Shown here piece after piece: positions 1 through 64,000 of a stretch of DNA of 64,000 bases. The notes under the pieces are model-generated. The model saw only the letters and a program-made list of their open reading frames with translations, was not told the origin of the DNA and ran no database searches. The stretch is from Collinsella sp. AF08-23 (lineage in GTDB: Bacteria > Actinomycetota > Coriobacteriia > Coriobacteriales > Coriobacteriaceae): the NCBI RefSeq assembly GCF_003479805.1, contig NZ_QUHV01000005.1, forward strand, positions 1-64,000, given 5' to 3'. The translations under genes and the position numbers were made by a program. How positions within the stretch are numbered: position 1 is the first letter of the stretch; every line of letters starts with the position of its first letter.

Positions 1-127
1 AGAGCATTTCCCAGTTGACAAAACTATAGGAACACCCCCCTTCCGGGATTGCAGGCCACCGCGCCGGCGTTCCAGGTCGCAAGACGAACGCGGCAGCCAC
101 CTTCAATTGCCGGGCGGGCTGCTCACC

Positions 128-466
128 TCACAGCTTCAAATGATCGAACCTCGGATACCCGCGCCGCAGGGCCTTGTTGAACTGCCGCTTGAGGCAGCCC
201 GCCTGCAGATACCACGCCGCATACAGGGCAAGGCCCTCGACGACGAGCATCACGATGAGGACGGGCACGGAGCTCTTGGTCATCACCAACATGGCATCGA
301 AGGCGGCGAAGAGGGCGAGCACGCCGCCCGTCGCCCTCGTCCGCTCCTCGATTTGGCGCCTCAACTTGCAGCGCACGCCCTCGATCTCCATCTCGGAATA
401 CGCGGAGGATTCCAAACCCCTCCTGATTTCACCATCAAGCGTGGCCTTATACAGCGAGAAGAGCAT
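128..466 (-). CDS. Small two-helix membrane protein, unknown function
   Basis: This 112-residue protein has two hydrophobic segments at about residues 47-63 and 67-88, flanked by basic cytoplasmic-looking ends (RRGLES near the N-terminus, KRQFNKALRRGYPR at the C-terminus). The ATG start is supported by GGGAG about 5 bases upstream. It is the last of three same-strand membrane protein genes (1726 to 128) separated by 9 and 21 bases, so they are probably one transcript. I do not recognise a family. The N-terminal 45 residues are charged and may form a helix. Confidence 0.6.
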   Translation of the reverse strand: MLFSLYKATLDGEIRRGLESSAYSEMEIEGVRCKLRRQIEERTRATGGVLALFAAFDAMLVMTKSSVPVLIVMLVVEGLALYAAWYLQAGCLKRQFNKALRRGYPRFDHLKL

Positions 467-487
467 GTGGGCTCCCTTCCAAAACGG

Positions 488-889
488 TCAGTCGACAAAC
501 CAGAGCCAGATGAAGAACATGAGGTACGAGACGCTCGCCAGGTACAGGACTCCCGCGGCAACCGCGAACCCGGGCCGAACGCCGGCCCCTCCCCTTGCGC
601 GGCGGACCTCGCGCACCGTGAGGACGACGGCGACGACCAGCCCGATGACGGCGAGCGCCGCCATCCCGAGCGAGAGCGCCGCCAACCCCATCGCGGCGGC
701 CATGACCGGGGCCATGAGCAGGGCGCATCCGCAACCCCCGGGGCCGTACAGGCGCCCGGACGAGCGGATCGGACGACGGCGTCGTTGATGCGCAGCGAGA
801 ACCGGCCCCGCGGGACAGCTGCTTTTGAGCGTCGACCGGGCGTGAGGGGACTCCGTCACAGGAGCCGTTCTCTCAGTCGCGCGCGCCAT
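488..889 (-). CDS. Small membrane protein, unknown function
   Basis: A 133-residue protein with an arginine-rich, low-hydrophobicity N-terminal 50 residues followed by a long hydrophobic stretch (about residues 56-92, enough for one long or two short helices) and a C-terminal helix (about 107-131). A GGGGGC sequence lies just upstream of the ATG. It sits in the middle of a three-gene membrane protein cluster. No family recognised. The N-terminal part could be non-coding if translation begins further in, but no internal start has a good ribosome binding site. Confidence 0.5.
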   Translation of the reverse strand: MARATERTAPVTESPHARSTLKSSCPAGPVLAAHQRRRRPIRSSGRLYGPGGCGCALLMAPVMAAAMGLAALSLGMAALAVIGLVVAVVLTVREVRRARGGAGVRPGFAVAAGVLYLASVSYLMFFIWLWFVD

Positions 890-898
890 TGCCGCCCC

Positions 899-1726
899 CT
901 ACTCGATCGGGTCGCCCGCGGTGGCAGGACCGTCCACGTCGCGCGCGCCCACGAGAGTGCGGGTCTTGGGGTACCAGCGAACCTCGGCCATCGGCTCGTC
1001 GAGGACGAGCGCGACCTCGGGCCAATCGGCGGCGTTCACGCTGAGGCGCGCATCCACATGGTGATTCGCCACCGACTCCCCGTCCTTGTAGAGCGACACC
1101 TCGAACGTGGTGGGCGACAGCGCCGCCCCGCGGCCGCGCGGCTTATTGATCTCGGCCCCGTAGAAGGCGAAGCGCTCCTGCCGCCATCCCCCGTTGAGGT
1201 CGTCAAGCATCTCGCTGCAGGAGAACGCGCCGCCGGCGATCGAGATGACGGCGAACACGCCGCAGAACGCCACGATCGCGGCGGACCCGGTGTGCTTGTA
1301 GGAGATGGGGTCCTTCTTGCGGTGACGGCGATACACAAAAGGAATCGCGCCGAAAGCGACCATGAGGACAAGGCCGAACACCCCCGTGGTATCGGCCGAG
1401 GAGAGCGCGCCCATGGCGAGGAAGAACGGCACCACGTAGCAGAAAAAGCCGAGCAGGATGCCCTTGAGCTCACGGGCGAGGACGGCGGAATCGACGTGCC
1501 TGCGATGCATGCGCTGCAGGTAGACCATGGGCGTGAAGCACAGCATGGAGATGCCGAACAGGATGAACCCGACGCCGACCGATGCGCGGTTGTACAGCGC
1601 CGCCGCCCCGACGCTCGTGGCGAAGCGGCCGTAGACGAGCACGCCGAACGCGGTGAAGAGGAAGACACAGCCGATGATGGCGACGGCTCCCTGCTTGCGG
1701 TCCCTCGCGGTGGTGAAACGTCCCAT
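899..1726 (-). CDS. Multi-pass membrane protein with C-terminal extracytoplasmic domain, unknown function
   Basis: About 275 residues from an ATG (MGRFTTARDRK) preceded by GAGGAAGC; a longer reading frame upstream lacks this signal. Hydrophobic segments appear near residues 14-34, 45-75, 87-105, 112-135 and 150-175, so about five helices. A hydrophilic C-terminal region of about 100 residues follows, rich in beta-type sequence. It is the first gene of the three-gene membrane cluster and its promoter should lie between 1727 and about 1800. No enzyme motif or named family was recognised. Confidence 0.6.
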   Translation of the reverse strand: MGRFTTARDRKQGAVAIIGCVFLFTAFGVLVYGRFATSVGAAALYNRASVGVGFILFGISMLCFTPMVYLQRMHRRHVDSAVLARELKGILLGFFCYVVPFFLAMGALSSADTTGVFGLVLMVAFGAIPFVYRRHRKKDPISYKHTGSAAIVAFCGVFAVISIAGGAFSCSEMLDDLNGGWRQERFAFYGAEINKPRGRGAALSPTTFEVSLYKDGESVANHHVDARLSVNAADWPEVALVLDEPMAEVRWYPKTRTLVGARDVDGPATAGDPIE

Positions 1727-1998
1727 GCTTCCTCGCTCACGTCGATGCGGCCCGGTCCGTCCCCGGGCCGATAATTCAGACGAATCTAGCACAGGGCAAA
1801 CCAACCCATGGCGGAGGTTCGGTAAAGGGCGCGGAGGGGTCGGCCTGCGCGAAACGGAATCGAGGCAAATGCTCAAGCCAATTATGCCAACTTTCCGGCG
1901 CGCTCACGTATTGTTGATAGAGGGAGATATCGCAAACCGGTCCCTCGCACATCGAAACCACCCGAGAAAGCGAGGTGAGGGCATGGGAGCTTGGCTTC

Positions 1999-2129
1999 TT
2001 GAGCTTTTTCGTATTCAAATCGGAAAACGCCAAGTAGCACCAACATAAGATGCGCAGTCACCTGCACTTTTGCCGCACGAGATACCCGCCGTACTTCGCG
2101 AGTTCAAAAATGGATACGAAAAAGCTCAA
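1999..2129. repeat. 131-bp element bounded by a perfect 16-bp inverted repeat
   Basis: TTGAGCTTTTTCGTAT at 1999-2014 is exactly the reverse complement of 2114-2129. The interior has no convincing gene. It lies in the 506-base gap between the membrane protein operon (ending its 5' side at 1726) and the XRE regulator at 2233; apart from this element I see no gene in that gap. It could be a small non-autonomous mobile element with terminal inverted repeats or a long-range RNA stem. No target-site duplication was found at its edges. Confidence 0.5.
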
Positions 2130-2232
2130 CTAAAGGCAATGCACAAGAGATTTGGCAGCTCGAGTCATCTCGAGGCGGTAAGGTGAACTTGGAAAAGGAC
2201 AAACATGTTCGACTCCAACGAAGGGAGCGCAG

Positions 2233-3063
2233 ATGATTCTCTCGGAACAGATCAAGCTTGGACGCAAACAACTCGGGATGTCGCAAGCCGATCTCGCCGA
2301 CGCCATCTGGGTGTCAAGAAACACCGTCAGCAACTGGGAACGGGGCGATACCACGCCTGACATTCAAAGCCTCGTGCTGATGGGCGCGCTCTTCGGGCTC
2401 TCTCTCGACGAGATGGTGAAGGGCGACGAGCAGGTGATGGCCCAGGCGCTCGAACGCGACAAGAATCACCTCCTCATTGCAGGAGAGACGTTCAACCCTG
2501 GAAATCGGCAAGCCGCCGACTGGAACCATACATCCACGCTGGGCCTCTTCGAACTTCGCTCGACGGGCGGGCCCGCACACGGCAAATTCGAGGATGCCGA
2601 TGTCACCGATTCACACGGGCTTGCGTATCGCCTGGTGCGCATCGCGACGCTATTCAGCAGAAGCCTTTACCACATCTTGGATGAACATGGGTACAAAGTT
2701 GGCTCTATCACACGCAGACACGCTCTCCAGCACCCCGTCTTCCAAGTACGCATGGAGGGATTCGACCGAATCCAGCTCCGTCGCGAGACTCGCATCGACA
2801 ACGGCTACAAAGACGTCATACGGTTCGACGGCGGCGGCGTCGGCGTGGACGGCAACCTCATGGGGGACGAGTTCTCGATAGTACGAAACAACAGCGCAAT
2901 CGCCCACATCAACGCACGTCGGGCCCTCAACCGGACCGCATATGGCATCGAAATCGTGGACGATGCTTCGGTTCCCCTCGCACTCGGCCTGACGTTCGCA
3001 ATCTTGATGCTCCGCGACTACGATCGCGTATGGGTGCGCGGTGCGGGCAAAGCTTCTATCTGA
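2233..3063 (+). CDS. XRE-family regulator fused to a LURP-one/Tubby-like domain
   Basis: A 276-residue protein. Residues about 3-62 form a helix-turn-helix of the XRE/Cro type (LGMSQADLADAIWVSRNTVSNWERG). After a linker of about 50 residues, residues about 125-260 have the alternating beta pattern of LURP-one-related (LOR) proteins, with the typical DEHGYKVGSITRR stretch and a repeat of short strands ending in a hydrophobic helix (VPLALGLTFAILML). In known LOR proteins this fold is a Tubby-like barrel of uncertain function, possibly binding lipid. The ATG is preceded by AAGGGAG. The DNA-binding call is firm; the LOR assignment is from sequence pattern only. It stands alone, so its targets are unknown. 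Confidence 0.75.
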   Translation: MILSEQIKLGRKQLGMSQADLADAIWVSRNTVSNWERGDTTPDIQSLVLMGALFGLSLDEMVKGDEQVMAQALERDKNHLLIAGETFNPGNRQAADWNHTSTLGLFELRSTGGPAHGKFEDADVTDSHGLAYRLVRIATLFSRSLYHILDEHGYKVGSITRRHALQHPVFQVRMEGFDRIQLRRETRIDNGYKDVIRFDGGGVGVDGNLMGDEFSIVRNNSAIAHINARRALNRTAYGIEIVDDASVPLALGLTFAILMLRDYDRVWVRGAGKASI

Positions 3064-3216
3064 ACCTTTGGATGACCGGAGGCTTCGCGAATTGCGGTAA
3101 GTTTTCCAGCCATGCGCTCATTTCAACCCAGCTACATCATCTTCCCCTGGTAATGCCCGTGCACAAGCGCGGGCATTACCTTCCGCAACAAACGCGCTCG
3201 GTTCAATCATAGGTAG

Positions 3217-3247
3217 TTGACGCCTTATACTATGCGCCGTATAGTAT
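3217..3247 (+). promoter_or_regulatory. padR promoter with overlapping palindromic operator
   Basis: A -35 box TTGACG (3217-3222) and a -10 box TATAGT (3240-3245) are separated by 17 bases. A perfect inverted repeat, ATACTAT (3227-3233) and ATAGTAT (3241-3247) with a 7-base spacer, covers the spacer and the -10 box. A dimeric PadR protein bound here would block RNA polymerase, so the operon is probably autorepressed. Confidence 0.75.
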
Positions 3248-3265
3248 CTGTCGAAGGGAGGCATC

Positions 3266-3580
3266 ATGGATGCTCAGATGAAACGCGGCTTCCTCGAGAT
3301 ATGCGTGCTCGCGTCGCTCCAGGGACGGGACTCCTACGGCTATCAGATCGTGAAGGACGTGCCCGACATCCTGGGCCTCACCGAGTCGACGCTCTACCCG
3401 CTACTCAAGCGCCTCGAGAAGGCCGAGTGCCTGACCGCCTACTCCGTGGAGCACAACGGGCGACTGCGAAAGTACTACCGACTCACGCCGACAGGCGAGG
3501 AGCGCATCGCCGAGTTCCTATCCGAGCAGGCGGACATTATGTCGATCTATGACTTTGCAAAGCGAGGTACACAACGATGA
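3266..3580 (+). CDS. PadR-family transcriptional regulator
   Basis: A 104-residue winged-helix protein of the short PadR type. The conserved core is visible: LEICVLASL, SYGYQIVKDV, a wing region with ESTLYPLLKRLEK, and the C-terminal RKYYRLTPTGEERI. PadR proteins are dimeric repressors that respond to small molecules or envelope stress. The ATG follows AAGGGAGGC. The stop overlaps the start of the next gene by four bases (ATGA), so it is co-translated with the DUF1700 and DUF4097 genes. This three-gene arrangement is common in Firmicutes and Actinobacteria. Confidence 0.93.
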   Translation: MDAQMKRGFLEICVLASLQGRDSYGYQIVKDVPDILGLTESTLYPLLKRLEKAECLTAYSVEHNGRLRKYYRLTPTGEERIAEFLSEQADIMSIYDFAKRGTQR

Positions 3581-4290
3581 CCAAGCAGGAATTCCTATCC
3601 GAACTCGAACGGGCGCTGGGCAAGCTGCCGCACGCCGAAGTCGAGCAGGCGCTCGCGTTCTACGATGAGGCCATCAGCGATCGCATGGAAGACGGTCTTT
3701 CCGAAGCCGAAGCGGTGGCAGACCTGGGCCCGATCGACGAGATCACGGCGCAGATCGCCGCGGAGACCCCGCCCATCCCTCGCGCCATCGCCCGCGCGAA
3801 CACCGGCAGCCGCACCCTCAACATCGTGCTGCTCGCCGCGTTCTCTCCCATCTGGATACCCATCGTGCTCGCGCTCGCGGCGGCCACGCTCGCCGTGTAT
3901 GTCGCGATATGGGCGGTCATCGCCGCGCTGTGGGCCGTCGACGCGGTCCTCGTGCTCATGCCCTTCGCGGGGCTTGCCGCCCTTACCTCGACCCTGGGCG
4001 GGGGCATGCCGCTGCCCGGCGTGTTCGTATTCGGCCTCTCGCTCGTGTCGAGCGGCTTCGGACTCGTCGCCTCCTTCGCCGTGTTCTGGGCCAGCAAACT
4101 GCTCTTCCGGGCAACGCGTTCCTTCGCGCGCTGGATCGCGAGCCTGTTCGTGCGCGTGTCCGGTAAAGACGATGGCGGCGAGACGCCCAATCGGGTGAAG
4201 ACCGACGGCACCCCGAACACGCCCGCCCATGCCGAGAATACCCCCTCCAACCACGCCACCCTCCCGGAAGGAGGCACCCGCAATGCGTAA
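3577..4290 (+). CDS. DUF1700 (HAAS-domain) membrane protein
   Basis: A 237-residue protein. Residues 1-60 match the HAAS/DUF1700 signature (MTKQEFLSELERALGKLP, then FYDEAISDRMEDGLSEAEAV and LGP). Several hydrophobic segments follow between about residues 80 and 195, and the C-terminus is a hydrophilic tail. Proteins of this family are encoded with PadR regulators and DUF4097 proteins and are thought to form an envelope-associated unit, though the biochemical role is not settled. It overlaps padR by 4 bases and the next gene by 8 bases, so the operon is tight. Confidence 0.9.
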   Translation: MTKQEFLSELERALGKLPHAEVEQALAFYDEAISDRMEDGLSEAEAVADLGPIDEITAQIAAETPPIPRAIARANTGSRTLNIVLLAAFSPIWIPIVLALAAATLAVYVAIWAVIAALWAVDAVLVLMPFAGLAALTSTLGGGMPLPGVFVFGLSLVSSGFGLVASFAVFWASKLLFRATRSFARWIASLFVRVSGKDDGGETPNRVKTDGTPNTPAHAENTPSNHATLPEGGTRNA

Positions 4291-5242
4291 GGCTCCCAAG
4301 ATCATCCTCATCACCGCCGCGGCGCTCATCGGAACCGGCACCGTGCTCTCGTGCGGCGCGTGGGCGGTGGCCGGATTCGATACAGCCCGCTTGTCCACCG
4401 TGAACTACGACTGGCATCAAACGGTGAGCGCATTCGAGGACGAAGCAACCTCGCCGCACAAGAGCATCGTTATCACGTCAGAATTCGAGAACGTTCTCCT
4501 CGAACCCGCTGACGGCGATGCCATAGAGCTCGAGTACTGGACGGGAAACTGCCAGAGCGTCTCCGTCGAGGACACAGACGGCGTGCTCAAAATCGACGTC
4601 GACTCGCAGCCCATGGAGGGCGTCATGATCGACCTCTCCCCTGCTGAGGCCGGCGGCGTCGACGACACTACGACCGTGGTGCGCGTGCCAGCCTCGTTTA
4701 CCGGTGAGATCGAGGTGCACTCCGATTCGGGCGATGTCGTTGCGACTAACGTGCACGGGCTCGCCGGGCTGCGAGCTTCCAACAGTAACGGGGACGTCGT
4801 GGCGAAGAACGTCTCCGCCGCCAAGCTCGACGCGATAAACGAGAACGGCGACACCCTGCTCTCCGGCGTCGAAAGCGAGGCGATCCTCGCGACCAACTTC
4901 AACGGCGACATCTCGCTTGGAGGTGCTGCGGCGCGCAAGGCCCAGGTCGTAAACGAAAACGGCGACATCATGCTGGTGGACATGGCACTGCAGGATGACC
5001 TGCTGTGCGAATCCGTGAACGGGGACATCTCGGCGCAGAGGCTCGACATTACCGCGAGTCGAATTGAGAGTGCGAACGGGGACATCTACCTGTCATATCT
5101 GGGGGCAGAGAGCTCCTATCATATCGATGCCCACACCACCCAGGGAGACATCGTGGCACCGCGGGGTGCCGACGATGCGGCGCGCACCATCGGCGTCACC
5201 AGCAGCCTGGGCGACATCCAGATCAACTTCACCTCGAAATAG
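4283..5242 (+). CDS. DUF4097-family beta-repeat envelope protein
   Basis: A 319-residue protein from an ATG preceded by GGAAGGAGG. An N-terminal hydrophobic helix (residues about 6-30) anchors or exports it. The remainder is a beta-helix-like array of short repeats containing the motif NGDI/NGDV (for example SNGDVVAKNV, ENGDTLLSGV, NFNGDISLGG, ENGDIMLVD, VNGDISAQ, ANGDIYLS), which is diagnostic for DUF4097 putative adhesin-like proteins. It is the last gene of the PadR operon and the likely envelope-facing effector. Confidence 0.9.
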   Translation: MRKAPKIILITAAALIGTGTVLSCGAWAVAGFDTARLSTVNYDWHQTVSAFEDEATSPHKSIVITSEFENVLLEPADGDAIELEYWTGNCQSVSVEDTDGVLKIDVDSQPMEGVMIDLSPAEAGGVDDTTTVVRVPASFTGEIEVHSDSGDVVATNVHGLAGLRASNSNGDVVAKNVSAAKLDAINENGDTLLSGVESEAILATNFNGDISLGGAAARKAQVVNENGDIMLVDMALQDDLLCESVNGDISAQRLDITASRIESANGDIYLSYLGAESSYHIDAHTTQGDIVAPRGADDAARTIGVTSSLGDIQINFTSK

Positions 5243-5253
5243 GAACCACCCCT

Positions 5254-5302
5254 CACCTCAATTTGGGTGCCTCAATTGAGGGACTGTCCCTAAATTGAGG
5301 TG
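5254..5302. repeat. GGGACTGTCCC-core hairpin, copy 1
   Basis: CACCTCAATTT (5254-5264) pairs with AAATTGAGGTG (5292-5302), and an inner CCTCAATT (5270-5277) offers an alternative 5' arm for the same 3' arm. The core GGGACTGTCCC is palindromic. It lies 12 bases after the DUF4097 stop codon and ahead of an ABC transporter operon. Related copies occur at 15989, 16964, 20412 and, with different arms, 61584. Confidence 0.75.
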
Positions 5303-5357
5303 GTTAGGGCGGCGGCGAAATACAACCCAATCCAAACGCGTCCCATTGGAGGCACCC

Positions 5358-6170
5358 ATGTCGCACGCGGCACTGCGCCTTGTTGGCATCACTAAACTCT
5401 ACCGTTCGAACACCGTTTTGGGCCCCATCGACCTCTCGCTCGAAGAAGGGCGCATCTATGGCCTCATCGGCGAGAACGGCGCGGGGAAATCGACGCTCAT
5501 TCGCATCGTCATGGGCTTGAGCAAGCCGACGAGCGGCACCGTGGAGCTCATAGGACAACGGGGGTCAGCTGGCCTGCGGAACGCGCGGTCGAACATCGGC
5601 TACGTCCCGGATTCGAGCGCAAGCTATCCGCTGCTCAGCGCTGCCGACAACCTCAAGGCGCGCTGTCTCGAATGGGGGCTGGACCAGCGACAGATTCCGC
5701 GCATCCTCGATATGATTGGGCTTGCGGATGCAGGTAACAAGCGTGCCCGCAGCTTCTCCCTGGGCATGCGCAAACGCCTCGACTTAGGCATCGCCCTTTT
5801 AGGGCAGCCGCGCATGCTCGTGCTCGACGAGCCGACCAACGGGCTCGATCCGCTCGGCACCATCGAGATCCGCGAACTCATCAAGCGACTCAACCGCGAG
5901 CGCGGTACCACGGTGCTTATATCGAGCCACAACCTCGCCGAGCTTCATCAGACGGCGACCGATTACGTCATCCTAAGCGGCGGCAGGCTCATGGCGGAGC
6001 TGACCGCAGGCGATATCGAAAGGTTGAGCGGCGGCGATCTGGAGAAGCTCTATACGCGCATCATGATGGGCCATCATAACGGGCCGTGCCGCGGCGAGGC
6101 GGCCCCGCAGCACCTCAGACGCCCCTCGAAACCTATCTCGACATCGGGAGATGATTGCGATGTCCAGTAA
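5358..6170 (+). CDS. ABC transporter ATP-binding protein
   Basis: A 270-residue nucleotide-binding subunit. Walker A is GENGAGKST (about residues 38-46), the signature is SFSLGMRKRLDLGIAL, Walker B is MLVLDEPTNGLDPLG, and the H-loop is ISSHNL. The architecture is that of ABC-2 type exporters (drug, bacteriocin or Nat-type). The ATG follows TTGGAGG. The 3' end overlaps the following permease gene by 11 bases, and two permease genes follow, so the complex is probably one ATPase homodimer with two different membrane subunits. The substrate cannot be told from sequence. Confidence 0.92.
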   Translation: MSHAALRLVGITKLYRSNTVLGPIDLSLEEGRIYGLIGENGAGKSTLIRIVMGLSKPTSGTVELIGQRGSAGLRNARSNIGYVPDSSASYPLLSAADNLKARCLEWGLDQRQIPRILDMIGLADAGNKRARSFSLGMRKRLDLGIALLGQPRMLVLDEPTNGLDPLGTIEIRELIKRLNRERGTTVLISSHNLAELHQTATDYVILSGGRLMAELTAGDIERLSGGDLEKLYTRIMMGHHNGPCRGEAAPQHLRRPSKPISTSGDDCDVQ

Positions 6171-7053
6171 CGCCCCATACACGCATCGCCGCAAGTGGCG
6201 CTTTGGATGTCAGACGAAGAAGCGCTCGGGAGCCCCGTCGGCACTTATGCGATCTCTTACCGGCGAATTCTTCCTCGCCTGCCGCATCGATCGGCTGATC
6301 CCCCTTGCCGCTCTCTGCCTGATCACCTGCATCGCAACCATCTTGAACCCTGACAACGGACCGCTCTTCATGGTGGCGGGAGACCCGAATGCGGCCGTGG
6401 GGACCACCATCGGATTCGTCGGCGATGTCATCATCCCTGGTCACGTGGCGGAATCCGTCCTCCGCGCGTCGCTCGTCTACACGATCGCGTGGATCCCAGC
6501 CGCGGCAATCATGGGCGTCACCGCTGTCGGAGTCGGCACCGCCGAGACGACGGCCCAACTCTCCCAGGCGAAAGGCGTGCCGGGAGGCGCGGCCGCCCTT
6601 GCACGGGTGATACCGCAGACGATTGCGCTCTCGCTTGCATATTTCCTGTCATGCGCAGTCGCTTTTACGCTCAAAACCTTGACGTTCGGGCCGCCGCTCA
6701 CCGAAGCCACATGGGGCACGGCGCTTGCCATTACACTAACGAACTGCCTGCTCCTGTGCGCGATCCACCTGGCATCCGCCCTCATTGCCGCCGTCTGCAG
6801 AATGCCCCTTCTCGCACTCTTCCTGTCCCTGTTGATCAGCATCGGCCCGCTACTTGCATACCCAAGGGCGTACATCGCGGGAAGCACGCCGATGGTCGTT
6901 TGGATGAGCCCCACTGTCCGGCTCATGCACACGTGCTCGCTCAACATATCCGAGGCTTCGCTTGCGGCGGGCGCGGCTGTAGGCGCAGGCATTTGTGTCG
7001 TCGCCTCGATACTTACGTATGCGATTTGCAATTGCCAGGAGGCGTGTCGATGA
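6160..7053 (+). CDS. ABC-2-type transporter permease subunit
   Basis: A 297-residue membrane protein from the ATG at 6160; an in-frame ATG at 6151 abuts the GGGAG and is too close to use it. Six hydrophobic segments can be seen (for example LIPLAALCLITCIATI, LVYTIAWIPAAAIMGVTAVG, TIALSLAYFLSCAVAF, LAITLTNCLLLCAIHLASAL, LLALFLSLLISIGPLL, and a C-terminal GAGICVVASILTYAI), as in ABC-2 permeases. It overlaps the ATPase gene upstream and the next permease gene downstream (ATGA), consistent with a stoichiometric complex. Confidence 0.8.
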   Translation: MSSNAPYTHRRKWRFGCQTKKRSGAPSALMRSLTGEFFLACRIDRLIPLAALCLITCIATILNPDNGPLFMVAGDPNAAVGTTIGFVGDVIIPGHVAESVLRASLVYTIAWIPAAAIMGVTAVGVGTAETTAQLSQAKGVPGGAAALARVIPQTIALSLAYFLSCAVAFTLKTLTFGPPLTEATWGTALAITLTNCLLLCAIHLASALIAAVCRMPLLALFLSLLISIGPLLAYPRAYIAGSTPMVVWMSPTVRLMHTCSLNISEASLAAGAAVGAGICVVASILTYAICNCQEACR

Positions 7054-7973
7054 ATTACGAAAAGCAATGCCCGTCCGCACGGAATCTCGCGTTCCTCAAT
7101 CATGGCGTCTCTCCCGATCGCAACGCGCTCGCCAAAGCCGCCGGGGCGCGGGGCAACTCGGCCCCCAAACCCACCGGCCCGCGACGCGCCCCCGCCCAGC
7201 ACCCCCGCGTTACGACGGCGTCGCTCCTTGTGGGCGTGCGAGCTCATCTTGGGCTTCTGGCACTCGCCGGAACTGCGATTACATGCCTCGTCTTTCTGTT
7301 CGCCGGCAGCGGCTCGTGGATGTTCGCCCTCACCGAGGATTCGGGTATCGGTTTTGCGCCCGACCCCGCATATTGGACCATGAATGCCGAGGCAACGGCT
7401 GTCGAGGCGCTTACGTGCTCGGCACTTGCCGGAACGGCATTCCTGCCGTTCACTACGCTGGCGGTATGCGGACGCCTTTGCGGGGCCCTCTATGCGACGG
7501 ACGCCCGAGCGGTCTCGCGGGCGCGCGGCACATCGCCTTGGCGACTGGCAGTTGGCGACCTTCTCACCGCATCACTTCCCGTACAGGCCCTCTACGCCGC
7601 CACCGTCGTCGCGATTGCAATCGCGCTGAGCCTGCGGGCAGGGCAGGCGAACCTCCTCGGGGCAGTCCTCGCGTCGCTCGCGCCCCGACTTGCACTCGCC
7701 TTGGCCGTCAACGAATCATTCATCGCCTGCGCGCTCGCGCTGTACCGCCTCATCCCCAACCGCGCTGCGGCGTTCGGAGTCATGGCGGTCGGCTTCATCG
7801 CCGCCTGCGTGGCGCAGCTCTCGTTCCCAACGATGATATTGCCGATTCACGCCGGGCTCTGGATGCACATAAGCAGCGCAACCGCCCTGCATACACTCGT
7901 CCTGCCGGCGCTCGTCTTTTCGGGAATCACCGGCGTCATCGCGCTCGCCCTCTACGCGCACATGCAGCGATAA
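7050..7973 (+). CDS. ABC-2-type transporter permease subunit (second)
   Basis: A 307-residue membrane protein from an ATG preceded by CCAGGAGGCG and overlapping the previous stop by 4 bases. The N-terminal 60 residues are hydrophilic and proline/arginine-rich. At least six hydrophobic segments follow (LGLLALAGTAITCLVFLFAG, AFLPFTTLAVCGRL, LYAATVVAIAIALSL, LALALAVNESFIACALAL, AFGVMAVGFIAACVAQL, LVLPALVFSGITGVIALALY). It resembles its neighbour in layout and likely forms the second membrane half of the exporter. Confidence 0.8.
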   Translation: MNYEKQCPSARNLAFLNHGVSPDRNALAKAAGARGNSAPKPTGPRRAPAQHPRVTTASLLVGVRAHLGLLALAGTAITCLVFLFAGSGSWMFALTEDSGIGFAPDPAYWTMNAEATAVEALTCSALAGTAFLPFTTLAVCGRLCGALYATDARAVSRARGTSPWRLAVGDLLTASLPVQALYAATVVAIAIALSLRAGQANLLGAVLASLAPRLALALAVNESFIACALALYRLIPNRAAAFGVMAVGFIAACVAQLSFPTMILPIHAGLWMHISSATALHTLVLPALVFSGITGVIALALYAHMQR

Positions 7974-7986
7974 CAGCAGGCCAGCC

Positions 7987-9063
7987 CTACTCCCTCACGT
8001 GTTCGAACAGGTATTCGCGCATATAGGGGATCGCAAAGCTAACCACACCGTACGACGGAGCCTCGATGAGCGCCGCATCTACGAGGCGGCGACGATAGGT
8101 GCTCACGGACGTGGGGTCGACCCCCATCTCGCGCGCGATATCGCCAGACGCCACGGGGCCAGACCCACATCGCGCCATGGCCGCAAGGTACTCGAACTGC
8201 TTGCCCGAGACGCGCCTGAGCGCCGGCTCGATCACCATGTTATCGAAGCTCTTGCGCGCCGTCGCGATGCCCTTTTGCGCATCGAGCAGCTCAACCGCAT
8301 CAGAACCGCGGCGCGAAGCTGACTGCCAGGTGTAATATCCGACAAGCTGGACCATGAAGGGATAGCCGGCAGCGGCGGCCGTGAGCACACCGGACACCCC
8401 AGGCGCAACAGATTTACCCGCGCGCACCATCGTGTCCTCAAACGAATCTCCGACCTCAAAGTCCATAAGGCGCTTGAGCTCGACATGCTTGGCCCGCTGT
8501 AGAAACGTCAGGGTCTCGTCCACCACGACACCGTCGACCGAAGCGGGAAGACCCGCGAATGCAAAGGCGACGTTCGCACCCTGGCGCACCAGCAGCTGGA
8601 TCTCGTTACCAAGCTCGCGCATCTCATCAAGCGGCGCATCTTGAATTTCATCGAGCGTGATCAAGAGACCACCGTTGCGCGAAGCCTCGTACATGGCTTC
8701 CCCCAGCTGCGTCGCCGACTTGGATATCTCGACGGAACCCAAGCTCACGCCCAATATAGAAGGGGATATCGACAGCGAGGACACTTCGCGATTCCGCGAG
8801 AGGGCACCGAGAATGCGATCGCAAAAGCCCGCGTTCGCGGCGACGTCAACAACATGGAACCCATGCTCGCGCGCGATGTCTCCAAATGCGTTAAGGAGCA
8901 CGGTCTTACCCACGCCACGGACCCCGGAAACGCGAAGTAATCTGTCAGGAGCTCCGGGGCCGTTTTCAAGCGCTTCGGTAAAGTCGTCGAGAATCTCATC
9001 TCGACCGATAAGTTCAGGTGGATTCATTCCAGCCGTCGGCTTGAACGGATTAACGCGCACCAC
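7987..9063 (-). CDS. AAA-type P-loop ATPase with C-terminal winged helix
   Basis: A 358-residue protein. It starts with FKPTAGMNPPELIGRDEIL, the usual opening of a family of stand-alone ATPases related to archaeal-type (Orc1/MNS-like STAND) ATPases. Walker A is GVRGVGKTVLL (about residues 47-57), Walker B is LLITLDEIQ (about 134-142), and a sensor-like AFAFAGLP follows. The last 80 residues form a winged helix (FEYLAAMARCGSGPVASGDIAREMGVDPTSVSTYRRRLVDAALI). The start is GTG, with AGAGGG upstream. Three 19-bp direct repeats lie 28 bases ahead of it, likely sites for its own regulation. The function of this family is not established. Confidence 0.8.
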   Translation of the reverse strand: MVRVNPFKPTAGMNPPELIGRDEILDDFTEALENGPGAPDRLLRVSGVRGVGKTVLLNAFGDIAREHGFHVVDVAANAGFCDRILGALSRNREVSSLSISPSILGVSLGSVEISKSATQLGEAMYEASRNGGLLITLDEIQDAPLDEMRELGNEIQLLVRQGANVAFAFAGLPASVDGVVVDETLTFLQRAKHVELKRLMDFEVGDSFEDTMVRAGKSVAPGVSGVLTAAAAGYPFMVQLVGYYTWQSASRRGSDAVELLDAQKGIATARKSFDNMVIEPALRRVSGKQFEYLAAMARCGSGPVASGDIAREMGVDPTSVSTYRRRLVDAALIEAPSYGVVSFAIPYMREYLFEHVRE

Positions 9064-9090
9064 CGCACATCACCCTCTGCGGTCAAAGAA

Positions 9091-9145
9091 GTTTAACAAG
9101 TTGAACAGAGTTTAACAAGTTGAACAAGGTTTAACAAGTTGAACA
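9091..9145. repeat. Three 19-bp-period direct repeats (iterons) upstream of the AAA ATPase
   Basis: The 17-mer GTTTAACAAGTTGAACA occurs without change at 9091-9107, 9110-9126 and 9129-9145, with 2-base spacers (GA, AG). Each unit is itself a near palindrome (GTTTAAC, AA, GTTGAAC). The array lies between the ATPase start and the end of the FtsX-type gene, where a promoter or operator would be. Three units with spacers of only 2 bases rule out a CRISPR array. Confidence 0.85.
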
Positions 9146-9207
9146 AAACTCATACAGAGGGCTCGATAGAAGAAACGCCCGCTCAATCAGCTCACTCGCA
9201 AATTCTG

Positions 9208-10575
9208 TCACTCATTGAGAAACCGCACCGGTGCGGTCCTGATCATGCGCAGCACCGGCATCAGCCCTGCTACGACCAGCACGACGAAACCTGCGACGGC
9301 GATGAGGACGGCAGGGGCAAAACGCACGGACAGCATCGCGCTCCCAGCACCCAAGCCCAACGCATGGGCCGCGATCATGTTGGAAAGCACAACCGCAAGC
9401 AATGCAGCCGAACCCGCTGCTACCACATGCATAAACGCCTCGAGAACCGAGACGACACAGACTTGGCGAGGGGTGGCGCCCAGCACCTCCAGCAACGATG
9501 CGTCACGCTCCCGCACACGCAAGGCGAGAACCACGTTTGCGCACGACCCCACAGCCGCCAAGATAACCGGCCCCGCAAACATTACGCACGCGAGGCGCGG
9601 GTCGAGACCGAATCCGCTCCCAATCGGCAAGTCGTATGCCGTGGCATACCGCTCCATCAGGCTCATCATCGAATAGAAGCCCGCAACGACACCCATGGCA
9701 ACCACGAGGGATGTCTCAATCGACAAGCTTTGTGTCAAGGCGTGCTGAGCGCTCCTGCGCGCGAGAAGCCACGCCGTCCAGCGCGACAACGGACACGTCG
9801 CCGCTCGCAGGATCCTCGGCAAAAGTACAGGGGCGAGAGCCGTAATTAGCGCCGGGATTGCAATAGGCAAAAAGACGAGCCAGGTGCTCTGACCGAAATC
9901 GACAGGGGCTAAGACGGGGTCAACCGTGGACACACACCATGCGGCAGCGGCGCATGCGGCAAGGGCGGCAAGCCAGCGCAGCGGCATCATGCGCTCGGAT
10001 GCGCCCTCGACCGACCACTCGTCACGCAAAGCCATCACGGGCGGCGTACACGCCGCCGCCCTTGCGGCGCGCGCCCCGCCCAGCACCGACAAAAATAGCG
10101 ACACTCCCAGAACTGCAGGACAGAGGGAAAATCCCGGCAGAAGCCGCACCCCTTCGAACAAGTCGATATCCATGAACAGAGCGCTGAACACGGTGGATGA
10201 GCTTGCCCAGCACAAGGCCAAGCCCAAGCACGAACCGAAGACCCCCACGAGTGCAATTTGAACGATGACGGCAAAGCCCACCACAACCGGAGGAATGTTG
10301 ATCACCTGCCACAGGGCGTAGGTTCGCCGCAACGAGACGACGCTTCCCCGAGCCGTTGAGGAGAGAACGACGCATCCGGCAATCGCCGAGAACATGAGAA
10401 TCGCCTGGGCGGCGCTTCTAAAGAAGAAAGAAGTCGAGACCATCGGGTCCGCGGCCGCCGTTGCGGAAAACGATGCGAACCAACCTCCCATATAGCCAAA
10501 TGCGGTAGCAACGGCGAGCACACCGAACCACACATGCCAATGCTCCCGAACATCACCCACAAGCAGACGGATCAT
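9208..10575 (-). CDS. FtsX-type ABC transporter permease
   Basis: A 455-residue permease. It begins with a cytoplasmic stretch and a helix (WFGVLAVATAFGYMGGW) and has groups of helices near residues 45-150, 195-255 and 280-450. The C-terminal half carries the FtsX core pattern, with RERDASLLEVLGATPRQV leading into helices and ending VLRMIRTAPVRFLNE. The gene overlaps the ATPase gene upstream by 4 bases, as in MacB/LolCDE/BceAB-like systems. Role could be export of a peptide or lipid, or antibiotic sensing; no two-component partner is adjacent. Confidence 0.85.
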   Translation of the reverse strand: MIRLLVGDVREHWHVWFGVLAVATAFGYMGGWFASFSATAAADPMVSTSFFFRSAAQAILMFSAIAGCVVLSSTARGSVVSLRRTYALWQVINIPPVVVGFAVIVQIALVGVFGSCLGLALCWASSSTVFSALFMDIDLFEGVRLLPGFSLCPAVLGVSLFLSVLGGARAARAAACTPPVMALRDEWSVEGASERMMPLRWLAALAACAAAAWCVSTVDPVLAPVDFGQSTWLVFLPIAIPALITALAPVLLPRILRAATCPLSRWTAWLLARRSAQHALTQSLSIETSLVVAMGVVAGFYSMMSLMERYATAYDLPIGSGFGLDPRLACVMFAGPVILAAVGSCANVVLALRVRERDASLLEVLGATPRQVCVVSVLEAFMHVVAAGSAALLAVVLSNMIAAHALGLGAGSAMLSVRFAPAVLIAVAGFVVLVVAGLMPVLRMIRTAPVRFLNE

Positions 10576-11327
10576 CGCAACATCGCCCCCTCATCGGTAT
10601 CGCGCTCCCCAACCGCCTCCATCGCGGTGAGGATTTCCCGCGACGCAGGACGAGTCATCATGTGGACGATCTTCCCGTCACGCATTACAAACACCCGATC
10701 GGCACGAGCGGCCGCCTCAAGATCGTGCGTCACCACGACGACGGCCCGGCTCTCCCCATCCGCCATGGCTCGCAGTATGTCGAGGACCGCGTTCCCGTTC
10801 GCCGTGTCGAGGGCGCCGGTGGGTTCATCGGCGAACACGATGTCCGGACAGGAAGCGATAGCCCGGGCGAGCGACACGCGCTGCGCCTCGCCGCCGGACA
10901 ACTCGGCTGGACGGGCATGCTCCTTCCCTCCCATACCGACCCTCTCCAAGAGATCGCACACATCCTTCCCGCTCACCATGCGACCGGCAAAGCGCGCAGG
11001 CAGTGAGACGTTCTCACCCACGGAGAGCGAGGGCATGAGATTGTACTGCTGGAACACGAACCCGACATGTCGAGCCCTGACCTTCGCGCGCTCGCCGCGC
11101 CTCGCTCGCACGACATCCACGCCCATAAGATGAATCTCGCCCGCATCGGGGACCTCAAGCCCCGCCAGACAGTGCAGCAGCGTCGACTTGCCCGAACCGG
11201 ATGGTCCCACGATGGATACCATCTCACCTGCCAACACATTCATATCAACGTGGCGAAGAACCTCGGTGTTCAGATTTCCATGCTTATAACTTTTGCATAC
11301 GCCACACGCCTCAACGAGGATGCCCAT
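10572..11327 (-). CDS. ABC transporter ATP-binding protein (LolD/MacB type)
   Basis: A 251-residue ATPase of the LolD/MacB/BceA class. Walker A is GPSGSGKST (about residues 41-49), the Q-loop is FVFQQYNLMPSL, the signature is ELSGGEAQRVSLARA, Walker B is DIVFADEPTGALD, and the H-loop is VVTHD. The ATG start at 11327 is chosen because homology begins there (MGILVEACGVCKSY); upstream codons give no recognisable sequence. It is translationally coupled to the FtsX-type permease downstream. Confidence 0.92.
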   Translation of the reverse strand: MGILVEACGVCKSYKHGNLNTEVLRHVDMNVLAGEMVSIVGPSGSGKSTLLHCLAGLEVPDAGEIHLMGVDVVRARRGERAKVRARHVGFVFQQYNLMPSLSVGENVSLPARFAGRMVSGKDVCDLLERVGMGGKEHARPAELSGGEAQRVSLARAIASCPDIVFADEPTGALDTANGNAVLDILRAMADGESRAVVVVTHDLEAAARADRVFVMRDGKIVHMMTRPASREILTAMEAVGERDTDEGAMLR

Positions 11328-11481
11328 AATTCTTCTGCTCCTTTTGCCAATCCGCCCGTGAGCATGCAAGGCCAAAGCGCACGAGCCCTGCACCCTGCAA
11401 GAAAGGGCGCATCGGACAAGCGCCAAGTTACCTTGCACGCGCCTCATCAGTTGATAGTGAATACGAGGCCTCGGCCAGCGG

Positions 11482-11882
11482 CTACTTCCAGCCGGGGATG
11501 TCGGCACCCGAGGTGAGTATCGTGGACAGGATGGTCAGGATAACGACGATCAGCAGGAACACAACCGCAGTGCCCGTGATGACCATGAGGGCACTGAGGG
11601 CGAAGCGGTACTCACGCGACAGCTCGCGCGGGGCGGGCGCCGAGGGCGTCCGCACACCGACGGGACGCTCGCCGAGCCCGTGAGGATGAAGTCTGTGTTC
11701 ACACGGTAGATCTGCGCGAGCTTGACCACGTTGTCGACTTCGGGGCGGCCCTGGGCACCCTCCCACTTCGAGATGGCCTGACGGGAAACCCCAAGCAGGT
11801 CCGCCAGCTGCTCCTGCGAATAGCCGGCCTTGCGGCGAAGGTCGAGCAGACGATCGGCTAGCTGCGTCGTCGCGTCATCCAT
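11482..11882 (-). pseudogene. Frameshifted XRE-type regulator with C-terminal transmembrane helix
   Basis: From ATG 11882 the first 65 or so codons encode a clear helix-turn-helix (GYSQEQLADLLGVSRQAISKWEGAQGRPEVDNVV, then YRVNTDFILTG). After about 11680 this frame loses protein-like character, while another frame encodes REYRFALSALMVITGTAVVFLLIVVILTILSTILTSG, a transmembrane helix and short tail. XRE regulators followed by one or more helices are a common layout, so the two parts were probably one gene now split by a frameshift near 11680. A sequencing error is the main alternative. Confidence 0.65.
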
Positions 11883-12069
11883 AATGAAAGCCTCCTTGTA
11901 GCGCTGATATTCCGGGGCCCGACGGCAGCCGTCATGGGATGCTTTCACCCCTTTGGCCATCGGGCTCAGCGCAAGACTATCCTCGCAACCGCCGTTGCGC
12001 TCCACCATCTAGCAGCGACAATTGTAGCAACACATCGCGACAATTCCGCCACCGCCCGTTGCGGTGAGG

Positions 12070-12216
12070 ATGCAGGGCGAATACTCGCAGCTTCGAACCC
12101 AGCTTCGCCCCGCCGTTGGCATCGTTGCGGCAGTCGGGATCAAAACCAAGTCGCTCGTCTGGTGCATCGTGACGGGAGTCGCGGCGTTCGCCATCCTACA
12201 GGCCGCTGCCCTCTAG
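12070..12216 (+). pseudogene. Possible AzlD (branched-chain amino acid transport) C-terminal remnant
   Basis: A 48-codon plus-strand frame ends with AVGIVAAVGIKTKSLVWC and ITVTG-like hydrophobic sequence (IVTGVAAFAILQAAAL). This resembles the last two helices of AzlD proteins, where a KTKSL-type loop joins two hydrophobic segments. No start region or AzlC partner is present, so if real it is a fragment. It lies between two other broken genes on the opposite strand. Confidence 0.3.
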
Positions 12217-12227
12217 CTGAGATGTTG

Positions 12228-12597
12228 CAAAACGAGATGCCGCCGATGATAGAGACGGACGACAGGCCGAGGAGGTCGTCGTTGAAGAACCAAGCGACGG
12301 CGAAGCCCATCGCCGCGGCGAGCAAAAGCTTGGGGATGAGCACGACGACGCCCGTCTTGACGGCGTCCGGCGTGGCCTTGAACGAGATGCCCGCGCCGAC
12401 GAACAGCAGAATCACGGCGACCACCGCGTTGGCACCCCCGCGCGTAGCCGCGTGAAGAAGCCGCCGATCTCCAGGACCTGGGGGCAGAAGGTGTTAATGA
12501 GCAGACCCGCGATCATGGGGCAGATCATGATGTCGCCCGGAAGGCGTGGGACCTTAAGCGCCCGCGCCGTCGTTGCCCTGTTGCCGTCAGTCGCCAT
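12228..12597 (-). pseudogene. kdgT: 2-keto-3-deoxygluconate permease (KdgT) remnant
   Basis: From ATG 12597 one frame reads KVPRLPGDIMICPMIAGLLINTFCPQVLEIGGFFTR, the N-terminal pattern of KdgT permeases. A shift near 12450 moves the rest to another frame (GGANAVVAVILLFVGAGISFKATPDAVKTGVVVLIPKLLLAAAMGFAVAWFF, then LLGLSSVSIIGGISF). The match stops near 12228, where an intact family member would continue for about 180 more residues. The gene is therefore both frameshifted and truncated. Confidence 0.7.
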
Positions 12598-12760
12598 ATG
12601 CGCGTCCTCCGTCTTTTCGTGCTGCGCTTTCTTTCAGTAAAGTGTTGACATGCTAGCAGATGGCTTCGCGCCTCGGATAGCGGCAGGGTCGGAGTGTCGT
12701 AATATGTCGAAACCGTTACGAGATGTACGGCACGGGCAGTTGCAAACGGAAGGGAACCCG

Positions 12761-13660
12761 GTGAAACTCCAACAACTCAGATACATCGTCGAGGTCGCCT
12801 CATGCGGCAGCGTCACCGAAGCGGCACGGCGCCTGTTCGTGTCGCAGCCGAGCGTGACCGCCGCCGTGCGCGATTTGGAACGCGAGATGGGCATCACGGT
12901 GTTCAACCGGACGAGCAAGGGCATGGTGACCACCACCGAGGGCCAGACGTTTCTCGGCTACGCCCGTCAAGTGCTCGAACAGGCGGACCTGCTCGAGGAG
13001 CGTTACAAACGCGACACCGAACCCGTGCCCCGCTTCGCTGTCTCCTGCCAGCACTACTCGTTCGCTGTGAATGCCTTCGTCGACGTGATCCGCGCATACG
13101 ACGCCGCGCGCTACGAGTTCACCCTGCGCGAGGAGCAGACGCACGAGATCATCGAGGACGTCGCCCATATGAAGAGCGAACTCGGCGTGATTTACCTATC
13201 TGATGCCAATCGCGACGTGATCGGCCGCATGCTGCGCGCCGAGGATCTCGAATTCAAGCCCTTGTTCTCCACCGCCGCGCACGTGTTCCTCTCCTCGACC
13301 CATCCCCTGTCGGAACGTGCCTCGGTCACGCTCGAGGATCTTGCAGACTATCCGTACCTCTCCTACGAGCAGGGGGATTTCAACTCGTTCTACTTCTCCG
13401 AGGAACCGTTGTCCACGCTCGGCCGTTCCAAGAACATTCGCGTGCGCGACCGCGCGACCCTGTTCAACCTGCTCATAGGCCTCGATGGTTACACGGTGTG
13501 CTCGGGTGTGATCTCGCACGAGCTCAACGGCGAGGACATCATCGCCGTCCCACTCGAGGTCGACGACCGCATGGAAGTCGGCATCGTCACGCGGCGCGAC
13601 ACCCACCTCTCCCGCTATGGGAAGGCGTTCGTCGAGGCTATCCGGACTCATATCCCGTGA
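12761..13660 (+). CDS. LysR-family transcriptional regulator
   Basis: A 299-residue protein from a GTG start preceded by GGAAGGGAA. The N-terminal helix-turn-helix is typical (KLQQLRYIVEVASCGSVTEAARRLFVSQPSVTAAVRDLEREMGITVFNR), followed by a linker helix and a two-lobed effector-binding domain (residues about 90-299) with a lobe opening FAVSCQHYSF. It stands 146 bases ahead of a MetE-like gene on the same strand, and LysR proteins often control an adjacent gene, so that gene is its probable target. Effector unknown; a sulfur amino acid or its precursor is a reasonable guess. Confidence 0.92.
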   Translation: MKLQQLRYIVEVASCGSVTEAARRLFVSQPSVTAAVRDLEREMGITVFNRTSKGMVTTTEGQTFLGYARQVLEQADLLEERYKRDTEPVPRFAVSCQHYSFAVNAFVDVIRAYDAARYEFTLREEQTHEIIEDVAHMKSELGVIYLSDANRDVIGRMLRAEDLEFKPLFSTAAHVFLSSTHPLSERASVTLEDLADYPYLSYEQGDFNSFYFSEEPLSTLGRSKNIRVRDRATLFNLLIGLDGYTVCSGVISHELNGEDIIAVPLEVDDRMEVGIVTRRDTHLSRYGKAFVEAIRTHIP

Positions 13661-13697
13661 TGACCATGGGATCGAAAGCCTTCGTTACCCACCTATC

Positions 13698-13716
13698 TCC
13701 ATAGGTTTTTCCTAAC
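13698..13716 (+). promoter_or_regulatory. Inverted repeat upstream of the MetE-like gene
   Basis: TAGG (13702-13705) and CCTA (13711-13714) flank a run of five T in an AT-rich stretch (TAGGTTTTTCCTA) between the LysR gene and the MetE-like gene. It lies about 90 bases before the start codon, where a LysR activator site would be expected. The repeat is short and the assignment is only a suggestion. Confidence 0.3.
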
Positions 13717-13806
13717 GATATTGGATTGTTTTAAGTATTTCCCAATCGGATGCGCGTCCCGCATACTCCTTTCATCAGATATCGCATCTATCGAAAGGAA
13801 CCTATC

Positions 13807-14925
13807 ATGGCCGCCATCGCACCCACCCGATTCGACGTCGTCGGCAGCTTCCTGCGCCCGGAGGCGCTCAAGGAGGCCCGAGCCGCACACGCCGCGGGGA
13901 CGCTCGACGACGCCGGGCTCGCCCGCGTCGAGGACGCCTGCATCGCCGAGCTCGTCGCCAAGCAGAAGGCCGCCGGCCTGCCGCTGCTCACCGACGGAGA
14001 GTTCCGCCGCTCCTACTGGCACCTCGACTTCATGTGGGGACTCGGCGGGATTGAGCACGTGGAGCTCGACCACGGCTATTTCTTCGTGGGCGAGGAGACC
14101 ACGCACGGCTCGGCCGTCCTCACGGGCAAGATCTCCGGTGAGAACCACCCCTTCGTCGAGCACTTCAAGTTCGTTCAGGCGCTCGAGGAGCCTGGGCACA
14201 CGGCTAAGCAGACCATCCCCGCCCCCGCCCAGCTCCTGCTCGAGCTTTACCGTGACGAGGCGGCGGCCGAGCGCACGCACAGCTTCTACCCGAACGAGGA
14301 CGAGCTGCTCGAGGATATCGGCGCCGCGTACCGCACCGTGATCGCCGAACTTTACGCCGCGGGCTGCCGCAACCTGCAGCTCGATGACTGCACCTGGGGC
14401 GCGCTCGTTGACGAGCACTTCCAGGCGGGCATCCGCGCCGCCGGCTCCACGCCCGAGGCCGAGGCCGAGAAGTACCTGCGCGTGAACAACCTCGCGCTCG
14501 AGGGACGCCCCGCCGACATGGCCGTCACCACGCACGTGTGCCGCGGCAACTATCACTCCACCCACGCCTCGAGTGGTCCGTACGACCTGGTGGCCCCCAT
14601 CCTGTTCGCGCGCGAGAACGTCGACGCCTTCTACCTGGAGTTCGACGACGAGCGCTCCGGCGGCTTCGAGCCGCTCACGCACGTGGCGCCGGGCAAGAAG
14701 GTCGTCCTCGGACTGGTGACCACCAAGCGCCCTGAGTTGGAGGACCGCGACGCCGTGATCGCGCGCATCCACGAGGCCGCGCGCTTCGTCCCGCTCGAGG
14801 ACCTCTGCCTCTCCCCACAGTGCGGCTTTGCCAGCTGCGAGATCGGCAACAAGCTCACCGAGGACGAGCAGTGGGCCAAGATCGCGCTCGTGCGCAGCAT
14901 CGCCGAGGAGGTCTGGGGGGCCTAA
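13807..14925 (+). CDS. MetE C-terminal-domain-like (cobalamin-independent) methyltransferase
   Basis: A 372-residue protein related to the catalytic domain of cobalamin-independent methionine synthase (the YxjG/YxjH type, half the length of MetE). Zinc-site residues are visible as the HVC in THVCRGNY (about residues 242-244), a Glu in YLEFDDE, and the Cys in LSPQCGFAS near the C-terminus. It opens with FDVVGSFLRPEALKEA. The ATG is preceded by GAAAGGA. Such proteins transfer a methyl group to homocysteine or a related thiol; the methyl donor is not certain for the short forms. It follows a LysR gene that probably regulates it. Confidence 0.85.
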   Translation: MAAIAPTRFDVVGSFLRPEALKEARAAHAAGTLDDAGLARVEDACIAELVAKQKAAGLPLLTDGEFRRSYWHLDFMWGLGGIEHVELDHGYFFVGEETTHGSAVLTGKISGENHPFVEHFKFVQALEEPGHTAKQTIPAPAQLLLELYRDEAAAERTHSFYPNEDELLEDIGAAYRTVIAELYAAGCRNLQLDDCTWGALVDEHFQAGIRAAGSTPEAEAEKYLRVNNLALEGRPADMAVTTHVCRGNYHSTHASSGPYDLVAPILFARENVDAFYLEFDDERSGGFEPLTHVAPGKKVVLGLVTTKRPELEDRDAVIARIHEAARFVPLEDLCLSPQCGFASCEIGNKLTEDEQWAKIALVRSIAEEVWGA

Positions 14926-14968
14926 CTGCGCCGCTCGTTGCTCAGCGACCTTAGAAGCTTGGCAAAGT

Positions 14969-15006
14969 TGAGCAGGGTGTCTCCGATCGTTGAGCCACCC
15001 TGCTCA
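14969..15006. terminator. Hairpin between convergent genes
   Basis: TGAGCAGGGTG (14969-14979) pairs with CACCCTGCTCA (14996-15006), an 11-bp stem with a 16-base loop, located after the stop of the MetE-like gene and before the end of the DUF2442 gene on the other strand. There is no clear T-run, so termination is inferred from position. Confidence 0.5.
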
Positions 15007-15052
15007 GACCAACAGAAGCCAAACCCCGCCTTGCGATAACGACACATCGAAA

Positions 15053-15499
15053 TTACCGGAGCACCTCGACCGGATTACCGTACTCTCGCCTCATGGCCTC
15101 TTGGGTCACAACCCACTGCTTACCAAATTTACGTGCGTCAATCCCCGCTTCTATCTTTCCATATGCCACAGCCTTGCGCAGGGCAGACTCGCTCAGGCCC
15201 CAAAGCTCACTTGCATCGGAAAACGCCATGAGTCCGTCAAAAGGCGTCTTCACGTCGACGCCGTTTTTCCAAAGCTCATCACAAGAAAGGTCGAGATCGT
15301 CGTTCCAGACGATGCCATAGCCACCGACATCAACTTGCACTTCCTCAAAGAGGTGCTCATCTTCCAAAGCGGCAAACTGGGGAAATCGAGCGGCAAGCTT
15401 CTCTACGTCATATTCCTTTGTCGATCCATTTGCAAAACGCACACATAGCCTCATGTCCTGCAAAGGAACAACTTCTTTCACTTTGTGAAACACAGGCAT
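15053..15499 (-). CDS. DUF2442-domain protein with C-terminal helix-turn-helix-like region
   Basis: A 148-residue protein. Residues about 4-85 match DUF2442 (RLCVRFANGSTKEYDVEKL, then FEEVQVDVGGYGIVWNDDLDLSCDELWKNGV). The C-terminal part (ASELWGLSESALRKAVAYGKIEAGIDARKFGKQWVVTQEAMRREYG) looks like a DNA-binding excisionase/MerR-like helix-turn-helix. DUF2442 genes are commonly paired with DUF4160 genes, and the pair is thought to behave like a toxin-antitoxin module. The gene follows the DUF4160 gene by 3 bases. The ATG at 15499 abuts the AGGAG; a GTG two codons in (15493) has better spacing. Confidence 0.8.
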   Translation of the reverse strand: MPVFHKVKEVVPLQDMRLCVRFANGSTKEYDVEKLAARFPQFAALEDEHLFEEVQVDVGGYGIVWNDDLDLSCDELWKNGVDVKTPFDGLMAFSDASELWGLSESALRKAVAYGKIEAGIDARKFGKQWVVTQEAMRREYGNPVEVLR

Positions 15500-15502
15500 C
15501 TC

Positions 15503-15757
15503 CTATTCAAGTGAATCGAGCTTCTTGAATTCTTGGGTCTCCCACATTTCAATAAGCTCATCCTTGTGCAACGCCATCCACTCTTTCACCAATGAGGCAG
15601 CGCGCTTTGGAAGATGACCGTCTATTATTTCGCCAGATCTGATGTCAAAGGCGGCTGTGTCTTCCCCATAAATGGCATGGATATGCGGAGGATTGTGCTC
15701 CGATCCCAAAAAGTACATGCGAATTACTATGCCGTAAAACCGTGCCAGCACTGGCAT
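15503..15757 (-). CDS. DUF4160-domain protein
   Basis: An 84-residue protein with the DUF4160 hallmark of HNPPHIHAIYGEDTAAFDI, followed by GEIIDGHLPKRAASLVKEWMALHKDELIEMW. The ATG at 15757 is chosen over the one at 15763, because TAGGAGG directly abuts the latter and gives 6-base spacing to the former. It is the first gene of a two-gene operon with DUF2442 and lies 34 bases downstream of a perfect 24-bp palindrome. A toxin role is inferred from the family arrangement, not shown here. Confidence 0.82.
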   Translation of the reverse strand: MPVLARFYGIVIRMYFLGSEHNPPHIHAIYGEDTAAFDIRSGEIIDGHLPKRAASLVKEWMALHKDELIEMWETQEFKKLDSLE

Positions 15758-15791
15758 GAGCATCCTCCTAACCCTGAAACAGTTTCACCCA

Positions 15792-15815
15792 TGATATCAC
15801 GATATCGTGATATCA
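15792..15815. promoter_or_regulatory. Perfect 24-bp palindromic operator
   Basis: The half-site TGATATCACGAT (15792-15803) is followed directly by its exact reverse complement (15804-15815), with no spacer. It is upstream of the DUF4160-DUF2442 pair at a position typical for an autoregulatory operator. The AT-rich composition contrasts with the surrounding DNA. The DUF2442 protein with its helix-turn-helix-like tail is the best candidate binder. Confidence 0.75.
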
Positions 15816-15875
15816 GTTTATAGAGGCTCTTCTGGCGGACTGAGGTGTACCCCAACCGGCTTCGACACCAATGTC

Positions 15876-15935
15876 TGAATTTGCAGCGATGGCACGGGCG
15901 ATAGCAACGCGCTGTGCCTCTACTAAGACACTCAT
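15876..15935 (-). pseudogene. Fragment of an ABC transporter ATP-binding gene
   Basis: From an ATG at 15935 the minus strand reads [22 protein letters not shown] before family resemblance ends. [17 protein letters not shown] is the segment just after the ABC signature in LolD/MacB-type ATPases; the intact gene at 10572-11327 carries EAQRVSLARAIASCPDI. Walker A and Walker B are absent, so this is a relic of about 20 codons, possibly of a transporter lost next to the present ABC operon. Confidence 0.6.
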
Positions 15936-15988
15936 GTTCGACCTTCTATTCGTTTTATTTCACCCAAACGTTGAAAGGCGTCGTCTCA

Positions 15989-16019
15989 CCTCAAATTAGT
16001 GCCTGTCCCCAATTTGAGG
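15989..16019. repeat. GGGACTGTCCC-type hairpin, variant copy
   Basis: CCTCAAATT (15989-15997) pairs with AATTTGAGG (16011-16019). The core reads GTGCCTGTCCCC, a variant of the usual GGGACTGTCCC. The repeat ends one base before the stop codon of the LuxR-type gene, so it may also terminate that transcript. Confidence 0.7.
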
Positions 16020-16847
16020 CTACCGCTCGCGAGCCCGCCACCAGGCGACGGCGAGCTGGGTGCGGTTTTTGTGCCCGATCTTTTGCAGAACGGAGCTGAT
16101 CCGATTGCGCACCGTGCCTTCGCTGATGAACGCGGCGGCGGAGATCTCATGGTTGTCCAGACCCTCGGCAACCAAGCGCACCACCTCGTATTCGCGCTCG
16201 GTCAACTCCGAAAAGGCAGCACGACAGCGCCCTTCGGGCGAGCGCGCGGCAGCATCAACGTCAGCTACGGCGCACTCGGATACCGCGTCCGCGCTAGGCT
16301 CCGAACAACCATCCGCCGCCACGACACCGCTCGATCCCTCCGCGCCGAACAGCTCGTGCGCGCGAAACTCGTCCCGGGTCCGATGCCGCAAGTCGCGCTG
16401 GGCAAGCAGCATGCTCGTCCGCCAGGACAACAGCGCCGCCAACGCAGACAGAGCACCCACGCACGCAAGCTCCGTCCCAGAAACACACGGCGCGACCACC
16501 ATGCGCGCGGCGGGCAATAGCAAAGCAATCGGCGCCGCGTGCCACGGCAGCGGCTCCCGCGCGAATTGGAGCAACTCGTACACAACGGCGGGAAGCAGAA
16601 ATAGCCCCTCCGGAACAAACGAACTCACAACGCAATACGCCACCGGGCCAAGCACTCGCCACTTCCCCCGCGCCCACTCGCATGTCAGCACCGCGATGAT
16701 CGCCACGAGCAGGCAGACGACCGTCGGGACAGCAAGTGCATCCCCCGCGAGTCCCGCAACGGCCGACGCCGCGCCCACGACCCCGGTGGCAACGCGGAAC
16801 AGCACGCACGCGACGAGCACCAACACTATGTCGATGATTCTCTCCAT
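16020..16847 (-). CDS. Membrane-anchored LuxR-family transcriptional regulator
   Basis: A 275-residue protein from an ATG preceded by GGGGAGCC. Residues about 5-150 contain roughly five hydrophobic helices (for example IIDIVLVLVACVLFRVAT, AVPTVVCLLVAIIAVLT, ELACVGALSALAALLSW). A linker of about 60 residues leads to a C-terminal LuxR helix-turn-helix (FSELTEREYEVVRLVAEGLDNHEISAAAFISEGTVRNRISSVLQKIGHKNRTQLAVAWW). There is no receiver domain. It is divergent from an ABC exporter operon starting at 17010 and probably controls it in response to a membrane signal. Confidence 0.88.
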   Translation of the reverse strand: MERIIDIVLVLVACVLFRVATGVVGAASAVAGLAGDALAVPTVVCLLVAIIAVLTCEWARGKWRVLGPVAYCVVSSFVPEGLFLLPAVVYELLQFAREPLPWHAAPIALLLPAARMVVAPCVSGTELACVGALSALAALLSWRTSMLLAQRDLRHRTRDEFRAHELFGAEGSSGVVAADGCSEPSADAVSECAVADVDAAARSPEGRCRAAFSELTEREYEVVRLVAEGLDNHEISAAAFISEGTVRNRISSVLQKIGHKNRTQLAVAWWRARER

Positions 16848-16963
16848 GGCTCCCCATGGTAGCAAAAGCAAGTTAGGGCAGGTAAAACCAAGTCGTGACA
16901 ATTGTCACTACCGCGTTGCGAGGGCGTCGGGCACCATGTTCGCAGCAAGCACGGAATCGAAAA

Positions 16964-16994
16964 CCTCAATTTAGGGACTGTCCCCGAATTGAGG
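16964..16994. repeat. GGGACTGTCCC-core hairpin, copy 2
   Basis: CCTCAATT (16964-16971) pairs with AATTGAGG (16987-16994) around the core GGGACTGTCCC (16974-16984). The element ends 6 bases before the GGAGGA ribosome binding site of the ABC ATPase gene, so in the mRNA the hairpin would sit in the 5' leader and could affect translation. Confidence 0.8.
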
Positions 16995-17009
16995 TGGAGC
17001 GGAGGAATC

Positions 17010-17996
17010 ATGGACGTCATCGCGATCGAGGGGCTCGTCAAACGCTACGACGAGCTGCTCGCCCTCGACCACTTCGACCTGCACGTCGACCAGGGCGAGA
17101 TCTTCGGCCTGCTGGGCCCCAACGGCTCGGGTAAAACCACGAGCATCAACTGCATGCTCGCCCTGCTCACCTACGACCGCGGCAGCATCCGCCTGTTCGG
17201 CGAGTCCATGGCGCCCACGCGCTACGACCTCAAGCGCCGGATTGGCATCGTGCCGCAGCAGGTGGCGGTCATCGACGAGCTTACCGTGCGCGAGAACATC
17301 GACTACTTCTGCTCGCTCTACGTGAAAGACCGCGCCCGGCGTCGCGTGCTTGTGGACGAGGCGATCGAGTTCGTGGAGCTCGAGGAATTCGTCCGCTTTC
17401 GCCCTGGCAAGCTCTCGGGCGGACTGCTGCGCCGTCTCAACATCGCCTGCGGCATCGCCCACAAGCCCGAGCTCATCTTCTTCGACGAACCCACGGTGGC
17501 CGTGGACCCGCAGAGCCGCAACGCCATCCTCACCGGCATCCAGCGCCTGCGCGCCGAGGGCGCGACCGTGGTGTACACCAGCCATTACATGGAGGAGGTC
17601 GAGCAGATCTGTGACCGCGTGATGATCATGGACCACGGCCGCGCGCTCGCGCAGGGCACGACCGACGAGCTCAAGCGGTCCATCCGCACGGGCGAGCGCA
17701 TCGTGATCGAGCTCGAAGGCCCCTCGGGCCCACGCGCGAGACCGGATTCTCGCGCGAGCGACGGCGGCGCGCTCCCCACCCGCGAGCTTGAACGCCTGCG
17801 CGCACTGCCCCACGTCCTCGACGTCTCGCTCGCCGGCAACCTGCTCACCGTCTCCTGCGAGGCAAGCGAGCACAACCTCACCGACGCCCTCGCATCGCTG
17901 CGCGCAGGCAACGCGCGCCTGGGCCGCATCACCTGCGCACCGCCTACCTTAAACGACGTGTTCCTCGAGATCACCGGCCGCGAGTTGCGCGATTAG
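17010..17996 (+). CDS. ABC transporter ATP-binding protein (multidrug/Nat type)
   Basis: A 328-residue ATPase. Walker A is GPNGSGKTT (about residues 37-45), the signature is KLSGGLLRRLNIACG, Walker B is LIFFDEPTVAVD, and the H-loop is VYTSHYMEE. About 90 C-terminal residues form the extension typical of CcmA/DrrA-like exporters (LTDALASLRAGNARLGRITCAPPTLNDVFLEITGRELRD). The signature SGGLLRR departs from the usual SGGxxQR. Two ABC-2 permease genes follow within 10 bases or with overlap. Likely export of a lipid, drug or peptide. Confidence 0.92.
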   Translation: MDVIAIEGLVKRYDELLALDHFDLHVDQGEIFGLLGPNGSGKTTSINCMLALLTYDRGSIRLFGESMAPTRYDLKRRIGIVPQQVAVIDELTVRENIDYFCSLYVKDRARRRVLVDEAIEFVELEEFVRFRPGKLSGGLLRRLNIACGIAHKPELIFFDEPTVAVDPQSRNAILTGIQRLRAEGATVVYTSHYMEEVEQICDRVMIMDHGRALAQGTTDELKRSIRTGERIVIELEGPSGPRARPDSRASDGGALPTRELERLRALPHVLDVSLAGNLLTVSCEASEHNLTDALASLRAGNARLGRITCAPPTLNDVFLEITGRELRD

Positions 17997-18005
17997 GAGG
18001 GCACC

Positions 18006-19229
18006 ATGTGGACCACCTTCAAAGTGACCGTGCGCACGCTGCTGCTCACGCCGAACGCCGTCGTATGGACGCTCATCTTCCCCATCGTGCTTGCCACGGT
18101 GTTCAATTACATGTTCGAGCCCATGCGCTCCACGGGCTCCGTCGAGGCGGTGGACGTCGCCGTCGTCGCCGACGACGCCTGGGAGGATTCTCCCTTCTCG
18201 CAGGTAGTCGATACTTTGAGCGAGGCAGACGAACCCCTTCTCGCCGTTCATCCCGTGGCCGGTGAGAAGGAAGCGCGCGACCTGCTCGCCGAGGGGTCCG
18301 TGGCCGGGGCGTATGTCGTCGACGCTGCGGGAGAGTCGACCGCCGCGCCCTCCGCCAGCGACGCGTGCGCACCCCGCATCATCCTCGCCCCTGCCGGGTC
18401 CGGCACGAGCAGCGACGCCTCCTACGACGTCAACCGAGCCATCCTCGAATCGGTCGCGACCAGCTATCTGCAACGCGTGGCGCTCATCGAAGACCTCGCC
18501 GCGCATGACCCCGCGGCACTGAGCGACCCCACCACCGTGCAGAACGCGCTCGGTCTCGGCGTCTCCGTGCGGGAGGTCTCGCTCACGAATGCCCAGCCCG
18601 ATAGCATGGTGCGCTTCTACTACGCGCTACTCGGCATGGCCTCGATCTTTGCCGCGCAGCTCGCCGGGGAAAGCGTCTGGCGCCTGCAACCCACCTCGTC
18701 AGCCGCGGGCGCGCGGCGCGCCGTTTCGGGCACGAGCCGCATGCGCCTGCTCATCCCCACCATCGGCGCCTGTTGGGTGGTCTCCACCACGTTTTTGGCT
18801 ATCGCCTTTGGCTACATCTGCCTGACCGCGCACATCGACTTCTCGGGGCGCGAGGGACTCTGCCTCGTTGGAATCGCGGCGTCGAGCTTGCTTTCCTGCG
18901 GCATCGGAGCCCTGGTGGGCGCGTTGCCCGGACGCATGGGCTCAGACTCGCGCAGAGGCATCCTCACGGCGCTCACCTGTCTGTTGTCGCTTTTTGCCGG
19001 CCTCTACGGAGAGTCCACAATGGAGCTCGCCGATACCGTCGCACATGTCTTCCCCGCTGCGACGTGGCTCAACCCGGTCTGCCTGATCCGCGACCTGTTC
19101 TACACCCTCTACTACTACGACACACTCGTCCCGTTCGTCCTTCGCCTAGCGGCGTGCGCCGGCATTGCAGCCGTGCTGCTTGCCGTATCGGCCGCTTGCA
19201 TGAGGAGGTCCGCGCATGAACATCTGTAA
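18006..19229 (+). CDS. ABC-2-type permease with large extracytoplasmic loop
   Basis: A 407-residue permease. The first helix (AVVWTLIFPIVLATVFNYMF, about residues 16-36) is followed by a hydrophilic region to about residue 210, then five hydrophobic segments, as in YhgE/DrrB-like ABC-2 permeases. A GGAGG motif precedes the ATG, 9 bases after the ATPase stop. Its 3' end overlaps the next permease gene by 14 bases. Together they encode a heteromeric exporter. Confidence 0.88.
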   Translation: MWTTFKVTVRTLLLTPNAVVWTLIFPIVLATVFNYMFEPMRSTGSVEAVDVAVVADDAWEDSPFSQVVDTLSEADEPLLAVHPVAGEKEARDLLAEGSVAGAYVVDAAGESTAAPSASDACAPRIILAPAGSGTSSDASYDVNRAILESVATSYLQRVALIEDLAAHDPAALSDPTTVQNALGLGVSVREVSLTNAQPDSMVRFYYALLGMASIFAAQLAGESVWRLQPTSSAAGARRAVSGTSRMRLLIPTIGACWVVSTTFLAIAFGYICLTAHIDFSGREGLCLVGIAASSLLSCGIGALVGALPGRMGSDSRRGILTALTCLLSLFAGLYGESTMELADTVAHVFPAATWLNPVCLIRDLFYTLYYYDTLVPFVLRLAACAGIAAVLLAVSAACMRRSAHEHL

Positions 19230-20409
19230 ACGGGCGCTCACCATCGCGCTTCGCCACCCGCTCTACCTCATCATCTACATCGGCTTTTTATCGAGCATGG
19301 GCGTTGTACTCATGGGAGAGGCGGGCGGAAGCGGCGCGCGGGAGGCCACCGAGGTTCCCCGCGCCCGCATCGTACTCGTCGATCGCGACGGATCAGCCGT
19401 AGCACAATCGCTCGAGGAGATGCTCTCCCAGACGGACAAGCTCATAACCGTTGCCGACGAGCCCCTCGCCCTGCAGGATGCGCTCGCGACCGACAAGGCC
19501 GACGCCGTGCTCGTTATTCCCGCGGGCTTTGGCGATGCCCTCATGGATGCCTCGCGAACGGGAGGCGAGCTACCCGAGCTCGAGATAGCGACCGGCGGCG
19601 ACATGCAGGCGGCGGCGTTGGCATCCCAGCGCGCAAGCCGCACGGCGTCGCTCATCGCGAGCCGTGCCGCGCTCATGCCCCACGCGAGCGCCGAGCAGGT
19701 GCTGGACGGCATGCGCAAGCTTTCCGACATCGCACCCGCCGTCGAAACTATTCAGACGGCCGAGGAAAGCACCGCGGCATCGCGCCTGGCGTTCTACCTC
19801 ACCTTTAGCTCGTACACCGTCACCTCGTCCATCGTCGTGGTCGCCGGCGTGGTGCTCTCCACGCTCAACAAGCCCGACGTGCGGCGGCGACAGCTCGCCG
19901 CGCCCGTGAGCAGCTGGCGCATGGGATTCGAGAGCATCGCCGGATGCGCGGTGCTGGCGCTCGGCGTGTGCGCATGGGTCGCACTCGTCGGCATCGGCGC
20001 CTCCGGGGCAGGCGCACTGCTTTCGAGCGCAGGTGCGCAGGTGGCGCTCGCCATCGCGTCGCTTTGCGCGTTCGCACTCGTCCCGCTCTCGCTCGCCTAC
20101 ACGCTCGCGCAATGCGGCTTTAGGGAGGAGGCACTCAACGCGATCGCCAACCTGGGCGGCATGGTCATGTCGTTTTTGGGCGGGGCGTGGGTGCCGCTGT
20201 CGCTCATGGGCGCGAATGTGCGAGCGGTCGCGCACTTCACGCCCACCTTCTGGATGTACGATGCCGTGACCTGCGCGCTCGGCGCCCAAGAGGTGAATGC
20301 GAGCGTTCTAGCCACCGTCGGTATCGACTTGGGTATCATCGCGCTCTTCGCTGTCGCGATCATGTCCGCGGGCCTTGTGGCCGCCCGCCTGCGCGTGCGC
20401 GAGGTCTAA
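19216..20409 (+). CDS. ABC-2-type permease (second subunit)
   Basis: A 397-residue permease with the same layout as its neighbour: one N-terminal helix (PLYLIIYIGFLSSMGVVLM), an outside region to about residue 190, then helices such as FSSYTVTSSIVVVAGVVLS, SIAGCAVLALGVCAWVALVGIG, ALAIASLCAFALVPLSLAY and IDLGIIALFAVAIMSAGLVAA. The 14-base overlap with the upstream gene indicates coupled translation. It closes the three-gene operon. Confidence 0.88.
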   Translation: MNICKRALTIALRHPLYLIIYIGFLSSMGVVLMGEAGGSGAREATEVPRARIVLVDRDGSAVAQSLEEMLSQTDKLITVADEPLALQDALATDKADAVLVIPAGFGDALMDASRTGGELPELEIATGGDMQAAALASQRASRTASLIASRAALMPHASAEQVLDGMRKLSDIAPAVETIQTAEESTAASRLAFYLTFSSYTVTSSIVVVAGVVLSTLNKPDVRRRQLAAPVSSWRMGFESIAGCAVLALGVCAWVALVGIGASGAGALLSSAGAQVALAIASLCAFALVPLSLAYTLAQCGFREEALNAIANLGGMVMSFLGGAWVPLSLMGANVRAVAHFTPTFWMYDAVTCALGAQEVNASVLATVGIDLGIIALFAVAIMSAGLVAARLRVREV

Positions 20410-20411
20410 CG

Positions 20412-22179
<1,768 letters not shown>

Positions 22180-22352
22180 CTAAGATTTGGAACGCAGTTT
22201 AGAACAGCCGGCGACATACGACTCCTCGATTTGGGAACGGTCCCTCCATTGGGGGGCACGGGAATACGCGACGGCCGGAGAACGGAGCCGGCAAGAAACC
22301 GACACCCCAACGAGAGCTCGCGCACGACCTCGCAATCGCGCGCGGCCGCCCG

Positions 22353-23720
22353 TCACGCCTTCAGCACCGTGCGTTCCACCGCATGGACGGTAAGCAGGCC
22401 ATACACCCCCATCAAGACAACGACGAACGTCAGAACACCGCCCACAATGGCGAAGAAGCCCTGCACGCCGAGCGCGAATGTGAGGAACCCCACGAGGAAC
22501 AAACCGAACACGTCGTGGATGAGCGCGCCGACGAGAGGCGCGACGAAATACAGCCGAACTTGCGACCGCAACGAACGACGTATGTCCGCATGCTCGCACC
22601 CGAGTTGCATGAGCACACGATACGCCCGACGCGCGTCCTCCGCACCCGAGAGCTGCTGCAGCGCCAAAACCGCGACTGCGCTCAGCAGGAAAACAGCTCC
22701 GTAGAAGATCCCAATGTAACCGATGGGCGCCATCGAAGCGGCAATGCCGCTCGAAAGCATCTCCGGCGTCCGCAACCCCACGCTGAACGCGAAGCCGGCC
22801 ACCATCATACACAACCCCACGGCAATGAGCACGCATACGCAAGCCATCGCCATCGAGGAGCTTGAAACCCGCGCCTCAACCTGACGAACAGTGAACGCAC
22901 GCAGCCCGTCCCAGTACCGACTCTCCGATGCGCGCGCATGCGCTGCCCATCGTGCCACACCCAGCCGGGCGACAAGTGCCGTGGCGAAGCATGCGGCAAG
23001 TCCCATGGGGATAATGAACGCGATGAAGTACACAGGCTGAAACACGCACAAGCCCCATACCACCGCGAGCAGACAAGCCGCAAGCACACCTTGTCCCGCC
23101 CGAAGTGCGCGCTCGCCCAAACGCATGGTCTCGGGCGCGCGATCGGCGGCCAAAAGATCGATGAGGGGTCTACGTACCACATCGCGGGCGCCGTCGACGG
23201 CGTTGAACGCGAACACCACCGCAAAGCACGACCCGGTCCACAGGGCGGAACTTGCCGAAAACGTGAAGGAGAGACGCCAGGGAACGTTGAACACGAAGGC
23301 CGCAATCGCGCCGAATGCGGGTGACAACCACGCGCCCGCCGCCAAACCGCACGCCAGCGCGCCGGCACCCACGAGCGCCGTCTCGGCCACGAGCACGACC
23401 GACACCGCGCCGCGCCCCATGCCGCACAGCTCGTACAACGCAAACTCGCGCTTGCGCCGGCGGAGCAGGAACCGATTGGCATACCGCACCAAGAAGAGGA
23501 ACACGAGCACGGTGAAGATGGAGAACGCCTGCAGCACGTCGCCCGCACTCCCCAGCACGCCCATCTGCTCGGGCGAGAGACCCATGGTGCGCACGTGGTC
23601 GGTCGAGGCAACGAACGAGTACAGCAGGCACGCCGCGAAACCGAGCGTCGCGAAATACACCGAGTAGTCACGGGCGCTGCGGCGCACGTTGCCGACGGCG
23701 AGTTTGAGATATAGCTGCAT
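22353..23720 (-). CDS. FtsX/BceB-like ABC transporter permease without a linked ATPase
   Basis: A 455-residue permease beginning MQLYLKLAVGNVRRSARDYSVYFATL, the standard opening of BceB-type permeases of peptide-antibiotic transporters. Two helix groups are seen, and the C-terminal group contains an FtsX-like region (SGAEDARRAYRVLMQLGCEHADI) before the last helices. BceB proteins are usually about 600-670 residues with a large outside domain, so this one is short. No ATPase gene lies upstream or downstream. The ATG follows GGAAGGA. It could use an ATPase encoded elsewhere or be a relic of a split operon. Confidence 0.8.
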   Translation of the reverse strand: MQLYLKLAVGNVRRSARDYSVYFATLGFAACLLYSFVASTDHVRTMGLSPEQMGVLGSAGDVLQAFSIFTVLVFLFLVRYANRFLLRRRKREFALYELCGMGRGAVSVVLVAETALVGAGALACGLAAGAWLSPAFGAIAAFVFNVPWRLSFTFSASSALWTGSCFAVVFAFNAVDGARDVVRRPLIDLLAADRAPETMRLGERALRAGQGVLAACLLAVVWGLCVFQPVYFIAFIIPMGLAACFATALVARLGVARWAAHARASESRYWDGLRAFTVRQVEARVSSSSMAMACVCVLIAVGLCMMVAGFAFSVGLRTPEMLSSGIAASMAPIGYIGIFYGAVFLLSAVAVLALQQLSGAEDARRAYRVLMQLGCEHADIRRSLRSQVRLYFVAPLVGALIHDVFGLFLVGFLTFALGVQGFFAIVGGVLTFVVVLMGVYGLLTVHAVERTVLKA

Positions 23721-23906
23721 GGCGGGTCCTTCCAAGGGTTATTACCGCACCCATTCTCGCGGGCGCTGCGCTCCCCCGCCATCGATTCTGCTTACATGCG
23801 GCGAACAAAACCGTAAGGTTGCCCGAACGTGCGCCGCCGCATCAAATCCGAGCGCCCGCACACGTTCCGGACTCGCGTCGGCACAGGCAGATTTCTCCTG
23901 GCATGC

Positions 23907-23940
23907 GCATGCCCCCGGCGCGGCCGCACCGGGGGCATGC
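23907..23940 (-). terminator. Strong hairpin downstream of kdpC
   Basis: GCATGCCCCCGG (23907-23918) pairs with CCGGGGGCATGC (23929-23940), a 12-bp GC-rich stem with a 10-base loop, 26 bases past the kdpC stop. No run of U follows on the minus strand, so it may be a Rho-aided end or an mRNA-stabilising stem. Confidence 0.6.
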
Positions 23941-23965
23941 AAGCATCTCTAGTCGAAAACGCCGT

Positions 23966-24556
23966 CTACAGCACGCCGTCCAACATGAGGTTCACCTTGA
24001 GCACGTTGACCGTGGGCTCGCCGAAGACGCCCAGGAATCGGCCCTTGGTGCACTGGGCGATGATGTCGCGCACCTCGCCTTCGCTCTTGCCCGTGGCCTT
24101 CGCCAGGCGCGGCACCTGGTACTCGGCGGCATCGGGGGAGATCTCGGGGTCGAGGCCCGAGCCGGAGCACGTCACCAGGTCGACGGGCACGGCGTCCATG
24201 TCGGCGTCGGGGTTCGCGGCGCGGATCTTCTCGACGCGCGCATCCACGAGCTCCTGATACTCCTCGCTCGCCGGGGACAGGTTGGACGGGGCGCCGTAGG
24301 CCATGAGCTCGCCGTTCTCGTCCTCGACCACCGACACGTTCTGGATGCGGCCCCACATGTGGTCCTCATCCTCGAAGTTCTGGCCGATCAGCTCGGAGCC
24401 CACGATCTTGTCGTCGACCTTGATGAGAGAGCCGTTCGCCTGATACGGGAACGCAACCTGGGCGATGCCGGTCACGACGAGCGTATAGCCCAGGCCGCAG
24501 ACAACGGTAAACAGCGCGAACACGCCCAGCGCACGCGATGCGACACCTTTGAACAT
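23966..24556 (-). CDS. kdpC: Potassium-transporting ATPase subunit C
   Basis: A 196-residue single-pass membrane protein, the periplasm-facing chaperone-like subunit that stabilises the KdpA-KdpB complex. The N-terminal helix (ALGVFALFTVVCGLGYTLVVTGIAQVAF) is followed by the family motifs ASEEYQELVDARVEKI, DLVTCSGSGLDPEISPDAAEYQVPRLAKA and the C-terminal FGEPTVNVLKVNLMLD. The ATG at 24556 has GGAGG 5-6 bases upstream. Last gene of kdpFABC. Confidence 0.97.
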   Translation of the reverse strand: MFKGVASRALGVFALFTVVCGLGYTLVVTGIAQVAFPYQANGSLIKVDDKIVGSELIGQNFEDEDHMWGRIQNVSVVEDENGELMAYGAPSNLSPASEEYQELVDARVEKIRAANPDADMDAVPVDLVTCSGSGLDPEISPDAAEYQVPRLAKATGKSEGEVRDIIAQCTKGRFLGVFGEPTVNVLKVNLMLDGVL

Positions 24557-24568
24557 ACAAACCTCCAC

Positions 24569-26623
24569 TTACATAATGCCGCAGAACGCGAGCAGCATGT
24601 CGATGAGCTTGATGAATACGAACGGGGCAACGATGCCGCCCAGACCCCACACGAGCAGGTTGTGGGAGAGCAGCTGCCCGCTGGGCACCTCGCGGTACTT
24701 AACGCCCTTCAGCGCGGCCGGGATCAGCGCGACGATAACGAGCGCGTTATAGATGATGGCCGAAAGAACCGCGGACAGCGGGCTCGCCAGACCGAGAATG
24801 TTGAGCGCGCCGAGGCCCGGGTAGATCGGCGAGAACAGGGCGGGGATGATGGCGAAGTACTTCGCCACGTCGTTGGCCACCGAGAAGGTCGTGAGCGAGC
24901 CGCGGGTCATGAGCAGCTGCTTGCCGATACGCACGACCTCGATGAGCTTGGTGGGGCTGGAGTCGAGGTCGACCATGTTGCCGGCCTCCTTGGCGGCCTG
25001 GGTGCCCGTGTTCATGGCCACGGCCACGTCGGCCTGCGCCAGAGCGGGCGCGTCGTTGGTGCCGTCGCCGGTCATGGCGACCAGGTGACCCTCACGCTGG
25101 AACTCGCGAATCTTCGCGAGCTTGCCCTCGGGGGTGGCCTCTGCCAGGAAGTCGTCCACGCCCGCCTCGGCGGCGATTGCCGCGGCGGTGAGCGGGTTGT
25201 CGCCCGTCACCATGATGGTCTTGATGCCCATGCGGCGCAGGTCGGCGAACTTCTCCTTAACGCCGGACTTGATGATGTCCTTGAGGTACACGACGCCCAG
25301 CACGCGGCAGTTCTTGGTCACGACCAGCGGGGTGCCGCCGGCCTTGGCGATGCGCTCGACGACCTCGTCGCACTCCTGGGAGAACACGCCGCCGGCTGCC
25401 TCCACGTAGGCGCGCACGGAATCGGCGGCGCCCTTGCGAATCTCATTGCCCTCGTAGTTCACGCCGGACATACGCGTCGCCGCGGTGAACGGGATGAACT
25501 CCATGCCCTTGTCCTCGAGCGTGCGTCCGCGCAGGCCGAACTGCTCCTTGGCGAGCACGACGATGGACCTGCCCTCGGGGGTCTCGTCGGCCAGCGAGGA
25601 AAGCTGGGCGGCATCGGCCAGCTCCGCGGGATCGACGCCGTCGACCGGGATGAACTCGGCGGCCTGGCGGTTACCCAGGGTGATGGTGCCGGTCTTGTCG
25701 AGCATGAGGATGTCGACGTCGCCGGCGGCCTCGATGGCGCGGCCGGACATGGCCAGCACGTTGGCCTCGTTCAGACGGCTCATGCCGGCGATGCCGATGG
25801 CGGACAGCAACGCGCCGATGGTAGTGGGAGCCAGGCACACGAGCAGCGCCACGAGCGTGGTCACGGCCGTGGGGTTGACCATGTCGTTAAGACCGGCCGA
25901 GAAGCAGGAGTAGCAATACAGGGCCAGCGTGACCAGGATAAAGACGATGGAGAGGGCCACCAGGAAGATTTCCAGAGCGATCTCGTTGGGAGTCTTCTTG
26001 CGCGCGGCACCCTCGACCATCGCGATCATCTTGTCCAGGAAGCTCTGGCCGGGCTCACTGGAGATCTTGACGACGATCCAGTCGGACAGCACCGTGGTAC
26101 CGCCGGTAACGGCAGAGCGGTCGCCGCCGGCCTCGCGGACCACGGGGGCGGACTCGCCGGTGATGGCGGACTCGTCAACGGAGGCAGCGCCCTCGATGAC
26201 GTCGCCGTCGCCGGGGATCTGCTCGCCGGCGCGTACGATCACCAGGTCGCCGCGCGTGAGCTCGGTGCCGGGAACGACAGTGAAGTGCTCCTTGTCCTCA
26301 ACGGACTCGATGCGATGGGCCTCGACATCCTTCTTGGCCGCACGCAGGGAATCGGCCTGAGCCTTACCGCGGCCCTCGGCAAGCGCCTCGGCGAAGTTCG
26401 AGAACAGGTCGGTGAGCCACAGGATGACCGCGATGGCGACCACATAGTAGGTGGGCACACCCGCGTCCTGCACACCGAAGATGGAAGCGACGGCCAGGAC
26501 GGAGGTCATGACGGCGGAAAGCCATACCAGGAACATGACCGGGTTTTGAATCTGGACGCGAGGATCCAGCTTGGCAAACGAGTCGCGGACCGCGCGGCCC
26601 ATCATGTCTTTTTGCATAGCCAT
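24569..26623 (-). CDS. kdpB: Potassium-transporting P-type ATPase subunit B
   Basis: A 684-residue P-type ATPase. The phosphorylated Asp309 lies in [11 protein letters not shown], the phosphatase loop has AITGESAPV, the nucleotide domain has [11 protein letters not shown], and the hinge has [22 protein letters not shown]. The [19 protein letters not shown] helix is the KdpB version of the ion-site helix. It drives high-affinity K+ uptake with KdpA. The ATG at 26623 follows AAGGAGGG; an in-frame ATG two codons later is less well placed. 12 bases separate it from kdpC. Confidence 0.98.
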
Positions 26624-26639
26624 AAATCTGCGCCCTCCT

Positions 26640-28463
26640 TTACGCAATCATCTGGAAGAACTCGGCAACGGGGCCAAGCGCCAGGGCCGGGAAGAAGCTC
26701 AGGGCACCGATCAGCAGAACGATGAACACGAGCAGGAATACGAACATGCCGTTGGTGGTAGACAGGGTGCCGGCGCTCTCGGCGACCTTACCCTTCTTGG
26801 CCAGCGAGCCGGCGATAGCCAGCGTGCCGATGATGGGCATGAAGCGGGCGAACAGCATCTCGAGACCGAGCATGACGTTGATCCAGGGAATGTTGCAGTT
26901 CATGCCTGCAAACGCCGAGCCGTTGTTGCCACCGCATGAGGTGAAGGCATACAGCACCTCGGAGAAGCCGTGCGCGCCGCCATTGTTGAGCTGGTCGACA
27001 AGACCGGGCACCATGCAGGCGATGGCCGAGCACACCAGAATGGCAAACGGAGTTGCCAGGCACAGGACAACTGCCCAGCGCATCTCACCCGGCTCGATCT
27101 TCTTGCCCAGGAACTCAGGCGTGCGTCCGACCATGAGACCGGCGATGAACACCGTGAGGATGGCGAAGCCGATCATGCCGTACAGGCCGCAGCCCACGCC
27201 GCCAAAGACGACCTCGCCCAGAGCCATCTGGAGCATCTGGACGAAACCGCCCAGCGGGGTGTAGGAGTCGTGCATGGAGTTAACCGAGCCGTTGGAAGCG
27301 GCGGTGGTGCATGCCGACCACGTGGAGGAGGCGGCGATACCGAAGCGGCTCTCCTTGCCCTCCATGTTGCCGCCGGCCTGGCCGTCGGTCATCTCGATAT
27401 TGACCGCTCCGCCATCGGCCAGCTGCGGGGTGCCCGCATGCTCGTTGACGGCGATGATGCCGGTGAAGATCACCAGCAAGATGAACATGGCGGCAAAGAT
27501 AGCCTTGCCCTGCTTGGTGTTCTTGACGCCGATACCGAAGGTGAAACAGCAGGCGGCCGGGATCAGCAGCAGGCTGGTCATCTCGATGATGTTGGTGAAG
27601 GCGCTGGGGTTCTCATACGGATGGGCGGAGTTCACGCCGAAGAAGCCGCCGCCGTTGGTGCCGGACTGCTTGATGGCGACCTGAGGAGCCGCGGGGCCCT
27701 GGGGCAGGAACTGTTCGGTGACCACGCGTGCGTCCTCGACGACCTTGCCATCGACCTTGACCGTGTCTCCCTCGATCTGGGCGTCGTCGATGACGCTCCA
27801 GCCGCCGTCTGCATTAGGCTGAACGGCAACGGGCTCTACGAGCTCAGCCTTCTGGGCCGGCTGGAAGTTGGCGATGACGCCACCGGCAGCCAGGCAGATG
27901 CCGAACACGAGGTTCAGCGGGATGAGCACGTACAGGACGGTGCGGGTGAGGTCGACCCAGAAGGAACCCAGACCCTGCTCCTTGACCTGGCGGAAACCGC
28001 GGATCAGAGCGAACATGACCGCGATGCCGGTACCGGCGGAGACGAAGTTCTGCACGGTGAGGCCCATGAACTGCACGAGGTAGGACAGGGTGGTCTCGCC
28101 GGAGTAGGACTGCCAGTTGGTGTTGGTGATGAAGGAGGCCGCCGTGTTGAACGACAGGTCCCACGACACACCCGGCAGGTGCTGCGGGTTGCCCGGCAGG
28201 ACGGCCTGGAGCATCTGGAGCGCGACGAGCACCACGAGCCCGATACCCGAGAAGGCGAGGACGCTCACCAGGTAGCGCTTCCAGCCCATCTGCTCATGCG
28301 AGTCAATGCGGAGCAGGCGATAGACGCCCCGCTCGACGGGTGCGAGCACGGGTGACAAAAAGGTATGCTCGCCGTCCATGACACGGGCCATGAACCGACC
28401 GAGCGGGATGGCCAAAACGACGAGCACGGCGAAGTACAGGATGTACTGAATTGCAGCGCTCAT
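26640..28463 (-). CDS. kdpA: Potassium-transporting ATPase subunit A
   Basis: A 607-residue membrane protein that binds and conducts K+. It is related to potassium channels and Trk/Ktr transporters through four pore-loop repeats; filter-like motifs include [38 protein letters not shown] and [13 protein letters not shown]. About ten transmembrane helices are evident. The ATG at 28463 lies 3 bases past the kdpF stop. A somewhat long periplasmic insert rich in acidic residues is present around residues 195-245. Confidence 0.97.
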
Positions 28464-28466
28464 GGG

Positions 28467-28553
28467 TTACGAATCACTCCTCATCAAAATATAAATGTAG
28501 TAGATCAACAGGCCGATGCACGTGATGCCTATGATCGGGATCAGGACATTCAT
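28467..28553 (-). CDS. kdpF: KdpF, small stabilising subunit of the Kdp ATPase
   Basis: A 28-residue peptide, MNVLIPIIGITCIGLLIYYI followed by YILMRSDS, is encoded just ahead of kdpA. It is one hydrophobic helix with a short polar tail, the size and layout of KdpF, which stabilises the KdpABC complex in the membrane. The ATG is preceded by GGAAGGAG at ideal spacing, and its stop is 3 bases before the kdpA start. Its small size makes it easy to miss. Confidence 0.9.
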   Translation of the reverse strand: MNVLIPIIGITCIGLLIYYIYILMRSDS

Positions 28554-28660
28554 GTAACCGCTCCTTCCGAGAATCACGGGTGGCACCCTTCCCCGAGTGC
28601 CTGGGAACAGTAAACGGCGAAGCGGATTAAAACGGTGTTAGAGTGATGCCCTCCGGCCTT

Positions 28661-28678
28661 AAGATGCCGTAAAGATGC
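28661..28678. promoter_or_regulatory. Direct repeat with 11-bp period in the kdpF-kdpD divergent region (candidate KdpE box)
   Basis: AAGATGC occurs at 28661-28667 and again at 28672-28678, exactly 11 bases apart, within TTAAGATGCCGTAAAGATGC. OmpR/PhoB-family regulators such as KdpE bind tandem half-sites about one helical turn apart. The site lies between the divergent kdpFABC and kdpDE operons, 108 bases from kdpF and 107 from kdpD, so it could serve either or both. Confidence 0.5.
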
Positions 28679-28784
28679 AGCTGGACGGATGCGGCGCCCC
28701 GAACGGAGCCCTATACTCATCGCATGCTCGAGGCGGCCCATCCCACCGCCGCAATCGATCCACACCGGCGAGAAAGGCCTCGCA

Positions 28785-31520
28785 ATGTCACGCACTGCAT
28801 CCGACGTACGGGCTAACCCCGACCTCCTGCTCAGAGCGCTCGAACAGGACGCCCACACACAGGAGCGCCGCGGACGTCGAGGGCACCTCAAGATCTTCTT
28901 CGGGTACGCCGCGGGCGTGGGCAAGACCTACGCCATGCTCCAGGCCGCACACGCCGCCAAGAGGCGCGGCGTGGACGTCGTCGCCGGCTATATCGAACCT
29001 CATGAGCGCCCCGCAACGGCGCGCCTGTCGCGGGGCATCGAGCGCATCCCGCATATGGCCATCGAGCACAACGGCATCGAACTCGCGGAATTCGACCTCG
29101 ACGCTGCCCTGGCCCGGGCGCCGCAGCTCATCCTCGTCGACGAACTCGCGCACACCAATGCACCGGGGTGCCGCCATGAAAAGCGCTATCAAGATGTCGA
29201 GGAGCTCCTGCGCACCGGCATAGACGTCTACACCACGGTCAACGTCCAGCACATCGAGAGCTTGAACGACATGGTGGCCTCCATCACGGGCGTCGTCGTG
29301 CGCGAGCGCATCCCCGACCGCGTCTTCGATGACGCCGACCAGGTCGAGCTCGTGGATATCGAGCCCGAGGACCTGCTCGAGCGCCTCAAGGCCGGACTCG
29401 TGTACCGCGCGGCGCAGGCCGACCGCGCGCAGCGCAACTTCTTCAGCATCGAGAACCTCACGGCGCTGCGCGAGATCGCCCTCCGCAGATGCGCGGACCG
29501 CACCGGGCGCCTCGCCGACGCCGCGCGCGTGCTCGGCAACCGCGACTACTACACCAGCGAGCGCATCCTGGTCTGCCTCTCCCCCGCCCCCACGAACCCG
29601 CGCATCGTGCGGGCGGCCGCGCGGCTGTCGAAGGCCTTCCACGGCGAACTCGTCGCCCTATTCGTCGAGAGTCCGCGAACCCAGACCATGGACGAGGACG
29701 AACGTGCCCGCCTCTCATCGAACAGCGCCCTCGCCGAACAGCTCGGCGCGCAGGTGGAAACGGTGTATGGGGACGACATCGCCTTTCAGATCGCCGAGTT
29801 CGCGCGACTGTCCGGCATCTCGAAGATCGTCATGGGGCGCACCGGCGAGGCGCGTGGCCTGCATCACGCGCTCTTCGGGCGCAAGTCGCTCGTGGAGAGG
29901 CTGATCGCCATCGCGCCGAACCTCGACATCTACATCATCCCCGATCAGCCGGTTCCGGCCAGGCGGGGGCAGGACCGGCCAACGGCCTCGGAACCTCATC
30001 TGCCGAGCAGGCGGGACATGTTGCTCACGCTGGGCCTATCCGCCATCGCCACGGCAGTTGGCACCGCATTCCGCGGACTCGGGTTCGCCGACTCGAGCAT
30101 CATCTCCCTCTACATCCTCACGGCCCTGCTCACGGCCGTCACGACCACGGGGCGCGTCTGCACCATCGTGTCGAGCATCCTCTCGGTGGTGCTCTACAAC
30201 TTCTGCTTCGTGACGCCGCTGTTCTCATTCGACAGCTACGACCGAAGCTACCTCGTGACCTTCGTCATCATGTTCGCGACCGCAATGGTGGCAGCCGAAC
30301 TCACCGCGCGCCTCACCGACAACGCGCGTACCTCGGCGAAAAACGCCTTCAGGACCCGCGTGCTCCTCGAAACCAACCAGCTCCTGCAGCGGGCCCAGGG
30401 ACCCCAGGCACGAGCGCGCATCGCCATGAGCCAGCTCGTGAAGCTCCTCAGGCTCGACGTCGTCTTCTACCCCGCAGACGGCGACCTGCTCGGAGAGCCG
30501 CTGTATGAGAGCGCCGGGGCCGAAGACCACCGCACGTCCCTGCTCACCGAATACGAGCGCGCCGTGGCGACGTGGACTTTCAACAACAACAAGCACGCTG
30601 GGGCGAGCACTCACACCCTGCCAGAGGCGCAATGCCTCTACCTTGCGGTGCGCGCAGGCAACGAGGTGTTCGGCGTCGTGGGCATCGATCTTAAGGGGCG
30701 CGGACTCGAGGCGTTCGAGCACTCCATCGTCTTGTCGATCGTCGGCGAGTGCGCACTCGCCCTCGAGAGCGACAAGACGGCGCGGGAGCGGGAGGAGGCC
30801 GCCGTATTCGCCAAAAACGAGCAGCTGCGCGCCAACCTGCTTAGATCCATCGGCCATGACCTGAGGACGCCCCTCACCGCGATCTCGGGATCTGCCGCCG
30901 TGCTGCGCGATGGTGGGGAGAAACTCGGGGACGCGAAACGGCTCGAGCTCGCGGACGCCATTTACGACGACTCGCTCTGGCTGATCGACACCGTCGAGAA
31001 CCTCCTCGCCATCACGCGCGTCGAGGATGCGGGCATGCACCTCAACCTCACCTCGGAGCTCATGGATGAGGTCATAGCCGCCGCCCTCGGCCATGTCGCG
31101 CGCGGGGCGCGCGGCCACCGGGTCGTCGCCGCGCATACGGACGAGCTCCTCTTGGTAAAGATAGACGTCCACCTCATCATGCAGGTCCTCACCAACCTCG
31201 TCGTGAACGCGTTCAAGTACACGCCCGAGGGCTCGACCGTGACGGTGGGCGCGCGAAGGGCCGGGGCCTTCGTCGTTGTCGAGGTCGCCGACGACGGGCC
31301 GGGCGTGGCCGACTGCGACAAACCGCACGTCTTCGACCGCTTCTTCATCTCGAGCAAAGCGCTGCCCGTGGACTCCCATCGCAGCTTCGGGCTCGGGCTG
31401 TCGCTGTGCCGCTCGATTGTAGAGGCGCATGGCGGTACCATCGAAGTGCATGACAACCACCCCCATGGAGCGGTTTTCCGCTTCACCCTTCCCGCCGAGG
31501 AGATCGAGATCCATGAATGA
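28785..31520 (+). CDS. kdpD: Osmosensitive K+ channel sensor histidine kinase
   Basis: A 911-residue sensor kinase. The N-terminal KdpD domain has a Walker A-like GYAAGVGKTYAML (about residues 45-57) and LILVDELAHTNAPG, followed by a universal-stress-protein-like region, four transmembrane helices (about residues 420-515), a GAF-like segment, and the kinase core: His691 in SIGHDLRTPL, N-box NAFKYTPEGSTV, DDGPGV and GLGLSLCRSIVEAHGG. It senses low K+ or turgor and phosphorylates KdpE. The ATG follows GAGAAAGG. The 3' end overlaps kdpE by 8 bases. Confidence 0.97.
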   Translation: MSRTASDVRANPDLLLRALEQDAHTQERRGRRGHLKIFFGYAAGVGKTYAMLQAAHAAKRRGVDVVAGYIEPHERPATARLSRGIERIPHMAIEHNGIELAEFDLDAALARAPQLILVDELAHTNAPGCRHEKRYQDVEELLRTGIDVYTTVNVQHIESLNDMVASITGVVVRERIPDRVFDDADQVELVDIEPEDLLERLKAGLVYRAAQADRAQRNFFSIENLTALREIALRRCADRTGRLADAARVLGNRDYYTSERILVCLSPAPTNPRIVRAAARLSKAFHGELVALFVESPRTQTMDEDERARLSSNSALAEQLGAQVETVYGDDIAFQIAEFARLSGISKIVMGRTGEARGLHHALFGRKSLVERLIAIAPNLDIYIIPDQPVPARRGQDRPTASEPHLPSRRDMLLTLGLSAIATAVGTAFRGLGFADSSIISLYILTALLTAVTTTGRVCTIVSSILSVVLYNFCFVTPLFSFDSYDRSYLVTFVIMFATAMVAAELTARLTDNARTSAKNAFRTRVLLETNQLLQRAQGPQARARIAMSQLVKLLRLDVVFYPADGDLLGEPLYESAGAEDHRTSLLTEYERAVATWTFNNNKHAGASTHTLPEAQCLYLAVRAGNEVFGVVGIDLKGRGLEAFEHSIVLSIVGECALALESDKTAREREEAAVFAKNEQLRANLLRSIGHDLRTPLTAISGSAAVLRDGGEKLGDAKRLELADAIYDDSLWLIDTVENLLAITRVEDAGMHLNLTSELMDEVIAAALGHVARGARGHRVVAAHTDELLLVKIDVHLIMQVLTNLVVNAFKYTPEGSTVTVGARRAGAFVVVEVADDGPGVADCDKPHVFDRFFISSKALPVDSHRSFGLGLSLCRSIVEAHGGTIEVHDNHPHGAVFRFTLPAEEIEIHE

Positions 31521-32217
31521 CGGCACACGCTCAAACATACTCGTGGTCGAGGACGACCCGGCGGTCCGCAATCTCGTGACGACCGCGCTCGGCCTGCATG
31601 GATACGACGTCGAGGCGGCGACGAATGGCGAGACGGCCATCTTGGACGCCGCCTCGCGCAACCCCGCCCTCATCATGCTCGATCTCGGCCTGCCCGACAT
31701 CGACGGCGTGGACGTCATATCCAAGGTCCGCAGCTGGTCGGCGGTGCCCATCATCGTCATCTCGGCACGCACCGAAGACTCGGATAAAATCGGCGCGCTC
31801 GACGCCGGCGCGGACGACTACCTAACGAAGCCCTTCTCGGTGGAGGAGATGCTCGCCCGCGTGCGCGCCAACTTGCGACGCTCGGCCATGCCCGCGGCCG
31901 ATTCCGTCGAGTCGAGCACCTTCGACAACGGGGGCCTGCATATCGACTATGCCGCGGGGTACGCCGAGCTCGACGGCGAGCGGCTCTCGCTCACGCCCAC
32001 CGAGTACAAGCTCCTCGTGCTTTTGGCGAAAAACGTCGACAAGGTGCTCACGCACACGTTCATCACGCGCGAAATCTGGGGGACGAGCTGGGATAGCGAC
32101 ATCGCGAGTCTTCGCGTGTTCATGCGGACCCTACGCAAGAAGATAGAGGCCGACCCCTCGCACCCGACGATGATCCAGACGCACGTGGGCGTGGGCTACC
32201 GCATGCAGCGACTCTAG
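31513..32217 (+). CDS. kdpE: KdpE response regulator
   Basis: A 234-residue OmpR/PhoB-family regulator. The receiver domain has the acidic pair in VVEDD, the phosphoacceptor Asp57 in MLDLGLPD, Thr/Ser near VISAR, and Lys in YLTKPF. The winged-helix domain has LTPTEYKLLVLLAKN and ends GVGYRMQRL. It activates kdpFABC when phosphorylated by KdpD. The start codon overlaps the kdpD stop (ATGAATGA), ensuring coupled synthesis. Confidence 0.97.
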   Translation: MNDGTRSNILVVEDDPAVRNLVTTALGLHGYDVEAATNGETAILDAASRNPALIMLDLGLPDIDGVDVISKVRSWSAVPIIVISARTEDSDKIGALDAGADDYLTKPFSVEEMLARVRANLRRSAMPAADSVESSTFDNGGLHIDYAAGYAELDGERLSLTPTEYKLLVLLAKNVDKVLTHTFITREIWGTSWDSDIASLRVFMRTLRKKIEADPSHPTMIQTHVGVGYRMQRL

Positions 32218-32222
32218 TCCGA

Positions 32223-33305
32223 TCAGGCCTCGTCGCCAAAGGAGATGCCCAGGGAACGCGCCTCGTGCACCAGGTCGCTGCCGGGGTCGACGTACTTGAG
32301 CTTGCCGGCGACCTCCTCCAGCGGCACGCGGCACATCTTGCCAGAGCGCTGCGCGACCATAAAGCCGCTCTCCCCCTCCAGGAAACCCAAAGCCGCCTCG
32401 ACGCCGCACTGCGTGGCGAACACGCGGTCCTGCGCATCGGGCTGGCCTCCGCGCTGCGTGTGACCGGGGATTGCCACACGCGTCTCGCGACCGGTGCGGG
32501 CCTCGATCTCGCGCGCGATGTCGTAGACGATGGACGGAGAGGTGCGCGCCGCGACGAGCTTCTTGTACTCCTTCTTGGACAGCGTCGCCTCATCGCGCGA
32601 GATAGCGCCCTCGGCGACCACGATGATGGTGAACCGGGCACCGGCCTGCATGCGGCGATTGATCGCGGCGATCACGTTGTCCATGTCGTAGGGGATCTCG
32701 GGAATCAGACAGACGTCGGCACCGCCCGCAACCGCGGCGTACAGCGGAATCCAACCCACCTTATGGCCCATGATCTCGATCACGAAGACGCGTCCGTGGC
32801 TGCTCGCGGTGGTGTGGATGTCGTCGATGCACCTGGTGGCGATCTCGACCGCGCTCGTGAAGCCAAAGGTAAGGTCGGTGCCCCAGGTGTCGTTGTCGAT
32901 GGTCTTGGGCAGGGCAATGACGGAGAGACCCTCCTCGCGCAAGCGGTTGGCCGTCTTGGTGGAGCCGTTTCCGCCCAGCATAAACAGACAATCGAGCTTG
33001 AGCTCGCGATAGGTCTCCTTCATGGCGGCGACCTTGTCCACACCGTCGGCCTCGGGCGTGTCGAGGCGCTTGAAGGGCGTGCGGCTCGTGCCCAAGATGG
33101 TCCCGCCGCGCGTGAGGATGCCGCTGAAGTCGACCGGTGCCATCTTGCGATAGCGCTTGTAGATCATGCCCTGGTACCCGTCCTCGAACCCGTAGATCTC
33201 AACGGGCTCCGTCGACAGGTTGACGACGGTCTTTACGATGCCACGCATGGTGGCGTTGAGCGCCTGACAGTCGCCACCGCTCGTCAGAAGGCCGATTCGC
33301 ACCAT
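32223..33305 (-). CDS. 6-phosphofructokinase
   Basis: A 360-residue enzyme of the PfkA family, which phosphorylates fructose 6-phosphate in glycolysis. The opening IGLLTSGGDCQALNATMRG holds the nucleotide-binding loop. The substrate region reads GGNGSTKTA and PKTIDNDTWGTD. At the two positions that distinguish phosphate donors (E. coli 104 and 124) it has Gly and Lys. ATP enzymes usually have Gly/Gly and pyrophosphate enzymes Asp/Lys, so the donor is ambiguous. Sequence length and GHTQRGGQPDAQDR are typical. It is convergent with kdpE, only 5 bases apart. Confidence 0.95.
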   Translation of the reverse strand: MVRIGLLTSGGDCQALNATMRGIVKTVVNLSTEPVEIYGFEDGYQGMIYKRYRKMAPVDFSGILTRGGTILGTSRTPFKRLDTPEADGVDKVAAMKETYRELKLDCLFMLGGNGSTKTANRLREEGLSVIALPKTIDNDTWGTDLTFGFTSAVEIATRCIDDIHTTASSHGRVFVIEIMGHKVGWIPLYAAVAGGADVCLIPEIPYDMDNVIAAINRRMQAGARFTIIVVAEGAISRDEATLSKKEYKKLVAARTSPSIVYDIAREIEARTGRETRVAIPGHTQRGGQPDAQDRVFATQCGVEAALGFLEGESGFMVAQRSGKMCRVPLEEVAGKLKYVDPGSDLVHEARSLGISFGDEA

Positions 33306-33588
33306 AGGTACCCCTCACGCTCATGGCACACGCCGCCTGAAGGGCGGCGAGCGCGGTCTATTCACATATTCAACAGTGTACGCCCAACGAAGCCCCGCTC
33401 AGCGTGTCCGCGCGCATCGCTTACATACGCGCGATTCTTTAACATGCTCGAAAGCATCGCGTAAAGAGTCCATCATGCTTGCGCGTTACACTCACCATGA
33501 ACCGAGGCACGGCGATAACCTAAAGACATCCATGCGATTTCACAGGTACCACCACTTCCGGCAAGCACCGCAACACGAGGGAGCCATC

Positions 33589-35973
33589 ATGGGCAACGAC
33601 GGACACAACAAGCAGCGTGATTTGAGTTACACCCAAAACCGTGAACTTTCCTGGCTCCGTTTCGACGAACGCGTGCTCTCCGAGTCCCTCGACGACACGG
33701 TGCCGTTGTTCGAGCGCCTCAAATTCATCGCGATTTTTGAGAGCAACATGCATGAGTTCCTCATGGTCCGCATGGGTGGACTCTCAAGCCTGGCGACCCT
33801 CAAGCGGCAGCCACGCGACAACAAGAGCGGCATGACCCCCTCCGAGCAAGTGGCGGCCGTATTCTCGGCGTTGCCGGGATTGTTCTCCAAAGCCGCCTCG
33901 TCCCTCGACGCCATCGAATCCCTCCTGCGCGCCAAGGGCATCGAGCGCATCACGCCCTCCGAGCTCATAGGTGCCGAGCGCGATGCGGTGCGCAGCTACT
34001 TCGACCGCAACGTGCTCCCCATCTTCTCGCCGCTCATCATCGACCCGCGCCACCCCTTCCCCAACCTGCGCAACGGAGCCCTCTACATCGTCTGCACGCT
34101 CGCCGCCGCCTCCGAAGACGAACAAGGGCTCCTCGGCATCATCGAGGTCCCAAGCTCGCTCCCCCGCGTCGTCGAGATCACGAGAAACGACGGCCAGCTG
34201 CGCTACATCCTGCTCGAGGATGTCATCTTGGCGTGCCTGGAATCGTGTTTTGGCTCCTATGTCCCGCAGGATCGCGCGGTAATCCGCGTCACGCGCAACG
34301 CCGACCTCGACCCGGACGGCGAGGGCGTCGAGGAAGACGAGGATTACCGCCAGCACATGAAGAAGGTGCTCAAGAAGCGCTTGCGCCTCCAGCCCGTGCT
34401 CCTCGCCGTGCACGGAGATCTCGCCCGCGAGTCCCTCAAGTCGATCCGCAAGGCACTGGGACTGAGCCAGCAGGCCGTCCTGTCGGTTACCATGCCCCTT
34501 GACTTGGGATATATCTACTCCCTGGAGGGCAAGTTGCCCGCCACCGTGCGCGACCGGCTCCTGTTCCCTCCGTTCGCCCCCCAGCCGAGCCCGCTGTTTT
34601 GCCCGGGTGACTCCATGCGCGATCAGGTGCTCGCCGGCGACAAGCTGCTGTTCTACCCCTACGAGTCGATGGGCACGCTTCTCGGCCTCATCAACGAGGC
34701 CGCCCACGACGACACCTGTATCTCGCTGCGCATCACGCTCTACCGCGTAGCGCGTCAGTCGCGTTTGTGCGAGTCGCTCATCTCCGCAGCCGAGCGTGGC
34801 AAAGAGGTGACCGTGCTGATGGAACTCCGCGCGCGCTTTGACGAGGAGAACAACATCGCCTGGGCGGAGCGCCTCGAGGAGGCGGGCTGCACCGTCATCT
34901 ACGGTGCGGAGGGCTTCAAATGCCATTCCAAGATCTGCCAACTCACCTATCATGACCAGGGGAAGATTCGCCGCATTACCCTACTGGGGACCGGCAACTT
35001 CAACGAGAAGACCGCACGCCTGTACTCGGACTTCATGCTCATGACTGCGCACGAGGGCATCGGCGAGGACGCCAACGCGTTCTTCCGAAACCTCACCCTG
35101 GGCAACCTGCGCGGCGAGTACCGCTACCTCGGCGTGGCGCCCGCCGGGCTCAAGCCCCTCGTGATGGACGGCCTCGACCGCGAGATCGCCCGTGCGCGCG
35201 CCGGCATGCCCGCCCACGCCTTCTTCAAGATGAACTCCCTCACCGACCGAGAGGTCATCGATAAGATCGCCGAGGCAAGCCGAGCGGGTGTCCGCATCGA
35301 TATGATCATCCGCGGGATATCCTGCATGCTGCCGGGCATCGAGGGCAGCACCGAGAACGTGCACATCCGCTCTATCGTGGGTCGCTTCCTGGAGCACGCG
35401 CGCGTGTACTCCTTCGGTGAGGACGCCGACACCGTCTACCTGTCGAGCGCCGACATGATGACGCGCAACACCGAGCACCGTGTGGAGATCGCCTATCCCG
35501 TTCTCGACCCCACGTGTCGCGCCATGGTGCGCGACTACATGGCCGATCAGCTGCGCGACAACGTGAAGGCTCGTGAGCTGAGCGCGCAGGGCACCTGGGA
35601 GCCCGTTGCCCGAGCGGAGGGCGATGAGCCCTTCAATGCACAGGAGCACTTCATGACGCAGGCTGCCAACCGCGCTCGCGCCGCAGAGGAGAGACGCGCG
35701 GCTCGAGCCGTCGAGGTCGAACGTGCCGCGCGTGACGAAATCGCACATGACGCGGAAGCGGTGAACCCCCGTGCAGGCCGGGAGCCCGACACGTCGAATG
35801 CCGATGCGACGCCGTCGCAACCGGTTGCCTCCACAACGGAAACCAACGAGCTCAACCAAGCTGTCGAGTCCCAAGAGACAGACGGCCACAAGGGTACCGA
35901 ACAGGGCAAAGAGAGCAACTTCAAGCGCGGCTGGCACATGGTGATGCGCGGCTTCCGCGAGATGTTCTCCTAG
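33589..35973 (+). CDS. ppk1: Polyphosphate kinase 1
   Basis: A 794-residue enzyme that reversibly makes polyphosphate from ATP. The N-terminal domain opens RELSWLRFDERVLSE. The catalytic autophosphorylated His446 lies in FKCHSKICQ (the HxK site), followed by LLGTGNFNEKTARLYSDFML and, near residue 630, MTRNTEHRVEIAYPVLD. About 90 C-terminal residues beyond the usual end are charged and Ala/Glu-rich and look unstructured. The ATG follows GAGGGAG; upstream in-frame ATGs (33475-33533) lack such a site. The 283 bases between it and pfk hold no gene I can see. A few kilobases away lies the pst phosphate operon. Confidence 0.95.
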   Translation: MGNDGHNKQRDLSYTQNRELSWLRFDERVLSESLDDTVPLFERLKFIAIFESNMHEFLMVRMGGLSSLATLKRQPRDNKSGMTPSEQVAAVFSALPGLFSKAASSLDAIESLLRAKGIERITPSELIGAERDAVRSYFDRNVLPIFSPLIIDPRHPFPNLRNGALYIVCTLAAASEDEQGLLGIIEVPSSLPRVVEITRNDGQLRYILLEDVILACLESCFGSYVPQDRAVIRVTRNADLDPDGEGVEEDEDYRQHMKKVLKKRLRLQPVLLAVHGDLARESLKSIRKALGLSQQAVLSVTMPLDLGYIYSLEGKLPATVRDRLLFPPFAPQPSPLFCPGDSMRDQVLAGDKLLFYPYESMGTLLGLINEAAHDDTCISLRITLYRVARQSRLCESLISAAERGKEVTVLMELRARFDEENNIAWAERLEEAGCTVIYGAEGFKCHSKICQLTYHDQGKIRRITLLGTGNFNEKTARLYSDFMLMTAHEGIGEDANAFFRNLTLGNLRGEYRYLGVAPAGLKPLVMDGLDREIARARAGMPAHAFFKMNSLTDREVIDKIAEASRAGVRIDMIIRGISCMLPGIEGSTENVHIRSIVGRFLEHARVYSFGEDADTVYLSSADMMTRNTEHRVEIAYPVLDPTCRAMVRDYMADQLRDNVKARELSAQGTWEPVARAEGDEPFNAQEHFMTQAANRARAAEERRAARAVEVERAARDEIAHDAEAVNPRAGREPDTSNADATPSQPVASTTETNELNQAVESQETDGHKGTEQGKESNFKRGWHMVMRGFREMFS

Positions 35974-36031
35974 CCGCCATTACCCGTTTTCAAGACGAGG
36001 ACGCTTTCGTATTCGACGGGCAGCCGGTGCA

Positions 36032-36094
36032 CCGCGCGTGTAATGTCGAAAAATACGCGATTGAAGCGCGTCAATTTCGACATTCTACGCGCGG
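36032..36094. repeat. Long hairpin between convergent ppk1 and ABC-F genes
   Basis: CCGCGCGT (36032-36039) pairs with ACGCGCGG (36087-36094), and inside it AATGTCGAAA (36042-36051) pairs with TTTCGACATT (36075-36084). The interior arms carry ACGCG/CGCGT. A related hairpin with the same AATGTCGAAA-type arms lies at 56283-56326, also between convergent genes. Probably a bidirectional terminator or a repeat element. Confidence 0.65.
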
Positions 36095-36164
36095 CTCCGT
36101 CAAATCCGGCTGACATGCCGCGCCGCCTCACATCATGCACGAGGAGGCAAGTACGTTATACGCA

Positions 36165-38177
36165 TTAGCCCTCGAGCTGCTCGCTGGCCTCGAGCCAAGC
36201 CATCTCGAGCTCATCAAGCTCCTCACGAGCGTGGGCAATTGCCTCCTGCTGCGCAGTGAGGGCGGCGAAGTCGGTGGGGTCGATGGCGAACATCCCCTGC
36301 TCAAGCTCCTCGACCTTGCCGCGACGCGTCTCCATTTTGCGTTCGAGCGAAGCAACCTCCTTCTTGAGGCGCTGGCGCTCCGCATTCGACAGTCCGCATG
36401 CCTGGGAAGGTGTCGCCACGGCAGATGCGACGGCTCCTTGACCGGACGCGCCGCCGCCCAAAGGTGACCCCGCTTCCAAAGCACCACCGAACCCGGGCGC
36501 CTGAGGATGGGACGCTCCGCCGGCAGACGCGCCCTCCGTCAAACGCAGGTACTCGTCCACGCCACCAGGTACGTGGCGAAGCGTGCCTCCTATGAGGGCC
36601 CACTGCTGGTCAGTCACACGTTCCATGAGGAAACGGTCGTGCGTCACGAGGATGAGCGTGCCCGGCCAGCTGTCGAGCAGGTCCTCCACGAGAGCGAGCA
36701 TGTCGGTATCGAGGTCGTTGCCCGGCTCGTCCAAAATCAAGACATTCGGTTCCTCCAAAATGGTCAGCAGCAACGACAAACGGCGCTTCTGACCACCCGA
36801 AAGATCCTTGATACGACTCCACATCTGTTGCTGCGTAAATCCGAGGCGCTCGAGCAGCTTCTCGGGGCTCGTCTCCTTGCCCTCGACCATCACGTAACGC
36901 TTGCCGCGGGCAAGCACCTCGCGAATGGTGTCGTCCTCGACGGGCTTCAACTCGTCGAGCTGCTGGGACAGCACGCCAAACCGGACCGTGGAACCAATCT
37001 TCACGCGTCCGCGGAGCGGCTTGAGTTTGCCCTGGATGATATTGAGCAAGGTGGTCTTACCGGCGCCGTTCTCGCCGAGCAGGCCGTAGCGGTCGCCCGC
37101 ACCAATAAGCCAGGTCACATCGGAAAGAACGGGACGACCCAAAGCCACGGCGTCAGGAGACACGCCGCGGGCAGCGAAGCCGTCCGCCGCAGCGGAATTG
37201 CCCACAGCAGAAGGATTGTCCGGCACGGCGGAGCCGCCAAGAGAACTTGTGCCTTCCTTGGAGCCACGCACGGCGGCCAAGGAGCTTGCGTAACCCGCGT
37301 CCACATCGATCACATCGATGACCTGCTTGCCCAAGCGGCTCACCGCGAGACGCTTGAGCTCGAGCTCGTTGCGCACGGGAGGCACGTCGGCAATAAGCTC
37401 GCGGGCAGCCTCAACGCGGAACTTAGGCTTGGTACTACGCGCCTGCGCACCACGAGAGAGCCAGGCAAGCTCCTTGCGGGCCATGTTGCGGCGACGCTCC
37501 TCGGTTACCTGCGCCATACGGTCGCGCTCGACGCGCTGCAGGATGTAGGCGGAGTACCCACCCTCAAAGGGGTCGACACACCCGTCGTGCACCTCCCACA
37601 TGGAGGTGCAGACTTCATCGAGGAACCAGCGGTCGTGCGTGACCACGAGCATTGCGCCGCTCGATTTCTGCCACCGCGCCTTCAAATGCTCGGCGAGCCA
37701 GTTGATGGTACGCATGTCCAGATGGTTGGTGGGCTCGTCGAGCATGAGCACGTCATAGTCGCCAATAAGCAGGCGCGCCAGGTCCACACGACGACGCTGT
37801 CCACCAGAGAGCTCGCCCACCAGGCCCTCCCAGGGCACGTCGGCGATAAGGCCGTCAAGAATCTGACGCACGCGCGGGCTCGACGCCCACTCGTATTCGG
37901 GAAGGTCGCCCACCACAGCACGATGCACGGTCATGCCGTCATCAAGCGCATCGCGCTGACCGAGGACGCCCACCGTCACATCACGACGGCGCGTCACGCG
38001 TCCGGCGTCAGGCTCGATCGCACCCGAGAGAATGCCGAGCAGGCTCGACTTGCCATCACCATTCTTGCCCACGATGCCGATGCGGTCGCCCTCGTTCACG
38101 CCGAGCGTCACGTTCTGCGCAATCAGTTTGGTAGGAAACTCAAGATGCACGCTGTCGCAACCGAGCAGAATGGCCAT
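36165..38177 (-). CDS. ABC-F family ATPase (Uup/EttA-like translation factor)
   Basis: A 670-residue protein with two ABC domains and no membrane segment. The first Walker A is GKNGDGKSS and its signature LSGGQRRRVDLARLL; the second is GENGAGKTT with LSGGQKRRLSLLL. Both Walker B motifs are clear (VLMLDEPTNHLD and VLILDEPGNDLD; the second departs from the usual DEPTNHLD). The C-terminus has the coiled-coil arm of Uup-type proteins (LKKEVASLERKMETRRGKVEELE). ABC-F proteins act on ribosomes. A linker of about 60 residues before the second domain is low-complexity (Gly/Ser/Ala). The ATG follows GAGGAGCG. Confidence 0.93.
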   Translation of the reverse strand: MAILLGCDSVHLEFPTKLIAQNVTLGVNEGDRIGIVGKNGDGKSSLLGILSGAIEPDAGRVTRRRDVTVGVLGQRDALDDGMTVHRAVVGDLPEYEWASSPRVRQILDGLIADVPWEGLVGELSGGQRRRVDLARLLIGDYDVLMLDEPTNHLDMRTINWLAEHLKARWQKSSGAMLVVTHDRWFLDEVCTSMWEVHDGCVDPFEGGYSAYILQRVERDRMAQVTEERRRNMARKELAWLSRGAQARSTKPKFRVEAARELIADVPPVRNELELKRLAVSRLGKQVIDVIDVDAGYASSLAAVRGSKEGTSSLGGSAVPDNPSAVGNSAAADGFAARGVSPDAVALGRPVLSDVTWLIGAGDRYGLLGENGAGKTTLLNIIQGKLKPLRGRVKIGSTVRFGVLSQQLDELKPVEDDTIREVLARGKRYVMVEGKETSPEKLLERLGFTQQQMWSRIKDLSGGQKRRLSLLLTILEEPNVLILDEPGNDLDTDMLALVEDLLDSWPGTLILVTHDRFLMERVTDQQWALIGGTLRHVPGGVDEYLRLTEGASAGGASHPQAPGFGGALEAGSPLGGGASGQGAVASAVATPSQACGLSNAERQRLKKEVASLERKMETRRGKVEELEQGMFAIDPTDFAALTAQQEAIAHAREELDELEMAWLEASEQLEG

Positions 38178-38286
38178 ATCGAAACGCTCCTCGCTATCGT
38201 ATTTACAGCCATCCATCTTAGCAGGGCGTCTACCCGAGACAGGCGGGGCGGGACATTGCAGACACGAGCACTTAACCACAGTGTGC

Positions 38287-38410
38287 CGCGCCGTACCCTC
38301 GGGCATATCGTCCCGCGCGCAGTTCCGCACGAGCCGAAGGCCCCAGTGGGGCCTTCGTGCGAGTTCAGGACTGTCCGAGCACGGGATGATATGCCCGAGG
38401 GTACGGCGCG
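38287..38410. repeat. Long palindromic repeat, copy A
   Basis: A 29-base left arm (38287-38315, starting CGCGCCGTACCC) pairs with the right arm (38382-38410) with one G-T mismatch. Between them is a conserved motif AGTTCCGCACGAGCC and an inner stem GAAGGCCCC/GGGGCCTTC. Copy B (61962-62078) has the same core in the opposite orientation but different outer arms, and copy C (62131-62214) has yet other arms. It lies between the ABC-F start and the end of pstB, where it may also terminate pst transcription. Confidence 0.85.
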
Positions 38411-38426
38411 AAGCGTGATAGGCGGT

Positions 38427-39302
38427 CTACGAGAACATGCCGGTCAGGTAGTCGTTCAGGCGCTTATCGCGAGGACGCTGGAAGATCTGCTCCGTCTCGC
38501 CGTACTCGACCATGTCGCCCATATAGAAGAACGCCGTTCGGTTGGAGGCGCGGCTCGCCTGCTCCATGTTGTGCGTCACGATGACGATGGCGCGCTCCTT
38601 CACGATGCTCTGCATGAGCTCCTCGATCGCCAGCGTGGAGATGGGGTCGAGCGCAGAGCACGGTTCATCGAACAAGATCACGTCGGGATGCATGGCGAGG
38701 GTGCGCGCAATGCACAGACGCTGCTGCTGGCCACCGGAAAGCGAAAAGGCGCTCTGGTGTAGCTTGTCCTTGACCTCGTCCCACAGGGCGGCGCCGCGCA
38801 GGCTCTCCTCCACGAGCGCATCGAGGTTCTCCTTGCCCTTGAGGCCATGGCGCTTGGGCGCGAACACGATGTTCTCGTAGATGGACTTGCGGAACGGATT
38901 GGGCTGCTGGAACACCATGCCGATGGAACGGCGCAACTCGTAGAGGTTCTCCTCGCGGGTGTTGATGTTCCGGCCATCGTAGAGGATCTCGCCCTCAACG
39001 CGGCATCCGCGGATCTCTCGATTCATGAGGTTGAGGGAGCGTAGGAACGTCGACTTGCCGCAACCGGAAGGGCCGATGAGTGCGGTGATCTCGCCCTTGT
39101 GGAATTCGAGGGACGTATCATGCAGCGCATGGTTGTCGCCGTAATACACGTTGACGCCGCGCGCCTCGAGAACGACTTCGCCATCGGTCGCACCGCGAGG
39201 CTGCGCGGAGGCGGCACCGGCGCGCACGCTATCCATGAAGGCCTCGGACGCACTCGACTCCACGGGGGCGGAAACGTCATGTTGGGTAGACTTGTTACTC
39301 AT
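38427..39302 (-). CDS. pstB: Phosphate ABC transporter ATP-binding protein
   Basis: A 291-residue ATPase. Walker A is GPSGCGKST, the Q-loop is [17 protein letters not shown] (diagnostic for PstB), the signature is [15 protein letters not shown], Walker B is [16 protein letters not shown] and the H-loop is IVTHNM. It has an N-terminal extension of about 40 residues. It powers high-affinity phosphate uptake with PstA and PstC. The ATG overlaps the pstA stop by 4 bases. It closes pstSCAB, and no phoU follows. Confidence 0.97.
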
Positions 39303-40240
39303 TCGGCCGTCATCCTTTTCGCCAGAGCCTTACCGGCCAAACGAGAAGCCACGTTGAACAGCAGGACGCAAATCATCAGCAATGCGGCGGTTCCCCATAC
39401 GATGTGCTGCGCCTCGGGGCTTCCCTCACCGTAAATCTTGTAAATGTGCACCGCAAGCGACTCGCCCGGTCGGAAGATGTTCCATGCGCACGTGGGGCTT
39501 GAGAAGTTGAGCGAGAGGAAGTTCAGGCGCACCGGGCTCGACATGCCCGAGGTGAACAGCAGGGCCGCGGCCTCGCCGAAGACACGCCCGGCGGAAAGAA
39601 CCACGCCCGTCACAATGGCGGGCATTGCGGCGGGAATCAGCACGTGGACCGTCGCCTCCCAGCGCGTAAGGCCCATGGCCAGGCATGCATCGCGCTGGTG
39701 CTGAGGAACGTCATCGAGGGCCTGCTGGATAACGCGCACCAAGATAGGGATATTGAACATGGTGAGCGCGACCGCACCGGAAATGATCGAGTACTTCCAG
39801 CCAAAGTTCACCGAGAACACGAGGAAGCCGAACATGCCGACGACAATCGACGGCAGGGAGGACAGCGTCTCGATGGCGGTACTCGCGATGCTCGTGATGG
39901 GGCCGTCGGGTGCGTACTCCGTGAGGAACACGGCAGCCCCCAAGCTCACGGGAACGGAGATGATCAGCGTGATGAGCAACAGATAGAACGAATCGAAGAG
40001 CTGGTACGCCACACCACCGGCAGCGCCGTTGGAGCGGCTGGGCTGCGTGAGGAACCCAGGAGTGAACAAGGTCGAAAGGCCCTCATAAAGGATATAGGCG
40101 ACCATCGAGACCACGATGAGCATGACGAGTCCCGCGATGGCGGCAAGCGCCACGGTTGCGAAGCGATCGGCTCGGCGGGAACGGCGAATGATACGCATGT
40201 CCCCCATCTGAGCGGACGCCGCCTGAGAGATATCAGCCAC
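39299..40240 (-). CDS. pstA: Phosphate ABC transporter permease PstA
   Basis: A 313-residue inner-membrane protein with six helices and the binding-protein-dependent transport motif [10 protein letters not shown] / FGEAAALL region near residue 220. The GTG at 40240 is chosen because its GTGGCTGA overlaps the pstC stop by 8 bases and AAGGGGG lies upstream; a TTG at 40264 is the alternative. Its first helix is [22 protein letters not shown]. Confidence 0.95.
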
Positions 40241-41144
40241 GGGCGTTCGCCCCCTTCTTGCCAATGAGATGGATGATCAGGATGAAAATGAGCGACATAC
40301 CCATGAGCAGCAGGCCCAGCGACCACAGGACGTCCTTTTGCACGGAGCCATCCGCATAGATCGCCATGCTGGTGGTAAGCGTGGTCGTGATGGTGGATGC
40401 CGGTGACAACAGGGATGCGGGCATGACCTCCGCGCCACCGATGACCATACGCACCGCGAGCGTCTCGCCAAAGGCGCGCGTCATGCCGAGAATAACCGCG
40501 GTCATGAGCGAGGGAAGGGCGCTCTTGAGCACCACGTGCCAAATCGTCTGCCAGCGGGTATAGCCTAGGGCGAGCGAGCCCTGACGATATCCATCGGGTA
40601 CGGCGCGCAGCGCGTCCATGGAAAGCGTCGTGACGGTAGGCAAGATCATGACGGAGAGCACGATGGCACCGGGCAGGATACCCATGCCCGTCTGCGTCCC
40701 AAACACGGCCTTACAAGCGGCGACCACCACATGGAAGCCGATGAGACCGAACACGACCGACGGGATACCCACCAGCAGCTCGACCATGGGTTGGAACACG
40801 CGCTTTCCGAACGCCGGGGCGATCTCAACCGCAAAGATGGCGGAACCAATCGCGATGGGAAGCGCAATTGCCGTCGAAAGCAGCGTGACCGCAAAAGACG
40901 TGATGATGAGCGGAAGCGCGCCGGTCTGCGGCAATCCCGTCGCCTCGTCGACATTGGCGAGGCTCCAATCAGTCCCGGTAAAGAACCCAACGGCGTCGAC
41001 ACCGTCCTTGACGAAGGTCGAGATGCCCTTCTGCGCCACCATGACGATCAGCGCAAGGACAAGAAGCGTCACGAGCGCTACACACGCGCCCGTGACGCCC
41101 TGACCGACCCTCTCAAGGTTGCGCTTGGGCATGTGCTTTGCCAT
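40233..41144 (-). CDS. pstC: Phosphate ABC transporter permease PstC
   Basis: A 303-residue permease with six helices (first: ACVALVTLLVLALIVMVAQKG) and the transport motif ALGYTRWQTIWHVVLKSALPSLMTAVILGMTRAFGETLAV around residues 205-245. The ATG has AAAGGTG upstream, and the gene overlaps pstA by 8 bases. Together with PstA it forms the phosphate channel. Confidence 0.96.
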   Translation of the reverse strand: MAKHMPKRNLERVGQGVTGACVALVTLLVLALIVMVAQKGISTFVKDGVDAVGFFTGTDWSLANVDEATGLPQTGALPLIITSFAVTLLSTAIALPIAIGSAIFAVEIAPAFGKRVFQPMVELLVGIPSVVFGLIGFHVVVAACKAVFGTQTGMGILPGAIVLSVMILPTVTTLSMDALRAVPDGYRQGSLALGYTRWQTIWHVVLKSALPSLMTAVILGMTRAFGETLAVRMVIGGAEVMPASLLSPASTITTTLTTSMAIYADGSVQKDVLWSLGLLLMGMSLIFILIIHLIGKKGANARG

Positions 41145-41177
41145 ACCGCACCTTTCGAGAATTCGTGACTTCAACAG

Positions 41178-42110
41178 TTACTTCTTGGAGACCTTGCCCT
41201 CGGCATCCTTGGTCACCAGCATCTCGGAGACGGGGATGAAGCCCTGCTCCTCAACGAGGGAGCCCTGGACGTCGTCGGAGAGCATGTAATCGAGGAACGC
41301 CTTGGTGGCGTCGTCGGCATCCTCGGCGCAGTACATGTGCTCGGTCGCCCAGATGGGGAAGCTGTTGTCGAGGACGTTCTTGCTCTCCGGCTCCACGCCG
41401 CCCACCTTGATGGCGGTGAACTTGGAGTCATCGAAGTGGGAGAAGTCGATGTAGGAAATGGCGTTATCGGTGGAGCCCATGAGGGTCTGGACGTCGCCGG
41501 ACTTGTCCTGCTCGGGCTGAGCCGGCTTATAGGTATTCTTCTCGTCACCGAAGACGGCGGCCTCGAAGGTGGCGCGGGTGCCGGACCCCTCCTTGCGGTT
41601 GACGACGACGATCTCAGCGTCGTCACCACCGACCTCGCTCCAGTTGGTGATGGTGCCGCCGAAGATTCCCTTGAGCTGCTCGAGGGTCAGGTCGTCGACG
41701 GTAACGTTCTTGGAGACGATCGGGCCCATGCCCACGACGGCGACCTCATGGTCGACGAGCTTGGCGGCAGCGTCGGCATCGAGCTTGGTCTCGGCGAAGA
41801 CGTCGGAGTTGCCGATGGTCACGGTTCCGGAGGAAACGGCGGTGAGGCCGGCGCCGGAACCATTGCCGGAACCAGAGATGACGCAGTCGGGGTTCTCGTT
41901 CATGAACTGCTCGGCCGCAGCCTCGACGAGCGCCTGGAAGGAGGAGGCACCGTCATAGGTGACCTCGCCCGTCACGGTAGCGGCGGCATCGGCAGAGCCG
42001 GCAGCGGGAGCGTCAGAGCCACCGCAGCCAGCCAGACCAAGACCGGCGACAGCGGCAAGACTGCCAGCGAGACCGAGGAAGGAGCGGCGAGAGCAGGAAT
42101 AATCGAACAT
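41178..42110 (-). CDS. pstS: Phosphate-binding lipoprotein PstS
   Basis: A 310-residue substrate-binding protein. The signal peptide combines a twin-arginine motif (CSRRSFLGLAG) with a lipobox (GLGLAGCGG, Cys about residue 29), so it may be exported folded through Tat and then lipidated. The phosphate-binding pattern is visible (GASSFQALVEAAAEQF, GSGNGSGAGLTAVSSGTVTIGNSD, NRKEGSGTRATFE). The ATG follows AGGGAGAACC. First gene of pstSCAB; the upstream region has Pho-box-like repeats. Confidence 0.96.
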   Translation of the reverse strand: MFDYSCSRRSFLGLAGSLAAVAGLGLAGCGGSDAPAAGSADAAATVTGEVTYDGASSFQALVEAAAEQFMNENPDCVISGSGNGSGAGLTAVSSGTVTIGNSDVFAETKLDADAAAKLVDHEVAVVGMGPIVSKNVTVDDLTLEQLKGIFGGTITNWSEVGGDDAEIVVVNRKEGSGTRATFEAAVFGDEKNTYKPAQPEQDKSGDVQTLMGSTDNAISYIDFSHFDDSKFTAIKVGGVEPESKNVLDNSFPIWATEHMYCAEDADDATKAFLDYMLSDDVQGSLVEEQGFIPVSEMLVTKDAEGKVSKK

Positions 42111-42260
42111 GGTTCTCCCTTCGAGAGCAAACGTGCGCAATGCGCGGACGGTCCGGGGCGTGTCCTTAAGGCCCCAATGGGGAACCTTCAACTCCCCATC
42201 CGTCGTACCGCAAGCACAATACCGCGCGTTCGCCGCCCATTCCTCCACGTTCGCCGTCTC

Positions 42261-42318
42261 TTACGGCTCTCTGACCATCCATTACCGCCCGCTGCGCCCC
42301 AGCTTACCCGCGGCTTAC
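42261..42318 (-). promoter_or_regulatory. Pho-box-like direct repeats upstream of pstS
   Basis: Read on the minus strand, GTAAGC occurs at 42318-42313 and 42307-42302, exactly 11 bases apart, and GTAA recurs at 42285 (22 bases further) and 42264 (21 bases further). PhoB/PhoP-type regulators bind such half-sites once per helical turn. The repeats lie about 150-210 bases before the pstS start. The rest of the 42111-42579 gap holds a hairpin near 42150-42175 and AT-rich DNA, but no gene I can see. Confidence 0.5.
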
Positions 42319-42579
42319 ATAGACGACTGAGATTGACGCCCATGCGTTATGCCGTGGACAACCACCCGGCCAACCCGCCACATTCCCCCTGCCCATTCGA
42401 GGGCGAACGGCGTTTGAAGCATGTTCCAAGCCGATAAAGGGGGTCTTTATTTAAAAAGTGAGGGGTTTATTTGGCAACAGCTGAATATACACGCACGTTC
42501 TTCCGTCGAATCATGCGGATATGGTCCAGCTAAAGCGTGTGCATACGGCGAGCCGGGATAACCGCTCATATTCTATTTT

Positions 42580-42735
42580 TTAACCCCTCTTACGGGGACG
42601 TTTCGTCCTCGAGCGGCCCGCGGTACCCGTTCGTCCCGAGTCGTCGCCATGGCGTCTGCGGTACAGGTAGCCGCCAAACACCATGGAAAGCGCAATGATC
42701 ACGAAGCCGAAGATTTGCTCCCAGAAATTGGGCAC
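42580..42735 (-). CDS. Small single-helix membrane protein
   Basis: A 51-residue protein from a GTG start preceded by GGAGG at 5-base spacing. It reads VPNFWEQIFGFVIIALSMVFGGYLYRRR, a transmembrane helix at about residues 7-25, and then a very basic tail (GRTGTAGRSRTKRPRKRG). It resembles single-helix small proteins but I do not recognise it. A basic tail next to a helix places the C-terminus in the cytoplasm. It sits 86 bases before the M20 peptidase stop and is on the same strand as pst. Confidence 0.55.
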   Translation of the reverse strand: MPNFWEQIFGFVIIALSMVFGGYLYRRRHGDDSGRTGTAGRSRTKRPRKRG

Positions 42736-42821
42736 GATTGCCTCCCGTCCTATCCCTGCATGCATACGATACACACGTGCAATGGGGCACCGTGGCTCAT
42801 TCTCCGCGGTGCCCGCGTCTC

Positions 42822-44249
42822 TTACAGCTCGAGCTCGTTGAGGCGAAGAATAGCCAAGATATACATCTTGAGAGCGTCGCGCAAAAGCGCCTCGTTCGCC
42901 GCCTCGTTGGGACCGTGCATGGTGCCTGCCCACTCGGGAAGTTCGAGGTCGTTGTCCTCGGGGCCGAACGACACCGCACTCTTGAAGTTGCGGGCATAAG
43001 TGCCGCCTCCCATGGAGAACGGCTCGGCATGTTTGCCCGTAACCTCGCGATATGTGTCGAGCAGCGCTTGCACGGCGGGGCTCTCCGCCGAGGTCGAGAA
43101 CGGCTCCTTGGTGCTGTCGAGCACGAATTCTGCACCATACCGCGCCGCGTGGGCACGGCAGATCATGGACATCTCGTCGCAGGTGATCGAATCGGGATAG
43201 CGAACGTCGATGGTCTGCGAGATACGCCCGTCAGAAACCTTGATCGTGCCCGCGTTGCAGGTGAGCGGACCGAAAGCCGCGCTCTCAGCCTCGATGCCCA
43301 AACCCTCGCCTGCCGTTCCCTCATGCACGATGGAAAGCAGGTTGAGATAGGTGCGCTCGCCTTCAGAGAGGAGATCGGGCCGCTCGGCCGAGATCTCCTG
43401 CAGATAGTCGACAATCAGAGCAATGGCATTGACGGTACCCTGAGGCAGCGAAGCATGTCCGCCGATGCCCTTGGCGAAAATGCGGGACCGCCCCTCCCCG
43501 AGCGGCTCAACCGTCAAGCGCTCCGCATGAGACCGCGGTGCGGGAAGCTCAGAGACGGGGACTGCAAGCACACACACCGACTCGCTCGGAATGGCATTGG
43601 TGGCATCCGCGCCACTCCACGACTCGATGGCGCCGTCTTTGATAGGCGCACTCACGAACATGCCGCCAAAGCAACCCTTCTCGGCATTGCAAACGGGAAA
43701 CTCTGCATCCGGCGTGAAGAGGAACAGCGGCTGCTCATGAGACTCGAGGTAATGGTGGACGTCGGTCATCCCGACCTCCTCATCGCACCCCAAAAGCGCA
43801 CGGAAACCGTAGCGGGGCTTGATACCGCGGCTCAGCAGGTATGCACCGGCGTATAGCGAGAGCACCGCCGGGCCCTTGTCGTCGATCACGCCGCGGCCAA
43901 GCAGCCAACCCTCGCGGCGCTCCATCACATAGGGGTCGGTTGCCCAACCGGGACCAGCGGGAACGACGTCGACATGCGCTATCGTAGCGATGTGCCCATC
44001 AAGCTCCCCCGCGATATCGGCGATGCCGACGTAGCCCCCATCGTCCCCCGTCTCGTATCCAAGGCGATGGGCGATGTCGAGAGCGCAGTCGAGGGCATCT
44101 CGCACGGTGGCACCGAAAGGAGCGCCGGGCATCGATTTCCCAGCATCGGCGACCGAAGGATGCGCGACGAGGGCGGCGATGTCGGCCACCACATCCTCCC
44201 AGACCTCATCGACATATGCCTCAATGTCATCCATACTTCCAGTGCGCAT
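42822..44249 (-). CDS. M20-family dipeptidase (PepV/Sapep type)
   Basis: A 475-residue zinc peptidase. Metal ligands are seen as HVDVVPAG (His and Asp, about residues 87-93), GRGVIDDKGP (bridging Asp), GCDEEVGMTD (catalytic Glu and ligand Glu), TPDAEFP and, at the C-terminus, SMGGGTYARN. The lid domain lies between. Family members cut dipeptides in the cytoplasm. The ATG at 44249 follows AAGGGAG; an upstream ATG at 44264 has no clear site. No operon partner. Confidence 0.92.
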   Translation of the reverse strand: MRTGSMDDIEAYVDEVWEDVVADIAALVAHPSVADAGKSMPGAPFGATVRDALDCALDIAHRLGYETGDDGGYVGIADIAGELDGHIATIAHVDVVPAGPGWATDPYVMERREGWLLGRGVIDDKGPAVLSLYAGAYLLSRGIKPRYGFRALLGCDEEVGMTDVHHYLESHEQPLFLFTPDAEFPVCNAEKGCFGGMFVSAPIKDGAIESWSGADATNAIPSESVCVLAVPVSELPAPRSHAERLTVEPLGEGRSRIFAKGIGGHASLPQGTVNAIALIVDYLQEISAERPDLLSEGERTYLNLLSIVHEGTAGEGLGIEAESAAFGPLTCNAGTIKVSDGRISQTIDVRYPDSITCDEMSMICRAHAARYGAEFVLDSTKEPFSTSAESPAVQALLDTYREVTGKHAEPFSMGGGTYARNFKSAVSFGPEDNDLELPEWAGTMHGPNEAANEALLRDALKMYILAILRLNELEL

Positions 44250-44399
44250 GGGCACTCCCTTCATGAAGACGTTCAATCTAGACCATTGTGCCCCATAAAC
44301 CGGATGGGGCAAAGCCCGTGAGCAAACCCTCGGCAAGCGGACCCGGGTCTCTCGGCAAACAAGCGGCGCGGCGCGACCGAGGTGCGGGCCGCGATTCCG

Positions 44400-45074
44400 C
44401 TAGGCCACACCCAGCACGCGCGCCACCTCGAGCATAGAACCGCAAGACACATCCGCGGCATCATGCTCACCGAGTTGGGCGGCACCCGTGTACACGCCGA
44501 TACAGGGGACACCGCAGGCGTGGGCACCCTCGATATCGTTGAGGCGGTCCCCAACCATCACAACGTCGGCGGCGTCAACGCCCATATACTCGAGGGCATC
44601 GCGGATGGAGTCCGCCTTGGTGAGGCGAACGGGCTCATTGAGGCCCATGACGCACTCGAACCGATCGGTCCAGCCGAGCTGATCGACCATACTCCGAGCA
44701 CCCGACTCCTTACGCGACGTCGCGATCGACATACGCCGCCCCGCAAGCGTTAGACGATCGAGCAGGAAGGGCACGTCGTCGATTGGCGGGAAGTCGGAGG
44801 GAGTGACGGTCTTGTCGAACAGCTCGCGATACTCTTGAGTGAGTGAGAGCGCAGTGTCGTGCGTCACGCCGAACGCGCGCTCGAATCCCGACACGAGCGG
44901 CGGGCCCAGGAGCTTGCGTAAATCGGCATCGGTGGGCTCGATGCCCCGCGCGCGGAGCACGGCGCGCGCAGTTCGCATGACGGCTCCGCCAGTGTCTGCC
45001 AGCGTGCCATCGAAGTCGAAGAGGACGACGGAACGGTCTCGAAGACGCGTGGGCATCTCGGAGTCGGCGATCAT
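44400..45074 (-). CDS. HAD-family hydrolase (phosphoglycolate phosphatase-like)
   Basis: A 224-residue HAD phosphatase. Motif I is LFDFDGTLADTGG (nucleophile Asp about residue 20), motif II is IATSRKE, motif III lies around VRLTKADSI, and motif IV is VVMVGDRLNDIEGA. The cap is alpha-helical, as in Gph/PGP-like enzymes. The ATG has AAGGGAG upstream. Substrate is unproven. The gene lies downstream of rpsA but a strong terminator separates them. Confidence 0.9.
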   Translation of the reverse strand: MIADSEMPTRLRDRSVVLFDFDGTLADTGGAVMRTARAVLRARGIEPTDADLRKLLGPPLVSGFERAFGVTHDTALSLTQEYRELFDKTVTPSDFPPIDDVPFLLDRLTLAGRRMSIATSRKESGARSMVDQLGWTDRFECVMGLNEPVRLTKADSIRDALEYMGVDAADVVMVGDRLNDIEGAHACGVPCIGVYTGAAQLGEHDAADVSCGSMLEVARVLGVA

Positions 45075-45118
45075 ATACGGCTCCCTTCAACGTCCATATA
45101 TGCCATTTGGGATGAAAA

Positions 45119-45148
45119 GACCCCGACGGGCCCGTGCCCGTCGGGGTC
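45119..45148 (-). terminator. Intrinsic terminator of rpsA
   Basis: A 13-bp stem, GACCCCGACGGGC (45119-45131) and GCCCGTCGGGGTC (45136-45148), closes a 4-base loop. On the minus strand it is followed by TCTTTTC, a short U-rich run. It lies 39 bases past the rpsA stop. Confidence 0.85.
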
Positions 45149-45187
45149 TGCAGCGAACCTAAGGTTCAAAGGCGCTACACCGGAATG

Positions 45188-46348
45188 CTACTCGGCGTCC
45201 TCGGCCTTCTCCTCACCCTCGAGCGGGGTGACCTCGATCTCGATGCCGAGGGTCTCGGCAGCAGACTTCATGGAGAGGGAGATGCGACGACGATCGAGGT
45301 CGATCTCCATGACCTTGACCTGGACCTTGGCACCCACAGCGGTGACCTGGGCCGGCTGGTCAACGTGCTTGTTAGCCATCTCGGAGATGTGGACCAGGCC
45401 CTCGATGCCGTCACCGAGGTCAACGAACGCGCCGAAGGGCACGAGCTTGGTGACGGTGCCCTCGACGATGGCGCCGACGGGGTACTTCTTGACGAGCGCG
45501 CGCCACGGATCCTCGGTGGTCTGCTTGAGACCGAGGGAGATGCGCTCGCGATTCAGATCGACGTCGAGAACCTCGACCTCGACCTCCTGGCCGACCTTGA
45601 CGACCTCGGAGGGGTGGTTGACGTGGTTCCAAGAGAGCTCGGAGATGTGGATGAGGCCGTCGATGCCGCCCAGATCCACGAAGGCGCCGAAGTCCACGAT
45701 GGAGGAAACGGTGCCCTTGAGACGCATACCGCTCTTGAGCTTGGAGAGGATCTCGGAGCGCTCGGCCTTGCGGGACTCCTCGAGCACCACGCGACGGGAG
45801 AGCACGACGTTATTGCGGTTGCGATCCATCTCGATGACGCGAGCCTCGATAGAGGTGCCGAGGTAGGAGGTGAGATCCTTCACGCGGCGAAGGTCAACGA
45901 GGGAAGCGGGCAGGAAGCCGCGCAGGCCGATGTCGAGGATAAGACCGCCCTTGACGACCTCGATGACCTCGCCCTCGACGTTCTCGCCGGCGTTGAACTT
46001 CTCCTCGATGCGATTCCAGGCACGCTCGTACTCGGCGCGCTTCTTGGAGAGAACCAGACGACCGTCCTTGTCCTCCTTCTGGAGCACGAGCGCCTCGATG
46101 GAGTCGCCCAGCGCAACGAGGTCGGCAGGGTTGGCGTCCTTACGGATGGAGAGCTCGCGGACAGGAATGACGCCCTCGGACTTGAAGCCGATGTCGACGA
46201 GGACCTCATCGCGCTCGATCTTCACAACGGTGCCGTTGACCAGGTCACCCTCATCGAAATCGGTGATGGAGTTGTCGATGAGGTTGTTCATCTCCTCGGT
46301 ATCGACGTCGTCGAGGGAGAAGATGGACGAGTTCTGAATCTCACTCAA
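45188..46348 (-). CDS. rpsA: 30S ribosomal protein S1
   Basis: A 386-residue protein with four S1 RNA-binding domains (about residues 30-105, 120-185, 205-275 and 290-360); the last two carry the typical GAFVDLG and GLIHISELSWNHV / GLVHISEMANKHV. S1 binds mRNA and helps start translation. Four domains is the common number in Actinobacteria and Firmicutes-type S1, fewer than the six in E. coli. The start appears to be TTG at 46348 (TTGAGTGAGATT), with AAAGGGG about 10 bases upstream; no ATG or GTG is closer to the conserved start. The C-terminus is acidic. Confidence 0.95.
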   Translation of the reverse strand: MSEIQNSSIFSLDDVDTEEMNNLIDNSITDFDEGDLVNGTVVKIERDEVLVDIGFKSEGVIPVRELSIRKDANPADLVALGDSIEALVLQKEDKDGRLVLSKKRAEYERAWNRIEEKFNAGENVEGEVIEVVKGGLILDIGLRGFLPASLVDLRRVKDLTSYLGTSIEARVIEMDRNRNNVVLSRRVVLEESRKAERSEILSKLKSGMRLKGTVSSIVDFGAFVDLGGIDGLIHISELSWNHVNHPSEVVKVGQEVEVEVLDVDLNRERISLGLKQTTEDPWRALVKKYPVGAIVEGTVTKLVPFGAFVDLGDGIEGLVHISEMANKHVDQPAQVTAVGAKVQVKVMEIDLDRRRISLSMKSAAETLGIEIEVTPLEGEEKAEDAE

Positions 46349-46612
46349 AGGTGGACCCCTTTCGAACTACGGGGCCCCGATTACCTGACCTGCAGATGGT
46401 TGCGAGCCTTAAGGCGATAATCGCCAGCGCGCGCGCACCGTTTGGAACAATCTCGGGGGCCGACAGATACTAATGTGAAGCATATGCATTCACGAAACAG
46501 TAGATTACGTGGAAACAAAGTCGTTTTCAAGCGTCAACTGCGATTTTTTCGTACTCGGCAATAAACCTTTCGCGAATGGCGCGCCCCTTCCTCGAGCCCT
46601 CACGTAAAATGC

Positions 46613-46633
46613 TATACACAAATCGATTCAATT
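46613..46633 (+). promoter_or_regulatory. -10 region and candidate LacI operator of the LacI-family gene
   Basis: TATACA (46613-46618) resembles a -10 box, and just downstream is ATCGATTCAATT (46622-46633), which ends a few bases before the AGGAG of the regulator gene. The same 12 bases occur at 55008-55019 upstream of the PTS operon. ATCGAT is palindromic, as LacI-type sites are centred on CG. The regulator probably binds both places. Confidence 0.6.
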
Positions 46634-46645
46634 CCAGGAGCCCTT

Positions 46646-47647
46646 GTGTCCACCATCCAAGAAGTCGCCAAGCGGGCCGGTGTGTCGGCGGGAACGGTCT
46701 CGCGCTACCTCAACGGCCATCAACTCAAAGCGGGCAATCAATCTCGCGTCGAGGCGGCGATTGAGGAACTCGGGTACCGCAGCAACTACCTTGCCCGCAG
46801 CTTGCGCTCCAACCAGAGCATGTCCATCGGTCTGCTTATCAACAATATGCTGAACCACTTTGCCGTGAGCGTTGTTGCGCAGGTGGAACGCGAGATGGAG
46901 CTCAATGACTACAATATCATCCTCTCTGGATTTCGCGAGGATCGCGAGGTCTTCATCCGCAAGCTCGAAAATCTCATCGACCGCCGCGTGGACGGCCTCA
47001 TCCTCTTCGAGGCGATTGAGGACGAACGCGCACGCAAGCTCATCGAGCAGAGCGGGATCCCAACCATCTCCATATCCAACCCCCTTCCCTATCCATGTGT
47101 CGACAACATGCTCGCCGCCAATCGCAAAAGCTGCCGCGAAGTGACGCGCCGCATCATACACGCAGGCCACGCACGCATTGGCGTGCTCGCCGGCATCCAA
47201 GAGGAATACGTCTCGCGCGAGCGCTTGGCAGGTGTGCTCGAGGCATTTGACGAGGCGGGCCTGCCGCGCAACAACGCCGTGGTGCGCATTGGCGACTATC
47301 CGCGCGAATGCGGGTATCGCGACATGATGCACCTCGTCTGCGAGGATCACGTGGACTGTGTCTTCGCACTCAACTACGGGCGTAGTCAAGGCGCCCAGCA
47401 GGCGTTAAACGAGCTTGGGCTGCGCATCGGCGAAGACATCTCGTTCGCATGCTATGACTACCTGGACACCAAGACCTACTTTCACCCGAGCATCACCACG
47501 GTGTGCCCGCCCTCGCTCGAAATCGGTACGAACGCCGCGCGCGAGATCCTCTCCATGATTCAAGAGGGGCGTTTGGGCAGGGGTCGCATCACGTATACCG
47601 ACGAGGACATCGCCTGGTTGCCCTCCATCATCGGCCTGGACGCATAG
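46646..47647 (+). CDS. LacI-family transcriptional regulator
   Basis: A 333-residue repressor. The helix-turn-helix and hinge helix are clear (TIQEVAKRAGVSAGTVSRYLNG, then LGYRSNYLARSLRSNQS), followed by a periplasmic-binding-protein-like sugar-binding core opening SIGLLINNMLNHF. The start is GTG with CCAGGAGC upstream. It is convergent with the PTS operon that ends at 47753, and a bidirectional terminator lies between them. The shared operator-like 12-mer makes it the likely regulator of that operon. Confidence 0.95.
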   Translation: MSTIQEVAKRAGVSAGTVSRYLNGHQLKAGNQSRVEAAIEELGYRSNYLARSLRSNQSMSIGLLINNMLNHFAVSVVAQVEREMELNDYNIILSGFREDREVFIRKLENLIDRRVDGLILFEAIEDERARKLIEQSGIPTISISNPLPYPCVDNMLAANRKSCREVTRRIIHAGHARIGVLAGIQEEYVSRERLAGVLEAFDEAGLPRNNAVVRIGDYPRECGYRDMMHLVCEDHVDCVFALNYGRSQGAQQALNELGLRIGEDISFACYDYLDTKTYFHPSITTVCPPSLEIGTNAAREILSMIQEGRLGRGRITYTDEDIAWLPSIIGLDA

Positions 47648-47674
47648 CGCACTGGTAATTGGCGCCCGGCCCAT

Positions 47675-47720
47675 AACGCGATGGCCCCGCAACCGACTTG
47701 GGTTGCAGGGCCATCGCGTT
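47675..47720. terminator. Bidirectional terminator between lacI-type gene and PTS operon
   Basis: AACGCGATGGCCC (47675-47687) pairs with GGGCCATCGCGTT (47708-47720), and the stem continues with GCAA (47689-47692) and TTGC (47703-47706). It lies between two convergent genes, 27 and 32 bases from their stops, and a TTTC follows on the plus strand. Confidence 0.85.
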
Positions 47721-47752
47721 TCTGCAAGATAACGGTCGATCGTTGAGCGCGC

Positions 47753-48070
47753 CTAGGCGTTCTTCTTCGCAAGGTCGATGAACTTGCCGGCCAAGATCTT
47801 GAAGGTCTCGGCGCTCATGAGCTGATCCTCGGCGTGAATGAGGATGATGCTCGGGTCGATGTGGTCGCCGCAGGCCTCCTGGGCGATCATCTCGCCGTGC
47901 TTAGCGTGACCGACCAGGAAGAACTGCTCGCCCTCGACGACGCGGGCCTCGGCCTCATCGATCTTGCCCTCGCCGGCGAGGTCGATGGCCTCGATGAAGC
48001 AGCTGCGGGCGGAGCCCACGTTGGCGATGATCTCGAAGCAGGCCATCTCGATCTTGTTCATGTCTTCCAT
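47753..48070 (-). CDS. PTS lactose/cellobiose-family EIIA
   Basis: A 105-residue phosphocarrier, MNKIEMACFEIIANVGSARS through to KKNA. The phospho-accepting His79 lies in IILIHAEDQLM, matching the site in LacF-type IIA proteins. It takes phosphate from HPr and passes it to the IIB cysteine. The start at 48070 follows GAGGAAT; an internal ATG at 48061 is possible. It is the last gene of the eight-gene operon; the IIB and IIC are separate genes upstream. Confidence 0.93.
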   Translation of the reverse strand: MEDMNKIEMACFEIIANVGSARSCFIEAIDLAGEGKIDEAEARVVEGEQFFLVGHAKHGEMIAQEACGDHIDPSIILIHAEDQLMSAETFKILAGKFIDLAKKNA

Positions 48071-48071
48071 G

Positions 48072-48614
48072 TTATTCCTCGCTCTCCGCGGCGTTGACAG
48101 CCGCACTTTGGCCCTCCTCCGGCAGTTCGCCGTTGGCGGATACCGAATCGGACTCGTCGTCTCGGACGGAAGCGCCGTTCGCCTTGATGTAGGCCTCCAT
48201 GTCACGCAGACGCTTCTTGATTTTACGCTTGGCAAAGGGGCTGTACAGAGTGCCCATGAGCTTGCCGTTGAGGTCGTTGAGGGTCTTATCACCCTCGTAG
48301 CCCTCCTCGTAGACGACGCTGATGGCGTCCTGTCCCTCGATGGGCTCAATCTCGTAGCGCACGGTGTTGACGCCGCGCGACGAGGTGATGGAGGCGGCGT
48401 ACAGGCGCGGGGGCTCGAACTCGGTGATCTTGGTGGTGACATGCTGGGCACCGCCGAGCTTGGCGTTTAGCGTCTTCTGATAGGTGAACCCCGCCTTGAG
48501 CTTCTTTGCCGGCACCTTCTTGCCGCGCGCCTGCTCGGCGTCGTAAAGCACCGACGTGACGATGCTCTCGAAGAGGTCATCGGCACTGATGCCCATCTTG
48601 ACCTGTACTTTCAT
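48072..48614 (-). CDS. DUF3284-domain protein, PTS-associated
   Basis: A 180-residue protein that matches DUF3284, a family found next to cellobiose-type PTS genes but without a known function. Residues about 1-150 contain MKVQVKMGISADDLFESIVTSVLYDAEQARG and YEEGYEGDKTLNDLNGKLMGTLYSPFAKRKIKKRLRDMEAYI. The fold may be START-like, which would bind a small ligand. The C-terminal 30 residues are acidic and variable. It lies 1 base from the EIIA gene. Confidence 0.85.
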   Translation of the reverse strand: MKVQVKMGISADDLFESIVTSVLYDAEQARGKKVPAKKLKAGFTYQKTLNAKLGGAQHVTTKITEFEPPRLYAASITSSRGVNTVRYEIEPIEGQDAISVVYEEGYEGDKTLNDLNGKLMGTLYSPFAKRKIKKRLRDMEAYIKANGASVRDDESDSVSANGELPEEGQSAAVNAAESEE

Positions 48615-48665
48615 TAACCCTCCTCATAGGGGCGCCCCGCCACGCGCAAGGGCGCCCTCGTGTCG

Positions 48666-50048
48666 CTAGAAGCCGCGGGACTCGGCGAGCTGCTTGTACC
48701 AGCGACCGCTCTTCTTAATGCGGCGCTCCTGCGTCTCGAGGTCGAGCTCAACCAGGCCGTAGCGGTTCTTGTAGGCGTTCAGCCAGCTCCAGCAATCGAT
48801 GAACGTCCAGAGATGATACCCGATGCAGTTGGAGCCCTCATCGATGCCGCGGGCGAGCTCGGTCAGGTGCTCCTTGATGAAGTCGATGCGATAGTCGTCC
48901 TGGATGGCGCCATCGGGTCCGCGGAACTTCTCCTCGCCCTCGACACCCATGCCGTTCTCAGACACGATCCACTCAATGTTGCCGTAGTTGTCGCGCAGGT
49001 TGATGGCGATGTCGTACAGCGCGTGCGGATAGATCTCCCAGCCGCGGTGCGGGTTCATGCGACGACCCGGCATGGCGTACACGTCGTAGTAGTACGTGGG
49101 CATGAAGGGCGCCTCGGGGTTGGGCAGGCTCGCACGGGCGCAGACGCGCAAGGGCTGGTAGAAGTTAACGCCCAGGTAATCCACCGTGTTGTCGCGGATG
49201 ATGGCGAGATCGGTCTCGTCGACCACGGGCATGAGGCCGTGCTTCTTGATGAGCTCGACGAGCTCGGGATCGTAAGCGCCGTGCACGCTCGGGTCCAGGA
49301 AGCTCTTGTTGGCGAAGAGCTCGGCGATGTGGGCGGCGCGAGCGTCGGCGGGATTTTCGGAACGCGGATAGGCGGGCGTGAGGTTGAGCACGATGCCGAT
49401 CTTGGCGTCGGGCAGGACCTCATGGCAGGCACGGACAGCCAGCGCGCTGGCGAGCGCCGTGTGGTAGGCAACCTGTGCCGCGGCCTTAGGGTCGACCCTG
49501 CAGGGATAGTGGTACTGCTGCAGATAGCCGCACTCCACGTGCACGATGGGCTCGTTGAACGTGTACCAGCGCTTGACGACGTCGCCGAACAGCTCGAACG
49601 CAATGCGGGCATAGCGTTCGTAGAGGTCGACGACCTCGCGGCTTTCCCAGCCGCCGCGCTCCTGCAGGGCGACGGGCATGTCGAAGTGGAACAGGTTCAC
49701 GAAGGGCTCGATGTCCTCGTCGCGCAGCGTGCCGAACACGTTGCGGTAGAACTCGACGGCCTCGGGGTTGGGGTCGCCCTCCGGATCGGGCAGCAGGCGC
49801 GACCAGCTGATCGAGGTGCGGAAGGAGTTCTGCCCCGTCTCGTGCAGCAGCTCGATATCCTCGCGCCAATGCTCGAAGAACGTCGACGTGTCGGCTGGAC
49901 CGACGCCGCCGTGGAACTTGTAGGGCTCCTCCTCGAACCAGAGGTCCCAGATATCCGGGGCCTTGTGATCGGCGGTATGGGCGCCCTCCGCCTGGGCCGC
50001 GCTCGTGGCACTACCGAAGTAGAACCCTTCCGGGAACTTGACGTCCAT
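48666..50048 (-). CDS. Glycoside hydrolase family 1, probable 6-phospho-beta-glycosidase
   Basis: A 460-residue enzyme. The acid/base is Glu166 in TFNEP and the nucleophile is Glu364 in SENGMG. It starts FPEGFYFGSATSAAQAEG, which is the normal GH1 opening. Among GH1 enzymes those encoded with PTS genes act on 6-phosphorylated beta-glycosides inside the cell. The sequence has a Ser-Lys type motif region in the C-terminus (LNAYKNRYGLVELD) that in BglA-like enzymes binds the phosphate. Spaced 4 bases from a small membrane protein gene. Confidence 0.93.
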   Translation of the reverse strand: MDVKFPEGFYFGSATSAAQAEGAHTADHKAPDIWDLWFEEEPYKFHGGVGPADTSTFFEHWREDIELLHETGQNSFRTSISWSRLLPDPEGDPNPEAVEFYRNVFGTLRDEDIEPFVNLFHFDMPVALQERGGWESREVVDLYERYARIAFELFGDVVKRWYTFNEPIVHVECGYLQQYHYPCRVDPKAAAQVAYHTALASALAVRACHEVLPDAKIGIVLNLTPAYPRSENPADARAAHIAELFANKSFLDPSVHGAYDPELVELIKKHGLMPVVDETDLAIIRDNTVDYLGVNFYQPLRVCARASLPNPEAPFMPTYYYDVYAMPGRRMNPHRGWEIYPHALYDIAINLRDNYGNIEWIVSENGMGVEGEEKFRGPDGAIQDDYRIDFIKEHLTELARGIDEGSNCIGYHLWTFIDCWSWLNAYKNRYGLVELDLETQERRIKKSGRWYKQLAESRGF

Positions 50049-50052
50049 CGTC

Positions 50053-50226
50053 TTACCTCTTTCTCTTCACGAACAGGTAGATGCCGCTCACGATGACGAT
50101 CGCCAAGCCGCCCACGAGCAGGCCGAGGCTCATCTCAGAGCCGGCGGCGGCACCGAAATTCGACATCACGATGAAGAAGAAGCCCAGGCCCATGATGAAA
50201 ACGGCCCAAGGAGATCGAAATCCCAT
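50053..50226 (-). CDS. Small membrane protein within the PTS operon
   Basis: A 57-residue protein with two hydrophobic helices (about residues 6-27, AVFIMGLGFFFIVMSNFGAA, and 33-51, LGLLVGGLAIVIVSGIYLFV) and a short KRKR end. AGGAAGG lies about 10 bases upstream. It lies between EIIC and GH1 in the operon and leaves only 4 bases to the GH1 start. I do not recognise it; a role with the EIIC membrane complex is a guess based on position. Confidence 0.6.
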   Translation of the reverse strand: MGFRSPWAVFIMGLGFFFIVMSNFGAAAGSEMSLGLLVGGLAIVIVSGIYLFVKRKR

Positions 50227-50367
50227 GAGTAGCAAACCTTCCTCTAGGTAAAAGGGCCACCGGCGAGTCAGCAGACCACCGGCGGCCGACGGGCGTGACC
50301 CGCATGGAGCATATGCAACCACTGTGGGCCACGCGAATCAATCGTTGAAAGCCGAAGCCCTTAACGC

Positions 50368-51789
50368 CTAGGCAGCGGCCTCGGTCTTCTCCTGCTCCTT
50401 GTTCGCAAGGATGACGAACGGGAGCCAGATGATGAAGGAGACAGCGAGGTTCAGGAGCGCGACGAGCGCGGCCATGACGTTGCCGCCGGTGGCGAAGAAG
50501 GCGTACAGGCCAACGGGCATAATCCAGGGAACCTGGATGTAGACCGGCGGAATGATGCCGGCGTAGGTGAAGCCGAGCGCGATAGCGGCGGTGATCACCG
50601 GGACGAGCAGCCACGGGAAGAAGTAGATCGGGTTCAGCACGATGGGCATGCCGAAGATGATGGGCTCGTTGATATTGAACACGCCCATGGGAGCGGCCAA
50701 CTTGGCGATGGTCTTGGAATCCTCACGCTTGGAGAAAAAGAGGATGGCGATGATCAGGCCGAGGGTAAGACCGGAGCCACCCATCATGGTGTAAGCGTCG
50801 AAGGAGCCGCGGGTCCACATGTAGGGAAGCTGGGAGAGGTCGCCGGTGGCGTTCCAGACGGCGAGGTTCTCGAGCAGAGCGGGGGTGTAGATGCCCTCGG
50901 TGATGGGGGCGAGGACGTTCATGCCGTGAATGCCGAAGAACCAGAAGAGCTGGGCCAGGAACTCGACGAGCAGGACCGTGAAGAAGCCGGAGGACATGCC
51001 GAGCAGCGGGCGCTGGATGAACTCGGAGATGAGGTCGTTCGGGTAGGAACCGGAGACGACGACGCAGATCTGCGTGATGATGGCGGACACGAAGATCGCC
51101 GCGACGCCGGGGATCATGGCCACGAAGGCGCTGTTGACCGCGGGCGGCACGGAATCGGGCAGCTTGATGGTGAGCTTGGCCTGGATGAGCTTGATGTAGA
51201 TCATCGTGCAGACGAGGCCGAAGATCAGGGCGGTGAACAGGCCCGTGGCGCTGGTGAGCGCCGTGGAGATCATGCTCGAGCCCACAACGTCCATCGTAAC
51301 CGCACCGGCGTCCGTCACCGTAAGACCGGTGAGGCCGGCGGCCTCGAGAGCCTTGACCGCATCGGGGGTGACGTCGGCCAGGGTGTAGGCGAAGCTCGGG
51401 GCGAAGTTCATCGTGGCAACGACGGAAGCCAGGGAGACGGCGCCGCCGGAAATCGGCGAGACGTCATAGGACTTGCAGAGGTGGTAGCCGAGGGTGAACG
51501 CGAAGCAGAGCGCGAGAATGGAGATGGAGCCGTTGTACACGTTCACGTTGACGTTGATGAGCTGGGTGCAGGCCTCGGTGAAGGCGTTGCCCGCGCCCCA
51601 CCAGGTGTTGGGGAGGTCACGGAAGAACACGTTCAGAAGCGTTGCGACGGAGCCGGCCATCGTGACCGGCATGATGGAGATAAAGCCGTCACGGATGGCG
51701 ACGAGGTGACGCTGATTGCCGATCCTCTGCGCGATCGGCATGAACTTGGTCTCCATCCAGTGCATGAAACCGTCCATGGGTGATGCCAT
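50368..51789 (-). CDS. PTS cellobiose-family EIIC
   Basis: A 473-residue sugar permease of the PTS lactose/cellobiose (Lac/CelB) family with 8-10 helices. Recognisable segments are LVAIRDGFISIMPVTMAGSVA, FGIHGMNVLAPITEGIYTP, APMGVFNINEPIIFGMPIVLNP (the NEPxxFG motif of the family) and GYHLCKSYDVSPISGGAVSLAS. It imports and, with IIA and IIB, phosphorylates its sugar. The ATG follows AAGGAGAG. The sugar is not determined by sequence; chitobiose, cellobiose or other beta-glucosides are candidates. Confidence 0.95.
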   Translation of the reverse strand: MASPMDGFMHWMETKFMPIAQRIGNQRHLVAIRDGFISIMPVTMAGSVATLLNVFFRDLPNTWWGAGNAFTEACTQLINVNVNVYNGSISILALCFAFTLGYHLCKSYDVSPISGGAVSLASVVATMNFAPSFAYTLADVTPDAVKALEAAGLTGLTVTDAGAVTMDVVGSSMISTALTSATGLFTALIFGLVCTMIYIKLIQAKLTIKLPDSVPPAVNSAFVAMIPGVAAIFVSAIITQICVVVSGSYPNDLISEFIQRPLLGMSSGFFTVLLVEFLAQLFWFFGIHGMNVLAPITEGIYTPALLENLAVWNATGDLSQLPYMWTRGSFDAYTMMGGSGLTLGLIIAILFFSKREDSKTIAKLAAPMGVFNINEPIIFGMPIVLNPIYFFPWLLVPVITAAIALGFTYAGIIPPVYIQVPWIMPVGLYAFFATGGNVMAALVALLNLAVSFIIWLPFVILANKEQEKTEAAA

Positions 51790-51879
51790 GTCGTCTCTCC
51801 TTAAAAAAGTGGGGTGATGATCGAATAGACACGGATGCGGGTGCCCCCGCGGGTTCGGGCGCGCCGGGCGCGCGGCCGA

Positions 51880-52185
51880 TTACTCGTGGCCGATGAGCTT
51901 GAGACCCTGATCGAGGACCTTGGCACCGTCCATCATGCCGTATGCCATCATGTCGATGACCTCGACCGGCGTGTCGCCGGCGACCGACTTGACCTTGTCC
52001 AGCAGGAAACGAACCTGCGGACCGAGCAGGATGACGTCGGCCTTCTCGGCGTTCGCCTGAGCCTCGGCCTCGGGCACGGCCCAGATGGTGGCCTCGATGC
52101 CGCGCTCCTCGGCGCTCGCCTGCATCTTGGAGACCATCAGGCTCGTGGACATGCCTGCGGAGCAGCAAAGCAGAATGTTGACCAT
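51880..52185 (-). CDS. PTS lactose/cellobiose-family EIIB
   Basis: A 101-residue phosphocarrier opening MVNILLCCSAGMSTSLMVSK; the phosphocysteine is probably Cys8 in CSAGMST. It passes phosphate from EIIA to the sugar on EIIC. The ATG follows AAAGGAGG. It precedes EIIC by 90 bases. Confidence 0.94.
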   Translation of the reverse strand: MVNILLCCSAGMSTSLMVSKMQASAEERGIEATIWAVPEAEAQANAEKADVILLGPQVRFLLDKVKSVAGDTPVEVIDMMAYGMMDGAKVLDQGLKLIGHE

Positions 52186-52381
52186 GAGCTCTCCTCCTTT
52201 CCTTCTCCCGCGCGGTGCGGGAACGACATTGCGCGGCCGTGGAAATGCGACCGCAATATTCTCATCACCCCACCTTGATGATACGCCGTGGAGCGAGGAA
52301 TACCCAACGAAAGTTGACGTGCGCCGCGCAAGCGGCGGGTGGGCAGGGGGTCGCCCGCCCGGACCGCCTCGCGCAGGCCCC

Positions 52382-53701
52382 TTAAGCGAACTGGGGCAGG
52401 TACTGCCTGTGGGCCTCGATAAGCTCATCCACCACGATGTTGGCGAGCTTGTCGGAGGGGCACAGCGGGTTCATCTCGAGCGCCGCGACGGCAAGGTCGC
52501 GGTCGCCAGTAATCGCCGCCTCGACCACCATGCGCTCGAAGCCCTTCATCATCTGCACGTAGCCGGCGATGCGGGGCTTGAGCTCGCCCGTGGTGAGCGG
52601 CTTGGGGCCGTCGGCGGTGATGCGGCACGCCACCTCGACGGCGCTCGTCGAGGGCAGGCCCTCGATGCAGCCGTCGTTGCGGACGTCGACGTACTGGATG
52701 TCGCCGCGGTTGGTGTGGATGGACTCGATGAGGCTGCAGGCGGCATCGCTGTAGCGGGCGCCGCCGCGCTGCTCGAGCTGCTTGGGCTTGATGTCGAGAT
52801 TCTCGTCGCGGTAGATCTCGAAGAGCTCGTCCTCGAGGCGGGAGACCACCTCGCCGCGGACGTCGCCCTCCTCGAACTCCTTGAGCTCCTCGGCGAGCAT
52901 CTCGTCGGTATGGAAGTAATAGTTGTGGTAGGGGCACGGAATCGCGCGGATGCCGCGGATGAACGCCGGCGAGAACGGGATGGACATGAAGTTCTTCATG
53001 AAGAGGGCCTCGTCCTCGGAGACGTGGGCGTACTTCTCGACCGCCTCGTCGATGACGGAGACGCCATCCACGAACACACCGGTGGCGAAGACGAAGTGAT
53101 TCACGCCCTGGAGCTGGAGCTCGAGACGGCTCTCATCGACGTCGAGCACGCGGGCGATACCGGCGTGCATGTTGATGGGCACGTTGCACAGGCCGATGGC
53201 GCGGTCGAAGTCGGTGTAGTTGAGGATGGCCTCCTCGATCATGCCGGAGGGGTTGGAGAAGTTGATCATCCACGCATCGGGGCAGAGCTCCTGAACCTCA
53301 CGGACAAAGTCGAGGATGACCGGGATGGTGCGGAACGCCTTGAACATGCCGCCGGCGCCGTTCGTCTCCTGGCCGAGCATGCCGTGGGACAGCGGGATGC
53401 GCTCGTCGAGCACGCGGGCGGGAAGACGGCCGATGCGGACCTGAGAGGTCACGAAGTCGGCGCCGTCGAGCGCGGCGCGGCGATCGGTCGTGAGGACGAC
53501 CTTGGTGGGAAGGCCGGCGCGCTTGACCATGCGCTGGGCCAGTGCGCCCACCGTGTCGAGCTTCTCCTGGCCCTCCGGGATGTCGACGAGCCACAGTTCG
53601 TCCACGGGAAGGTTCTCATAGCGCCTGATGAAGCCCTCGACCAGCTCGGGGGTGTAGCTCGAGCCGCCGCCGATGGTCGCGATCTTGATACCGTTTGCCA
53701 T
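52382..53701 (-). CDS. Glycoside hydrolase family 4, probable 6-phospho-glycosidase
   Basis: A 439-residue enzyme of the NAD- and Mn-dependent GH4 family, which cuts 6-phosphorylated sugars by a redox-elimination mechanism. The NAD loop is IATIGGGSSYTPELVEGF (about residues 6-23); metal ligands are the Cys in LCNVPINMH and His in GVNHFVFA. The ATG at 53701 follows AGGAGG. Either alpha or beta glycosides are possible in this family. It is third from last upstream in the operon, next to the EIIB gene. Confidence 0.93.
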   Translation of the reverse strand: MANGIKIATIGGGSSYTPELVEGFIRRYENLPVDELWLVDIPEGQEKLDTVGALAQRMVKRAGLPTKVVLTTDRRAALDGADFVTSQVRIGRLPARVLDERIPLSHGMLGQETNGAGGMFKAFRTIPVILDFVREVQELCPDAWMINFSNPSGMIEEAILNYTDFDRAIGLCNVPINMHAGIARVLDVDESRLELQLQGVNHFVFATGVFVDGVSVIDEAVEKYAHVSEDEALFMKNFMSIPFSPAFIRGIRAIPCPYHNYYFHTDEMLAEELKEFEEGDVRGEVVSRLEDELFEIYRDENLDIKPKQLEQRGGARYSDAACSLIESIHTNRGDIQYVDVRNDGCIEGLPSTSAVEVACRITADGPKPLTTGELKPRIAGYVQMMKGFERMVVEAAITGDRDLAVAALEMNPLCPSDKLANIVVDELIEAHRQYLPQFA

Positions 53702-53848
53702 AAGTCCTCTCCTCCTCTTCAACAAGTTCAGGATGATCTGCTCAACGCGATATTCCTCAATTAGGCTGCTCGCCCTTGAGGCCGTCCTGCCTTTTGTCGA
53801 TGGCGTGTGACGGGTTGAATAACAGCTCTTGGGTTACGTTGTACTTCC

Positions 53849-54934
53849 CTAGAGCAAGATGCCGAAGCGCGACCAGGAATCCAGGTGGTCGAGCAGCATC
53901 TGCTCGTAGGCGGGCAAGGTGCCAACCACGTTGCGCGTGCCGTCGTCGGGCATGTCCTGCAACACCAGCTGCAGCTCACCCTTATAGCGGGGGCTGGCGT
54001 TGTTGACAACCACCACGTCGCCGCGCTTGAGGTCGCGGCCGACCGGACGCACCGGGATGTCGAGGTCGGCGAACTCGACGCGTGACCACGTGCTGCGCAG
54101 CAGATAGGGACTCAGGTCGCCGCGGACCTTGTGCTTGGGATAGAGAGCGACCATGCGCTCGTTGTCGGTCAAGCCGGAATCGGCGACAGGACGCATCTGG
54201 ACGAGGGAGCGATCGATCTGCTCAATAGAAGCCAGCTCCTCCTCGGTGGCAAAACAGTTGGAGATGATGATGTCGTCGACCAGGCCAATGGCAGACAGGT
54301 GGCGCGCCTGGAAGTCGAGCGGAAGCTCGCGATGGCACTCGAGGGTGACGAGGCCCTCACGCAGGGGCCAGGGGCCGAAGGCATCGGCGCGGGGGATGCC
54401 GATGAACGCGGCGAGGTTCACGCCAAGCTCGCAGACGATTGCGCTCTCGCGCTCAAAGAACGCGGTGTCAAGACCGCTAAATCGCTGCGGATAGAAGTTA
54501 TGACAGGAAATGAGGCGCGCACGATCGGGATCATGCGCGAGCGTCGCGGGCAGGATGCCATCGGCGCAGCTGGCGTTGAGCTCGATCATGAGACCGTAGG
54601 GGTTACGGGTCATGTCGGCGACCTGGCTGGGCTGGAAGGGCTCGTCGAGGCGGATGCCGTCGGCGCCGATCTCGTGGAAGAACGAGAGGTCGTCATAGGA
54701 GATGCCGAGTTTGGCGAAGACGTTGGGAGCGACGTCGAAGACGACCTCCATGCCGTTCGCGTGGGCGCAGGAGGTGAGCTCGGCAGACTCGCGCTTGACC
54801 TGATCGGGATCCCCCTCGACCGACAGCAGGCAGGAGAAGATGCGGCTAAAGCCGTGTGCCGCGGCGCGCTCGATGTATGCGCAATCCTGCTCAACCGTCG
54901 AATGCTCCGGATACAGGGAGATACCCCACTTCAT
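53849..54934 (-). CDS. DUF871/MupG-family 6-phospho-glycosidase-like protein
   Basis: A 361-residue protein opening MKWGISLYPEHSTVEQDCAYIERAAAHGFSRIFSCLL, diagnostic of DUF871. MupG of Staphylococcus aureus, a member, is a 6-phospho-N-acetylmuramidase that cleaves MurNAc-6-phosphate from a disaccharide. The barrel continues with GADGIRLDEPF and ends with a small beta domain (residues about 245-361). ATG at 54934 follows GGAAGGACG. It is the first gene of the PTS operon. Muramyl specificity is not shown here; related genes are also found in other PTS loci. Confidence 0.85.
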   Translation of the reverse strand: MKWGISLYPEHSTVEQDCAYIERAAAHGFSRIFSCLLSVEGDPDQVKRESAELTSCAHANGMEVVFDVAPNVFAKLGISYDDLSFFHEIGADGIRLDEPFQPSQVADMTRNPYGLMIELNASCADGILPATLAHDPDRARLISCHNFYPQRFSGLDTAFFERESAIVCELGVNLAAFIGIPRADAFGPWPLREGLVTLECHRELPLDFQARHLSAIGLVDDIIISNCFATEEELASIEQIDRSLVQMRPVADSGLTDNERMVALYPKHKVRGDLSPYLLRSTWSRVEFADLDIPVRPVGRDLKRGDVVVVNNASPRYKGELQLVLQDMPDDGTRNVVGTLPAYEQMLLDHLDSWSRFGILL

Positions 54935-55001
54935 ACGCGGACGTCCTTCCTCACGTGGCCTGCGTCGGCGCACACGGCAATTGTGTGCATCTGATGGTTG
55001 G

Positions 55002-55019
55002 AATTATATCGATTCAATT
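55002..55019 (-). promoter_or_regulatory. Operator-like palindrome A upstream of the PTS operon
   Basis: AATT-AT-ATCGAT-TC-AATT (55002-55019) is a pseudo-palindrome. It contains ATCGATTCAATT, exactly the 12 bases found in front of the LacI-family gene at 46622-46633. It lies about 70 bases upstream of the first PTS-operon gene. A LacI-type protein is the likely binder. Confidence 0.6.
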
Positions 55020-55089
55020 GGAGTCCGGCAGTAGGAATACTCCACCCCTCTCAGGTGCTAAGACGCTATTTCTTGGCGTAATGCCAGCT

Positions 55090-55109
55090 ATTTGTATCGA
55101 TTTAATTTT
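55090..55109 (-). promoter_or_regulatory. Operator-like palindrome B upstream of the PTS operon
   Basis: ATTT-GT-ATCGAT-TT-AATT around 55090-55109 matches site A in its ATCGAT centre and AATT half, about 90 bases further from the operon. Two sites may permit looping. The rest of the 54935-55457 gap is GC-rich and I see no gene in it. Confidence 0.45.
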
Positions 55110-55457
55110 AGTCTGCATAATCGAGTAAAACCGCGAACGGTAGCGATTTACCGGTGAGCGGATGGGGGCAAGCGACGAAAAACGTCTCCGGCTAGCCACC
55201 GACATGTCGCGCGCAGAGACGACGGCGGCGAAGGGCCATGAGGGAGACGACGCCCCGCCCGGTCGCGGCTAAGGCGATGCGAAGGTACGAGGGACGATGC
55301 AGGGCAACGGCGGGAAAGCGTGGCTCAGGTACTTCGAGGCCACCCTCCCCCGCCATGCCACAAGGAGATTGCAGCCCTCATTCATTTCCATGGCTGGAAC
55401 GCAGCGATTATGGGCATAATTCATAAACATGCCCATATAAACGGAAAGGAGGCGTTC

Positions 55458-56204
55458 ATGACGGCTCTCAAAGCGGTTGTTTTCGACATGGACGACACGC
55501 TGCTCAGCATCAACCTGAACGCCTTCATCGGCATGTTCGCACTTGATGAGGCAAACCTTCTCGCCCAAGCGGCACGCAAGAGTACCGTGGCGCTCTTCAC
55601 CTCGGTGGGAAGTGCCATGTTGGAGCTCAACAACGGAGAGCGCGCCGAGGGCGACATACGGACGAACCAGCGGTTTTTCGCCGATGAGGTCGAGCGCCGC
55701 TGTGGCGTGCCCCTGCTCGAGCCCGCAATCCTCGACATGCTCGAGTTCTACGAGCGCGAGATCCTCCCCAAAAAGAACGACCGCCTCATCGCCGCGCGTC
55801 CGCGCGAGGGAGCCCACGAGGCGATTGAGGCCGTACTCAATCGCGGGATGCGCATCGCCCTCCTCACCAACCCGAGCTTCTCGCGCGCCTGCATCGAGTG
55901 TCGCATGGGCTGGGGCGACATGCTCTACATGCCCTTCGAGCTCGTGACCACCTGGGAGAACTCGACGCGCTGTAAACCGTGCTCCGGCTACTACCTCGAG
56001 GCGCTCGGCAAACTCGGACTCGCCCCCGAGGAGACGCTCATGGTAGGCAACGACCCCAAGCGCGACTTCCCCTCCCCCGCAATCGGGCTCAAGACCGCCT
56101 ACGTGGGCAACGGCAACCAGCCGCACGCCCTTTGGTGCGGCAGCATGGCGGACTTCGCCAAGGGCTTTGACGAGATCGAAGAGCGGTTCTGCACGGGCGA
56201 CTGA
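55458..56204 (+). CDS. HAD-family hydrolase
   Basis: A 248-residue HAD-family enzyme from an ATG preceded by GGAAAGGAGG; a longer frame upstream has no family resemblance. Motif I is VVFDMDDTLLSINL, motif II LLTNPSFS, motif III region TRCKPCSGYYLEAL and motif IV LMVGNDPKRDFPSPAIGLKTAYVG. Residues between have a helical cap with LPKKNDRLIAARPREG. The substrate is unknown. Confidence 0.88.
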   Translation: MTALKAVVFDMDDTLLSINLNAFIGMFALDEANLLAQAARKSTVALFTSVGSAMLELNNGERAEGDIRTNQRFFADEVERRCGVPLLEPAILDMLEFYEREILPKKNDRLIAARPREGAHEAIEAVLNRGMRIALLTNPSFSRACIECRMGWGDMLYMPFELVTTWENSTRCKPCSGYYLEALGKLGLAPEETLMVGNDPKRDFPSPAIGLKTAYVGNGNQPHALWCGSMADFAKGFDEIEERFCTGD

Positions 56205-56282
56205 CGCCATGGAGCCTTCACCCGAATACACCCCAGGAGCGGCATCGAACTCAAACGAAGACCAATATTGCGCTGAGAGCGG

Positions 56283-56326
56283 AATGTAGAAAATGAAGCG
56301 TTTCACAGTCCTCATTTTTCGACATT
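56283..56326. repeat. Hairpin between convergent HAD and CyuA-like genes
   Basis: AATGTAGAAAATGA (56283-56296) pairs with TCATTTTTCGACATT (56312-56326) with small mismatches. The right arm carries TTTCGACATT, as in the hairpin at 36032-36094, and CGCGC follows in both. It occupies the gap between two convergent genes. Confidence 0.55.
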
Positions 56327-56381
56327 ACGCGCTCGGATCATCTCTGTAAGCGAAGCTGTCACATAGGCAGAGGCAGCACGC

Positions 56382-57770
56382 CTACAACCGTGTCTCGCCC
56401 GTCATGATCTTCAAGATCTCGACGTCGGTGTCCTTCATGCCCACGCGGCCCACGTAACCCATGCTGGCGATGGTCTCCTCGACGGTGTCTTGCACGATGC
56501 CCTCACCCGCGCGGAAGCCGCGGCCGGCGAGCGCCATGTCGCATCCCAGGATGGCGGCATCCACCGCGGCGGAGATCTTCGCCGCGCAGCTCGCCTTGGC
56601 ACCGTCGCACACGATGCCGCCCACGTTGCCGAGGGTGTTCACTACCGTCGCGCCGATCTGCTCGCGCGTGCCGCCGCGCATCCAGCAGATGGCCGCGCCC
56701 GCACCGCACGCGGCGCACACCACGCCGCAGAACGCGGAGAGGGCTCCGATATAGCTCTTGGTATGAATGGCGACGAGGTCCGCCAGCGCAAGGGCGCGCG
56801 TGAGACGCTCCCCCTCGATGCCGAGCTCCTCAGCGTAGGTGAGCACCGGCAGGGCGCACGTGATGCCCTGGTTGCCCGAGCCGCATACGATCGCGACGGG
56901 CAGGGCGCAACCGCTCATACGGGCGTCGGAACCAGCGGCGGCGCGGGCCCGGGCGCGGCAGGCGAGGTCGTCGCCGCGCGTGGCGAGCAGCGTGCGTCCG
57001 ACCTCGGCGCCCCATGCGTTCTCGAGACCCTCGGCGGATATGGCAGCGTTAAGCGTGAGCTGGCGTTCAAGAGAGGCACGCGCATGCGAGATATCGCCCG
57101 ACTCAACGTAATCGAGGATGACGTCGAGCGACAGCCCCGGCACCGGAGCCGTCTGGGACTCGTCCTCAGCAGCCTCCTGAACCGAGACGGCACTCATGAG
57201 CGCGCACGTCCCCGAGCACGCGTCCTCGACGTCACGCTCGGCTCGCGCGGCGGGGCACAATTGGATCGCGGGTACGCCGTCGCGCGTACAGCGGACAACG
57301 TTGGTGTGGTGCTCCGAGATGGCGACCTCCGCCGCATGCCCGAGAGCCTCGGCGCGCACCTCGATATACAGATTGGGCACGCCCTCGATGAGGGAGATAT
57401 CAATATAGTCCTCTCGGGCGAGCAGCTCGCGCGTGCGGACGATGTCGGCATTGGTAACACCCTCGAGCGTCTCAAGGGCGGCCGAGGCGTCACCGCCCAC
57501 GGCGCCCAAGACCGCAGCAGCCTCGACCCCGCGCATGCCGCCCGAGTTGGGAACCGTGACGCTCTTAACGTTCTTGATGATGTTGCCCGAACAGCCCACC
57601 GTGAGTTTCTCGGGCTCGCAGCCGAGCACCAGGCGCGCAAGGGCGGCGGCATACGCCAGCGCAATCGGCTCCGTGCATCCCAGCGCGCAGATGAGTTCGC
57701 CGTTCAACAGGTCGCCCAACGCGGCGTCGCGATCCTCAACCGTCATCTCGTCTACGCTCTTCTCTGCCAC
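56382..57770 (-). CDS. L-cysteine desulfidase-like protein (CyuA/UPF0597)
   Basis: A 462-residue protein of the UPF0597/SDH-alpha family. It contains LICALGCTEPIALAYAAALARLVLG with the conserved Cys, SGNIIKNVKSVTVPNSGGMRGVEAAAVLGA, and VCGSGNQGITCALPV. Members such as CyuA (YhaM) degrade L-cysteine to pyruvate, ammonia and sulfide using an iron-sulfur cluster; the Cys residues at GCTEP and later (GNVGGIVCDGAKASCAAK) fit. The start is GTG at 57770, with GAGGGGG upstream. No cyuP-type permease is adjacent. Confidence 0.88.
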   Translation of the reverse strand: MAEKSVDEMTVEDRDAALGDLLNGELICALGCTEPIALAYAAALARLVLGCEPEKLTVGCSGNIIKNVKSVTVPNSGGMRGVEAAAVLGAVGGDASAALETLEGVTNADIVRTRELLAREDYIDISLIEGVPNLYIEVRAEALGHAAEVAISEHHTNVVRCTRDGVPAIQLCPAARAERDVEDACSGTCALMSAVSVQEAAEDESQTAPVPGLSLDVILDYVESGDISHARASLERQLTLNAAISAEGLENAWGAEVGRTLLATRGDDLACRARARAAAGSDARMSGCALPVAIVCGSGNQGITCALPVLTYAEELGIEGERLTRALALADLVAIHTKSYIGALSAFCGVVCAACGAGAAICWMRGGTREQIGATVVNTLGNVGGIVCDGAKASCAAKISAAVDAAILGCDMALAGRGFRAGEGIVQDTVEETIASMGYVGRVGMKDTDVEILKIMTGETRL

Positions 57771-57840
57771 GGGAACCCCCTCGTTCGTATGTCCGATGCT
57801 CTTCAGTGTAGCGAACCCGAGCGGCTCCGCGCCATAACAA

Positions 57841-57878
57841 ACCCCGCGCCGTCCGCCGTTAGGCAGATGGCGCGGGGT
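57841..57878 (-). terminator. Intrinsic terminator downstream of ndk
   Basis: ACCCCGCGCC (57841-57850) pairs with GGCGCGGGGT (57869-57878); the minus strand then reads TTTGTT. It lies 70 bases past the ndk stop and before the cyuA-like gene, so it probably ends the ndk transcript. Confidence 0.75.
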
Positions 57879-57947
57879 CGTTAGGGGGTACCGTGCGATT
57901 CGACCCCCGACACGGCTTGCAATTGGACTACGTCTCCAACTGGGAAA

Positions 57948-58355
57948 CTAGCCGAAGAAGCGCTCGATCTCGATGGCGGCGTTCTCCAGCGAATCGGAAC
58001 CGTGGATGACGTTGGCGTTCACATCGACGGCGAAGTCACCGCGGATGGTGCCGGGCGCGGCGTCAAGCGGGTTGGTGGCGCCCATGAGCGTGCGCATCTT
58101 GGAGACTGCGGAGAGGCCCGAGACGACCATCTTGACCACGGGACCGCTCGTCATGAACGCGACGAGATTGGGGAAGAACGGCTTGTCGGCGAGGTGGGCG
58201 TAGTGGACCTTGACGGTCTCGTCGTCGAGCACGCACTTCTCCATCTTCTCGATGGTAAGACCGGAGCGCTCGATGCGGTCGATGATGAGCCCGGTCTTGC
58301 GGTCACGCACGGCATCGGGCTTAATCATGATGAAGGTCTGCTCCATAGCGGGCAT
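57948..58355 (-). CDS. ndk: Nucleoside diphosphate kinase
   Basis: A 135-residue enzyme that equalises nucleoside triphosphates using a phosphohistidine. The catalytic His118 lies in NVIHGSD, and the fold opens TFIMIKPDAVRDRKTGLIIDRIE. The ATG at 58355 follows AAGGGGACG; the alternative ATG at 58346 is three codons in. It has a normal length. Confidence 0.95.
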   Translation of the reverse strand: MPAMEQTFIMIKPDAVRDRKTGLIIDRIERSGLTIEKMEKCVLDDETVKVHYAHLADKPFFPNLVAFMTSGPVVKMVVSGLSAVSKMRTLMGATNPLDAAPGTIRGDFAVDVNANVIHGSDSLENAAIEIERFFG

Positions 58356-58529
58356 GACGTCCCCTTTCAACAGGTATCAACGGTGCGCGCAGGTCGGGCA
58401 CCCATGAGGAGCCTTCATTGACGGCGACGCGCTGGCCTCATCTTACCCCATGCCACCCTTGACGATTCTCCACCCTCTCCCAAAGTTCACTTTGGAACGC
58501 TTCAATTCAGCTATCTGCGGGAAATCACC

Positions 58530-58551
58530 ATCGAGAGTTAACTCTCGATGC
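58530..58551. promoter_or_regulatory. Perfect 22-bp palindrome in the ndk-argH gap
   Basis: The half-site CATCGAGAGTT (58530-58540) is followed directly by its exact reverse complement (58541-58551). No T-run follows on either strand, which argues against a terminator. It lies 175 bases upstream of ndk and about 197 bases past the end of argH; no gene is evident in the 58356-58747 gap. Confidence 0.5.
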
Positions 58552-58747
58552 AGCAACGACGTCCAAACCGCAACGGTGTTCGGGCAGAGGCGCCATCCGG
58601 GTCGCATCGGTATCCGGGACGCAGCGACCACCCGGAGCCGGCGTCTCGCCGCAATTGCCACCCGACGGAGGCGCGGCCTCGGTCGGGTGGCCAGCGAGAG
58701 CGGCATCAGGAGCCGCAACCGCGCCTTCAACCGGAGCCCAAGGGTCC

Positions 58748-60175
58748 CTACGCGCCCGCACCCATGGAGACTACATAGCCCAGACCGCCCACGCGCGCCT
58801 CGTCGCCCACGAGCGACGTGCGAACGAACTTGAGCTGCTCCTTCACCGCGGAAGGCGACGTCCCACCCTCCGTGGTGCGCGCGGCGACAATCGCATCGAT
58901 ATCGAGTGCCGAGGTAATGTCGGGCGCGAACAACGGGCTCGCCTCTTGGAAGACCTCGAACGGCAGATCCTCCAGCTGGCATCCGCGGTGGTCGCACTCC
59001 AGCACCAAATGCCCCACGACGGCATGGGCTTCACGAAAGGGCATGCCCTTCTTGGCGAGATAATCGGCAACATCCGTGGCTGCCAAATGACCGACCCTGC
59101 AGGCGGCGCGCATGCGCTCGGCGTTGATGTGCATCGTGTCCACCATGCCCGCCATCACCTCGAGGCACTGGCTAAGCGTACGAGCGGAGTCGAGCGCCCC
59201 CTCCTTGTCCTCTTGGAGATCCTTGTTGTACGCAAGCGGCAGACCTTTGCAGGTCACCAACAGCTGCATGAGGTTACCGTACACGCGCCCGGTCTTACCG
59301 CGGATAAGTTCGGCGAAATCGGGGTTCTTCTTTTGCGGCATGATGGACGAGCCGGTCGAGAAGGAATCAGACAGCGTGATGTACCCGAACTCGGAGCTGC
59401 TCCACAGCACGATTTCCTCGGCCAGACGCGAGAGATGCATGGCCATGGTCGAACAGGCAAAGTGCAAATCGAGAAGAAAATCTCGATCGGACACGGCGTC
59501 AAGCGAATTGGGGATCACGCGCGTGAAACCCATGGCGTAAGCGGTTGCCACGCGGTCGAGCGGATACGTGGTGCCCGCAAGCGCAGCGGCACCGAGCGGA
59601 GAGGCATCCGCGGCCTCAAACGCCGCATCGAGCCGCTTGAAGTCGCGCGTGAACATCCAGTAATACGCGAGCAGATGATGCGAGAGCAAGACCGGCTGCG
59701 CGTGCTGCAGGTGCGTCATGCCGGGCAGGACCACCGTGCCATTATCGATCGCCACGCGCACCAACACCTGCCGAAGCTTGAGGTTGGCCTCCATGAGCTG
59801 CTTGGAAAGAGCCTTGGCGGCGAGGCGCGTGTCGGTGGCCACCTGGTCATTGCGCGAGCGACCCGTGTGTAGGCGCTTGCCCGCTTCGCCTATCCTGCGC
59901 GTCAACTCGCTCTCGATGGCCATATGGATGTCTTCGTCATTGATGTCAAAGACGAACGCGCCCGCATCGATCTCGGCCTCAATCGCCGCGAGACCGCTGG
60001 CGATGGCTTCATAATCCGCCTCGGTGATGATTCCTTGCTTAGCGAGCATCGCGGCATGTGCGCGCGAACCGGCGATATCCTGTTTATACAGATGCTTATC
60101 GACGGGAAGCGATGCACCGAACTCCTGCGTGGACACATCCACGCCGCCCTCGAACCGTCCGCCCCAAAGTGCCAT
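58748..60175 (-). CDS. argH: Argininosuccinate lyase
   Basis: A 475-residue enzyme, the last step of arginine synthesis (argininosuccinate to arginine and fumarate). The superfamily signature GSSIMPQKKNP lies around residue 280; the opening LWGGRFEGGVDVSTQEFGAS and HTGRSRNDQVATDTRL are typical. The ATG follows AAGGAGAG. It is 37 bases after argG, so both share the upstream leader. Confidence 0.97.
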   Translation of the reverse strand: MALWGGRFEGGVDVSTQEFGASLPVDKHLYKQDIAGSRAHAAMLAKQGIITEADYEAIASGLAAIEAEIDAGAFVFDINDEDIHMAIESELTRRIGEAGKRLHTGRSRNDQVATDTRLAAKALSKQLMEANLKLRQVLVRVAIDNGTVVLPGMTHLQHAQPVLLSHHLLAYYWMFTRDFKRLDAAFEAADASPLGAAALAGTTYPLDRVATAYAMGFTRVIPNSLDAVSDRDFLLDLHFACSTMAMHLSRLAEEIVLWSSSEFGYITLSDSFSTGSSIMPQKKNPDFAELIRGKTGRVYGNLMQLLVTCKGLPLAYNKDLQEDKEGALDSARTLSQCLEVMAGMVDTMHINAERMRAACRVGHLAATDVADYLAKKGMPFREAHAVVGHLVLECDHRGCQLEDLPFEVFQEASPLFAPDITSALDIDAIVAARTTEGGTSPSAVKEQLKFVRTSLVGDEARVGGLGYVVSMGAGA

Positions 60176-60212
60176 ATATCCGCTCTCCTTAGGTAAACTC
60201 GATGCGGTTTCG

Positions 60213-61514
60213 TTAGTAATTCACGACCTGGTCGCAAGCAGTGGACTGGGCATCCGCCACGACCTCGAAATGGACATCTTGACCAGCACCGGCGAGCTGC
60301 GCCTGCTTGATGGCCCACGTCTTGATGGAGAGGCCCTGGATGTCGATGAAGCCCTTGGCGGCCTTCTGGTCGAACGCATCGTCGTTGTCGTAGGTGGCGA
60401 GCGCGGGGTCGTACAGGGCAGCGGCGCTCTTGCGGCCCACGACCACGCATCCGCCCTTGTAGAACTTGAGCTTCACCGCGCCGGTGAGATCCTGCTGCGT
60501 GGCGCCCATAAAGGCATCGAGCGCCTGCTTGAAGGGGCTGAACCAACGGCCGTTGTAGACCTGGTCGGCCCAAAGCTGCTCAAGGGCGAGCTTGTGGTGG
60601 AGCACGTCGCGCTCCAGGCACAGATCCTCAAGCGCCTTGTGAGCCTGAATGAGCGCAAGACCCGCCGGGACCTCGTAGCACTCGCGAGACTTGAGACCCA
60701 CGTAGCGGTTCTCGATCATGTCGATGCGGCCGTAGCCGTTCGCGCCTGCGATGGCGTTGAGCTTTGCAATGAGCTCCGCCAGCGGCAGCTCCCGCCCGTC
60801 AAGGCTCGCCGGCACGCCAGCGACGAAGCCGATCTCGACATAGGTGGGCGCGTCGGGCGCGTCAACGGGGTCGACGGTCATCGTCCAGATGTCCGCCGGG
60901 GGCTCCGCCCACGGATCCTCGAGGACGCCGGCCTCGATGGCACGGCCCCAGAGGTTATCGTCGATGGAATACGGCTTCTCGATGCTCTGCGCAACCGGCA
61001 CGCCATGCTTCTGGGCATAAGCAATCTCGTCGGGGCGCATGCCGAGGTCCCACTCACGCACCGGGGCGATGACCTTGAGAGAGGGGTCGAGGGCCGTGAT
61101 GGAGGTCTCGAAGCGCACCTGGTCGTTGCCCTTACCGGTGCACCCGTGGGCAACGCTCGCCGCGCCGTACTTGTGAGCCACCTCAACGAGGTGCTTGGAG
61201 ATCAACGGACGGGACAACGCGGAAAGCAGCGGATACTTGTTCTCGTACATGGCATTGGCAGCAAGCGCGCAGGTGATGTAGTCCGAGGCGAACTCGTCGG
61301 TCATGTCGACCACTTCGACGGCGATGCAGCCGAGCATCTTGGCCTTCTCGGCAACCTTCTCCAGGCCGTCGTGCTCCTGGCCCACATTGCCGAGCATGGC
61401 GATGACGTCGAGACCCATCTCGTTTTGCAGCCATTTTATGCAGACGGAGGTATCGAGGCCGCCAGAATAGGCAAGTACGACTTTTTCCTTGGAGACAGTG
61501 TTCACGGTGTTCAT
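60213..61514 (-). CDS. argG: Argininosuccinate synthase
   Basis: A 433-residue enzyme that joins citrulline and aspartate using ATP. The P-loop is VVLAYSGGLDTSVCIKWL (about residues 12-29), followed by GCTGKGNDQVRFE and the citrulline/aspartate site SRECYEVPAG. The ATG follows AAAGGATG. Upstream, within about 340 bases, are an arginine-rich leader peptide frame and an intrinsic terminator, suggesting arginine control. Confidence 0.97.
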   Translation of the reverse strand: MNTVNTVSKEKVVLAYSGGLDTSVCIKWLQNEMGLDVIAMLGNVGQEHDGLEKVAEKAKMLGCIAVEVVDMTDEFASDYITCALAANAMYENKYPLLSALSRPLISKHLVEVAHKYGAASVAHGCTGKGNDQVRFETSITALDPSLKVIAPVREWDLGMRPDEIAYAQKHGVPVAQSIEKPYSIDDNLWGRAIEAGVLEDPWAEPPADIWTMTVDPVDAPDAPTYVEIGFVAGVPASLDGRELPLAELIAKLNAIAGANGYGRIDMIENRYVGLKSRECYEVPAGLALIQAHKALEDLCLERDVLHHKLALEQLWADQVYNGRWFSPFKQALDAFMGATQQDLTGAVKLKFYKGGCVVVGRKSAAALYDPALATYDNDDAFDQKAAKGFIDIQGLSIKTWAIKQAQLAGAGQDVHFEVVADAQSTACDQVVNY

Positions 61515-61583
61515 GGGTTCATCCTTTCGATATGCCATTCGGCTTGAGAACGGGTGAGCCCAACTGATTGCGATATCCCCACA

Positions 61584-61615
61584 TGGTGCAATTGGGGTAC
61601 GTCCCCATTGCACCA
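61584..61615. repeat. GGGGTACGTCCCC-type hairpin with different arms
   Basis: TGGTGCAAT followed by GGGG (61584-61597) pairs with CCCCATTGCACCA (61603-61615). The core GGGGTACGTCCCC resembles GGGACTGTCCC of the other copies, and the arms are unrelated. It lies between the attenuator and the argG start, 70 bases upstream of argG. Confidence 0.65.
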
Positions 61616-61650
61616 AACGCGCCGCGAGTCGCGTGCGGCCGTTTGGTAAG

Positions 61651-61671
61651 AAAAATCCGCCTTGCGGCGGA
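61651..61671 (-). terminator. Intrinsic terminator in the argG leader
   Basis: Read on the minus strand, TCCGCC (61671-61666), loop GCAA and GGCGGA (61661-61656) are followed by TTTTT (61655-61651), a textbook intrinsic terminator 137 bases upstream of argG and on the same strand. With no other gene between it and the argG promoter region, it is best read as an attenuator. Confidence 0.85.
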
Positions 61672-61701
61672 CCCTCCCTCGACGATATCAGTTGGACTCT
61701 G

Positions 61702-61723
61702 CTTGGAGGACTTGACCTCCAAG
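61702..61723 (-). promoter_or_regulatory. Leader hairpin, possible pause or antiterminator arm
   Basis: CTTGGAGG (61702-61709) pairs with CCTCCAAG (61716-61723), and flanking CTCTG and CAGAG can extend the stem. Its CCTCC on the transcript could alternatively pair with GGGAGGG just before the terminator (61672-61680). That alternative would free the RNA from the terminator fold. Confidence 0.5.
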
Positions 61724-61740
61724 CGAACAGAGACAACGAG

Positions 61741-61854
61741 TTATCGTCGTCGGGAGATTGAACGCTGGCGTCGGGCGGCCGCATCGGCGGCGTTCTGGCA
61801 AGGCATGATGGCGATGTGCGCCATGCCCTCATATGTAGCCAGAAGCTGTGCCAC
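61741..61854 (-). CDS. Arginine-rich leader peptide of argGH
   Basis: A 37-residue frame starting at GTG (61854) with GAAGGGATG upstream, ending at TAA (61743-61741). The last ten residues are RRQRSISRRR, six arginines, encoded by CGA CGC CAG CGT TCA ATC TCC CGA CGA CGA; four of the six are CGA, which seems uncommon in neighbouring genes, where CGC dominates by eye. A hairpin and an intrinsic terminator follow. This is the layout of ribosome-mediated attenuation: scarce arginyl-tRNA would stall the ribosome on these codons. Confidence 0.7.
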   Translation of the reverse strand: MAQLLATYEGMAHIAIMPCQNAADAAARRQRSISRRR

Positions 61855-61893
61855 GGTTACTCATCCCTTCGAAACCAGCCGTGTCAATCGTTG

Positions 61894-61917
61894 GTCACTA
61901 TAGTAGCCTAAAGTGAC
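61894..61917 (-). promoter_or_regulatory. Candidate argG promoter region with inverted repeat
   Basis: On the minus strand, TATAGT (61902-61897) resembles a -10 box, 43 bases ahead of the leader peptide start. It is overlapped by an inverted repeat, GTCACT (61894-61899) and AGTGAC (61912-61917), which could be a repressor site. The -35 box is not clear. Confidence 0.4.
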
Positions 61918-61961
61918 ATCGATTCACGCGACGTTCTGTTATGTTGCGACTTTGTTACCAC

Positions 61962-62078
61962 CCCGTACCCTGGCGCGCATCATCCGGCGCTCGAACAATC
62001 CTGCTCGCACGAAGGCCACATTAAGTGGCCTTCGGCTCGTGCGGAACTCGCGGCGGATGATGCGCGCCAGGGGACGGG
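61962..62078. repeat. Long palindromic repeat, copy B
   Basis: A 29-base left arm (61962-61990) pairs with the right arm (62050-62078) with two mismatches. Between them, read on the minus strand, are AGTTCCGCACGAGCCGAAGG and GGCCTTCGTGCGAGC, the same core as in copy A at 38287-38410 but inverted. The outer arms differ from copy A. It lies upstream of argG. Confidence 0.85.
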
Positions 62079-62130
62079 CTACGGCAACGAATAGAAATTC
62101 CACGTACTACGCCTCTCCCCAAACATGTGC

Positions 62131-62214
62131 CGCGCCCCCTCCGCCCATATCGTCCCGCGCGCAGTTCGCGACAGCGCTGTTTGAGCACGGGATGATATGG
62201 GCGGAGGGGGCGCG
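62131..62214. repeat. Long palindromic repeat, copy C (short loop)
   Basis: A 27-base left arm (62131-62157, starting CGCGCCCCCTCC) pairs with 62188-62214 with a single G-T mismatch at the same place as in copy A (ATATCGTCCCG against CGGGATGATAT). The loop has CGCGCAGTTC and GAGCA, the edges of the copy A loop, but lacks the inner stem. Confidence 0.85.
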
Positions 62215-62243
62215 TTCGCCTTGAAGTGATGAGGTGAAAAACT

Positions 62244-62261
62244 GTTCGAGCGCCGGATGAT
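62244..62261 (+). repeat. Partial copy of the long palindromic repeat
   Basis: GTTCGAGCGCCGGATGAT matches copy B (minus strand) exactly over 18 bases. The complementary arm is missing, so this is a half element. It lies 33 bases before the end of the glnQ-type gene. Confidence 0.6.
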
Positions 62262-62293
62262 ACGGTCCGAGACGCGGGGCGGCGAGCGCCTGT

Positions 62294-63070
<777 letters not shown>

Positions 63071-63073
63071 GGT

Positions 63074-64000
63074 CTAGTGCTCCTCGACGTTGACGGGCTG
63101 ATCGGAAGTGCTGCCAAGCTTCACCGACTTGACGTTGAGGCGGTTCGCCAGGCGACCAAGCAGCCACGAAGCGATCATGGTGAGGCACAGGTAGATCACG
63201 CTCGTCACGAGCGCCGCCTCGAACTTGGCATAGTAGATGCCGCCCACGGTGGTAGTTGCGAACATAAGGTCAAAGGTGCCAATGACGGAAAGGACCGACG
63301 AGTCCTTGATATTGATGACGAGCTCGTTGGAAAGACCGGGGATGGCGAATTTGACGCCCTGGGGGAACACGACCTTGCGCATGGCCTCCCACTGGGACAG
63401 GCCAAGCGAACGGGCCGCCTCGGTCTGACCGGTGTCAACCGACTCGATGCCGCCGCGTAGCACCTCCATCATATACGCCGTTGAGTTGAGGACGATGGTG
63501 ACGAGACCGGCGGTAAACGTGCTCCAGATCGCGTTGATCTGCGTGGTGGTGAGGTCGGTCATCTTAAAAAGCGCGAACACGCCGAAGAAGATGATCATGG
63601 CCTGGACCATCATGGGCGTGCCGCGGACCACGGTGCTGTAAAGGCGCGCGAAACCGCTGCCCACGACTTTCCAAAAGCGAACGAAATCGTTGTCGGAACG
63701 GTCGATGACCTGGATGCGCAGGAACACCAAGAGCAGTGCGAGGAAAAACGCGATCACCGTGCCGAACACCGCGAGCGCGACGGTGGTCTTGAAGCCGGAG
63801 AAGAAGATGGCGCGACTGTTGTAGAGCATATAGAGCATGCTCTCGAGCGTGGAGGCGGGACGCGTCTCGGCCGTAACCGCGACCTGCCAAGCAGATGCGA
63901 TCCCCATGCCAAGGCGGTCGAGCGCGAGTACGGCAGTGATACCGCACACCGCATACGATCCGTAGCGCAACGCGCGCGCAACGGTAGGTTGGGTAAAGGG
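63074..64000 (-). CDS. Polar amino acid ABC transporter permease (5' end beyond the window)
   Basis: A permease of the HisMQ family, open to the window edge. It contains a helix set and the transport motif SVDTGQTEAARSLGLSQWEAMRKVVFPQGVKFAIPGLSNELV, with VVRGTPMMVQAMIIFFGVFALF upstream, both typical of amino acid permeases. The first 60 residues visible (ITAVLALDRLGMGIASAWQVAVTAETRP) suggest an N-terminal extension. Only a TTG lies near the edge, so I judge that the true start lies beyond base 64000. Confidence 0.93.
   Translation of the reverse strand, partial: PFTQPTVARALRYGSYAVCGITAVLALDRLGMGIASAWQVAVTAETRPASTLESMLYMLYNSRAIFFSGFKTTVALAVFGTVIAFFLALLLVFLRIQVIDRSDNDFVRFWKVVGSGFARLYSTVVRGTPMMVQAMIIFFGVFALFKMTDLTTTQINAIWSTFTAGLVTIVLNSTAYMMEVLRGGIESVDTGQTEAARSLGLSQWEAMRKVVFPQGVKFAIPGLSNELVINIKDSSVLSVIGTFDLMFATTTVGGIYYAKFEAALVTSVIYLCLTMIASWLLGRLANRLNVKSVKLGSTSDQPVNVEEH

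Follow-up and report, generated by a model that had tools for sequence, protein, structure and literature searches.

The window analysed here, a stretch of 64,000 nucleotides from Collinsella sp. AF08-23, carries argG (argininosuccinate synthase; 61514-60213, ATG at 61514; NCBIfam TIGR00032/NF001770 above cut-off) and argH (argininosuccinate lyase; 60175-58748; NCBIfam TIGR00838 above cut-off) on its minus strand, to which the leader frame, the promoter-like sequence, helices H1, H2, H3 and H7 and the terminator described below also belong. The argG SD, AAGGA, lies at 61526-61522 (read from the sequence). Upstream of it is a frame of 37 codons (61854-61741; GTG...TAA; MAQLLATYEGMAHIAIMPCQNAADAAARRQRSISRRR) with an SD-like AAGGGA at 61869-61864, 9 nt 5' of the GTG (also read from the sequence); purine-rich stretches likewise precede the start in relatives' leaders, as judged by eye. 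The last ten codons (RRQRSISRRR) include six for Arg, of which codons 28, 35, 36 and 37 are CGA. The six fall into a first cluster, CGA CGC CAG CGT (codons 28-31; 61773-61762), which holds the likely sensor codons, and a second, CGA CGA CGA (codons 35-37; 61752-61744), which is also the 5' arm of H1 and H3. The frame, its ribosome binding site and its Arg-rich end agree with an earlier description made from the sequence only (the sequence-only reading).

A putative promoter, CACTTTAGGC-TACTAT (61915-61895), has a -10-like TACTAT at 61905-61900 and no good -35; by eye, the block CTTTAG-N2-TACTAT upstream of the leader is kept in most of the relatives displayed. A sigma-70 scan of 61000-62800 returned zero promoter-like sites, the TACTAT block and the interval between terminator and argG included. 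The leader 5' UTRs of L005, L006, L009, L016 and L118 hold recurring ACCGTTT-/ACCGCTT-like words between promoter and leader, which are absent from the window. Farther upstream on the same strand lies a gene for an amino-acid ABC transporter ATPase (62294-63070; GlnQ/HisP/ArtP-like, below the equivalog cut-offs), and between it and the argG leader are large inverted repeats (61958-62282) with arms at 61962-61990/62050-62078, 62131-62163/62182-62214 and 61958-61997/62243-62282.

This GC-rich window has an appreciable background of Arg-rich frames: of its 855 short frames, 7 have at least six Arg in their last ten residues, and two of these have an SD-like site. The sequence-only reading had held that the match between peptide composition and operon product makes chance unlikely; on composition alone this was too strong, and the case for a leader therefore rests on relatives, where conservation removes the doubt and excludes a chance frame. 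CGA encodes none of the 186 Arg residues of argG (14 loci) versus four of six in the window leader. A Pfam search with the 37-residue peptide, a short query, gave no match at E 0.001, which includes DUF2618 (PF10940), the speF orf34 family.

The nearest genome compared has 21% of words in common with the window, and the first named argG match is from C. intestinalis. Searching with the leader DNA gave matches in 30 of 58 relatives, all 30 of them within the genus. Upstream of argG in Coriobacteriaceae, 59 of 63 loci (duplicates included; 33 distinct sequences) encode the strict motif R[RQ]R-x-I-[SA]-RRR-stop; among the exceptions, L124 has ITRRR, and L108, L125 and L126 are without the motif. 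The leader DNA pattern occurs exactly once per genome in 38 of 42 genus genomes (reversed control, 0), and its single copy in each of these 38 led us to reject the idea that the same leader serves other arg operons. Three of the four genomes without it (G020, G023 and G027) have no argG match; the fourth, G025, has argG.

To describe variation within the frame, we compared 21 of the 33 leaders, having dropped eight short ones of the C. aerofaciens type and those at least 95% identical to a kept one. Over all pairs, differences in codons 28-36 number 59, 54 and 507 at codon positions 1, 2 and 3, and 413 codon differences are synonymous versus 113 nonsynonymous; the N-terminal part of the peptide has no third-position bias. 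Arg is present at codons 28, 29 and 31 in all 21 leaders, codon 31 being CGC in 11 and CGT in 10, while codons 35-37 are invariant and CGA is fixed at 28 and 35-37. The invariance at codons 35-37 is at least partly due to hairpin H1.

Across the order sample, 221 of 247 genomes have an argG match. The argG upstream regions of 70 genomes, chosen from the listed matches, were added to 103 earlier loci and scored by a strict rule (at least five Arg in 17 codons and at least two in-frame CGA-CGN pairs), which 106 of 159 different upstream strings pass in the sense direction, none of 159 in antisense and 0.91% of shuffles (contigs in both collections counted twice). After merging into clusters with no shared 100-mer, 72 of 106 Coriobacteriia clusters have an Arg-rich frame ahead of argG (25 of 29 Coriobacteriaceae, 47 of 77 others; nine of the 72 are argR tails), compared with 0 of 106 in antisense and 0 of 12 in the outgroup; the other 34 lack such a frame by the strict rule. 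In a few passes (e.g., L162 and L163) the frame is close to argG and possibly accidental. Three leader types can be told apart: RRQRAISRRR in Coriobacteriaceae, LRRQxRRxxxRRxR in Atopobiaceae and some Eggerthellaceae, and DRRRR...LRRRR or RLRRR in Eggerthellaceae, the family names of some genomes being inferred from named neighbours. With at most one mismatch, the DNA pattern of the LRRQ type is found in 39 of 247 order genomes (reversed control, five genomes). In L044 (Adlercreutzia equolifaciens) argD is the first long gene met going upstream from the leader. These comparisons support an Arg-ending leader, tied to argG and under apparent selection at the amino-acid level, in three family-level groups of Coriobacteriia (names partly inferred).

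Folding scans and the sequence itself place an intrinsic terminator, TCCGCC-GCAA-GGCGGA-TTTTT (61671-61651), between leader and argG. Its stem-loop spans 61671-61656 and its T5 run 61655-61651, +86 to +90 after the leader stop, in line with the sequence-only reading of a hairpin and then a T5 terminator within 90 bases of the frame; the hairpin in question is H2 (CTCTG...GCTTGGAGG/CCTCCAAGC...CAGAG; 61732-61697; by folding). A simple terminator scan did not list 61671-61651 and gave two other sites, with 1.7 expected. Among the six nearest relatives by argG, the terminator is present in five (L001-L004 and L008) and absent in L013, and L008 shows a compensatory base pair (ACCGCC/GGCGGT). A comparison of Coriobacteriia argG upstream regions, as proposed with the sequence-only reading, finds the Arg-codon runs conserved (the 72 of 106 clusters), but the terminator is not universal: by a loose rule it is clear in 18 of the 33 distinct Coriobacteriaceae leaders, and an Arg frame without it is common. 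By the same kind of rule, terminators follow 15 of 18 LRRQ-type leaders, 7 of 22 argR tails and 4 of 17 other free-standing Eggerthellaceae leaders.

Hairpin H1 (GACGACGA-TAAC-TCGTTGTC; 61751-61732; by folding) contains the last Arg codons and the stop, the Arg codons pairing with TCGTC-like bases past the stop. A hairpin at this position is seen by eye in most Coriobacteriaceae leaders; its mean z over the 33 is -1.33, modest in each. H1, with CGA CGA CGN-stop as its 5' arm, might itself be the attenuator terminator, masked by ribosomes on the Arg codons, so that Arg in the last cluster would in part be a by-product of the stem. Such a role would account for the invariant CGA; the scan lists H1 as terminator-like in the window, and in several Eggerthellaceae (L062, L072, L055 and L146) a U-rich tract follows it. 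However, the tract in the window is only TCTCTGTTCG, the scan found about as many sites as chance would give (2 versus 1.7 expected), and nothing in this role explains why the first Arg cluster, outside H1, is conserved and varies synonymously at codon 31. We consider this role for H1 unlikely.

The same segment has a second partner. In helix H3, TCTCCC..CGACGATA (61757-61742) pairs with TATCGTCG.GGGAGG (61687-61673; duplex -21.9 kcal/mol, z -3.4), and pairing of codon 34 to the stop with bases 41-67 nt downstream recurs in all 33 distinct Coriobacteriaceae leaders; 14 of them reach a z of -3 or lower, and eight of those are of the near-identical C. aerofaciens type. H3 covaries at Ser codon 34, where TCC faces GGG and TCT or GCT faces GAG. 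A longer-range helix, H7, pairs bases 3' of H2 (GAGTCCAACTGAT; 61699-61687) with a segment past the terminator (ATCAGTTGGGCTC; 61568-61556) and so encloses the terminator; it was found as repeat finder pair I4, and its strands coevolve in relatives (own mean -15.5 versus swapped -10.7 kcal/mol; 0 of 20000 permutations; 19 sequences, kinship not corrected). Poor fits in this test were L037, L040 and L004; in L004, with argG 389 nt away, the 3' strand lay beyond the searched interval, and by eye it is GGTTGAGCTC, far from argG. Coevolution is weaker for H3 than for H7 (own pair first in 2 versus 6 of 19; both 0 of 20000 permutations). H3 and H7 are crossing helices, with some overlap between them in several relatives. 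Within the H7 loop, between terminator and argG, there is also a second strong hairpin (GGTGCAATGGGG/CCCCAATTGCACC; 61584-61615). Between the end of H7 and the argG SD downstream of it lie about 30 nt. Sequestration of the argG ribosome binding site by H7 was considered and rejected, as the site is about equally open in the simulated states (11 sequences folded) and the L004 3' strand is distant from argG.

Ribosome-dependent switching was simulated by masking the RNA to 12 nt beyond the A site and computing terminator probability along the leader. In the window this probability is 0.9-1.0 at every simulated ribosome position and no antiterminator was found with the ribosome masks; L001-L003 likewise stay at 0.9-1.0. 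In seven LRRQ-type leaders (L128, L135, L078, L081, L158, L164 and L165) the probability falls on the first Arg clusters and is back at 0.9-1.0 once the stop is reached. Six of the 15 LRRQ-type leaders (the same set without L128) count as switching under a fixed threshold, versus 32 of 300 synonymous randomisations, randomised leaders switching in 12 of 20 cases for L081, 6 of 20 for L078, 6 of 20 for L165 and 0 of 20 for L158. No switch appeared by folding in L131, L134, L136, L137, L076, L162, L168 or L127. Among the Coriobacteriaceae leaders simulated, in L004, L008, L014, L042 and L109 the drop comes at codons one to seven ahead of the Arg cluster, in L109 partly on it (0.6), and L015 drops slightly. 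Terminator switch wiring is thus predicted by the folding model for some LRRQ-type leaders (Atopobiaceae and some Eggerthellaceae). The folding switch in relatives supports attenuation for the class; the antitermination step of the window itself is our inference. The ribosome-mediated arginine attenuator that the sequence-only reading placed before argGH accordingly stands as to its conserved Arg leader and terminator, but lacks an antiterminator among the structures found in the window.

An Arg-sensing leader might instead be read out by something other than an intrinsic terminator, namely Rho shielding or, as with speF, a change in mRNA stability or folding via H3/H7. In tna-like systems, a stalled ribosome shields post-stop RNA from Rho. 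By the loose criterion, an Arg frame stands without a clear intrinsic terminator in 15 of 33 Coriobacteriaceae, 15 of 22 argR-tail and 13 of 17 other free-standing Eggerthellaceae leaders; H7, moreover, is strongly conserved and could form only after readthrough, and its crossing and partial overlap with H3 would suit such a read-out. Against it, a terminator is present in the window and in all but one of its six nearest relatives, C-minus-G maxima past the stop are about equal to those of shuffles, and the openness of the argG ribosome binding site varies little between simulated states. We hold a read-out of this kind to be possible but rather doubtful for the window.

Arginine genes may also answer to a repressor or a T-box. 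No T-box or other Rfam family matches the window at gathering thresholds, none matches 61450-62000 up to E 1, and 13 relative loci gave tRNAs only; an Arg T-box riboswitch was ruled out by this lack of a match. ArgR has a match in every one of the 20 genus genomes examined and in 104 of the 120 in a wider sample. ArgR alone might control argG, and the frame might encode a small peptide that does something else or nothing; leader peptides acting in trans do exist, as excerpts of PMC7298713 describe for peTrpL. Near argC in relatives, AATATGCATT-like repeats are seen by eye (8 displayed; L184 without an obvious one), and those near the argC start of the Collinsella relatives L178, L179, L181, L183, L185 and L187 are possible ArgR boxes. 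With the box consensus so defined by eye from relatives' argC, at most one mismatch gives two matches in the whole window, none near argG. Two genomes of genus g31 (Adlercreutzia by inference), G077 and G085, have no ArgR match, yet G077 carries a free leader, L177 (DRRRRSCGLRRRRA). The lack of third-position bias in the N-terminal part of the peptide also counts against this view. Control by ArgR alone seems very improbable to us; ArgR could control argG too, beside the leader.

In Eggerthellaceae with argR beside argG, ArgR usually ends LRRR-stop, encoded CGA CGA CGN TAR; argR genes directly upstream of argG with CGA CGA CGN stop lie at L053:2322-2750, L063:2286-2729, L047:2337-2765, L072:2282-2812 and like loci. 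A survey of 55 loci (15 chosen for having a tail and 40 of the 53 without a strict-rule pass) found an ArgR-like tail upstream in 35, with LRRR in 29 of these (exceptions L070, L075, L079, L087, L143 and L174); the ArgR end of L169, ...LIVRR-stop, fell outside the script's count. Among 20 further ArgR ends, CGA CGA CGN stop is present in 10 of 11 Eggerthellaceae with argR beside argG and 0 of 6 from other families; in G128, an Eggerthellaceae genome with argR beside argG, ArgR ends ...SLIA-stop without the CGA run. With duplicates removed, a hand count gives 29 of 32 Eggerthellaceae versus 0 of 10 in other or unassigned families. Where argR lies away from argG, CGA CGA CGN is found in none of 18 readable genes (of 20) from Coriobacteriaceae and Atopobiaceae; in Eggerthellaceae, G099 and G140 are without the tail and G068 encodes LRRR as CGA CGT CGT, which makes 0 of 21 with the CGA CGA CGN codons and one keeping LRRR. 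LRRR thus follows family in part, and the CGA CGA run follows position beside argG.

Four tailed genes are ArgR by Pfam, with both domains above cut-off and RRR just beyond the C-terminal domain match. Of 22 Eggerthellaceae argR tails, 21 (all but L149) fold into a hairpin that takes in the stop (mean z -1.25), and in L062, L072, L055 and L146 H1 over the Arg codons and stop, with its U-rich tract, is terminator-like and overlaps the stop codon. We tentatively put forward, leaning slightly against it ourselves, that Eggerthellaceae argR absorbed the attenuator: its last codons (CGA CGA CGN stop, ...LRRR-stop) would be an arginine-sensing leader for the adjoining argG, and a free-standing leader would carry the function where argR is elsewhere or lost (Collinsella, Adlercreutzia). 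Alternatively, the Arg run of the tail may serve only to build H1. In G068, the LRRR of argR (L245) is encoded as CGA CGT CGT and a free leader before argG (L157) ends ARLRRR with CGA CGA CGT; this pair fits argR absorption, with a possible split of one ancestral element. If true, one transcript would hold both a repressor and, in the repressor's tail, a ribosome-read arginine sensor.

Sequence comparison establishes the leader frame and its place, the conservation of the Arg region, the one-per-genome link to argG in the genus, the terminator, the predicted hairpins H1 and H2 and the coevolving H7; translation of the frame is what we infer. Because an Arg-ending frame is kept before argG in many relatives, arginine is probably sensed there by the ribosome. 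We consider it likely that 61854-61741 is a translated leader on which ribosomes sense charged tRNA-Arg, adjusting argG(H) expression. When arginine is short, ribosomes would stall at the CGA/CGC codons within codons 28-31, which would alter the partner, H1 or H3, of the segment from codon 34 to the stop (CCCGACGACGATAA), and more RNA polymerase would pass the terminator at 61671-61651 into argG. With ample arginine the ribosome would reach the stop and the transcript would end at about 61651. In some related LRRQ-type leaders the terminator would be unfolded with the A site on the first Arg clusters and folded at the stop. H7 could form only after readthrough and may add a second layer. If such a conserved arginine-sensing leader operates in this class of gut Actinomycetota, arginine would join the attenuation list, with dual control alongside ArgR, and the class would offer a natural series, some lineages carrying the same Arg-codon run in a free leader and others carrying it at the end of a regulator gene.

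Textbooks treat trp, his, leu, ilv, thr and phe as standard cases of leader-peptide attenuation, and the arginine biosynthesis genes of bacteria are usually assigned to ArgR or T-box control. The argG leader shares with trp/his-type attenuators a short leader frame (with third-position bias and an SD-like site; translation predicted), a run of end-product codons and an intrinsic terminator in front of the first biosynthetic gene; some relatives also have alternative helices, as trp, his, leu and ilv do. It differs in that arginine would be sensed, the codons stand at the very end of the frame and are built into helices, no antiterminator was found in the window and an extra helix, H7, surrounds the terminator. 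In the fungal arginine attenuator peptide (arg-2/CPA1), also an upstream peptide linked to an arginine-making gene, the nascent peptide stalls ribosomes at high arginine; that system is eukaryotic and involves no decoding of an Arg run.

Among Actinobacteria, excerpts of PMC1262725 predict trp, trpS, leuS and ilvB attenuators and describe trp, leu, ilv and cys leaders. A literature search confined to open-licence papers, and therefore weak as to absence, found no bacterial leader peptide for arginine biosynthesis, and no such leader in Coriobacteriia appears in excerpts of PMC1262725, PMC9413887 (his), PMC2965389, PMC6386406 (speF orf34), PMC8632094, PMC4997734 or PMC1183508. A parallel in sensing is Salmonella speF orf34, likewise a short frame upstream of its target, in which successive Arg codons sense arginine and alter how the RNA beyond them folds; according to excerpts of PMC6386406, its target is ornithine decarboxylase, its read-out uses Rho and RNase G, its core is HIRRT and it belongs to Gammaproteobacteria. 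In the actinobacterial LEU element before leuA, as excerpts of PMC1262725 present it, a run of end-product codons pairs with the leuA SD and crossing helices are proposed; the argG leader resembles it in pairing its codon run with downstream RNA and in its crossing helices, whereas the leuA SD itself is paired there and H7 stops short of the argG SD. With ArgR/AhrC repression it shares the pathway, and ArgR exists in these genomes; it differs in being an RNA leader, and many Eggerthellaceae argR 3' ends carry the Arg run themselves.
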